Shown here: positions 1-64,000 of the stretch, piece by piece | Position numbering within the stretch: the stretch's first letter is position 1 | Layout: the number at the start of each line of letters is the position of its first letter | DNA from: Umbelopsis ramanniana AG | Taxonomy: Eukaryota; Mucoromycota; Umbelopsidomycetes; Umbelopsidales; Umbelopsidaceae | DNA length: 64,000 nucleotides | Assembly: GCF_025399195.1 (NCBI RefSeq) | Contig: NW_026252106.1 | Coordinates: 186,001-250,000, forward strand | Direction: 5' to 3' | Notes under the pieces: model-generated | Seen by the model: only the letters and a program-made list of their open reading frames with translations | Told to the model about the DNA's origin: nothing | Database searches by the model: none | Made by a program: the position numbers and the translations under genes

Positions 1-194
1 ATGGCCGTGTCTGGGAGCCTCGAACTTTCTATAAGTGGAGGAAGAATAGACATAGTGTCAGACTAAGTTCATTGACTCGAACATTGGCTCGAAGCGGATA
101 ACATCAAGTCATTGCCGCCATATCAAGAAAGCCTGAAATATGATCATACCTGTGAGACTAGAGAGAAGGATAGTGTTAGCAAGATATGATACGT

Positions 195-225
195 GATGGA
201 TGGCATGGATGGATGGATGGATGGG
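195..225. repeat. TGGA tetranucleotide microsatellite
   Basis: About seven imperfect copies of TGGA in tandem, interrupted once by TGGC. A simple repeat in non-coding sequence. Confidence 0.7.
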
Positions 226-1721
226 TGTGATAATTTACCATTGCAACGGATGGATGAGAAAAGAGGCCGAACACTGCTTTGCCTGTGCCGCCAATAAATA
301 ATTCTGTGTCCAAAATTTGAGATGACAGTCACTTTTTTTTTTCTTCACCTTTTTTTCATCCCAGCTTGAAGCAGTCCACTGCCAGGTACGTCAAAATTTT
401 CACCTACCCAAGTGCCGCCAATACCGAAGAAACGAATCAACAGCACACCGAGAATACATAGATCGTAAGAAGAATATAGAATCAAATAAATAGAGATTTT
501 TTCTATCATTTAGAATGCGCAGACGAATTCATAACAAGTGCATGGATCGATTTGAGTCGGTGTCGAACGGTAATAGAATGATAATGATTGGGAGAGTCAA
601 GGCACCAATGTTAGAGGTTTTGCTGTAACAAAAAGGTGGAGCTTGCTTTGCCTTCAAGTTTTCATTAAATCTTTAGAGTCTAATGGTTCTGACAGAATGT
701 CTATTGACTATATTATTGGCATGAATGGCATTGGATCCAATACATCATGCACTATAAAATTTCTCAATTGTAATCTGTTCTCTTCATTAATTCGCCTTTC
801 CATTTTATTTCTCAATGCTTTCACGTCATAGAACAACTATGATAGTGCATTTCCTCTTGTTTTGCCTATAATGAAATTCTTCTCGTGGTCATAACTCTGT
901 CATTTTATTTCATTTTATTTTCCTCCTACGCTTCTGATAAAACAAAAATTATAAGACAATATTGTGTAAAACTGAAGGCTATCGCTCTGTATACTAAAGT
1001 ATTAATGAGACGTTGTCATGAATGGAATGCATCTTGTCAAAAAAAATTCGATCCAACCAATGTACAATACGGCAAGCAAACAGCTCTCAAAATGCTCTGA
1101 ATTGGCCAGCCCTAAGGCTGGTTCATTCTATGTGTTGTACAGCTTGGTAAAAGATATTGTCCTTTTAATGTGTTAAAATTGTCTGCTAGCAGCAATGATG
1201 GACAATCAGTTTCCGTTACGCTGCATATACTTTTCTACAAAATAGTTCACTGCGTTACAATCTGCTGAAACGAGCTTACTAGCATACTTTATATAAGTCC
1301 TCCTATTGAAAGTTCTGAAACTCTCCTTGAGTGGATGTTAAAAGCATCCCCTACACCATCTGAAATACGAAATAGGTAGCAAATAAAAAACAAATATTTT
1401 TCTCTCCCTTCAACGTCGAACGCTTTTGTTCGCCAGATTTAAACGGACTAACAACATTGCATATTTTTCTTTGTATGTGGGCATTTCAGCCTCGTCGTGC
1501 TACTGAAGGGAAACCAGCCAAAATGTGATTGGTCGATTTTCGCATTCTCCTGAAAGGTCGGTGCCCCATGACGACGTTTGGAGGCCAAACCTCAATATGA
1601 AGCGGTCATAACATAGCAATATAAGTTAATACGGTCTCATATCAGAGTGCAGAAACAGTGTATAAGCAATAATTGGGTGTAAACATGCCAGCAGCTTATG
1701 GAAAGAACTATTTTTTCTGAG

Positions 1722-1755
1722 CCGCGGAAGAGGGACAAGAACAATTCCGCGGAAG
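1722..1755. promoter_or_regulatory. Direct repeat of CCGCGGAAG upstream of PEX11
   Basis: CCGCGGAAG occurs at 1722-1730 and again at 1747-1755, 25 bp apart, just before the PEX11 start codon. The CCGCGG core is itself palindromic, as expected for dimeric zinc-cluster regulators. Fungal peroxisomal genes are often controlled by such factors, but this exact motif is not one I can assign. The regulatory role is inference. Confidence 0.3.
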
Positions 1756-1782
1756 TTATAATTAAATCGTCGCCCAGATTTA

Positions 1783-2763
1783 ATGGCTCAAGCATTTTTT
1801 TGGGGCTCTGGCTTTTTACCTCTCTTCAGAATGACCACCACAACCGACATTCACACTGAGCACAACCTCACTCCTCCGCTCACCCCACCATTATTATCCC
1901 TTAAAGATGTCTCGATATCAAGCAAAGCACAGCAGCCGACAGCAAAGCCACCTGTCACTATTCTTCGCCAAGTTTTGACGCTTACTGACGGTCGTGACAA
2001 GGCACTCAAGTTAATACAGTACTTCATCAAAATCATATTACATCATGGTTATATTGATAAGAAATGGAGGATGTTCAGCAGTCTGTCTGCTTTGGCGTCT
2101 AACTTCTCAACCACCCGAAAGATAATTCGTCTTGGTCATATCATTGAGCCTACGGCTGAGCTTTATAATGCTGCTTATACATCACCAAAAAAAGTGCCAG
2201 AAACGACGATACAGCAAGTAGATTCATTTTTAAGCATCATGAGTCTTATTTTTGGTATCGGTAACGACTTGGCCGATGACATTTTCTGTCTGAGTAAAAT
2301 CAACGTTCTGCCAGCATCGTGGGCCAAAAAAGCGGAGCCCTGGTCTTATCGGTGTTGGTTTGCGGCTATTTTGATCGACACCCAGCGAATGATAAGAGAC
2401 ATCGTGGCTCAACAGCACAAGATGAAGCAATGGAAAACCGAAAACCTACATATTGTATATCCACAAACAGACCCGAATGATACCCGTAACGATCAGCCCA
2501 TGTCATTGTTTTCTGCTACAACACGGGGGGACCAGTTATCATGGATAGACCGAAACGACCAGCAAAATTTGCTACGGGAATGGACAGCAATGCAGGACAA
2601 ACTTTTCTGGCTACACGTATCTTTCATCAAGACAATAATGGATGGCGGCTTCTGTGGTTATGATTTGTTCCAATGCCAATTTTCCAACGGTTTCCAGGCA
2701 TGGACAGGGTTTATCAGCGGCGCGCTTTCCGCTTATAAGCTTTGGTGCAAAAATTCAACATAG
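1783..2763 (+). CDS. PEX11: Peroxin-11, peroxisomal membrane elongation/division protein
   Basis: Single exon, 326 codons from the first ATG. Pex11 coats and elongates the peroxisomal membrane before fission and sets peroxisome number. The family's N-terminal amphipathic region is visible at about residues 65-115 (GRDKALKLIQYF, then an arginine/lysine segment and RKIIRLGHIIEP). The family's C-terminal hydrophobic patch is at the end, with GFISGALSAYKLW. A proline/threonine-rich leader of about 50 residues precedes the domain. An in-frame second ATG lies at 1831, directly after a pyrimidine-rich stretch ending in CAG, so the real start may be residue 17 with a 5'UTR intron upstream. Fungi often have several PEX11 paralogues; which one this is cannot be told here. 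Confidence 0.88.
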   Translation: MAQAFFWGSGFLPLFRMTTTTDIHTEHNLTPPLTPPLLSLKDVSISSKAQQPTAKPPVTILRQVLTLTDGRDKALKLIQYFIKIILHHGYIDKKWRMFSSLSALASNFSTTRKIIRLGHIIEPTAELYNAAYTSPKKVPETTIQQVDSFLSIMSLIFGIGNDLADDIFCLSKINVLPASWAKKAEPWSYRCWFAAILIDTQRMIRDIVAQQHKMKQWKTENLHIVYPQTDPNDTRNDQPMSLFSATTRGDQLSWIDRNDQQNLLREWTAMQDKLFWLHVSFIKTIMDGGFCGYDLFQCQFSNGFQAWTGFISGALSAYKLWCKNST

Positions 2764-4010
2764 AGTACATACATTAAGCAACAAACCTGCCCTATCCGTC
2801 ATTGTACGTAGAAATGATAATATACACCGCGCGACTAGTCATTTTTTTCTTTTTTTTGGTGTTCCCTTAAAAAAACAATTGCATCAACCCAGTCAGTCAC
2901 CTACCTATACCAATAATACACACCAATATATGTTCTGACTGATTAATAGCAAGATTACATCTTCAATATCATCGTCACTTTTACTTGAATAAAACAAAAA
3001 AGTTTTTTAGAGTATGAAAAGTGTTTCTAATCGCTATCTTTGGGCGTAGCAAGGAGCCATACATACCACCACAGCTAGTGGCACAGCGTTCTTTCTAACC
3101 AGCAAGTGATCCCTACTAACTGAAGTCATGTCATGAACTTTCATATTACATTTTATCACATATCTGTGTCAAAGCAAAAGTCGTTCGATGCTATTTTTTG
3201 CTGGAGCCGCATTTGGTGATCAAAATGACCTACTACCCCCCCCCCTCACACCAGCCTCAACGTTGCTCACCCACCATTTTTCTACATAGCTATGGGCTCT
3301 CTTTACTCTTACCGAGTGGCAAAGGGCGAATAATCCGGTGAGTATTTCATTCATAGCGTTGCTATAAGCTCTGTTCAACATTTGATCCTCTGCCCAGGTA
3401 TTTACTAGAAACCTTACATTTCAACCCCCACCGATGCCCCAAAATTGGATAGTGGAATTACAACCATGGCAAGTTGCGTGCATGACATGACGATTGTCAG
3501 GAACAGCACTTGATATCACTTACCCTATCTTCACTTTGCTTTTATTGCCGTGAAACAAAAAGCTATGGTCAAAAGTATTCATATCATATAAAAATATACA
3601 GTTGAAAGCGACGGAAATGTTATACAAAAAGAAAGACTGTCAGCTGGCTAGAGAGAGAGGGGGGGAGTAACATGATGTGATCGGATGCGGCTCAGTGTGT
3701 TTTGGACGCTTTTCCAACGGTAAATGATACCAACCGTATTATTATTTGACACAGACGTATTGAGAAAAACGACGAGTGTAAAGGTTTTCTACTTTGTCTT
3801 CAAGAGAGCAAGTAGAAAAAGTGAGCCATCGCTGGTAAAGACCCACAAAGGAATAGCTTGAAATTAGCGCCAAAGGTGTCCCCGTTAATTTCATGGTCCG
3901 CTCACACAAACTTTGTTGTCTCAGAAAACGGTGTTTTTTTTAAAAGGCGGTCTCTTATTCGCCTTCAAGACTGTCAGACTGTTTGCGACTCCAAGGTCAT
4001 CGCTGTTGGC
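2764..4010. other. Intergenic region, PEX11 3' end and OGT promoter
   Basis: No protein pattern is seen on either strand. It contains a C10 run at 3236-3245 and a purine-rich patch near 3650-3668 (GA repeats running into a G tract). It probably holds the 3'UTR of PEX11 and the promoter and 5'UTR of the O-GlcNAc transferase gene. Confidence 0.45.
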
Positions 4011-7000
4011 ATGCTGTTCCAACAGTCTGTGCCTGGTGTCTTTAATCAACCTTATAATAATACGCTGTACAACCAGAAGAATGCTTATCGATCCGATATG
4101 AGGCCGCCAGATAATACTGCTCAAGACAAAGAGCTGATCAACTCGGTCAGCGATCTAAATGTCGCCAATGATGAAACATGGAAAGAACGTAAAGATCCCT
4201 TCTCAACCAAAGGCCCGACTTCGACAACGCTGGTTGACTTTGAGGCTATCGCACCACCACCTCCGTCCAAACGCTTTATCAATGACAACTCGGCTTCTCA
4301 GTATAACACGGTATCTTCACATCAATATATGGATGTTGCTCGATCTTCTGCGTCACGATTTGGTCAAACTTTGCATGAAAGTACTCATGTGCTTCCTTCC
4401 ATGTCTTATGGTAGCATGCCAATTCATCCTAGTTACCAACCTGGTATGCAATCATCGTCATCTACTTTACCATTGTCAAACCATCATACTTTTCAACAGC
4501 AGCAACCGGCATACTCAGCACTTCAACAACAGCAGCATTTACAAGCTTATAATCCCTCTATCATGGTTCCACCGCAATCTCCTACGCTTGCTAGCTATTA
4601 CTTTGAAGGTTCCAATTCGTGGTTTGATCAATATCAAGATCCGAAAAGATTGCGCAGCCCCTCAGCTCATGTCGATACCGATTATATACAGATGATGCAG
4701 CATCGACAGCAATGGTATTCCATGAATGCTGCTGCTGCGAACCTGATGGTTGGTTATGGTTTTGCAGATGCGCAAGCCATGCAGCAGTGGCTTTTGCAAC
4801 AACAACAAACTTACCAAATCAATCCTCAAGCCTCAATGAATGCCATTTACCAACTGCCAGGCTCTAATCCCATGCTACTCAATGGCCAGCCATATCAGAC
4901 CCTTCAACAACAGCAGCAAGCCATTCTCATGCAGCAATTATACTCACAGCAGCATCTCATCTCATCCATGGCAGTTCCTTCGTCTGTCCCACCTATTGAG
5001 GCACATTACTTGGACAATGTACAACGTAGGAAGCATTCACTCAAACATATGGGGGCACTCCCTAGAACTTCACAATCATACAGTGCCAGTATACCACACC
5101 CATCACAATGTAAGTTGACAGCAAAATATAACCCACCGGCTTTTTTTAACAAAGCTTTTAATTTTTCTCTTGCATTATCTTCTTACAGTTGCAATAAACT
5201 CACAACTATCGGTGACACAAATGCTACAAGCCGGTGCCATTGACTCCTCTGAAGCAAGCCGAGATCAGCTACTTGCATACGCCCACACTCTATATGCAAA
5301 CACGCCATATAACCCGACTTTGTTAGAATTACTGCATTTGCTAAACTCCTTGCATCCAACACATCTACCGACTCTTCTTCTACTTGCTTGCGTGTATTTT
5401 ACGCAACGCAATTATCAGGCATCACTTCACTACAATCAATTGATTCTTAAGCAAGATCCACAATATGTAGAGGCTATGAGCAACATTGGAACCACGCTTC
5501 GAAGTATGGGACGCACAAGTGAAGCTGAGCAATGGTGGTACCAGGCGGTCAAGCTGAGACCGGGTTATTGGGACGCGGTGGAGAATTTGGTCGGTGTCCT
5601 GTGCTCCAGCCAATCCCACGATAAAGCGAAAAAAGTTGTCACTGCTGTTAGCCATGCGGGTCATGACGATGCCAATGCCACTAAATTGATCCGATACAAA
5701 GAAGCTTTGAATGTATGCGATTTTGTCGAACAATTTTTTTTCAAGTCGTCGCCGGATGCCGACGTGAAAGCCACCACCATTGGACGCCTAGAGTCCGCCA
5801 TTAAGCCCCCCAAAGATCTTCCAAAACACCAAATACCAAGACTACAAAACTTATTTTACGCAAAGGGAAATCTCAAATATGCTATGGGAGACATGATTGG
5901 AGCTCGCCATGAGTACGAAAAGGTTTGTTGTGAGGTTGCAATAGGATGGAGGGACATGGATGAAACCAATTTTTTTTTTTTTTTTTGACTAACGTGCTAT
6001 CACTCTCCTCAACTCTTCAGGGCTTAGAAATTGTATTTGGCGGAAGGAGTTTATTAGAGGTGGTCAATCAAGTGGCAAGCGTCATTGGTTCATCAAGCGT
6101 TGCACAGGCTTACCGTCATGGCACTTTGGTTGAATCCAACGCATTGCCTCTCATTTTGCTTCATCCTGAGCAAGCTTCAAGGCTTTTGAGCATAACTTTT
6201 CCTGAGACGGGCGGCGTCCTGCCTGGTCTTGCTGGCACAGATCGCAATCCGACGTCACCGAGTTCGGTTGATACAGTTACAACAAGCAGTATTCAGCAAG
6301 CCGCTCAAACCACCTCTACCATCTTGTTGACTTTGGCAAAGATGTTTCAAGATATGATGAACCCTTCATCGTCCACTTCTCCTACTGCCATTGCTACTGC
6401 AGCTGCTGATGAAACATCCACTAAACCGACCATGTCTATTCTGTTGCCGCTCTATTATCTCAGCCTTTCACTGAACCCAAGCCCATCGACGGCAAACAAC
6501 CTGGGCATTATTTTAAGCAACATTTCAGGGGCTGCTTCCGCCAATGCTATCTTTATCCAAGACAAGCCACGTCAACTACAGAACCCCGTCACTGGTACTT
6601 CTTTGGCACTCCAGTACTATTCATATGGCTTGCAATTGGACCCCCGACATCCTCATCTTTACACTAACTTGGGATCCTTACTGAAAGACATGGGTCATCT
6701 CAATGAAGCTGTCCGTATGTACGAAAAGGCTGTTGAATGCAATCCTCGATTTGACGTTGCTCTTGCCAACCTCGGAAATGCCATCAAGGATATGGGTCGT
6801 GTTCAAGATTCAGTGCAGTGGTACAAGCGTGCTGTCGAAGTTAATGCCAACTTCGTCGATGCTATCTGTGGCTTGGTGAATTCCCTAGGCGGTATCTGTG
6901 ACTGGCGAGGAAGAGGAAGTGTTGGAGACGAGCATGGCGTTGACGCAGTGGGACGATTTATACCCTCCTCTGGCGATGTCAAGTCCTGTTCTGGCTGGAT

Positions 7001-8984
7001 TGGAAGAGTTGTTCAAATTGTCGACAAGCAACTTCAGGAAGGTGTTGTCTGGGGTACTGGAGTATTGAAGTGGAAGCAAGAGAACGGATTGCACTTTTTG
7101 GAAAATTTGGTTGATTGCGCTGTCCGGTCTATCAGTCAAGATGCCAATGTTAGAGCAAATGCCAAGAAGGCGTTAATGAAACGAGGCGTTGCCATTATGC
7201 AAAGGTCCAACGACAAGGTCAATGAAGGCGCCTGGGTCATTCGACTGATTGAGCGTACCATCCGACGCTTACAGCGGTCTTGGTACATCACGACCTATGG
7301 AGCAACTATCACTGTTGACAAGTCTGTCACTTTACCTGCTATCATGGTGTCACCTAACCTGGTTCAAAAATACAAACGACCCGCAATTCCTTCTATGCTA
7401 CCAACTCCTGCTGTTCCTACCGTCCTGCCCTTCCATACCTTCACGTATCCTCTTGATGCACGGCAAATTAGACTCATTTCCCATCGTAATGCATTGCGCA
7501 TATCGCACTCCACGCTTACATCATCTTGGGTACCTTCTCATGTTTATCCACCACCAGCGCCGCCGGCACCAAGATATAAAATTGGTTACGTTTCATCTGA
7601 CTTCAATAACCATCCATTGGCTCACCTCATGCAATCGGTATTTGGATTCCATGACAAGGAACGATTCGAAGTATTTTGTTATGCAACCACTGCCTCAGAC
7701 AGTACACCATACCGATTGAAAATCGAAGGGGAAGCGGAACACTTTATAGACGTTTCAACATGGACCCACCAACAAATCGTCAGCCGATTGCACGAAGATG
7801 GAATTCACATCTTGATCAACTTGAACGGCTATACGAAAGGAGCTCGAAATGAAATCATGGCTGCACGGCCGTGTCCGGTTCAATGCTCTTTCATGGGTTT
7901 CGCTGGAACCCTTGCCGGTGGTTGGTGTGACTGGATCATTGCAGACCCTATTGTATGCCCACCAGAGATGGTGAGTTGCGAACAATGGCGGTACCGAAGA
8001 GCACATCATAGAAACGAAACAGTGGGTGATTTCACTGGTGATATCGATCCTGAATCAGCATTGGATAACTTCGTCTACACCGAAAAGTTCATTTACATGC
8101 CTCACTCGTACTTTGTCAATGATCATAAGCAAGGTTTCCGTGAAGAAGAGGATAAGCAACAACCAATGGTACCACCGTTGCGCGATCAGTCTGACTCTAA
8201 TGTTTGGGAAGTGGAAGAACTTAAACGTTGGAAGATGCGTCGTGAAGTTTTTCCTGACCTACCGGACGATGTCATTATCTTTGCCAACTTCAATCAACTT
8301 TACAAACTTGAACCGGGAACTTTCCGACTCTGGCTGCGCATTCTTGAACGAGTTCCAAATTCCATCATCTGGCTCCTTCGGTTCCCTCCAGCTGGTGAAG
8401 CCAATCTTAAGCGAACGGCCATGGAATGGTGCGGCCCTCAGGTTGCACAGCGTGTTGTGTTTACTGATGTAGCACCCAAACATATCCACATCCATCGTGG
8501 CCGCGTAGCTGACTTGTTCTTGGATACTCCGGAATGCAATGCGCATACCACTGCGGCTGATATTTTGTGGAGTGGAACTCCCATTCTCACATGGCCAAAG
8601 TATATGCACAAGATGTGCTCTCGGGTAGGAGCCAGTATTGCCCGCGCAACATCTTTTGGCGACGAAATGATTGTTCAAAGTGAACAAGAATACGAAGAAC
8701 GCGCCGTGGCTTTGGCCAACAGTCTAAAATACAGCTATGACAATTCCAACGGTGAAATGAAACGTGTCGGCAACGGTGCTCTTCATGATCTTAGAAAGCG
8801 ACTTTTCACTACACGAGAACACAGTCGACTCTTTGATACCCTTCGGTGGACAAGAAATTTAGAAGCTGGTTACATTGAGGCGTGGAAACGATGGGTCACA
8901 GGTGAAGAGTTTGAGGATATCAATGGCAATTTGGATCACTCGGGGTGCATTTGGGTGACGGACCCCGATGATACCAGCCATTGA
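4011..8984 (+). CDS. OGT: UDP-GlcNAc:protein O-GlcNAc transferase with TPR repeats
   Basis: Proposed exons 4011-5109, 5189-5922 and 6021-8984 give 1598 residues; all joins keep frame with GT-AG borders. It transfers GlcNAc from UDP-GlcNAc to Ser/Thr of nuclear and cytosolic proteins (GT41). The first ~360 residues are low-complexity and rich in Gln, Ser and His. TPR units follow in two blocks (about residues 385-600 and 800-890; e.g. NLGSLLKDMGHLNEAVRMYE). The GT41 catalytic half begins near residue 1130 with IGYVSSDFNNHP; the His near 1142 corresponds to the active-site His of human OGT. NLNGYTKGARNE, the Lys in FNQLYK near 1373 and LDTPECNAHTTAADILW complete the nucleotide-sugar site. A 30-residue insert follows IADPIVCPP. 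The start is the first in-frame ATG. Pattern fits OGT better than the O-fucosyltransferase SPINDLY. Confidence 0.93.
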
Positions 8985-9362
8985 ACAAGAAGAACACATC
9001 AAACTTATTACAGCACAAGACAAAACATACACCTAATTGGAACGAAAAAGTGGAAACCAAACGATATTGGGCCTTGGCGGCAGTGCGTCACTGGGCTTTC
9101 AAAGAAAGTACTGATAGAACATACTTTCACATTTCAAATAGTTTCTTCTTTTTTTTTCCACATTATTCATTGGCCCTTTGCATTATAATTCAATAAGACA
9201 AATTTGCAATAATACAGTTGTTTAAACCAATCCGTTTTGCTAGCCTAGCTCAAAGGGTCCCAAGTCTGTCTTGGTCTGTGACTGCTTCTGTCAGCGCCGC
9301 TCCTTCCTAACTTTTTTTTTTTCCAAGACTTGAAACCATACTCTTGCTACTCTACAATTACC
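8985..9362. other. Short intergenic region between OGT and 2OG oxygenase gene
   Basis: About 380 bp between two genes on the same strand. It carries pyrimidine tracts near 9140-9165 and just before the next ATG. No additional gene is seen. Confidence 0.4.
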
Positions 9363-11003
9363 ATGGGCAAGACTGGAAAAGAAAGAAAACGTCGTCGATT
9401 GCTTCAAACAAAGCCCGACCATGTCTTGACCGACCACGAAGATGAGAATCGAGTTCTTGAATACGGCGGTATCATCTCCGCCGAAGATATGAATACCACC
9501 TTGCGATGCCTGACTACGCTCAAAGATCACCCTGACCTTGTTCGATCCAAGGAATTTAAAGCACTTCGAGCCGTTGTCCATTTAGTTCATGATTCTGCTT
9601 TTGCTGTTACCGGAAAGGGTATGTATCAATGGCTTGTACAGGCATTCTATACATTGTTCGTCCCCTCATATATGCCTTTTTTTTTCACCAGGCGCTACCC
9701 TTAGCGGTCGTATATCCGATGCTCTAACAGACGGACGATGGGCTGATGCCTTGGCTGCTTTAGCTGAAATGAGATCAAAGGGTCAAGTGCCGAAACTGGG
9801 AGCCTTGCAACGCTGGGTGCGTGATTGCGACGCCGCTTCGCTCCGAGATGGATCGCACGGCGACCCTCAGATATTCAGAGTGCTCGACAGCATTCTTCGT
9901 ACCGCAGATCCCAACCTCATACCTAGTCACGACAGCGACCATCATCCAGTTCGACAAATTGGTTCCTGGTCTGCCTTCCCTCGTGCCAGCCCTCTGCAAA
10001 TGGTTTACGATGCCATCAAGGCAGGAAACTTATTCAGTACGTTTGCTTCGATTATCTTCTTTTAAAGCTTATACTCTTTCGCCATGATAGAGATGACTGT
10101 TAATCAAAATGGACTACTAAACCATTTCAAATTAGCTGAAGAACAAGCTGAGCAGTATCGCAAGTCTTTCCGTGTAGTATGCCATGAAAAAGGCTCTGAG
10201 CGGCGAACACCCAATGAATACGACTTCATGTTGTATGCATCTGTACCTGGTACAATCAAAACATCTGAACCAAATATGCACCCAACTGTTGAACGTATCG
10301 ACGTACCGAATGTACCTGGAGCGTTTATGATTACCAATGTTTTGAGTTCAAGCGAATGTGATCAAGTCTTGTCTGCAGCTGAAGCTATAGGCTTCACTCC
10401 AGATGTCCCTGCCGTTGGAGCAGCTGTCGACTCTGTCTCAGTATTGGCACACAACTTTTTCTGGCTGGTCGATGACGACTTCCTTGGTACTATCTTCAAA
10501 CGATGCGAACCTCACTTTCCTAAGGAGATCAGTGGCGGTGCTGTCGTTGGTGTGAATTCCCGCTGGCGGGTATACCGATATGTCCCTGGTGCTATATACC
10601 GTGTAAGTGAACGCATATTTTACCACTGCCTGTCCAGGTTTATTCACTGACTTGACTGTCTCTATAGCCGCACATTGATGGCGCTTGGCCAGGAAGCGGG
10701 CTTGACCCAGTGGATGGAACCTACAAATACGACATGTATAACAACACAAGATGGTCTCGACTCACGTTCTTGCTTTATCTAAACGAAGAGTTTGAAGGTG
10801 GTCCAACCACGTTTTTCTTGCCAGCTGCTCAGGAAGGTATTTTGGAGGCTCGTGCTGTGTCGCCTCGCAGAGGATGTGTGTTATGCTTCCCACATGGAAA
10901 TACCGCTGGAAGTTTGCTTCATGAAGGCAGCCCAGTTCTGAATGGCGCAAAATATGTCGCTAGAACAGATGTATTGTATATGTGTACGCCGCCAAAGGAA
11001 TAG
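9363..11003 (+). CDS. 2-oxoglutarate/Fe(II) oxygenase, prolyl-4-hydroxylase type
   Basis: Proposed exons 9363-9618, 9692-10036, 10136-10602 and 10668-11003 (467 residues). The third exon could instead begin at 10091, also in frame; I prefer 10136 because a CTAA-type branch site lies about 20 nt upstream. The C-terminal half is a P4Hc-type double-stranded beta-helix. It shows the Fe-binding His-x-Asp (PHIDG, about 358-360), the distal His in LLHEGSPV (about 441) and the 2OG-anchoring Arg in YVARTD (about 455). The N-terminal ~220 residues start with a basic KERKRRR cluster and look helical, possibly a substrate-recognition or nuclear-targeting part. Substrate unknown; hydroxylation of protein side chains is the usual activity of this branch. 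AATAAA follows the stop almost at once. Confidence 0.85.
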
Positions 11004-11176
11004 AAATAAAACAGAGTTTTGCATGCAATGGGGTTTTTATTACCTGCAAGTATTAATGCAATGAAAAAATGAAACAGTAAGAAAAGAGACATCATAATTT
11101 GTCGTATTTAGCATACCGACGCAATGAACTCAATGCGCTGGCGAACACATGCAAACTCTCAGTATATGGCAGCTAT

Positions 11177-13111
11177 TTACAGGCTCTTTGCAGCATTTTT
11201 GCGTAGAGTGAACCTCACAATCACAGTTTGCTGTTGCAGATTCCGATAAAGTAAAAGACTAATCTTGAACAAACTTTTGGTTTTCTTTTGTTCTCTACAA
11301 ACGTCCTCGAGTTCCTGTACAACAAACAATTCGTTTCCAGTGCAAGGTTGAACGACGGTCATTTCCAGCGTGGCATTCTTTCCAAACAGAGAAACCTGAT
11401 TTGGAGCGGTTTGTCGGTTTGGTAGATAGGTCATAAATCCTTCCAGAACGGTGACTGATTGAGTAGCATCCAAGGTGTCGGATAGTTCGACAACATAACC
11501 CTCCGGTTCCTCATATGCTCTGATGACTCGCTGGAAGGACTTCAATGTCGAAAGCACATAGGCTTTGGTCATGTCTATCTGGATGCTTTTTGTATGATCC
11601 TGGACAGTAACATTGGATATGGTACCAGAATATTCACTTCCAACACCTTGAATTTGCTGTGAGAGGATGGGGACTGAGTGTATTATTGACTTTGGCCAGT
11701 CCGATAAGTATCGCGTCTTAGGATCAGAGTACTGCTTTGTATACAATCCTTTACCGGGGTCGGTTATGTAGTTCTCACCGTCGAAATGCACAACAAACGA
11801 CCCAATATCACAATGATTGTGCTCCTCGCCGTTGTGGCCAGCCTTCGCTATGATAACAAGTTGAGGAGAATGAGATGAGCCGATTACCATTCTTGCTACG
11901 CCGGTGTTGGGCAGGACGGCATCACTCAGTTCGATAGGAGGTTGCGGTAGACTGCCGTCCCACCAGGCTAAATCGCGGAAGACGAGGGCGCTCTTAGACA
12001 TTGCCACATTAGATTGTGAAAAAGAACCACCTGTTGGTATTGCCAGCATGTTACGAAGTTCAGGCTGATTCAGTCGCTCGGCTAGTCTGGATATGAAACC
12101 AGGACTGAAGGTCATCTTGTCTTCCTCTGCGTCTCCGAACGGCGCGAACTTATTGGGCCCTAGTTGTAACTTCCGCGCAGAAGAGGCAATAGACATTATC
12201 CTTGGATCTTGTAGTAAATCAATACCCCCAAGTGATCTTGCTCTTATCATCTCGAAAAAGGCTGTAAGGTAGGATAGTCCATATTGCCAATACCCCACGC
12301 CTTCAACCGTAGCTCCGTCAAGACCAAAGCCTTTGTTCAGATAGTGTTTCAGACCCTCCAAAGCTTGTGATACGCCACGGATAGCTCTATCAGGATCCAT
12401 TGGCACCAGAAGAAAACAGGCTCCAACAGAGGAATTGACGACTCCGTTCCAGTTGCTGGGTGATGTATACCACCACTCCGATCGTCCAGATTGCTCGTAC
12501 GGAGTTAAAACTCGCTTGTCAATTTCTTGATACACTCTGGCGACGAGGTTTCCATCCAACATATGTCCTACAACTTCCATTACTTGCGCTAGAGCGAACG
12601 CAGTTTCGGCGTTGAACAAATCTACCTTGCATCTGGTATGAGCTGGCACAACCCAAGTTGGTTCATCACAAATGTTGACAATAGCGGCATGAAGGAATTG
12701 AATGTAAGAAGCTACGTCGCGGATTTCATTCAGTCCATAACAATAAATAGCGTTGCTGGTCAACTGGACTCTTCTAAGAAAGTATGGATCTTCATAAGAC
12801 TTTCTATCGCCGCTTTTTTGATATTCGTTGTACAAGTCTTGGTTTAATTCTGTGTGAGTACTGACTCGCGCTCTCTCAGTGATGCGTATCAACTCTTTGC
12901 ATTGTTGACTGTTCCACGTTGTCTTACTGTTAGGCTTTGGTAGCTCAGGGATTGATTTACCCGCCGTTTGCACCATGTTAGCTCGCAGAAGATTTAAATC
13001 ACAAGCTAAAGAAGTTTGCGCCGTATTGGACGCCGGTGGAGATAACACATGCTGTTGTTCATTGTGCTCTGGGTGGTGGTGATGAAGCTTTTCTACAAGT
13101 CGTTCGAACAT
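11177..13111 (-). CDS. Heparinase II/III-like protein, probable polysaccharide lyase
   Basis: Single exon of 644 codons, starting at the ATG ending at 13111. The N-terminal ~330 residues look like the alpha-alpha toroid of heparinase II/III and alginate lyases. The C-terminal beta-sandwich carries the family's central motif around AGHNGEEHNHCDIGSF and ITDPGKGLY, with His residues expected at the metal or catalytic site. Bacterial relatives cleave acidic glycosaminoglycan or alginate chains by beta-elimination. No signal peptide is visible: the start is polar with a His-rich cluster, so either the enzyme is cytosolic or an upstream exon is missing. It is intron-free while flanking genes have three and seven introns, which is compatible with horizontal origin. 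Substrate unknown. Confidence 0.82.
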   Translation of the reverse strand: MFERLVEKLHHHHPEHNEQQHVLSPPASNTAQTSLACDLNLLRANMVQTAGKSIPELPKPNSKTTWNSQQCKELIRITERARVSTHTELNQDLYNEYQKSGDRKSYEDPYFLRRVQLTSNAIYCYGLNEIRDVASYIQFLHAAIVNICDEPTWVVPAHTRCKVDLFNAETAFALAQVMEVVGHMLDGNLVARVYQEIDKRVLTPYEQSGRSEWWYTSPSNWNGVVNSSVGACFLLVPMDPDRAIRGVSQALEGLKHYLNKGFGLDGATVEGVGYWQYGLSYLTAFFEMIRARSLGGIDLLQDPRIMSIASSARKLQLGPNKFAPFGDAEEDKMTFSPGFISRLAERLNQPELRNMLAIPTGGSFSQSNVAMSKSALVFRDLAWWDGSLPQPPIELSDAVLPNTGVARMVIGSSHSPQLVIIAKAGHNGEEHNHCDIGSFVVHFDGENYITDPGKGLYTKQYSDPKTRYLSDWPKSIIHSVPILSQQIQGVGSEYSGTISNVTVQDHTKSIQIDMTKAYVLSTLKSFQRVIRAYEEPEGYVVELSDTLDATQSVTVLEGFMTYLPNRQTAPNQVSLFGKNATLEMTVVQPCTGNELFVVQELEDVCREQKKTKSLFKISLLLYRNLQQQTVIVRFTLRKNAAKSL

Positions 13112-13352
13112 GAATGAAGTTGGCGGTAGAGAACAGCCAGTTTTTCGTAAACTTGTTGCAAAAGGGAGACAAAAAGTGATGTTGGAAAAAAATCCACATA
13201 CACCTATTGGTCACATTTTCCCCCGAGACATCATTTCCATGATTGCGGTAAATTTATTTTTATGTATTGCAAGTTGTTGGGGCGAATTGTTACAATTGTT
13301 GTTATTACTTAAGCTATTCTACGTATACGTTGGGTTATTCATGCAAGTGTGC

Positions 13353-15692
13353 TCATGATGTAGGCAAGCTAACAGCATCAAAGTCACATTTAACAGCAAA
13401 GACGTTGCCTCCTGGAAATTCTGCTTCCATCCTTATTTCATTTCTTCCAAAGTACATTCTATTTGGAAAACGAAGTAATGAGCCAAGCTAGTACATATGC
13501 TTGCGCAAGTATAGAAGCATGTACTTACCTAACTTCATAATTGACGCGTTGGCCTCTTTCTACACCAGCCATACGAGGAATAGGAATTTCAAGAGCGGCG
13601 ATTTGCTGGACCCCGGCTTGATTATACCATCGCGGCTCGTCAGGATTTTCAGTAGCATATAGTCGAAGGTCAGTGGAGTAGATGGTATTGTAGTATATAT
13701 ACATTTGCTCCCGAATACATTGATCTACGCGTATAGCATCGCCTTTACAAGCAAAAGTTAGAAACCGGGTAATGCAACGCACGCTTCCATCCGGTCTAAC
13801 AAATCTTGAGGATGGAGGATCCAGTAACTCGTCATATGGTAATCCAGCATTAATGCCATAGGTGCGCCTTAGGATACGGGAACTGATGGGTTGAGGATGT
13901 AAACCATAGTGTACAGCTCCACGTACGATGGCAAGCGACGCTCTTGCCGGATATAGAATTTGGGGTATTCGAGGTTGGAAGGTGGTTCGTACTCTATCGT
14001 ATAAGTAACTCGATGAACCAAACCCTCCAACTAGAAATATAGTATCGAGTGTCTTGCCAGTAATTTGATTTAATTGCGTTTCAATGAGATCAATCTAAAT
14101 GCGAATATGTGAGATTTTGCTACTCGTATCTCGAATGGTGATGGTAACTTACCACTCTGTTAACTACCGGATCAAAGACTCTTGACTTCAATTCAGCACC
14201 ACTAATGACCAGCATTGCGTCTTCTACATGAGCACCTTGAGCAGTAAGGACATTGAGATTCACTGAAGCCGGTAAGCTAAGGTACTGTGGCTCGTTTTCA
14301 TTTCCGTCAAACTCAGGCTAGATATAAGTGATGGGTGAGTAAACTAAAAGTCAGATACGCACGGTCCATTGAGAATAATCATTGTACCTTGATAGAATCA
14401 ATAAACTGATCCATCATTTTCAGCATAGAATTGGCGGAAACGTTTATAATTTCTTCACCCAACTTCTCTCGCAAGAGTGTCTCGAATCTCTGATCTAAGA
14501 AAATACTTCCACAGCTCTCTCCCATTCCTTTTGTGATTTCCTTGAGACGAGTCTTTCCCTCTCTTGGTTCCTCAATTTCACTAAATGGAAAAAGCTCATT
14601 AGTCCAAATGCCAGCCTCCTATGGGCAAAGGTATAAATCAAAATCATAACACTTACAATACAATCAAGTCAATGGTACCACCACCAGCATCGCAGATCAT
14701 GAATCGATCACCTTCCGTCAAGTTGGATTCTTTGCAGGATTTTTCGCAATATAGCGCTCCAGCTTCAGGCTCCGAAGTAATCATCAAGCGGTCCGGTGGA
14801 TCGTGTGCAGAGATGAGGCCAGCGTCAATTGCGGCAGTTCTCATTTTGGACTTTGCTCGGTCTACAGCCATCAATGTAAATTTTCATAATCAAAAGGATG
14901 TAAAGGGAAGATCAGGTACATACCAGACCACATGGCAGGGACAGTAAGACAGTATCTAAATTGCTCTTCAGTATAATTTCTTGCGAATTGCCTGCTGAGT
15001 TCCCGGACGACGTGACTGTGCAAGCACCTCAAATAATCAGATATTAACTTGGCAGTGGACCTAGAGATGAAGAAGTGGGTAATTAAAATCCATCAACTTA
15101 AGCATGGGCAGCGGCGCAAAATAGGCTGCAACTTACATGCCATTCGGTAATGGAGGACGTTTCAAGTTTTCGTCGAGGTTTAATTTGAAGCCAGTCAAGA
15201 GATCGTAGTTTGCAGCAGCACCAGGCTTAGCATACATCATCTTAGCGCCGTGACCCCATTCTACGACATTAGTGGAATCCCCTTTTTCATAAAGAAGGGC
15301 AGTTGGGACTTTGGGGAAGATGGATTCTCTTCTGTTGGGCCTGAAATTTTTCATTTGCCTTAGCAGCCACACTCGGTTAAGCGAACAATGAAACGAGTTA
15401 CGTACCATCGTTCTATATCAAGGACTTCTTCATTTTGACAGTATGCGTATGAAGCTCCTGAGAAAGTTGTTCCAAAGTCATAGCCGAGAACAATTTTGTA
15501 GCTGCTCATATCCGCGGACTGGACTGCTGGCTCAGTTCTCACGGGAGAATGAACTCTGGGAGAGACTGCGTTATTCGCGTGAAAAGGTAGAGCAGTGGAC
15601 ATTCGACTTAGATTCGGGGATCTTGAAGGTTCAGCTTGGGAATCAATGGGTAACATGGGATATAATGATTCCACCATGGCAAACGAAGACAT
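13353..15692 (-). CDS. HSPA12-like Hsp70-family ATPase
   Basis: Eight proposed exons, in coding order: 15692-15406, 15340-15137, 15060-14924, 14861-14657, 14580-14388, 14317-14153, 14094-13529, 13458-13353; together 620 residues, every join in frame. The actin/Hsp70 ATPase core is clear: phosphate-1 loop GYDFGTTFSG near residue 70, CLTVPAMWSDRAK, phosphate-2 loop CDAGGGTIDL, and adenosine loop VGGFGSS. The C-terminal part is the divergent region of the HSPA12 group rather than a classical substrate-binding domain, and there is no EEVD tail. This atypical Hsp70 group is common and often multicopy in early-diverging fungi. Its clients are unknown. The N-terminal ~60 residues are Ser/Pro-rich and probably disordered. 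Confidence 0.9.
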
Positions 15693-15814
15693 TGTAGAAC
15701 AAGAGGTGTGCCAAGCCAGTAAAATAACTGGGATCCAAAATGCTTAACCTTTAAATCTTGGCTCGAGCCTCTTGGTACCGCATTTGGGAAAATTTTTATT
15801 GGCAAGCTTTTTTA

Positions 15815-18072
15815 TTACGTTGCTTTATTTTCAGATTCATGGCAGAGAACGATAACATCGCCAGTTCGTCTCCAGTCGTCATGGAAATGTGAATTGAAGA
15901 ATCGTGCGCACTATTGGATAAATGATATTTAAATACTGCCTCATAAGCTCAATAGCTGTTGTGTATAGCGGCGTCTTACCTCTATGTAATGTCCTTGGCC
16001 TTTCAACAAATTGCCTACCGTTCCATTCCCGCCTTGATTCGGCATTTCCAGCAAGGAGTCAAATACAACCACATAGTTGGGGGACGATTTAGATGAAGTT
16101 GATAAGACCCTTTCGGTTATAAATAGGCTTGGATTGGCATAGAACTTGTCTGCTTCATCTTGATAATTTTTGCCGGACCTGTAACGTAGAGAACGATGAG
16201 TATCGCGACTACAATGACATGAAAAAGCAAACCCAGCTTACGTTTTCAATGGAGGCTCACAGGTCAAAAACCACGCATCCACATTCTTATCATGTATGAC
16301 AGATTGCCAAGGCGTGGAGTGACATGGCATCAAAAACGCAACTTCCATATCGTAATTGGTATACAGGCGACTGAGTTCTTGAGCTTCGGTTCTGATGTAG
16401 TTTACAGCATCTATGACGCCTCTTTGATGCGTCGTTGTTGTATATACTCCCATGGAAATGTTAATGGCCATGGTTGCAAGGACTGCCCACTTTCGCCACG
16501 CCAGAGGCAATTGCGATAATCCGTAGGCTGCAAAAATATGCATGATGGGTACAATAGGGTATATGAAGCGGAATTCTTTGTGCGCTAACAAACTGTACAC
16601 AGCTACAGTCCACGCCGTAACATACTTCAATGAGCGAACTCTGTCATTCAGTACCTGGTCTTTACCAATCTGATACCAACCAAAAAGGAAAGTGGGTAAA
16701 AGGCACACCAAAACGACTGGTATTCCTTGGCTCAGGTACCAGTGCCAAGAATGGATACCATAGAAAATTGAGATAGCTGATACAACGTTTAACTCGAAAA
16801 ATTTGCCAGGAGTGAATACTGGTTCAGAAAACAAGTTGCCTAGATGACCGTCATAACACCATGTATCCACTATGGTCGAAAAAGCTACCGCTGCCAAGCT
16901 AATGTGCCAAAATAGTGAGTCATCGAAAAAAACAATGAGGGTTACGAAGTGGAAATACAAACCCTGATACTTACAATATAGCAGCGGTATTGGCAATAAT
17001 CGCTTTAATATGAGAGCGAGCTTTGAAGATTAATTGCAATCCCAAGAAGGCCCATATCAAGGCATTAGTGGGTCTAATGATACAGGCCAGAGCTGCCCAA
17101 GCGAGAGAAATTCGGAAGTCTCTGAATGACAATTAGTAGATATTAAATAAAGTTAGTTAACTTTCATGGAGTACTACTGTATCATGATAAGAGGAGGTGA
17201 AAGTACCGAATCCAAGCTCCACTGGCATAGGCAACAGTGCCATCAATCGGCCAATAGTTGAGTGCAATGACTGTGAGGACCATCTCGAGAGAATTGGACA
17301 GAGTTCTAGCTGCCATATGGAAGTTGAAGAAGGACACCAAAGTACAGAAAAGCTTCGGTACAAGAGGCATAATTGTTGTTAGTTATTTGACCGACTGCTA
17401 TATAATGCATGGCCGATGACAAAGATGCTTACAACTGTGGGGGCAATGGTCTCCCCTACCGTCTTCTTTGCCAGGCGGTATGTAAAGTAGTCCGCTACAG
17501 CTGCAAGCACAGATTCTAAATATCTAGGAGCAGTGACCTATAAGGAAAGCAGTTGAGAATTTGTCAAGTGTGGGCTTCCCATAGATGAGATATTGACTTA
17601 CAAAGAAAGAGGTATTTTCTAGCCTTAAAAATTGCAGGCATTTGTACAGAGCTGCGAATATCAGCGGATGAGCAAAGCTTCTTATCCTTTCTCGCCATTC
17701 CCATGTTAGATAGCCATATGTATTAACCAAGCAAATGCAGAATCAAGGAAAAAATGGTTGTCGGTCATAAAAAAATGAACACAGATATTTTTTAACCCAC
17801 CAATTTTGCTCAATTGTTAAAAAAGGATATCCAAATGCCAGGCGATGCGCCACCTCTTGAGCTTGCCAATATTCGTCCGGATTATCATACGTTTGCGTGA
17901 TCGAAGCAATGCCAACTCGAAACAATAAGCAAATGCCAAAGATGATCATGCGCGAATTGCGATTGGATGCATAGACCTTTCGTAGTTCTTCTTCTGATAT
18001 TGAAGGTTCCGACATGGGTTCTTTTGCTTGAGCGGATTTTTGTCGTTTCCGATTCTTTGCTGCTATGGGCAT
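15815..18072 (-). CDS. GPI10: GPI mannosyltransferase III (PIG-B/Gpi10)
   Basis: Proposed exons in coding order: 18072-17831, 17719-17602, 17537-17433, 17352-17207, 17121-16975, 16898-16242, 16178-15980, 15910-15815; 569 residues. This ER multi-pass GT22 enzyme adds the third mannose (alpha-1,2, from dolichol-P-mannose) to the GPI anchor core. Support: the lumenal catalytic loop TYDNPDEYWQAQEVAHRL, then GYLTWEWRERIRSF, the GT22 signature HKEFRFIYP near residues 357-365, many hydrophobic segments, and a C-terminal RFFNSHFHDDWRR block typical of PIG-B. The first intron (17830-17720) is not GT-AG but AT-AC. An earlier in-frame TTG exists, but the first ATG is at 18072. It is divergent from the F-box gene with about 170 bp between starts, so promoters probably overlap. 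Confidence 0.93.
17720..17830 (-). other. U12-type AT-AC intron in GPI10
   Basis: The intron begins ATATCCTTTT (matches the U12 5' splice site ATATCCTTT) and ends TTAATAC. TTCCTTGAT, a match to the U12 branch site TTCCTTRAY, lies at 17750-17742, with its A 23 nt before the 3' end. Splicing gives AFG-YGYLTWEW with the frame intact, the conserved Gpi10/PIG-B sequence. No AG occurs between any usable GT and the start of that motif, so a GT-AG alternative cannot produce it. Confidence 0.88.
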
Positions 18073-18241
18073 TGTATCGAAAGCTTTCAAGGCGTGTTTG
18101 TTGGTAACTGAGACTGAATTACTGTCCGCTTGAAATTTCAACCCACCGTTTTTGAAAGGTCGTACAGTAAGTCAAGTGACCACCACCGTCTCCGAACAGC
18201 AAAGCCAGTTTGGTCTCTTTCAGTCTTTATCACCAATCTAC

Positions 18242-19560
18242 ATGCGCACACTCCCCACTGAATTAATTAACGAGATCCTATGCTATTTACCCTTTCAAGA
18301 CCTCTGGAAGCTTTTCAAAACCCCAAGCTATGACGCTGATCCTCTCAAAGGCATGCTCTTATGTGCTATGCGTCGGGCTCATGGCTTTGACTTCAGCCAC
18401 CAAGGCTTCCAGCACGAGATCACTATGCAACTTGCAGAACTAGAGATACGAATACGGGATGGAAAAAGGAAAGCAAGAAAGCACAAGGCATCATGTATTG
18501 AATCTCTGGCTAAGCATAATTCGAAAACTATCTGTAAATACTTTGATCAAGCCTTCTCCCAGGAAGTTGATGATAAGCAACGTTGTTGTATGGACACTCT
18601 TATTCACTATGTCAACGAGATAGCCCTGGCCATACTTCGGCAGAGTCTTAATATGACCACGATACCTGTGACTCTTGTTACCTTGCATTTTAAAATCTGT
18701 CAATACCTTTTGAGCGCCTGGGAAGCTCCGACCCCACGAACCTATCAGCGACTGCACAGTTTCCTATGGTCGCTTCCCTACAACGAAAGTGTGGAACTTT
18801 TTTCTTCACTTGAAGGATCGCTATGGTTTGTCTCGCAAGAAGCGTTTGTTGACATTTTAAAACGCAACCTAGGAATAAAAAACGATGGCACTCGCTCTTC
18901 ATCGTCAGCCACGTCGTCAAAAGATAAGATTTTTGACCTTTATGTGTCAAGAACCCATTCCCCCAAAGAAGCGCTTATCAGAATAGCTATCATCTGTGGC
19001 ATCTATATGAATCTGGGAGGCAGCATTGTCGAAAGTCCGGGTACTATTGAAGATCCCAATGACATGTTTACCTTGTGCTTCTCCGTTTGTGAAAGCGAGG
19101 CTTTCAATACCAACGACAAGATTTTAGTAAGCAGCTGCATCTTGTGTTTCCTGATCAAATGCGATAGCTCCCGATGGACACTGCCTACCTTTGGAAAAAC
19201 AATGGAAAGCTGGCAATTGAGGTCTGAAGCATGTCTACAGCAAGAGAATGTACAGGAATCTGAGGAACTACAGCTAATACTGAAGGTAATATTTTTTTTT
19301 TTTTTGGCTTTGTTTTATGGTCACTGTTTACGTTATCATTCGTTTGATCCGATCCATTTTTCTGATATCCTCTTGACCTACAGCTTATTTGTTCTCTCGA
19401 TAACGGATTCAATGTTTCCAAGCTGCTGAAAGATGATATCATACCATTGGATTCAGAATTCTATCAAATCGCCCAACGCTCCATATCCACCGCCCCTCGA
19501 TTTAGCTCTTTCTCAACCATAGCCCAGTGTCAATCCCTCCTGTATGATAGCGCCTTTTGA
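18242..19560 (+). CDS. F-box domain protein
   Basis: Proposed exons 18242-19285 and 19384-19560, 406 residues. The first 35 residues form an F-box (LPTELINEILCYLPFQDLWKLF), the Skp1-binding module of SCF ubiquitin ligases. No WD40, LRR or Kelch repeats follow; the rest is helical and moderately hydrophobic, with a Ser-rich linker near residues 220-230. The substrate cannot be named. The first in-frame ATG is used; the frame opens further upstream only from a TTG. The intron has a long T tract right after the donor. Confidence 0.8.
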
Positions 19561-19857
19561 AGGCTATTTGTAACATAATTCTGATTCCGTTTTAATTCCC
19601 CTTCGCTTCACCAATTGCTATACCCCTTCTCTTCTACTGTCATAATTTCTTTTTTCTTTCTTGTAACATACAGAATGTGGCCCTGCCAACAATGTATTGA
19701 TAATTTGTAATGCTTTTTGATGCATGAAAAAAATACGATGACAAACAAAAAAAAAGTAGATGGGAAGCAGCGATGAAAAATAGAGCATTGAGCTGCTAGC
19801 TAGGGTAACGCTGAGAAAGCAATAATGTTGCATGTAGTGGGAATGTAGGGTTAACAT

Positions 19858-20907
19858 CTAGATGTCGACAGGTGAGATCCTATTGGAGCTATCCCAATCG
19901 ATATCAATGGGGGACATCTTGCTTGAAGAGCTCAATGGGTCTATAAGTTTGAGCTCATCTTTAATGGCATTACGAGCAAGTGCATCCAGCTCCTTTGTTA
20001 TCATTGATACGATTTTCTGTAAATGGTGTAAGCATGGTGGTCTATTAGACAGAAGGAATAGCTAAAAATGGCATAGTCGTTGTCAATTCGTACCTTTAAT
20101 TTGGAATCGCACTTAAGCACTTGCTCGCAGAACGATTGTGTGCAAAGAGATTCTGTTCCAACCAACAATTTGTGATAAGCCTCGGCCAGTAGATCAAATA
20201 ATGTGAAGAAAGTTTGTATGTAGTCGAGCTCAAAGGGCTATCAACAAGCGGTTAGTTCAATGAAAAAAAAAGGCAGTTTGTAATATTGAAATGTGTAGTC
20301 CTACTTACAACATTAGGAGTAATTAAATGTGTGTATTCACCATCATCAATGTAGCTGTGATCATCTTTACTTTTCGTTTTTCGAAAGATATTTTTCTAAA
20401 GCAAGGCAGAGCCATTAGAAGACAGTCCTTAGGAAGATCTATTAAAAAAAATATTTCGAGCGAGATACTCACCATCTTTGGCTTTTGAGTTTCATTGTTA
20501 TGACATTCAAACTCATGGAGCAGGAGGTGGAGAGCTTTGACATAGTCGACTTGATTAGTAACATCCAATATCGGACCCAGTGACACGCCCAGCGTGAAAA
20601 ACTTCAACGTTCTAAAGGGGTGAAAGGTCGATTAGCTATTGAGCACCCGAGCGTATATTTTGCCACTGCCCTTAGTACATTCCCTGTGAACATACCTTGG
20701 AGTCATTTTGCTATTTTGGTACATGGATGCAAGGTCTTCCCGAGACAGCAGGACAGTATTGAACCAGTGAGTAGTACCTTCATGCGTTCGTCGAAGGTAA
20801 TTGATGGTGGCAATTCGCTTGTATACTAGTTCTGACAAAAAGTCATATATGTTTGTTTGGGTATTTAAGCTAGATGAAGTGAATGATGAGTTGAGATTGG
20901 AACTCAT
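19858..20907 (-). CDS. Fungal protein of unknown function
   Basis: Proposed exons in coding order: 20907-20696, 20611-20473, 20395-20309, 20237-20094, 20016-19858; 246 residues, all joins in frame with GT-AG borders. I do not recognise a named family. After a Ser/Thr/Asn-rich start comes a region that looks strongly constrained (YDFLSELVYKR, YLRRTHEG, HWFNTVLLSRE). A hydrophobic stretch FFTLGVSLGPILDV, a short basic RKTKSKDD loop, a second hydrophobic helix (FFTLFDLLAEAYHKLL) and a terminal KELDALARNAIKDEL helix follow. No signal peptide or clear TM segment. The compact helical pattern suggests a protein-interaction or membrane-peripheral factor. It is divergent from the pinin gene with about 190 bp between starts. 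Confidence 0.75.
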
Positions 20908-21098
20908 GCTGTGAAAGGAGTGTGGTGTAAGGAAAGGTTGGTGGCCAATAATGCGGTTACTGATCGGGGACAATCTTGGTCAAGATAAATTAGAATTCCG
21001 CCAGTTTGGCTGGGTTCAACCGTGACGTCGAAATTTGACTGTCGTGCGGGCTGTCGTTATTGTTGGGCATTAAGCTTCATTTCAACCAGTCAGGTACC

Positions 21099-22236
21099 AT
21101 GGCTGATACAACCTCAGAAGACGTTCAAGCGACGTATGTATAAAGCAGTAAAATGGAAGGTTGCTGGAGTAAATGGACTGATCCCTTGCTTTGATCCACT
21201 AGGCAAACAGTCGTAAATTCCAGCATCGTTGTTCCAGCTTCCACCGATGCAGCACCACACCGGAAGCGACAGAACGATGAGGACGTAGATCAAACCGACA
21301 AAAAAGAAATCGGGGTTCGTATAAAGCAACAATTGTGTACCGTGATACCTGTATTCCTCCAGCACACCGGTTTATTAAATACTTTCTCGTTACAGAAACG
21401 CCCTCGGTTAGACATGAGTCAAGATGGACAACGGCGAGGCAAGCGAATGTTTGGAGTGTTGATGGGAACACTAAACAAATTCAAAACCGAGACATCAAAC
21501 AAAACTACAGCAGTAAGGATTAGGAATAGTTTTGGCCGGCTATATATCGATTATACTCATGTACTGCGTATTTTTAGGAGAAACACCGTGAAGAGATTGA
21601 AACCAAATTGAAGGAAAAACTCGAACGTGAGCGTTCAGAACTTGCTGTCAAAGTTAAAAAAGACAAGGAAGAGCATTTGGAGCGCATACAGGAGCGAAAA
21701 CGACAGAGTCAGAGAGAGATAACGCAAAAAATGGTACGAGCAATTTATGTGCGCTTTGATCCCAATACTATACTCAGAATGACTAATTGCTATTATATTT
21801 GCAGGAAAAGACGAATGCTAAGCATAAGGTTCATTTAAGCAATTTTATAAAGACCAGGACCGAACCACAACTGTTGTACCGACCGGCCAAACTATCCGAA
21901 GAACAGACAGAACAGATTGACAGTCAGACGGAGAAGTCAAAGGCTGCTCTAGAGGACGTCCTCAGGAGACATGAGGAAGAGAACGCAGCGCAACCCAAAA
22001 TTATAGAGGATACAGATATGAACGAATCCATTGATAATGGAGAAGCAAAACGTGAAGATGACCAGCCAAAGGAAGTTGATAGTATGGACACTACTGAAAC
22101 AATGCAGCCTGAAGTTGCTGCAGAAGAGACCGATAAGAACTCAACGACAGAAGGTCATGCAGCAAATGAAGAAGAGCACCGCGCAGACACGTCGTCACAA
22201 AATGGCGATGTTGTAGACTACGAAGGAGAGCCATGA
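21099..22236 (+). CDS. PNN: Pinin-like splicing/exon-junction factor
   Basis: Proposed exons 21099-21133, 21203-21314, 21396-21512, 21578-21733 and 21805-22236; 283 residues. The pinin/SDK/memA domain is clear: RRGKRMFGVLMGTLNKF, then a long charged helix (EKHREEIETKLKEKLERE), KKDKEEHLERIQERKR, and the block HLSNFIKTRTEPQLLYRP. Pinin is nuclear and works with the exon-junction complex and splicing regulators. The N-terminal ~45 residues correspond to the short conserved pinin leader; the C-terminal ~100 residues are acidic and disordered (many Glu, Asp, Thr). The donor of the second intron is GTTCGT, a weak variant, but the frame requires it. Confidence 0.88.
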
Positions 22237-22614
22237 TCGTGCATGGATACTACCTTATAAATGATACCCCTCACATTTGTTGGCAATTTGCCATCCAGGG
22301 GCGCACAATCCCGATTGATGGTTGGATACACTTTACGATTTGGTAGAACCCAAAAAACAAAAGAAAAAATAACAAAAAAGAATAAAAAGGAAAACAACAA
22401 AATTTTTTATCATTAAATGATATGAATGTAAAAGAAATGGAACATAACATAATGGTGGACTCCTAGCAAGATGTACACAAAGCGATACTTTTCAAATACG
22501 AACAGAAATATGTAGGTTAGACAAGGCAGAAATAATGAGTTGATTTACATTAGAATCAAAAGTGATGAGCTGTAATACATCACCGAGAGGGGAGGAGAAC
22601 TATAAACTTTACTT
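22237..22614. other. Convergent 3' region between pinin and Puf genes
   Basis: About 380 bp between two convergent stop codons. It is AT-rich with A-runs around 22350-22410. Probably shared 3'UTR and polyadenylation sequence; no gene seen. Confidence 0.4.
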
Positions 22615-25600
22615 TCATTTATGTGCTTCCCACAAGTAGTCCTGAGTGACACCCTTGGGAACGGCGCGATACTCTAAAGGTTGAACGGACTGAAAATGTC
22701 CTCTGTTAGCACGAGCTGGTATATAGTCGGTACTTGTTGGTGCGTTTATAGGTTGCTCGACAGGCTTGTAGTAATTGGAAATCGGGAGATTGGTATATGG
22801 AGCAGGAATCGAAGAAGAAGAAGAAGGAATTGGTATATTACCAGCGTGGGCTGGCAATGCAAACTTTAACTGCTGTTGTTGCGGCGGAGGCAAATCGTGA
22901 AGAGAACGATGAACACCAGAGTTTCCTTGGTTTTCAAGATTTTTCCGGATTTTGTCTGCCGCATATTGTCGTAAATTACTGTCAACATCGGCGCCACCAA
23001 GAATCTTTTGCACAAGCGGCAGACCGCATATTTGGTCGTTAAGAATTTCAGGTAGCCTCTTGTCGTTGTCGAATATGGAGAACAGAAGTAATTGTTGAGC
23101 CTTAAAATCTTGAGACTGATTTATGAGTTTCAATAGCAACGATGATGCTGTCTTGTGGACACAGTAGTAAGCCGCATTCGGTGCCAGTCGATTAGCTAAA
23201 GCTTGGTAACGTCCGGGGAACCCTGATGATTCGATGACCCAATTTAACAGCAATGTACCATTTGGATTGGTTGCCAATACGGAAGTATGTTGAATCATGG
23301 ATGCTGCGACCAATTTCTACAGGCATAATCATTAATGATATTTCTAAAAAGGATACGACAACGGTACTACGGTGACTTTAGCTTACCTGCTGTGACTTGG
23401 AAACATACGCATTTTCCAAAATGGCACGCACTGCTCGAGAGCCATAGCGTCCTTGGGCTACCTCATTCATATTCTCAACGATTGCCTCCACAATGAATTG
23501 ATTGTTTTCATCCCCAAGTGCAAGACAACATTGTACCATATAGTTGCCAAATTGATCCAATAGCAGTGGTGGAACGTAAGGTCCAACATGGTCACGTATT
23601 AACTTCATCTATAAGGCAGGGCATTAACACAAATTTACTTATCTAGTTGTCAGTGTTTGCATCACAACATACCTGTTCTGGAGTCGATATACACTCAATG
23701 ATCTTTTGAGCTGCCCAAGTACCGTTCTTGTGAATTCCAATGGCAGCAAGATGGGGTGCAATATATTCCAGCATCTTGGTCTTGATATCTTCGTGGCATA
23801 GCTCAAATAGACGTTGGACAACAGTATTGCCAATATAATCTAGTATTGTAAAGTGATCATATTAGTGTTTGAACAGAGAAAATATTACAATGAATGACAG
23901 ACACAGGTGTCACGACTTACCGCTGCTCAGTTCTACAATCTCATTCATGCATTCTTCCGCAATACTATTCGCGTCTGCAGGATCAATGTCTTGGCGGTCC
24001 AAGCGCTTACGTAATTCTCGTAAAGCAGATGCATCCAATTTTCGCTCTGGCCCGAACTCAATAACGCTGGGAATAGCTTCGTGATATAATTTCTGTTTTA
24101 CAAAATCTGATGATAGCAAGATGATTGGCTTCAGTACAAAAGGCGATTCAAACCATACCGAAAGCATGCTATATATCTGGTGAAGAATGGAAATACCTTC
24201 GCTAACGATATTCTTCTCATCTTCCTCAGGGGCCAATACTCTGACAATCTCCAGAAGATCAATCTTCATTAGTTTTCGACTTTCTGAACTGCTCGGTTTA
24301 ACGATGCCATCCGAAATTTCTTCGCTTGGATCACGGTCTGGTATGGGCGTGGAGGTGGGAGCAGGAGCAGTTGGCACTTTGGCAAAGCCAATTCTTGTAT
24401 TTGGACCAAGTAAATTGGTGCTTTGGACATGATCTTTGGCACGTATGGCACTTTCCAAATACTTGAAGTTCACAAAAGCACAATTTTTCTGGGTCAAGAC
24501 TCGCGCAGATTCGATGTCTCCAAACTGCTTGAAAACATCATACAGGTCACTGGATGTCAACGTGATAGACATATTACCAAACCCTATACAGATCACAACC
24601 CATTAGATATCAAGCCATGGAAATGCAAAATTTAACTTCCACACCACTTACATAATGCTCTGGTCGGTTGCAAGACCGTCGAATCTGGTAGAGGACCATC
24701 GTTTTTGCCATATCCGATTCGTACAACTGTATCACCGATACGGCCGTTATGGAGTGTGAGGACGTCTTCCTTGGCACGTATGGCATCTTCAATGTGGACG
24801 AAATTCACAAAAGCGCATTCCTTGTCGGCAATGAGTCTGACACTGTCAATCAAGCCATATGGACTGAATGTTTGCAGCAACTGTTCTTGGGTCACGAGAG
24901 AGTCGACACAGCCAATCCAAAGTGATCTTGTAGGTGTCTAATGCAAGAAAGAATTTTCATCAGCATCTAAAGAAAAGCGCCACCTCTCGTTCACACGTCG
25001 TTCAACTTACAGCGTTTCCTGAGGAAGAAAGACCACGGTCCGTGTATGAAAACATATCCATGTTTTGCTCGAGTTCGACTCGGGCAGCGTTTTGTGCTCT
25101 TAGCCATTCGGTATCGCCCACTGAAAGCGCACGGTTTCGCGTTTGTTGAAAGGAGGCTCGTCCGGGCCTGGCCTGACTTTGTGTTTGGTACGCGTTTGAA
25201 GACCATTGTCCACTATTCATCATGTTATACGGGGATTCTCTAATTTGTTCAGGTACAGCAATGCTGACGGCTCTCGGTCTGTTTGGCTGAGAATTCAGAT
25301 AGGACTCATTGGCCTTGAACGCACCGTTGCTAGTATAACCAAGCTGAGGTCCTGTCATGTTATCATAGACAGATGCTTCCGAGCCATAGGACATTTGAGC
25401 GTTATGATAATTTGAAATGGGGTTCTCGTTCGAAGACATGGAGGGCGGAGGTATGCTGCCATGCTTCGGTGTTACAACATCACTGTCGTCCAGTCCGAGC
25501 GAGGATAATGTTTGCACAATGGAGTTGGTATCTTCCTCTCCTAAGAGTTGATCGGTGTTTTGCATCATCTGTACTTGAGTATCCGCTGTTATCCAAGAGG

Positions 25601-25934
25601 TGCTGAAGATAGGATTCCCAAAAGCCGCCGATACCGACGCTGACGGGAGAGTGAGGGATCCAGAACGGTTCCTTCCACTGTTCAGGTCGTTCGTATTCAT
25701 TATGGGATAATGAGTCTCGGTCATACCGATGGCACCATTTTCCGGAATGAACTGCATTGATGGCATGGTCCCTGCTCGACGTCGTCTTGCAGACTGAAGC
25801 AGATGATGCCGAGGATCATTGGTATTTCTAGCGTTCTTAATCAAAGCTTCATTTTCGATGGACTTTCGCATTAACGATATTTTGCCCGCATTATTACTAT
25901 CCATGATACGTTGAGATGAGTCGCCAAGAGACAT
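22615..25934 (-). CDS. Puf-family RNA-binding protein with two RRMs (Jsn1/Puf1-like)
   Basis: Proposed exons in coding order: 25934-25011, 24937-24652, 24583-23921, 23839-23673, 23608-23387, 23316-22615; 987 residues. Architecture: a disordered Ser/Asn-rich N-terminus (1-308); RRM1 (~311-385; SLWIGCVDSLVTQEQLL, KECAFVNF); RRM2 (~402-475; LWFGNMSITLTSSDLYDVF, KNCAFVNF); then Pumilio repeats (~600-900; IGNTVVQRLFELCHED, FGNYMVQCCLALGD, YGSRAVRAILENA); and a Pro/Gln-rich tail. RRMs plus PUF is the layout of yeast Puf1/Jsn1 and Puf2, which bind 3'UTRs of mRNAs for membrane or mitochondrial proteins. RRM2 starts across a splice join and is only complete after splicing. A candidate 5'UTR intron at 26041-25945 (GTAAAC to ATCTAG) ends 10 nt before the ATG. 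Confidence 0.92.
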
Positions 25935-26539
25935 ATTCTGACGTCTAGATATGAAAAAAAGAAAGAAAGTAATAATAAAATCTGATATTAGTTTGCAGTC
26001 CACATAAAAAAATACAGGAGGGAACAGCGAAAGGGGTTTACGTTAGACCAGCTGGATCTTGCCAATCATCGTTGTTATGATAGAAAGAGTGATTGCGAGG
26101 ATGATTGATGGACATAAGCAATCTTTGCAAATTATTACGAAGTGGTAATTTGCTGCAAAGTTACTGAAGCATGCGAGGCAAAGCCGATGAGAACAGGGTA
26201 AGCTCCACTTCTGATATGTGTCGTCCCCATGGTAGCACAGGGCGGCGGTCACCAATTCGCAATTTAGCTTTTGGGGGTTTTTTTTCCTGGTCTCCGATGC
26301 TTATGGAAACCTCTGATGTGCAAGCGCTTTAACCGATTTAACATTTTTTGGCCGTATTAATGTTTACATAAGGTGTTCTTGGCATTAAAAATGGAAAGCA
26401 GTCTACAGTTGTAATACTTTAAAGCAGTGCTGCGCTGGCACAGAGGATCAGTGAAATATTTTCGTTGATTTGCAAAAAAAAAAAAAGGTCTATGTATATG
26501 CTCGTCAGAGCAGAATAATAATCTCGAAACATCCTTCTT
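25935..26539. other. 5' region of the Puf gene, downstream of EFM7
   Basis: No coding exon seen. It holds the candidate minus-strand 5'UTR intron of the Puf gene (26041-25945) and the Puf promoter. Near 26475-26486 lies an A12 run close to the EFM7 3' end. Confidence 0.45.
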
Positions 26540-27559
26540 TTAATCTAACCAAAGTTTCCATCCATGTACAGTGGATCGAACGGTTTGGTCACCTTGATCT
26601 TCCTCAAACATGACTCCCATATTTTGAGTCAAGAATTCCTCGGCATGGAAGCTATAGCCAACCTCATCCCAGTTCTCTGGGTCAGTGTCGGGATTGTACG
26701 GCCGTTGAGCTATTTCGAAAAATTGTACATCACGATGAGCAAGATGGGGTCGATGGTGGGTATAGAACACTAGAACCACGCCAGTCTTAGGTTTGATTAG
26801 TTCACGGCATGTTCTTAGCATAGCATGGTGCTGAGAGTGGTTGAAAATAAGGTCACTCAAAATGATGATATCGTATTTGGTTTCTTCATTTGGTAGCTCT
26901 TCTTGTAACGCACCAACTTTGGTACCCCATACATAGCCCTGCGTTGAAATGAAAATACACCAATGAGTTAAGTGTGCAAAGAAAAAAAAACTATGTATGA
27001 ATACCTACCTTTACTGATACAGCATTTTGCTCATACAATGACGACAAATTAGTTTTGACATTGTACTCTATGTTTTCGATCAGTTCTCGATCGGGATAAT
27101 CAGTAACAACGGTCTTTTTGGCGCCATTGATGGCTGCTATAAGGCCAGGAAGCGCTGCTCCTGCTCCAAGTTCTAGGACAGTTTTTCCGCCACACAGATC
27201 CTTGTGCTCATCCAAATAAGTTGCAAACACTTTGGCTGCATTCCACAGATAATGTGCCCAAAGGGGATGAGAGCCGACAAGACGTAATTCTAATTCGGAG
27301 GGAGTGCCTTCCATTTTATTTTGCTTAGTCTTTGCGATGGCTGCTGGTTGATGATATATTATGATACCATACCTTCCAGGACAAACTCGGGTTGCCGTTG
27401 AAACTTTTGAAAGGTGTGCTCTGGTTGCTTGACTTCTTCTTCGTCTGATCCCTAACTCTATCGATTAACATACTTTTGACAAATGTGTCATCCATCACAA
27501 TGATGTCGGCTTACTCCAAACAAATCGGCGAAATCTTCTTCGTGATCACTAGTTGACAT
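26540..27559 (-). CDS. EFM7: eEF1A N-terminal/lysine methyltransferase Efm7
   Basis: Proposed exons in coding order: 27559-27515, 27451-27373, 27307-27009, 26938-26540; 273 residues. Seven-beta-strand SAM-dependent enzyme of the METTL21/NNT1 group. In yeast, Efm7 trimethylates the N-terminal Gly of translation elongation factor 1A and dimethylates the neighbouring Lys. Support: acidic leader DHEEDFADLFG, LVGSHPLWAHYLWNA, SAM motif I VLELGAGAALPGL (about 84-97), VVTDYPD acidic loop, GYVWG, DIIILSDLIFNHSQH post-motif, and VFYTHHRPHLAHRD near the C-terminus, all typical of Efm7. The first exon encodes just 15 residues, and its frame is fixed by the downstream match. Confidence 0.9.
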
Positions 27560-28383
27560 GGTAAGTACAAAAACCTTGAAAAAAAGTTTGACTGCTTTTC
27601 TTTCTTTATGCCTCAAGCTGGACAATTCGAATTTGCTTCATTTGGCGGAATTATTTTTTCTATAATTTCTTTCTTTCAACTGACTATCGTGTCACTCCTT
27701 TTTCTCATGCTGCAATGATAAAAACTTGGTACTTTAGCAAAAATGGACATATCAATCAACATTCTTTGGACAAAGTTGTCGCATAACGGGTCTGTTGTCA
27801 TACCTAAAGCTCCAGAGCTTTCGGTATCCATTTCAAACTACTCATTAGCGGAATTATTGGTTGTCAGCGTACAAATATAAGTTTGGCAGTTTAAAATAGC
27901 AGATTGATAGAGCCAGGTCAATCACCATGCTGAAAATGTTTATTTTCCTGCGTTCGAAAACAGGCTTTTGTGGGTCCGCTAAATTTCCACTCAGCAATGA
28001 AACAGGATCGCGCGTCCCTGAATCAAAAGCAGATCAGAAACAAATAGTGTTTTGCAATAATATAGAAAGAAATAGAATCTTCATGTTGACAAAGGAACAT
28101 TTTAGAATGGAATGGTCAGGAAAGCTTGCGTGCCTACTTTTCTATTTTACGCGGGGGGAGGTGACCCAGACCTACAGCCTTTCCACTCAATGGGGAAACA
28201 GGCTCCGGTCTACAGCATCAAATCACTTTCATTTTCTGAAATATTATTTTCTCTGTACTTCATCTCCCTAGATTTTTCAAACCTCATCTACGGCCACAGC
28301 AGTGCGAATACATTCAACCTATCATCAGCGTCTAGCGACCACTGTCATCTGAGAAGGACACCACGTGGTTTTGTAATAACGCC
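27560..28383. other. Divergent promoter region between EFM7 and the flippase gene
   Basis: About 820 bp between two divergent start codons. Open frames here lack recognisable protein patterns. The left part is pyrimidine-rich on the + strand, the right part AT-rich. It presumably holds both promoters and 5'UTRs. Confidence 0.4.
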
Positions 28384-31300
28384 ATGTCACATTCAAACAG
28401 TAATAACCCATACAGCAGACGACCAACGGAATCTCCATTCGAATCTTATGCTTTAGACGACTCCCAAAACTTTGACGAAAAATATTCCAACTCTCCATCT
28501 AGACAGGGTTATCATTCCTCTGAGCCTGGTAATTAATACATATCCCCTTTTGTTCGACGCTGCTAGATGAAAGTAGCATGCCTACATTTAAACACGGCTT
28601 AGCACCGTTCTCAACTGACCTTTCTTTTTTTTTATAAAAATAACTTAGACGATTCGAGCCATCAAAGGCAATTTGGATTCCATCAAGCTCCTTCCGTATC
28701 TTCTTTTGAATCTTCTCACAACCATCGACACTCAACCTACGCAACGTTTCAAGATAACGAATCGACCGAGATGCTTGAAGCGTCCTTTGGTGATATGAAT
28801 CAATATGATTCAGAGTATTTAACTCAACCACCACCTCATGCTCGGAAAGGACCTATGCCAAACAGCTCTATGAATAATATACTATTAGGTCCCACCAATA
28901 CCCATCAGAGTGAAGAATATCGATCGCTACAGGAGAACGACCCTCCCAGACGCCAAAGGTCACACCGAGCGCCAAGAAAGAAGTTTAACTTGAGCGATGC
29001 CTTTAAAAAGTGTTTCAATCGGCGCAAGAACAACGAAGCGGCTGGTCCACGTTTGATTTATATCAACAGCAGTGGTTTGAATGAGCAGCAAAAATTCCTT
29101 CATAATAGAGTTTTCACAGCAAAATACAGCCCGCTGACCTTCTTACCGAAATTCCTTTACATTGAGTTCAGCAAATATGCCAACCTTTTCTTCTTATTTA
29201 TTTCTGGTATACAGGTAAAAACAGATGGTATACCTTAACTTGAGTAAGTCCGAACTCACTAACCTCGATTTTCTGTAATATTAGCAAATCCCGAACGTAT
29301 CCCCAACATCCAAATGGACGACGCTGATTCCGTTGGTCATCGTTTTGTTCATTACCGCCATCAAAGAACTTGTCGAAGACTGGGTAGGTGCAAGGGATAA
29401 GGAACAAAAAGGTTATATATGATATCATCGGCTAATATACAACCAAATAGGGTGTTCATCGATCAGACGCTGAGGTCAACGCTCGTAAATGTAAAGTTTT
29501 GGTGGGCGGCCAATTTATTGAACGACGATGGCGAGAAGTGCAAGTGGGCGATATTTGCAGAATTGAAGGATCTGAGTTCTTTCCTGCGGACCTGATATTG
29601 CTCAGCAGCTCTGAGCCAGAAGGCCTGTGTTACATCGAGACAAGTAATTTGGACGGGTAAAAGTTTTATTTTAATTGAACGCGGGACATGATGGATTTAT
29701 AGGTTGACACTTGTGTTTTTACTGCTTCTTAGTGAGGTCAACTTGAAGATCAAACAAGCATTGCCTGAAACAGCAAAGTATACGTCCCCACAACACATTT
29801 CTCAGCTTGGAGGGGTTGTAAAATCCGAACAGCCCAATAACCGACTGTATAACTATGATGGAACATTCTCCATACCGTCTAAAGAACTCGGCGGAAAATC
29901 AAAAGATCATCCAGTCGACCCCAATCAGGTTTTATTGCGAGGTGCGCAATTGAGAAACACCTCTTGGATTTACGGTGTAGTCGTTTTTACTGGACACGAA
30001 ACGAAGTTGATGTTGAATTCGAGGTATGACTTGTATTATCGGACGTATAAAAAATGGTCAAAGGATTCAGTATATGCTAATGCAGTTGTTTCTTCATTTA
30101 CGCAGCAAAAAACCTACAAAGCAGTCCAATGTCACCAGAATGACAAACCGCAATATTCTCTCGCTATTCGTTATCCTAGTCTTGATGAGTGTTGCTTGTG
30201 CAGCTGGTAACTTTGTTATTTCTGTGAGTTACTCCTTGTTCGTTTATGCACGCTACGATTTAATTTGTTACTAATGTCTTCATTACTTTATTTAAAACAG
30301 GTGCGTCAAGAATCGACCATGGGATACCTGAATTCTACAGCGACGAACAAAGCAGCAGAGTTTGGCAATCAGATTCTCACATTTTTGATTCTATTCAACA
30401 GTTTCATTCCCATTAGGTAAAACATCGTTTTCTTCCAATGTTTTTTACACCGTGTCCTAACCTTCTCATATCATTTCACACAGTTTGATGGTTACAATGG
30501 AGGTTGTCAAATATGTACTGTCAATGCTTATCGATAATGATCTTGACATTTACTACGACAAGACCGATACCCCAGCTGTGGCGCGCAGCAGTAGTTTGAT
30601 TGAAGAATTAGGTCAGGTTGAATACGTCTTTTCCGACAAGACAGGCACATTGACATGCAACGAAATGGAGTTCCGTGAATGTTCCATTGCTGGTCTACGA
30701 TATGCCGAAAAAGTCGATGCGGATAAGGCCGCTCGACCAGGAGACAATGGCGAAGGGCAATATACTTTCAAGCAATTGAAGGAGCATGAAACATCTTCTA
30801 AAAGCGCTCATATAATCAACGAATTTTTGACTCTCCTAATGACTTGCCACACTGTCATTCCGGAGAGGAACGAAGGATCTGACAAAATCACTTATCAAGC
30901 CGCTTCACCCGACGAAGGTGCATTGGTACAGGGAGCTTCCGAACTTGGATACAAATTTTATGGTCGACGACCCAATTCGATCAACTGTACAGCCCACGGA
31001 CAAGAGCAGGAGTATCAGATTCTCAATGTTTGCGAATTCAATTCGACGAGAAAGCGTATGTCCGTCGTTGTTCGATGCCCCGACGGCAAGATCAAACTTT
31101 TCTGCAAGGGTGCCGATACTGTCATTCTTGAACGTTTGAGCGACAACAATCCTTTTACCGAAGAAACCTTGGTTCATTTAGAAGTATGTATTGTGATCCT
31201 GCAACGCAAAACGCTATCGGTACCATTTTATGCTGACCTCTTTTTATTTTTATTTTTAGGATTTCGCAACGGAAGGTTTGCGTACTCTTTGTCTTGCCAT

Positions 31301-33249
31301 GCGTGAGATTCCTGAAGATGAATACACCCGGTGGTCACAAATTTATGACCAGGCAGCTACGACTTTGAATAACCGTGCTGACGAACTGGATAAAGCGGCT
31401 GAGATGATTGAACAAAACCTTTTCTTGCTTGGCGCCACAGCCATCGAGGATAAACTCCAAGACGGTGTTCCTGATACTATCCATACGCTTCAAGAAGCAG
31501 GCATCAAAGTCTGGGTTCTTACTGGCGATCGACAAGAGACTGCAATCAATATTGGATATAGCTGTCGATTGTTGAACGAAGATATGAGTCTCATCATATG
31601 TAATGAGGACAGCCATTTCAGTACCAAAACGTTTTTAGAGGCTAAGCTACATGAGGTGACCGAGGCTCGAGAACAGCACAGCCACTATGGCCGTGGAGAA
31701 AACCAAGGACATCATGAAGATCCTATGGCACTCATCATTGATGGCAGAGCATTGACATTTGCATTGGAGAAAGACATCGAAAGGATTTTCTTAGATCTAG
31801 CAAAACGGTGCAAGGCAGTCATTTGCTGTCGTGTATCACCTCTTCAAAAGGCTCTTGTCGTCAAGCTTGTAAAGAAGTATTCGCACTCCATCCTCCTGGC
31901 TATTGGTGATGGAGCCAACGATGTGTCCATGATTCAAGCAGCTCATGTTGGTGTTGGTATCAGTGGTGTGGAAGGTCTACAAGCTGCACGTAGTGCCGAT
32001 TTCTCAATCTCCCAATTCCGCTTCCTCCGCAAGTTGCTTCTCGTTCACGGATCCTGGGCCTACCAACGACTCAGTAAAATGATCTTTTACTTCTTTTACA
32101 AAAATGTCGCTCTATATTTGACCCAATTTTGGGTAAGTTGATCAAGACAGGTTAACCATGTTTCTCTACAATTGTTTCCATCATATCTTACCATTTTATC
32201 TTTCATTAGTATGCTATCTTCAATGGATTTTCCGGTCAGACACTGTATGAGTCCTGGACTATGTCATGTTTCAACGTTATCTTCACCATTTTGCCACCTT
32301 TGGCCATTGGTGTCTTCGATCAATTTACTTCTGCTCGCCTCCTTGACAAGTATCCTCAAATGTACATGCTTGGTCAAAGCAATGAATTCTTTAACCAAAG
32401 GCGATTTTGGGGTTGGATTGCCAACGCTATTTTCCATTCTCTGGTAAGTTTACAAATTGAATTTGATCCACTTTATTGTATGCTCTCACATGCTAACTTC
32501 CATATACTAGGTTCTCTTCTTTGCTGGAATGTTGGCTTTCCGTGATGATGATGTTTTTACCGATGGATGGTCTGGTGGCCAGTGGTGGGTTGGAACAACT
32601 ATTTTCACAGCTACACTGGCTGCCATTCTTTACAAGGGCTGCTTGATCACTGAGTAAGGATTATAAACCTTTTTCTTTTCAGCTTTGTGAAGCTTTATCT
32701 AACATTGCTTTTACCTGTACAGTACATGGACAAAATGGTCGGTCATTATGATTCCAGGTTCAATGGTGATTTGGTTCATTTATATGCCTCTTGTAGCATA
32801 TGTCGGTCCTATGTTACCATGGGGTATCTTCCTAGAATACACAGGCATCATTCCTGTTCTGTTCGGCAATGTAAATTATTGGCTTTTCATTCTGCTCGTT
32901 CCTTTGCTCGCCAACACTCGAGATTACATTTGGAAATTGTAAGTGCTACTCTTTTACTGGGATATCTCCGCCTTAACATCACCGTATGTCCATTAACATG
33001 TGTCGTTTTCGTTTTCACAGCTACAAGAGAATGTATCGACCACAAATGTACCACTTTGTACAAGAAATTCAAAAACTTAACCTGCCAGATTACAGACCTA
33101 GAATGGACCGCTTCCGTCAAGCTGTGAACAAAGTTCGCAAGATTCAGCGTTTGAAGAAAACTCGAGGTTTCGCCTTTTCCCAGAACGAAACGGATCAAAG
33201 CAAACTCATTAGAATGTACGATACATTCAAGAGTAAGCCACAAGGATAA
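28384..33249 (+). CDS. DRS2: P4-ATPase phospholipid flippase, Drs2/ATP8A type
   Basis: Thirteen proposed exons: 28384-28528, 28649-29214, 29285-29383, 29451-29656, 29733-30023, 30106-30223, 30301-30416, 30484-31183, 31260-32132, 32210-32443, 32511-32653, 32723-32938, 33021-33249; 1311 residues. Flips aminophospholipids to the cytosolic leaflet of Golgi/endosome membranes, normally with a Cdc50 partner. Visible: disordered N-terminus; [14 protein letters not shown] and the first TM pair; actuator loop; PISL motif; phosphorylation site DKTGTLT (Asp about 565); [15 protein letters not shown]; hinge [11 protein letters not shown]; six further TM segments; and the C-terminal RGFAFSQNE motif that in Drs2 is part of the autoinhibitory/regulatory tail. 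Odd: the actuator motif is DGEV where the family has DGET; the catalytic Glu is kept. Confidence 0.94.
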
Positions 33250-33793
33250 TGTAAATTTTCCTTCATTGTTATCTAGACTCTCCTTTCGTCAACACCATAT
33301 TGCTGGTTTGCGATTTGGAGCCTCCCTATTTTTTTTTCACTGCTAGCTTTCTTTTTGATTGCGTTGTGTGTACTGTATGTTCGTTCCTCCTGTAACAAGA
33401 GCTAGATATGTATGAAGTGCTTCGGAACGATCAGCATTGCATATCAAATTGCATTGAATACCGTAATAAAATGATTTCGTCTACAATTGCATACATCTTC
33501 GCCTTACAAGCCCACTTTCAGGCATCCACCCGCTTAATATTGTCAGCCCACAATATTTTTAAGCTTGCTGGCTGGAGGTCAGCAAGTGTCCAGGCTCTGT
33601 AGTAACACTATGTAAGCTTTAAAAATCTTTTAAATTGGTCAGCTGTCACGGATATCTATATGGTCCATGCAAAGATTATGAGGTAGAATATTCCAACGTA
33701 TAGAGGTGTATTATTTGCCGCACAAGAATAATATTACAGTGGCACGATGTTTAGAGGAGAGGGGGGGGGTATGTACTGTTTGCGAGAAGCGCT
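33250..33793. other. Convergent 3' region, flippase and SNARE genes
   Basis: About 540 bp between convergent stop codons. AATAAA is at 33465-33470 on the + strand, and a G9 run is at 33761-33769. No gene seen. Confidence 0.4.
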
Positions 33794-34877
33794 TCAGATG
33801 GTGATAACCAGAATAAGCAAGATGATCAGCACAAGGATCAGGCAGCACACACAATAACCGGATTTTGATTCTGTATGACATTTGAAATACGTGGTGAGGA
33901 TGAGGATTTCCTACACCAAATCCACCGTAATATGCGGTTATTTACCTTCTTCTTTCCGTAATATGTGCTTGACACGATTCATGGCTCGCCCAAGTCTGTT
34001 GGAGGACATATCCACATGTTGGTCCAGTTCATCTAATAGGCTGTTGAAGGCAAGTGGTGTCAGCATGACATGCATTACCTCTGGATTGACATTTGTTTTA
34101 CACAACATACACAACGTGATCTTCCACTTCCTGGTGCATCGTCCCTGCAATATCTTTCAAGTTATGCAATGTACCAGAGATAGAATCTAATTGTGTATCC
34201 TGGTCTTGCATCATCATCTATTTGTTGAAAAATGTAAGTGAGCCTTTTGACCCTTCCATGGCATCTTTCTCATTGCATCCTTACCGCTTGTTGCCCACTT
34301 GCGTTGTCAATATATCGTTGATTTTCATCCGCAAAAGGGCTTGCGTCGTATTCCCCAGGAAGGTGCCGAGATGACGAACCCTTTGCAACGACTTAGAAAG
34401 CTATAACATGTTCCAGCTTCTATTAGGCGAAACCACTTACCTGATTGTTTCTTGGTGATGCCTTTCGAGGTGGATTTCTTATCGTGTCTTCCATTTCCCG
34501 TACAGTGTTTCGCGTTCGTGTAATAAAGTTGTTACGTGATTGTACTTCAGAGCCGGACAAGTTGAAAGCTTCAGGATGAGCTTGTACAGCAGCAATAGAT
34601 TCCTGCAAGTCGTCTAAATCTTGGTTGATGGCTTCCAGCGATGAGGAAAGTTCGTCTGCCGTCCACATTAATTCTTCATTGCTTGGCGAAGACACCGTGT
34701 TGTAAATTCTCTTCCAGGAATCGAACAAAGCTGTGGCATTGTCGAGGGAACCTTCTACTTCTCTAATTGCACGAAAATGTCGAATATATAGTTAGAATAG
34801 ACATTCTATTATGTGTATTCGTTCCAATAGTCGCCGACTTACTTTTTCACAACAAGGAAGGGATCTTGGGTAGCCAT
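33794..34877 (-). CDS. TLG1: Syntaxin-6/Tlg1-like Qc-SNARE
   Basis: Proposed exons in coding order: 34877-34843, 34762-34441, 34380-34285, 34217-34111, 34040-33946, 33870-33794; 243 residues. N-terminal syntaxin-6 three-helix domain (QDPFLVVKKEVEGSLDNA, then LDDLQESIAAV), a linker, a SNARE helix (about 155-215) and one C-terminal TM anchor after a Cys cluster (YCVCC). Such proteins act in fusion at the trans-Golgi network and endosomes. Compared without gaps to syntaxin-6 type SNAREs, the central ionic-layer glutamine appears to be His185 (EVEDHVVLLDEL). The acceptor of exon 3 (34380) is the only one I found that keeps frame. The Cys cluster before the TM could be palmitoylated, by inference. 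Confidence 0.87.
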
Positions 34878-35280
34878 GACGGGATGTTTGAAATGGCTAT
34901 AAAGTGGGGCCTTGTGGTCTGACCAATTGACCACTCATTTGCCTCAAATTGACCCCGACAAGGTCAAGCATAAAATTGATGCCCTGTGCATAATATTCTT
35001 TATGCCCTTTGCAGACTTTCGTTTGAATAGTTTGCATCGAGTAAAACGGCGTGGAATTATATTACACAAAACATAATCGTCCTGTCGATAACCAAACGAC
35101 TGTGCCGTTCTTGCAGTGCAGTGGTGCTTTAATTTCGCCTTTTGACAACTTTTTTTTTGTACTTGTCAATGCTATGGCATGAGCATAAAGCATTCAGTCA
35201 TCAGCTGTAATTACAGAGTATTATATCAATAACGTAAATTCATGCAAATACCGTATCAACTTTTCTTTCATCATTTTATC
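34878..35280. other. Divergent promoter region, SNARE and RPS4 genes
   Basis: About 400 bp between divergent starts. AT-rich with a T9 tract near 35150. The RPS4 5'UTR probably lies just before 35281. No gene seen. Confidence 0.4.
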
Positions 35281-36314
35281 ATGGTAATTTGATATTTGAT
35301 TTTTGGCTTTCGCCTAGAGATTTGAAGAGCTCTCACTAAATTTCTTATTATCATCAACATGTATCATCAAATGTCAGCCTCGCTCTCCAAGAAAGTTTTT
35401 GAAAAGGCTGCGTGCCCCAAAGTCGTGGATGCTTTCCAAACTGGGAGGTAGTTATGAAAGAGCAAAGCTTTAACAAAATCGTCACGCTTGCAGTGGTAAC
35501 TAAACCCACCCGGGTTATACAGGATGTTATGCTTTGAAAGCCAGAGGAGGGCCTCATAAAACAAGAAGTAGCCTTCCTATAGCAGTCTATCTACAGAATC
35601 GCCTAAAGTTTACGCTCGGCCACGACAATAGAGAGGCGAAAATCATTTTGAAGGAAAGATTGGTCAAGATCGACAATCGCGTCCGAACAAGTATGGTTTT
35701 TCCGGTTGGATTTATGGGTAAACCGTTTTAACCTCACGGCATGAATTTTTTTTTTTTTTAGAAAATGCGATTTATTGAAAATATTTTTTTTAATAGATGT
35801 GATTAGCATCGAGAAAATTGGGGAGCATTTTCGAATTCTATATGATGTCAAGGGCCGCTTTACGGTACATCGTATTTCCGAGGAAGAAACCGGGTACAAA
35901 CTGTGCAAAGTGAAAAGAAAAGAGGTCGGACCTCGAGGCATTCCATATATCACAACGCACGATGGCCGTACTATTCGCTATCCTGACCCTCTGATCAAAG
36001 TCAACGATAGCGTGCGTATCGATCTAAACGACTTTCACATCATTGATTACCTCAAGTTTGGTGTGGGTAAACTATGCATGGCTATCGGCGGTCGCAGTGT
36101 TGGACGAGCAGGCCATATTATGCATATTGAAGCTCACATGGGCGGCTATGATATCGTGCATGTCAGAGACGCATTGGACCGCCAGTTTGCCACCACCATC
36201 AACAACATTTTTGTTATAGGTGACAATGCACGACCATGGATTTCCCTTCCCAAGCAGCGAGGTATCAAGTTGACTATTGGTGAAGAAAGAGATAGCCGTC
36301 GAGCAATGCAATGA
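35281..36314 (+). CDS. RPS4: 40S ribosomal protein S4 (eS4), divergent copy
   Basis: Proposed exons 35281-35283, 35378-35447, 35523-35717 and 35797-36314; 261 residues, exactly the usual eS4 length. The first coding exon is the ATG alone, followed at once by GTAATT; start-codon introns are common in fungal ribosomal protein genes. eS4 sits in the small subunit body and contacts rRNA through an S4-like and a KOW domain. The sequence follows eS4 throughout ([60 protein letters not shown]). It departs at many positions normally near-invariant, such as FPVGFM for YPAGFM and [16 protein letters not shown]. This may be a diverged paralogue. AATAAA occurs shortly after the stop (near 36345 and 36371). 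Confidence 0.88.
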
Positions 36315-36546
36315 TTGTCCTTCGTGAACACAATATTATTATCCGAATAAAGCAATTTTACATTCAGCGAATAAAAATTGAGTCTGCCGTTTAATACTGG
36401 TCGCTGATTGGCTCTCAGTTCTAGCTGCACAGCCTAAGTTTAATTGCAGCTCATCTGAACTGACTCAGCGCTCAAAACTGTAAAGTCCCCAGTTTCAAAC
36501 CTTTCCTTACCCTTCACCCATTCTTCTATAGCCTGTGATTTGACCC

Positions 36547-38496
36547 ATGCGGACGAGAGGCCTGCAGATCACTTCGCTGCTTGTCGCCTCACCTGTAGTC
36601 TTAATTCTCTTTTCACTCATTATCATTTTATTGGTGTCAATATGTTCACAATTACGCATTTGGATAAGCGCCCTTGCTGCATCCATTGGATTCACCACCA
36701 AATCAACCGCCTCTAAAGTCCTCATATCCCCACCCTCCTACCATGGAATGGCGACAAACCAGTTTGCTTCACTGGATTCAAAGACCATTGCGTCTGTTGA
36801 CAAGATATCCCTGAGCGCCCCAGGGTCAAGCAGTGCCTGGATGCACCGCCTTGGTCAATATCTCAGAATGATGCCACTTCGTTTTGCAGCTTCATCCACC
36901 ATTTTACTCGCCATCATCGTTCTTATATGTATATTTGCATTCCGTCTTGCTCGTTATAAGGTACGTTTATTCTTGATTTATGACAAGCGGAGGGATGTGC
37001 AGACAAAGCCACCCATGCGCTTGGCCATACTTTGGGTGAAAAAAAAATTTCTAGTTGCAATGGAACTAACCAGAAGGAATTTGCGTCGTACACAACAACA
37101 GATACGTGGTCAAGATGCTTATGAGACGTGTATGGAGAAATTGGCCGAATACAGAATACCTGGAACCATGTACATAAACACCAAGAAGTTTCATGAATTC
37201 TTAAAGGCAGCCGAAAGGCAACCACCCACTGTCCGACGATGGCAATTGTCCAAAGAGTCATCATCCAATTTGTCGGAAAACAGTCCTAATAGCAATACAG
37301 CTCTACCTACCCACAATCAACCAGTAGATCATAGTATGCTTCGAGTTCATCGAACGGGGTTGACAAGACCTCGCTCACGTTCAAATGGTTCATCCACACC
37401 TCATAACGTACCAGTTCAGCATGTGAAAGAAACCTATGAACAACCAAGAAGATCAGATTTGGACGAAAAATCTGCGTCTCGGAATAACTCTATCACCAGT
37501 CCCTTCCTTTCAGAGTATAGAAAGCAAAATGGTGATATGCGGTGTAACCAATCTATAGCTCAAGATCGTCCAGAGTCTAACCTCACTACGGCTGTTGACA
37601 CTGATGTTGAGAATAAGATTGTCTCCTCCGCTGGAAAATCATCTCAGCCAACGCTAGGAAAAGCTTCGGTCACTACCGACACTACATCTACTACAAATCA
37701 CTCTCATTCAAAAGTAGATGTGAGCACAACTCCGGATAGTTCGTCACAAGTGGAAGAAGATGATTCCCAAATTGCCTTTGTTCAAGTTGAGAGAAAGAAA
37801 AGAAAGAAGACCAAAGCGACAACAAAACAGTCAAAACCACAACAATTGCCACCTCGAGTAGAGTTCCATGAGCCAGTCAAGTCAACTGTAGATCATGTTA
37901 TGGAATATAACCCCGAGTTCGAGCCTGTGACCGATTCTCATTCTCAGCCTGAAGAAGCTTCAGAAGAACCACTAATCGTGGAAGATAACAGTGAAAAGGA
38001 TACATCTCCCAGTCAGGAACCGGTTGAAGAGCCCAAACTAAATCTCCCTACTGTCCCATGTTCAACAACACCCTCGCAACCTAATCAAATGCACTCGGGG
38101 GCCTGGTACTCTCCTTTCTCCAGCGGACTTCAGCTGGATATCTTGCCGAGACCACAGTCACCTCCTGAGGCTGCTGCCTATAATTCAGCGCCATCTTATG
38201 GTCAATTTGGCGGTATCCCCATCAACCATCGCAAACACTATCAGCAAAGTTCACTGCCGTACATCTCCAGAGCAACGCCGCCTAGAAATTTCGTTGGAAG
38301 AGAACGATTACCGGAACGTCCCTATTTCACTGCACCAAGCAATAATATCTATCTTGCTGATAGTATTGAGACACCCTATGGTATGGAGAGACGACGATGG
38401 CGTGGTATTAGTGGTCGTAAACCGAATTACGACCCTGAGGCCTATTTCCCAGATTCTGAATTCTCACTATTTGATAAGAAGTTGCCAAGTAATTGA
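36547..38496 (+). CDS. Unrecognised membrane-anchored protein with long disordered tail
   Basis: Single open frame of 649 codons from ATG 36547. I do not recognise a family. Two hydrophobic segments stand out: residues about 8-34 (ASPVVLILFSLIIILLVSI) and about 113-137 (STILLAIIVLICIFAF). Both are followed by basic residues, suggesting a loop between two TM helices. A basic helical region follows (~140-225, rich in Arg/Lys/Gln), then about 400 residues rich in Ser, Pro, Gln and acidic residues. A lysine patch ERKKRKKTKATTK lies near residue 420, and the tail is Tyr/Arg/Pro-rich. A GTACGT at 36961 resembles a donor, but removing an intron there to the nearest good acceptor breaks the frame. 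Confidence 0.7.
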   Translation: MRTRGLQITSLLVASPVVLILFSLIIILLVSICSQLRIWISALAASIGFTTKSTASKVLISPPSYHGMATNQFASLDSKTIASVDKISLSAPGSSSAWMHRLGQYLRMMPLRFAASSTILLAIIVLICIFAFRLARYKVRLFLIYDKRRDVQTKPPMRLAILWVKKKFLVAMELTRRNLRRTQQQIRGQDAYETCMEKLAEYRIPGTMYINTKKFHEFLKAAERQPPTVRRWQLSKESSSNLSENSPNSNTALPTHNQPVDHSMLRVHRTGLTRPRSRSNGSSTPHNVPVQHVKETYEQPRRSDLDEKSASRNNSITSPFLSEYRKQNGDMRCNQSIAQDRPESNLTTAVDTDVENKIVSSAGKSSQPTLGKASVTTDTTSTTNHSHSKVDVSTTPDSSSQVEEDDSQIAFVQVERKKRKKTKATTKQSKPQQLPPRVEFHEPVKSTVDHVMEYNPEFEPVTDSHSQPEEASEEPLIVEDNSEKDTSPSQEPVEEPKLNLPTVPCSTTPSQPNQMHSGAWYSPFSSGLQLDILPRPQSPPEAAAYNSAPSYGQFGGIPINHRKHYQQSSLPYISRATPPRNFVGRERLPERPYFTAPSNNIYLADSIETPYGMERRRWRGISGRKPNYDPEAYFPDSEFSLFDKKLPSN

Positions 38497-38677
38497 TTCC
38501 CACATCTTAAATAAAATTTTGATTAAATAGCGTTTTTGATTATTCGTAAACTCGTATTCAATTCGCTTGGAGAATGGCTCGTGTATTCCGTTCTGACACG
38601 CCTAGAAACAAAAGTGACAGCGTTTTTGACAAGTCAGACTCCTCACTTTTTGACTTGCTACATTGTACCTGAACGAC

Positions 38678-41401
38678 ATGCTACGACAAGGCATTGCTAG
38701 GATCTCCTCTAGACAAGTGCGCAACCTCACACCAAGTGTGAATCGCATAGCGTTTAACGCTGCAAAACACACACCTACCAAAGCGCCTGGCATCATATTC
38801 CAAGCGGTTCGCGCCATTGGCAGCACGGCTAGTGCTCCAAAGCAGCTCCTACCGAAGCAATTAGTCATGCCGTCTCGAGCATTTGCAACCCAAGTGTCCG
38901 AAAACCCCTTTTTGAACTGGCAGCTGTTTCCTGATTTCCAGAATCTGCTCACCCAGTGCAAGCCAGCTACCGCTATTCCCATATTTGAGAAGTTTCTGGA
39001 CAACGCTGAGCAACAGTTCAAGCAATTGGAGACTAACTTCAAACCCACTTGGGAGGGATCCATTGGCCTTGGTAAGATCAATATATTGAATGCATTCTCT
39101 TGGAGATACAACTACTAATTTCGAGTCTCGGACAAATTTTCAAAAAACCCATATGTTACAGTCCAAAAATTGGAAGACGACATTAGCAGAGCGTATGGTA
39201 TTTTAGCTCACTTCAATGGAGTTAAAAATTCAGATGACATTAGACAAACTTTAGAGGCTCTGCAGCCCAAGATTGTCAAACTGGGTTTGCAACTTAATCA
39301 ATCGCTTCCAAAGTACAATGCTCTACTCGAACTCAGAGAAACTGCATCCTCGTGGAACGCGCTAGATGCCACGCAAAAGCGCATTGTAGAGCAAACTTTG
39401 CGTGATATGAAACATGCTGGTGTAGGATTTGCCCCCGGTTCACCAGAGAAAATCCGCTTCAACGAAATTCGAGAACGTCTATCTAAACTATCGCTTACGT
39501 TTGGCAACAATGTTCTTGATGCCACCAAAGCTTACAAAGAAGTGGTTGACAAGTCTCACTTGTCTGGATTATCCGACAAATTTCTAGAAACTCTATCCAA
39601 AAATGCCAAGCGTTTGGGAATTGAACACGAAGGTGCATATTGCATTACGTTGGATTTTCCCATTTATGGGCCTTTCATGCAAAACTGTAGCAACCGAGCT
39701 CTACGAGAAAAAGTTTACCTATCTAATATTGTAAAGGCATCAACGGGAAAGGTCAATAACGAGCCCATCATCAACGAGATTTTGGCACTTCGGCAAGAAG
39801 AGTCTGAGCTCCTTGGCTACAAGACCTATGCTGACCTCTCCTTGTCGGTAAAAATGGCTCAGAGTGTTCCGGCGGCTGAGGAGCTACTGGACAGGCTTTT
39901 TGACGCTTCTGTCAACCCTGCTAAAGCCGAGTTGTCTAAACTTACTGATTATGCTGCTGAAATTGGACACCCTACTCCCCTCGCTGCATGGGACATCTCC
40001 TACATCTCGGAGCAATATCGCAAGCATTTATTCAAGTATGATGAAGAGACCATTGCACAGTATTTTGCACTCCCAAAAGTTTTGGATGGTCTATTCACTG
40101 TCGCTAGTGAAGTTCTTGGTGTTGATGTAGAAGAAATAGATGCGGCCGAACAACGAGCGATGGGCATCACAACTTGGCATAAGGATGTCAAGGTCTTCAA
40201 AGTCACCGAAGGTGAAGAAGTGCGAGCCTACTTCTATGGAGACTTTTACTCCCGTCCTGAAGAGAAACGCAGCGGTGCTTGGATGGATACAGTTACTACT
40301 CGATCAAAGGATAAGAATGGAAGCGTACGCATCCCAGTTGGTACGTATTTTAAACCAGAAACAATGCTAGTATTTGATGAATGAAGAAATTCTCACTGTT
40401 GCCCAAATCACTTTGTTACCTTTTCGCACAACAGCATACTTGATTTGCAACCAACCTGCTCCCGCGTCTGCTGATGAACCGTCTTTGATGAAATTCAGAG
40501 ACGTTGAGACATTGTTCCACGAGTTTGGTCATTGTCTACAACACGTAAGTGTAGAGGATAGTGTGGGGACTCGCAATTGTCATAAAATAATGACCATCCT
40601 GATAGATGCTCACGACGGTTGACTACCCTCAAGCGTCAGGTATCAATGGTGTGGAATGGGACTTTGTCGAGGTGGCATCGCAGTTTATGGAAAACTTCTG
40701 CAACGAACCTGAATGGCTTAACAAGCACACTGGACATTACAAAACGGGCGAGCCTATGGAACAAGGGATGGTTGATGCTCTGATCAAGAACCGAGAATTC
40801 CTAAGTGGTTTAGCAACTTTACGTCAGGTATGATGAAGAGAAAAGATCCAATATAACAATTTATAGGTCACCAGTGTACTGATTCAAGACTACACCCCTC
40901 ACTTATGACAGATTCACTTCTCCAAGACCGATCTCTTCCTCCATGCTTATTTCAATCCACCAAAAAGCTCCAGTGACAAGAGTGTGTTTGACGTGGAAGC
41001 AGAGCTCGCAAAGAAGACAGTACTTTACCCTCGTGTTCCCGAGGATCGCTTCCTCTGTAGCTTTAGTCACATATTTGGTGGAGGCTATGCTGCTGGATAT
41101 TATAGGTACGTTACTGACAGAGACATCATTTTATCAGAAGAAAATTACTTAAGATACACCATATTATAGTTACAAGTGGTCCGAAACCTACTCTGCTGAT
41201 GCTTACGCAGCATTTGAGGAAGCTATGTCAAAGGATGGACAAAAGGGTGTTCGGGAGGAAGGAAAGTTATACCGCGATACTGTCCTTGCTTTAGGTGGCG
41301 GTACCCCTCCCCAGGATGTATGGAAGATGTTCCGTGGTAGACCCGAGGTGAACATTGACGCTTTACTTCGTCATTCAGGCTTGTTGTCCACCTCCAAATA
41401 A
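38678..41401 (+). CDS. M3-family oligopeptidase, probably mitochondrial
   Basis: Proposed exons 38678-39071, 39162-40340, 40435-40544, 40606-40827, 40912-41105 and 41170-41401; 776 residues. Zinc metallopeptidase of the thimet/oligopeptidase A family, which degrades short peptides such as cleaved targeting presequences. The zinc site is HEFGH at about 553-557; the downstream Glu lies in the block that begins at exon 4 ([19 protein letters not shown]). [20 protein letters not shown] is the family's substrate-closing segment. The first ~65 residues are rich in Arg, Ser and Ala without acidic residues, typical of a mitochondrial presequence. The pattern is closer to bacterial oligopeptidase A and plant organellar oligopeptidase than to yeast Prd1 or Oct1. 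An upstream in-frame TTG is ignored; the ATG at 38678 is used. Confidence 0.92.
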
Positions 41402-41684
41402 AATCAGTTGAATGTGTTGAACATCAGTAGGCCCAATAGGGTGAACCTGAATTTTGCAATAATCCACAATTTATACATGAATATAGAGTCTACTTTATCC
41501 TCTAGACAATATTTTTATATTTTGAAACATCTGCCTTCTTGTGGTTCTACTGTACAATGAATTGTTTTTGACCGTTTCTTTTCAATCCAAAAAAAAAAAA
41601 AAGCAACATTAAATTAAGCTTTTGTCTGTCTCTAGCATTCAATATTTGATGGGAAAAAAATATATAACATCTATGTACCGTTTA

Positions 41685-43168
41685 CTATGACATTTGTACA
41701 CACTGGTAACTAGGGAATACCAGTTCATCATCCAATATTTTGCGCAATTGATCAATAATGAAGCGTTCAATCTTGTTTACGTTTTTGAGCACTGCCAAGG
41801 AAAACAGCATGCATAGGCGAGGGATTTTGTAAATACAAAGCAATGTCAATGAAAATGAGTATAAAATAATAAAAAACAAATATTGGAGTATGTTTTCTGG
41901 TATCTGACCTTGCTTTTGCTCATCACCGACGACTGATTCTATGTGCACATTTCGTAATAGGCTGTAGGCCAAACGGACAGAGAAATCGTTCAGCACATAA
42001 ACAAACAATAATAAAGGACATTGAGTGCCGCTTACCTTCCAAAATCTCGGATGGTGGTGGGAGCTCCTTCAAGTTCCGCATCTTCGGGCTCGAGCACAGA
42101 TATACAGACGCGATTCATTCCTTTCAAATAGGCAACCACAGCAGTGGCTTCGAACTCAATAGCAGTGACCCGGAGCTGCATTGGTAAACTCATAAACATC
42201 ACACTAGGATAATTCATTCTAAGCTCAGTTAGGATAGTCATAGCCATATCTCCTTTATAGGACACCGAAAAGTGAACTTGAAAGTCACTTTCGGTTTTAC
42301 TTTGCTCCAATTTTAGTTTGGCTTCATCTTCGGCAGCAGTATCATCCATGGCTGCTTGCGATCCGGAATGAGCAATTGTAATCCCGCGAGGAATTTCCAC
42401 ATCATCTATCCAGTCCTGAAGATCCAGCGTGGATCCTGCATTGGTTAACCCGTCTGAGCGATACAAAGAAGGATCCATGGTCCCAGTGGAAATCACACTA
42501 CGATGGGAATCAATGTTGGAGGTGGGGAGCGACGATGACGGCCGTGGCGTTGTATGGGATAGTGTCGGTGACATGGGTGCTGATTGTGTTGGTGAGAAAT
42601 AGCTTTGATGTTGGTGGGATGAGAATGGGTGATGTGGCGCTACCAAAGGTGACCGATGAAAGCTATTCAACAAATATGCATTAAATGCTGGTGTGGTGGT
42701 GGGAAATTGATTCCCATTACGAAGCTCGTGCTGGTTCATCGATATACTTGAATTGGAAATGCTGGCCTCTCCATATCCAGTATTGTTTCCGTTGCTACCC
42801 GGAGTTGTGTTGTAATAAGGCATGTCGCTATGCCATTGTGATGGACCAGCGGTTGACTCAGCTTTGCTCGCCGCTATGTAGCTATTTGCGCTACTAGGCA
42901 TGTCTCGCATTAAAGTAGAGACACTTTCCACATCTTGAGAAGACGCCGGTTCCACATCTTCTAGATCATCTGCGTAGAATTCGTCCAATGGTTCGGTTAT
43001 ATGAGTGATTTCAATTTGAGGCGGCTCGGTACCCCAATCAAATTTGACGACTTGAACTTCTCCAATAAAGGAAGGCTTCGTTATCTTTTTAAAGTGCTCA
43101 TTGAGGAATTCCTTCACTTTCTCTGCTAAAGAGTCGTCTAGTTTCGACCAATCCACGTCTACGGACAT
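41685..43168 (-). CDS. MDM12: ERMES complex subunit Mdm12
   Basis: Proposed exons in coding order: 43168-42036, 41961-41909, 41791-41685; 430 residues. Mdm12 is the soluble SMP-domain subunit of the ER-mitochondria encounter structure and moves phospholipids between the two membranes. Start matches the family (MSVDVDWSKL, then ITKPSFIGEVQVVKFDWGTEPP). The SMP domain is split by a ~200-residue Ser/Pro/His-rich insert (about 75-275) and resumes at FQVHFSVSYKGDMAMTI, ending with SLLRNVHIES, then NKIERFIIDQLRKILDDELVFPSY. Such inserts are common in filamentous fungi, and yeast Mdm12 is shorter. Exon 2 codes for under 18 residues. ERMES is largely restricted to fungi and amoebae, which supports the fungal assignment. 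Confidence 0.92.
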
Positions 43169-44039
43169 GGGGAGAGTATAATAGGCAGCGTAACCGATCT
43201 GAGTTTCAAAGAAGTAGCTAACATTTTTTTTCTTCGAAAAGCCAGGGGGAGAGAGACGGACGATTCATTGCTGGAAGCATTAAACGGCCTGTCTGCCTGC
43301 CATGTAACTACCTCAATACATTTATTCTATTGTGTGTACGACACGCTATGTATAGTGCTCAAGTCAATAATTTTATGACATCTTCATCGCCAGTAGTTTC
43401 TCATCAGTCTAGCTAGCTTTAACGCGCTAAAGATGTTCTCGTTCTATAAAAAGTCGATAGTCTGTGCGCATGTATTCTTCTGTTATGCGCGTAAATAATC
43501 TTTGTTGGTGGACTATGAGTACTAAATACAATAGCATCTTGAGAAACTTCTGAACAAAGTTAGGAGGTATTGACTCGTTCCCCTACGCTCTCATTCAGTA
43601 AATCTTTTCATAGCAAGCAAGCAAACTTGAATTTATGATTGCTTGTACATCATCAAGGCGGTGCGTTGCCAGCCAAAGGGTTGCAGTCTGTCTTATTTTA
43701 CTTTTCCTTTCGCTCGTCAATGTCTGCAAGTTATACTGACATTAACTGCAAAATTTCTAGTGACTGTCACTACGCGCGATTGTCGCGCCTAACGGTGGGT
43801 GTTATCCAGCAATAGTTGGCAGCTTCTACCGCATAATTCCTTCTCATAAAATTCCGATCATCCTTGGAATGAACAAAGTCCAGCCTGTCGCTCAGTAATG
43901 TAAGTCTTAGACAATGTCTTGGGCGCATTGCTCGTTTTCGAGCCTTGCTCCGAAAGATTAACGTGGCATCCCAAACTCTGACGCTCTTCCTATCAATATC
44001 TCCCCCCCCCTCTTCTACTGGCCGCCTAGTTATAATAAA
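43169..44039. promoter_or_regulatory. Divergent promoter region, MDM12 and RAD51D-like gene
   Basis: About 870 bp between divergent starts. It contains ACGCG at about 43422 and 43772, a perfect inverted repeat AGTGAC-T-GTCACT at 43759-43771, and a C9 run at 44002-44010. ACGCG is the core of the MBF/MluI cell-cycle box in ascomycetes, which controls DNA-repair genes there; its use here is inference. Confidence 0.3.
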
Positions 44040-45682
44040 ATGACAAGCTTGAGATCCACTTTTAATCGTTTTACTCCTGAACTACAAGTCCGGTATAGAA
44101 ATGATTTTGAAATTCTTGTCAAGTTTGGTATATTTACAGGTAAATCTCCCAATAACCCACAAACAAAAACTTAATGGTCTATGGACTGTTGTCGAGATTA
44201 TGCCACCTTCATTCGATACACTATTTATGTTTGGAACATGGTGGTATCAAAAAGTGAAATACTAATAATATCCGTCCATATTTACTCCGCGCAGTCCAGG
44301 ATTTACAAGAGTACAATTTGGATGATCTTGCTCAGCATACAGGCCTATCAAGCTACGTGAGTGATGAGCAATGGGTCCTTTTTTATTTTTATCCCTTCTC
44401 TTTACTAATGAATGGATTTTTCAATACTAAACAATCATTGAAACAGACTCTTTATCAGTTACAGCAAGATATCTGTCATTATGCGGCACGACAGCGTTGC
44501 AGGACTGCGGCTGATCTTTGGGAAGAGGAACAACTACCAAAGCCACAACTGAATCTATCCACAGGTATTCCCAGGTTAGCAAAGAAAATATTTTTCCGCA
44601 TGGATTGCCCGATGGCATTTACGGAAAATGCAGGGTTCGTTAAAATAATACTTGTCAATATAGCATTGATGCTACATTGCAAAGCCAAATCCCTAACCAC
44701 CAGATCACTGAGTTGTATGGTCTCCAGCAGGAGGACAAGTATCATGTAAGTTCGGCCAAAAAGCCAATAGGAATGATTACCGAATTGTCCATCCAATCAC
44801 TGACGGACTATGATGAAAGATATACCTCAATATGTTGATGTCCTTGCAGGAGGAAAAAAAAAATGTGGTGGCTTACTATGTCGACATTCAGCGTCATTTT
44901 GACGCTCAACAACTCCAACACCTGTACTTGACTAGCCCCAAATACCACATGTATCGTGAGGCAGGGATTGTAAGTAATCAAAGGGTTTTGATTATCATTC
45001 GGTGTTGTTCTAAGAAATGGTGGAGACTCTAACCATAACCAAATTTTTCACCTAAAGACGATTGAGAATATCCTTAGTAGATTACAATGTGTGCAATGTT
45101 CAACAGCCAAGTCACTGGTCCTGTTTTTGGAAAGGACCAGCAGCACGTCGATGGTAACGTCAGGGCATATTCAACTGGTGTTCTTAGATGCTTGCGATCA
45201 ACTGTTCAACATCCCATTCTCCGATGGTGGAAAAGGTAAGTAACCTGGTAGGAAAGGGGACGCTTACCCATTCATAGTTAAACTATGGGTCAGGGTTTTA
45301 GAGTTTGATTTAATTAACTAACAAGCATTTTCTTGATGTCATGCAAGAAATGTTTTATCTCGCGATGACGATACAGTCTCTTAGTTTGTTAAGAGCAGAC
45401 GACTTCACTTTGTTATTGGTAAGTATCGTTTTGAACAGAAGTCAACAGATCGTGGGGGGGGGGCGGGGGCCGATCCTAAAGCTATGTATGATTTACCATT
45501 CTTTTTTTTTCCGCGCTAAGATGTTCCATGACAGCGCTGAACAGCATGATACCATCCTATCTCCTGCTCATTTGCCTCCGTATGTCGGACCAGCATGGAG
45601 CTTCATTTCAGATAAACAAATGATGATGTTATCTTCTAACAACAAGCAGACTGAACTACACAAAATTAAAATTCGCCGATGA
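44040..45682 (+). CDS. RAD51D-like recombinase paralogue with degenerate P-loop
   Basis: Proposed exons 44040-44139, 44295-44356, 44447-44574, 44664-44745, 44850-44969, 45058-45235, 45348-45418 and 45521-45682; 300 residues with an unbroken frame. The N-terminal helical domain (FGIFTVQDLQEYNLDDLAQHT) and the linker into LNLSTGIPSIDATL and HQITELYG follow RAD51D. Walker B-like strand IQLVFLDA is near 203-209, and PPYVGPAWSFIS matches the late GRSWSF motif. RAD51D acts with XRCC2 in homologous recombination (fission yeast Rdl1). Odd: where the P-loop should be (about 116-124) the sequence reads GLQQEDKYH, with no GxxxxGKT. The following helix is also about ten residues short. Exon 5 and 8 borders are less certain. 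Confidence 0.72.
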
Positions 45683-47210
45683 TTGAGACTTTAAAGCTCC
45701 CCGCATATTGTCTGTCTCTATTGCTCGCGTCACGAGCTATATTCATTGATGTACCCATCATCTCAAAGTCTTGGCAAAAAATTGTAATGATGTCGCAGAT
45801 AGTGCGAATGTTGCTTATCTCTATCTCAGCACCGCCGTTCCTCCACTTATCTCTATCTGTGTATCGACACCCGAGAAATTACCATGCATTCATGAGCATT
45901 TAATCCCGTTGCCAGAGGGAAAGGGGGGGGGTGTTAAAAATTTGTTGTCAATCGGACTCTCCAAGAATGGTAGCGTTCCTGGGGGTTACATCTCGACTGA
46001 ACTCAAACAACATTGAGCATCAAATATAGAAAAGGTTCAATTCATGCAAGATTATAGTTGAAAAAAGAAATGCCTGTGCGACACCTTGGAACCAACTGTT
46101 TGGGTAAAGTTTATCTCTGCTAATCGCTTTGCAACTATACTCGATCATGCCTCCCCCCAGTGCTGAGCGATAGGATAACTCGAGCAATTTTTGTGTTCAG
46201 AGCCACGAAAGCAAAAGCTATGTCATCCAAACTGTTGGTCTTAGGTTCTCAGACATCTTTAGAGGTAGAAAAGACCCACTTTCTGTTCTGCATTGAGATT
46301 GTGGAGTCGCGGGCATGGGTCCGGTTCTGTCCAGTAGCAAGTGAGACTCGCACAGGTGGGAAACTTTGAGGTCATTTCCCGATTAAGCACCGGTAATCAC
46401 TGGGTTGTGAGGCCATGTGTGCGTCTCTCTAAAGTGACCATCCTCCCCCCAAATGTCACTTTTTGATGAACCCACACTAATGTAAACGTCACCAAGTGAT
46501 CACTTTTGGTTAACCTTGTCAACACTGCGGTGACTGACGATCATTTTTTTTTTCCAAATGTCTTTTTCTTTATTTACACCAGGCTCACGGCATAAGGGGA
46601 AGCGATATCTACTGTTTACAATAAAAAGGGCTTTGTTACTAGACCGTCAAAACATAGTTGATAACCATGATGTAGTTATTGGGGGGAAAAAGTTTAAACC
46701 TATAGGTCAGAGTAACTGATCAGCTTAGCTGAATCAGTTCATCCGTACCGAAAATCTATTCCTTGTGTTCCTCATTCCCCCCACAAGAGAAAACCTCTCC
46801 CCCCCCGAATAAGCTTGTAAGTTTCGGTTGACATCAACCTTTTCTTTGCATGACCCTATCTAGGCAATCCTATTTTTCTTCAGCCCCGATGAAAAGAATG
46901 AGCGGAAGAATGGCCGAGAAAGACTGGACAACTGGGAGAATGCAGGCAGAGACCATGTTGAATTTCAGTATCGGTTACCATGAAATTACTTTTTTTTTTG
47001 TGCGAGAATTTGTGGAACTTGACTTACCACCCCCCAAAGAAGATGCAATGCTATTTTTCCCCAATTTCACACACCGGGACTAACGAGTGTTATTATTTTT
47101 TTTTCTCTTTTTTTTTTCCTGATAAATAGAAAGCAGAACCCAGAAGTCAAAGCAAGAATCCCAACATCTCTTTCTTTCTTTCTTTTCTTCCTATAATCTC
47201 GCCTTTACCT
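45683..47210. promoter_or_regulatory. Long upstream region of the zinc-finger gene, rich in C/G tracts
   Basis: About 1.5 kb with no convincing coding exon. It carries repeated C6-C9 tracts on either strand: 45923-45931 (G9), 46153-46158, 46445-46450, 46681-46686 (G6), 46777-46782, 46799-46806 (C8) and 47030-47035. Several are flanked by A/T and resemble STRE-type CCCCT elements. A T-rich pyrimidine tract precedes the start codon (47090-47195). Likely the promoter and long 5'UTR of the downstream factor. Confidence 0.4.
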
Positions 47211-48116
47211 ATGGAACAATTCGTAACACCAACGTCATTTCAAGACTTGTCGCTTGCATGTACAGAATTAATGACTCCGCAGAAGCAAGATGACAATCAC
47301 CATTTCCTATATTCTATGTCCAACGCTCCTATACATTACCCTATCAACTCGAACTATATAGCACAGTATTCCGCGCAAGCCTTTGGTCATGATCCAACTG
47401 GAGCATGGTCCGATAGTTCAATGAGTATCAGCAGTGATGACGAAGCAGGAAACGTATCTCCCATAATAAATGATGGGGATGACTTGATATCGATGCTACC
47501 TGGTATTCTGGAATATCAAAGCATGGATGCTCTTATGCCAACTATCGACCCGATGTCCACGCTACCCACCGACTTTAATGCAGCTAACTGCACCTCGGCC
47601 GCTTATGCGCCACCAACGTCTCAGTGCGTGGTTGAAACATTAAACATGCCTATCACATTATCACCTCCAAACTCCACTCGACCCTCCGTCATGGAAGATT
47701 GTACAACAGCAGCATTTGTCAACGAAACCCCGTTCTCACTTTCCAACACTAGTCAGGACCAGTCAACCGTCAAAGAAGAACGTCGGCCTTCCGATAAAGT
47801 GACCAGCAAGGTGCTGCCTGCTCGTAAATCCTCTACTAAAAAGCAAAGTCGACGAAAAAGTTCAGTGTCCACTGGCTCGGCAGAAATCGTAAAGCGATTT
47901 CCTTGTTCTCTCTGTCAAAGATCTTTTGCTAGAAACCATGACTTGCATCGTCACATGCGGGTTCATACTGGTGATAAACCATATGTGTGTCCTTGCTGCA
48001 GCAAAGGCTTTGCGCGCACGGATGCTTTGAAAAGACACTTCAAGGTCGAGGAGACTTGCAGGATAAGTCCCCAGGTTCAGAACATGAAGACCGGTAGAAG
48101 GCATTCTACCGTATAA
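47211..48116 (+). CDS. C2H2 zinc-finger transcription factor, Swi5/Ace2-like
   Basis: Single exon, 301 codons. The N-terminal ~200 residues are acidic, Ser/Pro/Thr-rich and probably an activation region. A basic Ser/Lys/Arg stretch (RKSSTKKQSRRKSS, about 205-220) could serve as nuclear localisation signal. Two fingers follow at about 232-252 (CSLCQRSFARNHDLHRHMRVH) and 260-283. The second has C-x2-C, then His and a final Cys (KRHFKVEETC) instead of the second His. The RNHDLHRH and DALKRH contacts resemble the last two fingers of Swi5/Ace2, which also end in a finger with a Cys close to its end. The target genes are not predictable. The gene has an unusually long upstream region with C tracts. 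Confidence 0.8.
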   Translation: MEQFVTPTSFQDLSLACTELMTPQKQDDNHHFLYSMSNAPIHYPINSNYIAQYSAQAFGHDPTGAWSDSSMSISSDDEAGNVSPIINDGDDLISMLPGILEYQSMDALMPTIDPMSTLPTDFNAANCTSAAYAPPTSQCVVETLNMPITLSPPNSTRPSVMEDCTTAAFVNETPFSLSNTSQDQSTVKEERRPSDKVTSKVLPARKSSTKKQSRRKSSVSTGSAEIVKRFPCSLCQRSFARNHDLHRHMRVHTGDKPYVCPCCSKGFARTDALKRHFKVEETCRISPQVQNMKTGRRHSTV

Positions 48117-48718
48117 ACCAAGCAGCAAAAACCAAAATCGATCCACAATTATCTTTCAACTTGGGCAGAGTGATTCCTCCCAAAGTATACTCGCTTGACA
48201 TTGCAGCAGCTTCCACCCAATGTGTTTTTCTCCTCTTGTCGATCCTCCTTTTTCCCCTTGTTCATTTTCAGTACATAAGTCCGTAGCTTCTACTCAGTTT
48301 CTTTTCTACATTTTTCTTTTATTTTCATCAATCGATGTATGTAGTAAATCCCCAACAGCTAGTTTTGTGCATAGTTATCCTGGCTTCTTTTTTTTTTTTT
48401 TATCTTCAAGTGATTACTTTTTGTACATACAACAACGGAATATTAAAACCCAAAAGATTTGACCTTACTTTTGAAACAATGGGCCCGCCCGGTCACGCGC
48501 TGGGACTAGCTTTCCTTTTTATAATACAACCTATACATAGCCTTATCTGAGACCTGTATAATGGTATTATAAACACAAAATCTGCGCAGTGTAAAAAATC
48601 CTCACCAATACACAAACTTGAGGTTCTTTCCCTTTCTTTAACCTATTATTTGAATGAATCACAGTACATCGTATTTGCTTTCATAGTATTGTCTTTCCAA
48701 TATAGATAACCCCTCATC
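48117..48718. other. Intergenic region between zinc-finger and decapping-factor genes
   Basis: About 600 bp, very T-rich on the + strand, including a T12 near 48390. Presumed 3'UTR plus promoter. No gene seen. Confidence 0.4.
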
Positions 48719-49894
48719 ATGAATACCGCCGTAACTATCCGACATTCATCACCATCCCATTCTCGCAACTCATCTCCAAGGAGACAAGCCCCAACCGTTG
48801 TTGCTCCTAACAAAACCATCCCCAAGAATAAGTCGACCCGCAACAAAGGAGACAAGAAATCAAAATCAGTTTCCAAGGTCAACGATGTCGCCTCAGAGGA
48901 AGTCAAACCGAAGCACTCTCGCAAGCAAGATACCAAATCTGCACTTCCTTATGGTAGCGTCAAAATCATTCAACGGTCCACCACCAATTTAGCTGTTTTG
49001 AAGGAGGATGCTAATCACCGAGATACCTCCAAGCGTCGCAATAATCCTCCATCGGCGAAATCTCGTCGCACCCAAAGACGCAAGGATCTTATTGCTGATG
49101 TCACGGATGCCTTGGAAGTAGAGTTCACTGCTACTCCTCCTCCTCCTTCTCAAACCACGGATTCAGACGACTCTTCTACTGGTGATATTCCCAAGCAGAA
49201 TAAGAAAAATCATAAATCCACCGCTCATCGACAACCCAACAACTCCCCTACCAAGAGGTATGTATGGTTAGGAAATTTTTTTATTCTAGTTTTACATCAA
49301 TATCTGACTTGGCATCGCAGCAAACCCGCCTCTAGACCTTCTCGACCTCGTAGACGCTCCGGTAGCATTCTCGAGATTTCTGAAAGACATTCTTCCACCA
49401 CCAAGGCAACAACCGTCCCACTTTCTAGAACTCCTCCAAACGATTTTATGTTTGGCCAGCCTGCCATCAATCCGTTGTATGCAGGTCCTACGTTCTCCAA
49501 CTCACCTGCGCCAAGTGCATTGCCCATGCCTGGCGTTCGTCCTACGCTTGGCCGATCTCATGATGATAATCTCTTCATGATGGATGATGATATTGATACC
49601 AATGCAAACATTTTGCGTCAAAAATCCTTGGACTTACTTGACATGATTGGTGTGGACCGTCCAAGATCGGAACCTGTTCATCCTCGCCAACAGCCTCCTC
49701 AACCCATACCAGCTTTTGAGGCTCACATGCCTGTTCCATATAATGTAACATATCACCAACCTCATCCCATCTACCATCAGCAACTTCCTTTCGTGATGAC
49801 CACCTCCCACAAGATTCAGCCTGATCTTTCTCCTTCTTTGTCAGAAATTCAGCATAACTTGAGGACCATGCTCAAGATTCAAGACGGCATGTAA
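48719..49894 (+). CDS. EDC1: Enhancer of mRNA decapping, Edc1/PNRC-like
   Basis: Proposed exons 48719-49257 and 49321-49894; 370 residues. The protein is disordered and basic, but the Edc1/PNRC module is plain: YAGPTFSNSPAPSALPMPGV near residues 237-258, containing the YAG-type Dcp2-activation segment and the LPxP Dcp1-binding motif. A C-terminal helix (LRQKSLDLLDMIGV) and LSPSLSEIQHNLRTML may bind other decay factors. These proteins stimulate Dcp1-Dcp2 decapping in P-bodies. The short intron is 63 nt, a multiple of three without a stop, so unspliced mRNA would encode a 391-residue form with 21 hydrophobic/aromatic residues added. The N-terminal half is rich in Ser, Lys and Arg. High confidence in family, less in the exact orthologue. 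Confidence 0.82.
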   Translation: MNTAVTIRHSSPSHSRNSSPRRQAPTVVAPNKTIPKNKSTRNKGDKKSKSVSKVNDVASEEVKPKHSRKQDTKSALPYGSVKIIQRSTTNLAVLKEDANHRDTSKRRNNPPSAKSRRTQRRKDLIADVTDALEVEFTATPPPPSQTTDSDDSSTGDIPKQNKKNHKSTAHRQPNNSPTKRYVWLGNFFILVLHQYLTWHRSKPASRPSRPRRRSGSILEISERHSSTTKATTVPLSRTPPNDFMFGQPAINPLYAGPTFSNSPAPSALPMPGVRPTLGRSHDDNLFMMDDDIDTNANILRQKSLDLLDMIGVDRPRSEPVHPRQQPPQPIPAFEAHMPVPYNVTYHQPHPIYHQQLPFVMTTSHKIQPDLSPSLSEIQHNLRTMLKIQDGM

Positions 49895-50711
49895 AGCAGC
49901 CCTCCTATGCCGCTCATCTTTTGCTTATTATTTCTCTTGCTTTTTTCCTTCCTCCGCCCCCCCCCCTTCCCCCAGGCAATTTGCACCAGCATCTGGATTG
50001 TATATATTTTCTGCTGCTGTAAAGATACCACTTGCATTTTGTTCGCTTTGCGTTATTCTTTCTTTCATTTGAGGTTCGATCTGCATGTATAAAGCGGGCT
50101 AGTCACCAACTGGTTCGCATCCTACTCAGATTCACCGAAAATGTCCCATCTTCTTTCTTCCTTTCTGTACGATAGCCTTTCTTTTTGCTTTATTCTGCTC
50201 TTTGGATTTGACGTTATTCTGTTTCCGCTCTTCAAGTATCTCTGGACAACTTCATCCTTTTATATGTTTTGGATGCCAGACCATTTGACCCTAGCGGTTT
50301 CCTTACTCGCAACCCCATCCATCCTTTGGGATTTCCTCATCAAACCTACCTCTGAGGCAAATCGAAGGTATCTAACTTTTTCTCTACCACCCTCTTTCTC
50401 GTCTGCCTAATCGGATATATTGAGTATTTTAATATCCTTCTTTTTTTTTTTTGATAATTGGATATCATCATCCTTTTCAATATTTTTTTTGAAAGAAGAA
50501 TATGAAAGATACAAATAATATATGACGTTTTATCACTTTGAATGAGTGTACCTTCTGTTGAAGCAACTGGTCTCGCTCATCCTATACCAAAAAAAAAGTT
50601 CGCCATGTCACGTGTACACGCCATTTCCACCGTTTTCCAAAAATGACCCATTTCCCAACTACTTGAACCCTTTCCCTTGATTACTCATTTTTTAAACAAA
50701 GAACCCATATA
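49895..50711. other. Intergenic region between EDC1-like and NOT4 genes
   Basis: About 820 bp with a C9 run at 49959-49967 and T-rich stretches. It contains one small hydrophobic open frame at 50141-50410, listed separately. The right part carries the NOT4 promoter. Confidence 0.4.
50141..50410 (+). CDS. Possible small hydrophobic protein
   Basis: An ATG-started frame of 89 codons, rich in Phe, Leu and Trp, with two or three potential membrane segments (about 10-30, 33-45 and 50-65). No family recognised. The + strand here is pyrimidine-rich, which alone favours hydrophobic frames, so it may well be chance. GTATCT near 50368 could be a donor, but I see no downstream exon. Confidence 0.2.
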   Translation: MSHLLSSFLYDSLSFCFILLFGFDVILFPLFKYLWTTSSFYMFWMPDHLTLAVSLLATPSILWDFLIKPTSEANRRYLTFSLPPSFSSA

Positions 50712-53429
50712 ATGTCTGACGTTGACGATTACGATTGCCCATTGTGTATGGAAGAGTTGGATCTATCTGATCGCAACTTTAGACCCTGTCCATGTGGTTA
50801 CCAGGTAAGACATGAACAGAAAAAAAACCGGATTGATCAGTGCCACATGTCAAATGCACCCTCGACCGCCATTAGCAATAGAATTCACCCCAATCCTTGC
50901 TTTACACTCTAGATCTGCCGATTCTGCTGGCACCATATAAGAGAAAACCTAAATGGACGCTGTCCAGCGTGAGTATTATCTGCCATGACATGGCCATGAC
51001 CTCTGATTCATGAGATCCTCTTGACTTTTGACTAAAACAAACTTGACCCACCTTGCAGTTGTCGTCGACTTTACTCTGAGCAGACAGTGGAATTCACACC
51101 TATCAGTTCGGATGAGTAAGTAGCGTCGTTGACTTTGATCATGTCAACCGGCTCACTGTATCACAGAAAACTCACGGGCCTTATTTGTGTTACTTTTTAG
51201 AATTGTTCGTCTAAAGAAAGAGAAAAAAGAGAAGGAGCGACAGCAAAAGGAGATGGAGCAAGCGAATCGAAGACATTTGGAAAATACCCGTGTGGTGCAA
51301 AAGAATCTTGTCTATGTCATAGGCTTGAATCCCAAGTATGCTAACGAAGAGGTAAAGAAAAACTTTTTGATCTGCTTGGTCAATATTGTATACATTATGA
51401 TTTTTTGTTCTTACACATCATGTCTAGACCATCATGTCTCAGGATTTCTTCGGCCAATATGGAAAGATTTCAAAAATCGTCATTAATAAGCGTCCACCTC
51501 CACCGTCTGCAACCGCAAGACACGGTGCGGCGGCATTGCCTAGTGTTGGGGTGTACGTGACGTACTGTCGAAAAGATGATGCTGCTCGAGCAATTGCAGC
51601 AGTCGATGGAAGTGTCATGGGAGGTCGTATGCTACGGTAAGTTCATGCACATACATAAAAGTCGTGGTGCCACAATACCATTTCGCTGACATTTCCGTTT
51701 TGTTTTTGTTTTTTATTGTTGTAGAGCATCATATGGAACTACCAAATATTGCTCCTACTACCTTCGAAACATGGCTTGTCAAAATCCTGTATGCATGTAT
51801 TTGCATGATCTAGGCGACGACGCAGACAGTTTCTCCAAAGAGGAGCTAGCCGTAGGGAAACAAAACCTTCGCGATCACATTTCCTCTGAAGTCGATTCAA
51901 AACCTCAAGTTTTAGGTCAACATGCTCGTCCACCCACACCAGCTGACTTCCCGCCTATGATGTCTTCTTACCAAAGTGGCCGACGTCCAGCGACACTGGA
52001 ATCAGTCGCGCATATACAGTTCAAGAACAAGCAACTCCCCACCGTGGCGCATCCAAATGACTCTGGAGAAGATGTTTCGGCTGCTAATTCGGAAGACGAA
52101 AAATCAGACGAAAAGTCAGCTTTGCCAGCCACCGTCTCATGGGCTACTGGAAGTGGTCCCAACACTCCCAATTTGAAGTCTGCATCCTTACCTTTGACAC
52201 CGGATAACTTTGGACCATCCTTGGCGGCAGCGGCGGCAGCGGCAGCTCAAGCCAAACAACAAGCCAAAGCAAAGGCGAATAAGAAGAGAAATAAGGATAA
52301 ATTGGAAGTTGGTTCACAAACGTCTGCGGTTGACGACGAAAGCAAAAGTACATCTGATGGACATGTGCCTCAATTGGTATCTGATTCAGGAGAAGAAGCC
52401 GAGAACGAAATGGATGAGATGGAGTTCACACAATACGTTTTGGGCGGCAACCACTTTCAGCGTCTTTTGTCCATTAGCGATAAGGATGCAGAAGATATGG
52501 AAGATGAAGTCGTTGGTATACAGGCGTTACGCGATGATCCACAACCCGCGGAAGACGAACCTGTGGTGGCAGATCTCATCAAAGATTCAGAACCAGTATC
52601 CACATTCTCTATCTTAAAGACAAGCTTATCTCCATACAGCAGTACAGGCTATGTCGGGCCATTCAACCCATTTGCGAAGGATGAGCCAGCTTTGGATGAC
52701 ATGGCAAGCCTAGAATCCTTGCGAAAAACACTTCCGGATATACGCACATCGCCTACGATGCATATGTCACCAGTGCGAAATCACCTTCAGTCTTTACCTC
52801 ATAATGTGCCAATGCATGCTCCACCTCAACCTAATATATTAGGTATGCAAGCCGGAGGTGGAAAATCACCTCAAGCTGCCAACGCCTTTTTGCAAGCATT
52901 ACAACATCGTCAGCCTCTTCATCATGCTAATCCTATGGTGGAGAATATGATGGGAAGGCCAGATACGTCAATGCGTGGTCCACCTCCTGGTATCAGCCAT
53001 CCGCCTAATTTGCCAGATTCTTCACATGCCCGGCTCAGTCCACAAGCCTTTATGCACTTGAATATTCTCAATAATGCCGCTGTTCAACCAGAGATGAGTA
53101 TGCAGCAATCGCCTGTGGTAACCAACAATGGCCATCCCAACATGATGTCGCCTCACAGAAAACCTTCGGAAGCATCCGTCTTCCAAGACACGGCTATCAT
53201 GGCTTTAGGTAACCAAGTTGTATCGCCCATGTTCAACGATGACAACCAAGCTCCAGAGGCACGCCGATTGAGAGTGTTCCAAGGATTGAGAAATACTGAA
53301 CCTTCATTCACACCACCTGTGGCTAACAATAGTAATGATATTCGAGCTGGACTGGCTGCTCTTCTGAACGGTGCTAACTATCCCGGAAAGCTATCTAATA
53401 CAACCCCCAACAATGTCGCACCTCTGTAA
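50712..53429 (+). CDS. NOT4: CNOT4/Not4 RING E3 ubiquitin ligase
   Basis: Proposed exons 50712-50804, 50913-50968, 51059-51115, 51201-51351, 51428-51636 and 51725-53429; 756 residues. N-terminal C4C4 RING (about 9-52; CPLCMEELDLSDRNF, CPCGYQ, CRFCWHH, CPACRRLY), a lysine-rich linker, an RRM (about 95-190; NLVYVIGLNPKYANEE, FGQYGKISKI, VGVYVTYCRKDDA) and a C3H1 zinc finger (YCSYYLRNMACQNPVCMYLHD). This order defines Not4, the E3 subunit of the CCR4-NOT deadenylase that ubiquitinates ribosomal and quality-control substrates. The long C-terminal tail is disordered with a poly-Ala stretch followed by a Lys/Ala-rich segment near 350-370, then Pro/Met/His-rich sequence, probably contacting Not1. 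Confidence 0.94.
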
Positions 53430-54793
53430 AACGAAGGAACTATTGATTCGGTCACCCACCACCGAGAAATTAGCTGAACGAATGGGATCTTTGCTGCCTG
53501 TCATACCATTTTGTGACCTTATACCCTCTCAGCCCTGCCAGTCTTACTGTAATTCCTATAGAATGTGGTACCGCCCTTCGCTTTTTTCGTTTCTTTTTAT
53601 AAAAACATAAAAAACTCTACTCAATAAAAAAAGCAAAAAGTATATTTGAAAATCACAAGAATTTTTTCAAAACCATCTGTATGCATACTACCACGTTTAT
53701 TGATAGGTTATTAAGTACAGAAATGTACTAATGATCGCTTTAACGAAGTCAATGAAGGTCATGGTGCTCGCTAACTATCAATATGTGGTAATTCAATATA
53801 TGCACTATCCAACGTCTCTCATTCACCTTGCTCCTCAAATTTTTCTTTACATTCATCGCATTGACAGTGATGGCTGGCAAAGAGTTGAAAGATTACGGTA
53901 TCTGGGATAAGTTTGTGACTTGTTGATCATAAATTCCCCTGTTCACAAAGCTAGAGTGTTTGGACAGTGGCGTTTGGGGGGACCAGGGAATTGGGGGATG
54001 ACAAACAGTTAGCATAGAGAAAGGGAATTTTTCGGGAAAGGAAAGTTCGCAGATGGTGGATATACAATGTTTGGAGGCATTGTTTAGGGAAGATTTGGAA
54101 GGGAGCCATATGGCTCATCATCTGATGGCCATGTCAATCTGATTGGTTGCAAAACGATAACCGGCACAAAAGGTAACCCGACCCTAGAACACAAAGATGA
54201 TACCATCATGACAGAAGGACAATTGTCACTCCGTCGACAAACACCAATCTGCGTTTGGCGACACAACAGACTTGCCTTCGACGAGTGTATTTTCCCGTAA
54301 ATAATTATCTTCGACATTTGTCAAAAAGTATGAAGTGAATGCACATCAAAACCGCCCGCCCATACCGCATTTGCGAAGCAAGCTATTGTATCATTGTATA
54401 CCATTCCAGGTCATGGTCCTGAATATTTGCCATTCTGTAGTCAATATACCTATTTCTCAAATGATAAACAACCTTTTTACCATCCATGGTGTAGAACACT
54501 ATCTTATTTATATCATCGTTCTGCCCAAAAGCATACCCTCGCGCTTCACCAGCAGTGTAGACAGACATTCTGCAATGGGCCACTGGGGTAATAAGAGCAA
54601 AATCACGTGATACTTGATCAATTTTTAGACATGGCATTGGTGGCCCAAGCCTGCATTTTCACGCGTACGAGGGAGCACCTACTTCCCACCTGTTGTTTCG
54701 ACATTATCAACACGCTTTCCCTTCACATCACGCGATAACCCAAGCCCGCCTACATCAAAATTTGAACCATCTTTTCTTTCTGGATAAACCTCA
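53430..54793. other. Intergenic region between NOT4 and PWWP genes
   Basis: About 1.36 kb, the second-largest gap in the right half. AT-rich after the NOT4 stop. No convincing gene; one minus-strand open frame (54383-54637) is listed as a weak candidate. It presumably includes the NOT4 3'UTR and the PWWP gene promoter. Confidence 0.35.
54383..54637 (-). CDS. Weak candidate minus-strand coding exon
   Basis: An ATG-started 84-codon frame with fairly protein-like composition (SVYTAGEARGYAFGQNDD, then KIVFYTMDGKKVVYHL). No family recognised, no clear partner exons. Possible donor GTATAT and acceptor TTCAG lie inside. It could equally be chance. Confidence 0.15.
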   Translation of the reverse strand: MPCLKIDQVSRDFALITPVAHCRMSVYTAGEARGYAFGQNDDINKIVFYTMDGKKVVYHLRNRYIDYRMANIQDHDLEWYTMIQ

Positions 54794-56897
54794 ATGCCTC
54801 CTAAACCTATCCCAGAATATCCTCCCGGATCGATTGTGTTTGCTAAATTACGAGGTTACCCATGGTGGCCCGCTCGGGTAAGTCCTAGAGTGAACCCCAT
54901 CAATGACGCTTGTGTTGGAACCAGATTGTGTCTGTGGACCAACATGATTTGGCTTTGACGGCGTGCGAATGGCGTGGAGTATCCAGGAGACGTTACGGGG
55001 GGTTTTATGTCACAGTCTAACACCATGGTTTGATGTTCATATCAGGTTGAAGACGAATCAAAACTTCCCTCCAAAGTGTTGCAGTCAAAGGGGAAGAATA
55101 AGACCCCAACGTGGACGGTGTTTTTCTTTGGCTCAAAGGACTAGTAAGTATTTTTGAGGCAGACGTGGTGCGCAGCTCGTCACTTATACGTGTCGTTTTA
55201 TACGATTCGTTGCGTGATGCTCCTTCACTTCTTTTACTGAATTCACAACCCAACAGTGGATTTTTTGGATCGGATAGCATTCGACCCTTTGATCGTGACA
55301 CCGTCGAGCGAGATCTCAAGGCGAATAAGTTCAAAACAAAGGATCTAACCACTGCGATCCAACAGGCGTTAGATCCGACTGAATTTGACAAGGAAGTGAA
55401 ACAATTGAGAGATGCGCAGCGAAAGGAAGAGGGACAAGAACGAAAGGAAGCAGCAAAATCAAAGAAAAAGCAGCCAGCAGCCAAGAAGGAACCATCTCCT
55501 GCCAAGAAAGCAACACCTGTCAAACCGACTGCGGAGAACAAGACAAGGGCTGCTGCAGCTCCCAAAGCTACTAAAGTGCAGGACAAACCACAAGAGAAAC
55601 CACAGGATATAATACCGGCAGCCTCTTCTTCAAGAAAGCGTAGAGGTACCCAAGCACGAGAAGTGTCGGATGCTACAGATAATGCAAGGGACAATAAGCG
55701 AAGTGTAAGTTTCTAAAAAATGAATAGGGTCTTATATAACGCGGCGATAGAGCATTGCTGTTTACCGCTTGTATAATACAGCGTATTGCACAAGTCAAAG
55801 ATGAACCTAAGCCTGCCCCACCGGCTACGAACGGAGACAAAAAACCTGCTGCAGCTGTCACCAAGGCAGTTGAGGTCGAGTCGAGCAAAGCTTCCAAGAG
55901 CCCAGAGCTCGGAGGTGGAAAGGAAATTCATGATGGCAAAAAGTCACAGAAGAAACTATATCATCTTAGACATAAGCTGCAAAAATTGGTCTATGAGAGG
56001 AAAGAGGTCAGTGTCATGGCAGAAGGGTGCCTCCTTATTGACGAGACTAAATGTTATCCTACTACAGGAGGAGATCACGTTGGACGATTATACCAAAATT
56101 GATGGTGTCCTGACTGAAATTGAAGCTTTACAAGGCGAGGTGACTTACGAAATACTCAAGGTAACAACACAATGGAGAAATTAGAACAGTATGGACATTG
56201 CTTGCAAATTTCGACTCACATTGACGTTATTTAGGAAACTAAAATTGGCAAGGTGATGAAGAACGCTTGTGCACATAGCTTTGCGAGTGATAGCAAGTAC
56301 AAGCTTAGAGACAGATGTGTTCAGCTTATGAAGAAATGGAAAGTAGTCTTACTGGCTGGAGCGGCGGAGGAGAAGGCCTCGGACGAAAAAAAGACGGCCG
56401 AAAAGGGACTTCATGTCAAGTCTACAGAGCAAGCTGGTGGATCACCAAAGCTCACCAGTGCAGAAAAGCAAAAGGATGAAATAGCAAAACAGTTGGCTGT
56501 AGAACAAGCAGTAGTGCCTTCGGTGCCAACTACTGAGCCTCCACAACCACTTGTGTCAGATCCAGCAATACATCCACCACAGAAGAACAATACAGAAATA
56601 AAAGTGGCCTCCATAACAAAAGAGGTTGACATGCAAGAAGTCTCAAAAGAAGGGCTATTACAGGAAAATACCTTGATGATGGGTCAAGCCACCACCACCG
56701 TCACAGATATTCATGGCAAGGACACCTCAAGTCAACAACACGGAATAGAGTATGCTGACACGAACCAGTCAGTCGACACAATTATGGATGAGGCTTCACA
56801 TGGAACTCTGCCCTCGGCAATGGTAGCTGATGCACCCTCTTCTGTAAACCTAGCAGCTGACCCTACGCTCGAGCTGCTTGGATCATCAACAACATGA
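54794..56897 (+). CDS. PWWP-domain chromatin reader with LEDGF-like C-terminal domain
   Basis: Proposed exons 54794-54877, 55046-55143, 55257-55704, 55782-56006, 56068-56160 and 56235-56897; 536 residues. PWWP domain at about 10-105: PPGSIVFAKLRGYPWWPAR, TWTVFFFGSKDYGFFGSDSI, IQQALDPTEFD. Such domains bind methylated H3K36/H4K20 nucleosomes. A Lys/Ala/Pro-rich low-complexity linker follows. A helical bundle at about 270-365 (KLYHLRHKLQKLVYERKE, ITLDDYTKIDGVLTEI, CVQLMKKWKVVLLAG) resembles the integrase-binding/TFIIS-N-like domain of LEDGF and HRP2 and the fission yeast Pdp3 C-terminus. The acidic/Thr-rich tail is disordered. The PWWP core is split by a 168-nt intron right after PWWPAR. Confidence 0.88.
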
Positions 56898-57394
56898 AGA
56901 CAGAAAAAGAGAGTCGTAAAGTAAGAATCACTCAACCTTTGTTGAGACAAAAGCCTGTATATCCCCGTTTTGCGTTCTCACCTTTGACTTGCCTAGTGTT
57001 CCACTATTCCCTACCGATACTTCTCCTTTTCCCATCTCTTTTTCCATTTTCTGTCACAACCCTGGTATTTTTTCTTTTCTTTTTTTTTTCTTCCTGAATT
57101 TGTTGGCTGGATTGAGACGATGAATTTCGCGTTTCAGCGAATGTGCCTGTGATCAACTTCTGGGGATGTAACATTTGTGAATATTGCTTTGGATTTTTGA
57201 TCACCCTGCCGACATCCCCCACGTCTTATTTCCTTCTTCTTCATTATATCTTTTACAACCCAACTTTTCTTCCAAAGATAACTTGAGTAAAAAGAAAACA
57301 GGTATTACAATGGGTCTGTATTGTTTGATTAATGAATGTTCTTATGGCTAGCGATAGGATAGGAGGATCTGTCTTCCGAATAAGTTGAGCAGAA
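56898..57394. other. Convergent 3' region, PWWP and USP genes
   Basis: About 500 bp between convergent stop codons, strongly pyrimidine-rich on the + strand around 57000-57100. No gene seen. Confidence 0.4.
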
Positions 57395-58003
57395 TTAATT
57401 GCTATCCCGCACGATAAGGATAGGCATCTTGAGTTGGTGTGAGAGATGATCTGACACAGATCCAAGAAGGCGTCTAAAGGAAGTTCCACTTAGCATGGGT
57501 TATAACTGCATGACGTACCCTTCCCTCAACGTACCTTTTGACCCATCCGAGACCGCGCTGACCAACAATCACCAAGTCCGCTTGGTTTGTATTGGCATAA
57601 TCAACCAACGATGATTTTGCGTCTCCACGTAGGAGCACAGCATGAACTTGACCCTAGATTATATCATACAGCTCAGAATTCGCTACGATGTCAGTTTTTT
57701 CCCCTTATCTTCACTTACCACATGTTGCCTGATTTTTTCCACAGCTTCTTTAAGCTCATGCTCAGCATCTTTTTCCATCTTCTCCACTCGCTGTGTATAA
57801 TCGGTAATGAAAAAATCGCCTGCCCCACCGACCACATTGGGAACAGCTAGCGCTCCACCCTCAATAGCGGCAACGTCTTCATCCAGAGCGGTAGCAAGAG
57901 TCACGGAGTCATCGGGTAGAAAGACGTTTTTCGACACGGCCCACTGGATAGCAAATCGTGATGAAGGAGAATGGTCATAGCAGACGATGATTTTTCTTGG
58001 CAT
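57395..58003 (-). CDS. Universal stress protein (UspA family)
   Basis: Proposed exons in coding order: 58003-57719, 57653-57535, 57473-57395; 160 residues. Rossmann-like UspA fold: first strand KIIVCYDHSPSSRFAIQWA, mid-region helix (EKDAEHELKEAVEKI), then QVHAVLLRGDAKSSLVDYA, and the ATP-binding signature ADLVIVGQRGLGWVKRRLLGSVSDHL, matching G-x2-G-x9-G-S. The last strand MPILIVRD ends the protein. ATP-binding USP proteins are linked to stress survival in bacteria, plants and fungi; the exact role is unknown. The frame extends upstream to another ATG in a hydrophobic stretch, but the start at 58003 (MPRKIIVCYD) fits the family. Confidence 0.9.
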
Positions 58004-58824
58004 GATGATGTGAGGAGAAAGTAAAAGTAAAGAACCGCGCAAGGCAGGGTTGAGTAGGCCAGCCAATTTATAGACGTCGCTAAATTTTGCATGAATCGGC
58101 TCGCAAAGTCAGCTCACTTTCGCCTCAACTGGATGATGCATCGGAGAACCGCAACCCGTACATCTCCATCCCAAAAGGGGGTCCTTCCACATAGCATAAT
58201 AATTCCTGACATAAGGTGATTCCGCTTTCCATATGTTCGCTTTTGTGCAACTGGTAACAAAACAGAGCAAGGCGCTCGGTTGAATTTGGAATATCTGCCT
58301 GAATAATTTACCCAGCAGGAGAGGTTCCCGAAAATTCCGCTTTGACCATGACTGTATTTGAAAAAGGAGTCAAACGGACTTTTCGCAAAGCAGTCTGTCG
58401 CTGAATGACAAAAACATATCCCTGATCCTCCTTTCAGCACCAATTGGGCCAAGTTGAACCCCTTACCATGGCTACTGTCTTCTGACCTTCCCTATAACTT
58501 ACAAATAAATTTTTTCTGTTCTATTCTTGTGGTGTTGATATTTTCTGCCTTCCTCTGCAAACCCATTCAGTCACTTTCCATCGTTCAATCTCGTCCGTTA
58601 TCAACGCGAGGAACGAATAAATAAGCTATTTAAAACAAGCAGCTAACAGTTCGCCTGTTAAAGCTATCCTGGATTCACTTGTTTATTTTGGCCTGACGTA
58701 AAAAATAGTTGGCTAAAGGAGTTGACATCAGTAAGAGCATCATTCTCCCTTTGCATTCGCAACTGTGTATGTCAGGTTTTTTGACATGTTTGGCAGATTT
58801 CCTTAAACTCCGCCCTCGGATTCA
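58004..58824. other. Divergent promoter region, USP and PAK kinase genes
   Basis: About 820 bp between divergent starts. No coding exon recognised on either strand. AT-rich, presumably both promoters and 5'UTRs. Confidence 0.4.
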
Positions 58825-61800
58825 ATGTCGGAAGGATATACATCACTCTCCTATGCCGAGACTTCGTCTCCTTTAAAACCTCGAAGCGACTCTTCTTCGC
58901 ACTCCAATTTGCTACTTGATCAAAGAAAATCAGGTACGAATTAATATAAATTTTCAATCTCTATTTTCAACACGGCCTCTGGCTCTTTTTTGTTCTTTCC
59001 CCACATATTGACGCTTACCTTCAGGCTCTAGCTACGCTTTCTCTACCTTACAATCGCTTCGCAGTTCGCACACAAGAAAATCGATAGCAAGTTTAAACCA
59101 GCTGAAGAAAGCTCACGAAAATCTGTCATCAAAGGCACTTCGATCACCAAAATCCAACCCGTCATTACTATCAGTCAGCGAGTCTTCTTCTCCAAAATTG
59201 TATAACACAGACCTGACGCTAGCAGCACTAGAGGATGATATGCCCCCTTCATTATACAGCGAATTGCACCGTTCTTCTATGGACGCAGACACTATGAGGG
59301 ATCATAGCTATATCTCTACCCACGATAGTCTGCCTAGTGACGAAACCATGGCTAGTCGTAGCAGCACAGCAAGTGATTTCGGCACAGGTGACGGCTATGA
59401 CACAAGTACAGCCAGCGCTGTACAAGAAACCAAATCGATAAAGGAGCGCAAAAAACTGAGAGGTGTTCTTGAGAAAATGGTGGTTAGCTTCAATGGTGAG
59501 TCTTGATGGTGTACTTTTTTCCGATTGACCTCTCCAGTTGACAGACGATTCAATTTTGCCATAGAGCTCATGTCAAAGGATAATAATGGCGCAGCAAAGC
59601 AGATCGATATAGGAACACCTTACAACGCCAAGCATATTACACACGTGGGGTTTGATGCAAAAAGTGGGCAGTTTACTGGTCTCCCTCCAGATTGGCAAAT
59701 ATTACTAAAATACAGCGGTATAACGGAAACGGAGCAGATGAAGCATCCGCAGGTAAGTTCCAGGGGTGGAGGTAGGAGCTTTTATAATTTGAGTTTGCGC
59801 ATCATATCTGACCTATGGTCTTCAGGCTGTCATTGATGTTATCGGCTTTTACAAAGACTCTCAGCAACATCATGAAGCTATATGGAATAAATTAACCCAC
59901 GCACAAACCGGCTCAACGTCTCAGCGACGTCCAAGTGTACAACAGTCACCGTCTACTTTTTCTATTGCTAGCACAAGCACCAACTACCCCGAAAAGAGAT
60001 TTGAAAGCCCTCGACCACCACCTACTCCACCCACCAATTCTGTTCATTCCCTAAGAAAGCAACAAGCGCATGATGATAGTCGTTCTGAACGCACCTCTCA
60101 TGAAGCCCCTAGAAAGCCTATAGACAAGGTAAGACTTCATGACCCGTGGAAATTTAATATTCTTCAACATTGCCATACTTATATTGATATATGCATCTGC
60201 AAATATGCACACGATAAATAGATGGCTTCTATAAGTTCATTACCTCCAACACCACGAAAATCTCGTAAGTGCCTCGTAATCCTCATACAATCCCTATATA
60301 CATTAGGGGGCTGTGTTCCATATGAAGCTACGTCCTAACCTACTTGTGAATATTCTATAGAGGATACTGGAAAACGTGCTGCAAATTTACCCTCATCAAC
60401 AACACCATCATCTTCAACCGGTAGCAAAGAAATCTCTGTACTTTCACACAGTCCTCCGACCATACCCAAGTCCATACCAAATGAGACAGTTATCAATGCC
60501 GCTCCGAAATCGCCTCCCCTGACAAAGGTATCACCCAAACTAAACGAACATGAGAAAAAGGCATCCAAGGTTGATATGCCAAGCTCTGCAGCTATGGTTG
60601 AAACCATCAGTAAGGCTTCAGGCACTAGGCGACGGACAGCAAGGAAGCCATCCATGAAGGATGAAGAGATATTGGCGAAACTGAGAGAGATTTGTAGAGA
60701 GGAAGATCCCACTGGCATTTATTCAAACATGGTGAAAATTGGGCAAGGGTAAGTGGACATGGGAAACTCTCATTTGGCAGCATGCTTAAATGTTTGGCTT
60801 TCGGTTCATAACCGGTTTTTTGTCATCATTTCAGTGCATCCGGGGGGGTCTACACAGCATATCCTCTCAATAGTACGACTCCAGTTGCTATAAAGCAAAT
60901 GAACTTACAAAAGCAACCTAAAAAGGAACTGATTATCAACGAAATCTTGATCATGAAGGACTCACAGCATCCCAACATTGTAAACTTCATAGATTCCTAT
61001 TTGTGGCACGGCGATCTATGGGTCATCATGGAGTATATGGAGGGTGGTAGTCTTACCGACGTAGTTACCTGCAATATGATGATGGAAGGTCAGATTGCTG
61101 CTGTATGCAAGGAGGTGCTTCAAGGTTTGATTCATTTGCACGACAAAGGTGTCATCCATCGAGACATCAAAAGCGACAATGTACTTCTTAGTTTACAAGG
61201 AAACATCAAACTTAGTAAGTATGAGAGGCGTAGGCTGCAGCTGGAAGTGGTACACATTCTAAATATTTTGTTTTCTACCAGCCGACTTTGGCTTTTGTGC
61301 CCAATTAAATGAAAAACGATCAAAACGAACAACCATGGTTGGAACGCCATACTGGGTAAGTTGAAGAGCGATATCGCGGCTAGGAAAGCACCTACTATGA
61401 TGATCGTCTAATACCTTTTCCTTTCAATCTCTCTCTCCAAAACATTCACTTCTCCTCCATGCTCTTGCATCTACATGTTCTTTTATCACATTATTTCCCT
61501 TTAGATGGCGCCTGAAGTGGTAACGAGAAAGGAGTATGGTCCAAAGGTTGATATTTGGTCACTCGGTATCATGGCCATCGAAATGGTAGAAGGAGAGCCT
61601 CCATATCTAAATGAAAATCCTTTGCGTGCCCTCTACTTAATCGCTACTACGGGAACTCCACAATTGCAACATCCAGAATCACTCAGTGACCACCTACAAG
61701 ATTTTTTGAAAAAGTGCCTGGAATCAGATGCTGAAGCAAGACCCTACGCAGAGGAAATATTAGATCATCCCTTCATCAAGCGTGCTGATCCTGTTCGTAA

Positions 61801-61858
61801 CCTGGCTCCATTGATTAATGCTGCTCGTCGCGCAAACCGCTCCAGTACCCGCGTATAA
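58825..61858 (+). CDS. STE20: p21-activated kinase, Ste20/PAK family
   Basis: Proposed exons 58825-58933, 59025-59495, 59538-59752, 59826-60128, 60222-60264, 60361-60748, 60835-61214, 61282-61355 and 61505-61858; 778 residues. Ser-rich N-terminus; CRIB/p21-binding domain at about 216-255 ([17 protein letters not shown], then [10 protein letters not shown]), which binds Cdc42/Rac-GTP; a Pro-rich linker (PRPPPTPPT); and a kinase domain at about 500-765. Key residues: glycine loop GQGASGGVY, Lys530 in [14 protein letters not shown] (618-625), DFGFCAQL, and the PAK signature [17 protein letters not shown] in the activation loop, with the phospho-acceptor Thr. Acts in polarity and MAPK signalling at the cortex. 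No PH domain is visible, so it is Ste20/PAK1-like rather than Cla4-like. Confidence 0.94.
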
Positions 61859-62393
61859 GACAGTATGAGTCCATTTTTCCATTATGCCCAAAGCTTAGGG
61901 CGTATACGCGTATGTTTCCTCATATTTTTGCTTACGCAAACATATATACTACAAGAAATAATCAACAGAATTTTGCATATCACCACCATTTGTATCCATA
62001 CCGTAGTTCCTGTGAAACCAACGCCTACTTTCAGCTATTCGGTCGGCTACAATCAATCACGTATCCTTTGCAACATAGCGATACATAGTACAATATACAG
62101 TGCTATTTCTAAACCATTACATATAAAGTGTTTGAAAGTTGAGGTCTTGATTTCCAAGTCAGGTGTTATTAAGACAATAGGTAGCTTGTCAGCAATGGCA
62201 AGTGAAAGACGAGCGAGGGGCAAGCACAAAACACGCTGAGATTGAAATAAAATTTTGGGAATGGAACGCGTAGCGTGACTATTCTGCTAAAGGATACTCT
62301 GTCTGATTCCTGCCAACCTTTAACAACATTCTCTACTGTACGACTATTCATTAGCACCTTTAATATCTTGGTTAATTGTTTGCTCCTTTTCCA
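61859..62393. other. Intergenic region between PAK and kinesin-5 genes
   Basis: About 535 bp. It contains GTATCCTTT near 62060, identical to a U12 GT-type donor consensus, but outside any coding model. No gene seen. Confidence 0.4.
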
Positions 62394-64000
62394 ATGTGGA
62401 ATGAACATCACCTGTCCCGCGACAAGCGAGATTCCAGTGCACCACGATCTGACAGCTTTCCATTGCAAAATGCGCGCGCCAGCCAGTTGAATAGCCGGTA
62501 CGGAAGACCTCCTCGCTCTGAGAAAGATGAAAAGGGAACGAACATACAAGTTGTTGTTCGCTGCAGGTAATGCTGAAACAAAATTGCCGACCATTCAGTG
62601 CAATGTGTTGTAGAGTGTACTCACCTGTTATATATGCATCGCACACAGGGGAAGAACTCAGAGAGAAATCGCAGAAAACATACCCGTCATCGTCGACGCC
62701 GCCTCCAATACGCAGGAAATAACACTAAAGACAACCAATAAAACATACACCTTTGATCGAGTTTTCGGCCAAGAAACGACACAGCAGCATATTTACGATG
62801 ATGTGGTCAGCCCGATTTTACAGGAGATGCTTATGGGGTAAGATAACTTGGAATCAGTCATTCGCAAATACAAAAATGTATGAATACTGAGCGATTGCTT
62901 TACAGATACAACTGTACCATTTTTGCCTATGGTCAGACAGGTACAGGAAAAACGTCAGTATATCTTTGATTTTTATACACAACTCTAGCTCAATGAAATC
63001 TGCTGTTGACGCTGAATTGCATAATAGGTATACAATGGAAGGAGATCTTGAAGACCAGGAAGGATACATCACCCGGGATGCGGGAATTATACCACGAACA
63101 TTATATCATCTTTTTGACGTTTTGGACCAAGAAGAAGCTGAATACGCGGTCAGAATATCCTCCATAGAACTTTACAATGAAGAGCTCAAAGACTTGTTAA
63201 ACCCAGGAGATGACCGTCCCAAACTACGAATTTTTGAAGATCCAAACGGCACGGGCGTGATTGTTCAAGGCCTAGAAGAAGCTCTCATCAACAGCGCTGA
63301 AGATGGTGTACGCGCAATCCAATTAGCGAGTCGAAACAGACGGATTGCTGCTACAAAGTGTAACGACAAGTCCAGGTAATATATTATCTTGTGTTCGGGA
63401 ATTATGAAAACCAACAAGACATCTTTCCTTTTCCTAATTAAATGTCAACTTTAGCCGATCACATTGTGTTTTTACGTTAACCGTACATATCAAGGAAACA
63501 CTAGCAGATGGAGAAGAGCTACTTAAAGTTGGAAAGTTAAATCTCGTCGATTTGGCAGGGTCTGAAAATATTGGTCGTTCAGGAGCTGAGAATGCTAGAG
63601 CACGCGAGGCTGGATTAATCAACCAAAGTCTACTTACCCTTGGCCGTGTCATTAATCACCTTGTCGAACACTCCGTCCATGTACCTTACAGAGAAAGCAA
63701 ACTCACCAGGTTGTTACGGGATTCTCTTGGTGGCCGAACCAAAACATGCATTATAGCTACCATTGCCACTGCCAAAATACATTATGAGGAAATCATCAGC
63801 ACTCTGGACTACGCTAGCCGTGCCAAGAACATTCGCAACAAGCCAGAAGTCAATCAGCGCATGACCAAAAAAGAGCTTATAAAGGAGTATATACATGAGA
63901 TCGAAAGGCTCAAGTCAGATTTACAGGTTGGTAGTAGTATCATGTAAAACCTTGAATGACAGGCCGTTGCTAAAGTGCTTTTCCTTGTAGGCAACGCGCG
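62394..64000 (+). CDS. Kinesin-5 (BimC/Eg5) motor, 5' part only
   Basis: Proposed exons 62394-62566, 62649-62837, 62906-62953, 63028-63375, 63455-63926 and from 63991 past the window edge. Bipolar plus-end motor that slides spindle microtubules apart. Motor domain from about residue 48: [20 protein letters not shown]-loop GQTGTGKT (130-137, split by an intron inside the final Thr codon), switch I NDKSSRSHC, switch II DLAGSE, then [28 protein letters not shown], and the neck [17 protein letters not shown]. The CRGR start, [13 protein letters not shown] neck and QATR continuation are typical of kinesin-5. The first ~45 residues are basic and Ser-rich. The tail with coiled coils and BimC box lies outside the window. 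Confidence 0.93.

Follow-up and report, generated by a model that had tools for sequence, protein, structure and literature searches.

Evidence for a U12-type AT-AC intron in the GPI10 gene of Umbelopsis ramanniana and for minor spliceosome components in the same genome

Introduction

How is the first intron of GPI10 removed in Umbelopsis ramanniana, given that it begins with AT and ends with AC? A first-pass annotation of the 64,000-nucleotide stretch of contig NW_026252106.1 analyzed here (the window) proposed a U12-type AT-AC intron in a fungal GPI10 gene and, from this single case, a genome that keeps a working minor spliceosome. U12-type introns and minor small nuclear RNAs (snRNAs) have been reported in two other members of the Mucoromycota, Phycomyces blakesleeanus and Rhizopus oryzae (PMC2846911). 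Among human minor introns, 24% are AT-AC and 69% are GT-AG (PMC8280824). We examined the gene, its protein homologues, and the rest of the genome for signs of minor splicing.

Results

The spliced gene encodes Gpi10. The 550-residue spliced translation (Table 1) matched Pfam family Glyco_transf_22 (PF03901) over residues 44 to 455 (8e-92). Among the best 120 of 1,577 homologues, names included GPI mannosyltransferase 3, Gpi10p, and phosphatidylinositol glycan class B. In the same set, the closest entries came from U. vinacea (88% identity) and U. ramanniana (90%, with 81% of the query covered), followed by U. nana and U. isabellina (65 to 66%) and then mostly by Mucorales. The domain match and the named homologues thus bear out the initial assignment of the gene to fungal GPI10.

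Table 1. Features of the GPI10 locus (positions within the window)
Feature	Position	Strand	Description
GPI10/PIG-B gene (GPI mannosyltransferase 3)	15941..18072	-	7 exons, 550 aa spliced; gene model, Pfam, homologues
U12-type AT-AC intron, first of GPI10	17720..17830	-	111 nt, phase 2
5' splice site ATATCCTTTT	17821..17830	-	complements the 5' terminus of the U11 found here (AAAAAGGG)
Branch site TTCCTTGAT	17742..17750	-	A at 17743 is the branch base, bulged in a possible pairing with U12 GAGCAAGGA
3' splice site AC	17720..17721	-	23 nt past the branch A
Intron 2, GT-AG	17538..17601	-	gene model
Intron 3, GT-AG	17353..17432	-	gene model
Intron 4, GT-AG	17122..17206	-	gene model
Intron 5, GT-AG	16899..16974	-	gene model
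Intron 6, GT-AG	16179..16241	-	gene model

Read on the minus strand from 17830 to 17720, the AT-AC intron runs ATATCCTTTTTT...TTTTTTCCTTGATTCTGCATTTGCTTGGTTAATAC. It lies early in the gene, after codon 80; the exon on its 5' side ends in ...QAQEVAHRLAFG, and the next exon reads on as YGYLTWEWRER. Its first bases fit the U12-type 5' splice site rule RTATCCTTT, and its branch site fits TTCCTTRAY near the 3' end, with the branch A and the final base of the intron 23 nt apart. Splicing out 17830 to 17720 (AT-AC ends, phase 2) brings the conserved AFGYGYLTWEW back in frame, while retention leads to a TGA stop within the branch motif. The window contains a single instance of the combined pattern TATCCTT-(21..81)-TTCCTTRAY, against a mean of 0.01 in 100 shuffles.

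We enumerated all GT, GC, and AT donors, beginning 60 nt upstream of the AT-AC donor, against all AG and AC acceptors. No GT-AG or GC-AG intron restored AFGYGYLTWEW, and a conventional intron in place of the AT-AC intron is thereby ruled out. Nine placements (AT-AC, GT-AC, and GC-AC) restored the motif, all with the acceptor at 17720, and among these nine only 17830 to 17720 gave it ungapped. The first-pass annotation had excluded a GT-AG intron on the ground that no AG lies between donor and motif; there is one, at 17810, and the exclusion itself stands on the enumeration. Since ATAT is repeated on both sides, the junction can slide by 0 to 4 nt with an identical mRNA, and the AT-AC placement was chosen among the slid junctions because it fits the U12 consensus.

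Elsewhere in the window, 18 further RTATCYTT sites were found, two of them with a YCTTRAY-type branch within 150 nt. Inspection of four of these sites, including both with such a branch, yielded no additional U12 intron, and these candidates were rejected. The sequence GTATCCTT occurs five times in the window (23349, 37996, 62061, 62290, and 63060) versus 1.43 expected, a count reached in 1 of 100 shuffles; the four of these sites inspected closely held no U12 intron.

Several protein entries from related fungi break at the same junction. The TWEW motif was present in 100 of the 120 listed homologues, and the spacing from DEYWQ to TWEW was 15 residues in 95 of the 100 that carried both, as in the spliced window protein; the five exceptions carry inserts. 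All four Umbelopsis entries in this set of the best 120 of 1,577 (P0001 to P0004) lack YGYLTWEW. Those of U. vinacea and U. nana run into the intron (GYPFLTIE and GYPFLKL, respectively), that of U. isabellina skips the exon after the junction, and that of U. ramanniana begins past it. The loss of the motif from these four entries is apparently due to an unmodeled AT-AC intron.

Read in phase 2 after GG, ATATCC would encode GYP, and GYP stands at the junction in 5 of the 120 listed homologues. GYPK occurs at the same residue in Rhizophagus irregularis (P0026) and R. clarus (P0028), and Phlyctochytrium arcticum (P0097) reads GYPF at the junction; the other R. irregularis entry (P0038) is free of GYP. 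Because GYP is what ATATCC gives in phase 2, these protein entries suggest that an AT-AC intron at this position is likely in Umbelopsis and Rhizophagus and possible elsewhere. Judged by eye, the Endogone and Jimgerdemannia entries have an apparent wrong-frame start just before the motif, as a missed junction would produce. In the next entries, mostly from Mucorales (P0005 to P0023), the motif was present in 19 of 19, a count that has no bearing on whether those genes hold the intron. A count of alignment breaks over the 120 homologues did not single out the junction: six breaks lay within three residues of it, and several variable loops had more. Taken together, the entries suggest that the intron is probably old and misannotated, its position probably common to other early fungi.

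The genome encodes several minor spliceosome components. Searching the 22.8-Mb assembly with Rfam covariance models, we found U11 (60.7 bits, gathering threshold 39), U6atac (43.4 bits, threshold 33), and a full-length U12 that scored 36.5 bits, under its gathering threshold of 53. The 5' end of the U11, AAAAAGGG, is complementary to the 5' splice site of the AT-AC intron, and the U6atac contains AAGGAGAGA. A second U6atac-like locus was weak (28.7 bits, below threshold) and was rejected. CCACAA lies upstream of all three snRNA genes, at -67 (U11), -65 (U12), and -54 (U6atac), and may be the fungal snRNA promoter element. In the U6atac gene it is joined by TATAAAT at -39 and a T run at the end of the gene.

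Two covariance model searches and two pattern searches of the genome returned no U4atac, a result that is not evidence of absence because none of the built-in control genomes could show a fungal U4atac to be within the model's reach. One model candidate (19.7 bits, E value of 4.1) was rejected: its pairing with U6atac was matched or beaten by 292 of 300 shuffles, and the search that gave it also had matches in 11 of the 14 control genomes that were named. The first pattern gave 8 matches, against 30 for its reversed control and 12 to 15 under a Markov null, and the second gave 31, against 4 and 11 to 21; both sets were set aside. At the 3 of the 31 second-pattern loci that were inspected, CCACAA was absent upstream.

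Two minor-specific proteins, U11-35K and the 65K/RBM41-type RNA recognition motif (RRM), were sought in a one-way search. With the human protein as query, a U11-35K homologue was found in two blocks on one contig (1e-32). Block 1 is 66% identical over human residues 7 to 38, which precede the region matching U1-70K chains. Block 2 holds one stop, by inference a putative intron. For the C-terminal RRM common to 65K and RBM41, a homologue was found at 6.7e-19 with 49% identity.

Further candidate U12-type introns lie elsewhere in the genome. Three intron-pattern searches of the genome gave 14, 34, and 34 matches. The reversed-pattern control gave 3, 9, and 2, although this kind of control was off several-fold in either direction for the U4atac patterns (8 versus 30; 31 versus 4), and Markov nulls (orders 1 and 3, derived from the window sequence) expect 3 to 4, 18 to 28, and 8 to 17 per genome. 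The genome-wide excess is modest. There were 54 distinct candidates, of which 52 were inspected (C72 and C82 were left), acceptance being our judgement and not a blind score. The 42 candidates from the first two patterns yielded 20 accepted in-frame introns; of the 22 left out, 10 had Y before TATCC and 12 had no plausible junction or a frame that was open unspliced. The third pattern added 12 candidates, and none of the 10 inspected was accepted.

The 20 accepted introns comprise 14 AT-AC, 5 GT-AG, and 1 AT-AG. They are 78 to 118 nt long, fall in phases 0, 1, and 2 in 7, 8, and 5 cases, and have a branch-to-end distance of 11 to 24 nt. The remark in the first-pass annotation that 23 nt is longer than usual does not hold among them, as 23 to 24 nt is found in 5 of the 20. 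When all 20 were checked, a Pfam match spanned the junction in 8, of which 7 were over the family cutoff (Gpi10, Gaa1, DUF3402, ChAPs, zf-TFIIIC, VPS11, and RasGEF_N) and one, RabGAP-TBC, was below it. Seven of these eight are AT-AC and one is GT-AG. In one further accepted intron a SURP match starts at the junction, and the remaining 11 have an open frame alone, a match that lies elsewhere in the protein, or a match below the cutoff. The four weakest are L044, with a sub-cutoff REC102 match, and L043, L034, and L014, with no Pfam match. From these matches, 8 introns appear well supported and the other 12 less so; we set the well-supported count at 8 and not 20 because the reversed control is unreliable and the excess over the Markov null is partial. 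The AT-AC share (14 of 20, or 7 of the 8 well supported) is high, but it comes from a pattern search and not a census.

Several of the accepted introns lie in genes of some interest. Two of the 20 are in genes of the GPI pathway: GPI10 and, on the same contig, a GAA1-like gene (GPI transamidase subunit) with an AT-AC U12-type intron (L015; G000:C20:35654-35745). Two related TBC-type genes (L029 and L063), which we take to be TBC1D20-like, have AT-AC introns at the same position in phase 2, a placement suggesting that the intron was present before the genes duplicated; of the two, only L029 has a Pfam match, below the cutoff. A GT-AG U12-type intron lies just before the SURP module of another gene (L037), presumably SF3A1-like, a component of the major spliceosome.

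With these results, both parts of the initial proposal gain support. The U12-type AT-AC intron at 17720..17830 agrees with the sequence, the junction, and the genome. A working minor spliceosome is supported by U11, U6atac, the sub-threshold U12, and two minor-type protein homologues, as well as by the seven additional introns whose Pfam matches span the junction. The check on snRNAs and proteins that accompanied the proposal thus turned up most of the parts, with U4atac not found; a genome devoid of all minor snRNAs, which was to count against it, is not what we observed, U11 and U6atac both being over threshold.

U12 carries a C opposite the branch-site G. The U12 of this genome has a C in the branch-pairing stretch where the Rfam consensus has U (GAGCAAGGA versus GAGUAAGGA). 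In duplex calculations, TTCCTTGAT scored -8.7 with the genome's own U12 versus -6.8 with U substituted, and TTCCTTAAT scored only -5.2 with the own U12. The branch site has G and not A in all 20 accepted introns, both being allowed by the pattern. G is also the background preference, in 137 of 180 CCTTRAY occurrences in the available sequences (accepted introns included), and was present in 17 of 22 rejected candidates (Fisher P = 0.049). The background rate of 0.76 to the 20th power is 0.004, or about 0.1 for the 8 well-supported introns alone. Because the background also favors G, coevolution of U12 and branch site is suggestive only. That minor splicing has drifted as a unit in Umbelopsis, with the C in U12, a G at the matching branch position, and AT-AC as the dominant class, is a tentative idea that we consider less probable than its absence; if true, it would be a case of visible snRNA-intron coevolution in a small fungal set.

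Discussion

We consider it very probable, on sequence grounds, that a true U12-dependent (minor) intron of the AT-AC class lies near the start of Umbelopsis GPI10 and that the genome keeps a minor spliceosome for a small set of introns. U11 would pair with the 5' splice site ATATCCTTTT and U12 with TTCCTTGAT, leaving the branch A bulged, and U6atac would replace U11 at UCCUU. Removal of the intron would join AFG to YGYLTWEW; were it retained, the protein would stop inside the intron. The same machinery would serve this intron and a small set of others, 8 well supported including that of GPI10 and up to about 20.

Major (U2) AT-AC introns exist (PMC8280824), and the GPI10 intron might be spliced by the major spliceosome, as a few animal AT-AC introns are. 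This is very improbable here: both the 5' splice site and the branch site conform to the U12 consensus, base pairing of the two with the U11 and U12 of this genome is feasible, and seven other introns of this type have Pfam matches spanning their junctions. That the apparent intron is the product of a pseudogene or an assembly error has still less to commend it: the rest of the 550-residue protein is open across five ordinary introns, and GYPFL at the same place in U. vinacea and U. nana indicates that related genomes carry the 5' part of the insert too.

A different proposal, compatible with minor splicing of GPI10, is that the intron is regulated and partly retained, so that slow minor splicing limits Gpi10 and hence GPI-anchor output, with retained transcripts ending at the TGA of the branch motif. 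The early stop produced by retention would fit such a role, A-type minor introns are spliced less efficiently in human cells (PMC8280824), and a second GPI-pathway gene, GAA1-like, also has an AT-AC intron. Two GPI genes in 20 may nevertheless be coincidence, and we regard regulation of this kind as unlikely.

Minor splicing of GPI10 would place Umbelopsis beside systems already described. Published work already covers minor introns of Mucoromycota, to which the GPI10 intron adds a case. Phycomyces and Rhizopus, likewise Mucoromycota, follow the same 5' splice site rule, RTATCCTT, have minor introns of the AT-AC and GT-AG classes, and contain minor snRNAs (PMC2846911), whereas Umbelopsis belongs to a different order, Umbelopsidales. 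The ratio of AT-AC to GT-AG introns is 14:5 in Umbelopsis (7:1 among the well supported) versus 9:8 in Phycomyces and 1:2 in Rhizopus, both of the last two by a Burge-method count (PMC2846911). Rhizophagus irregularis is also an early fungus with minor introns, snRNAs, and proteins; it is reported to have 205 minor introns and all four snRNAs (PMC10639083), compared with 8 to 20 introns and no U4atac found in Umbelopsis. An AT-AC majority is known from Blastocystis (77%, 196 of 253), which in contrast is an unrelated lineage with hundreds of minor introns (PMC10639083). An assembly of Apophysomyces (Mucorales) is reported to have U6atac without U4atac and also to lack U12 (PMC5604411); in Umbelopsis we likewise found U6atac and no U4atac, but with a sub-threshold U12. 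In a full-text search of the available literature, none of the papers dealt with the minor spliceosome of an Umbelopsis species.

These results would extend the known retention of the minor spliceosome among fungi to the Umbelopsidales, and they yield a small number of introns suited to testing. At the AT-AC intron, the deposited gene models are broken in all four of the listed Umbelopsis Gpi10 entries, and standard predictions tend to miss such introns. The GPI10 intron may be a common position marker across early fungi, and loss-of-function tests of minor splicing could make use of a filamentous fungus of this kind, small and with few minor introns.
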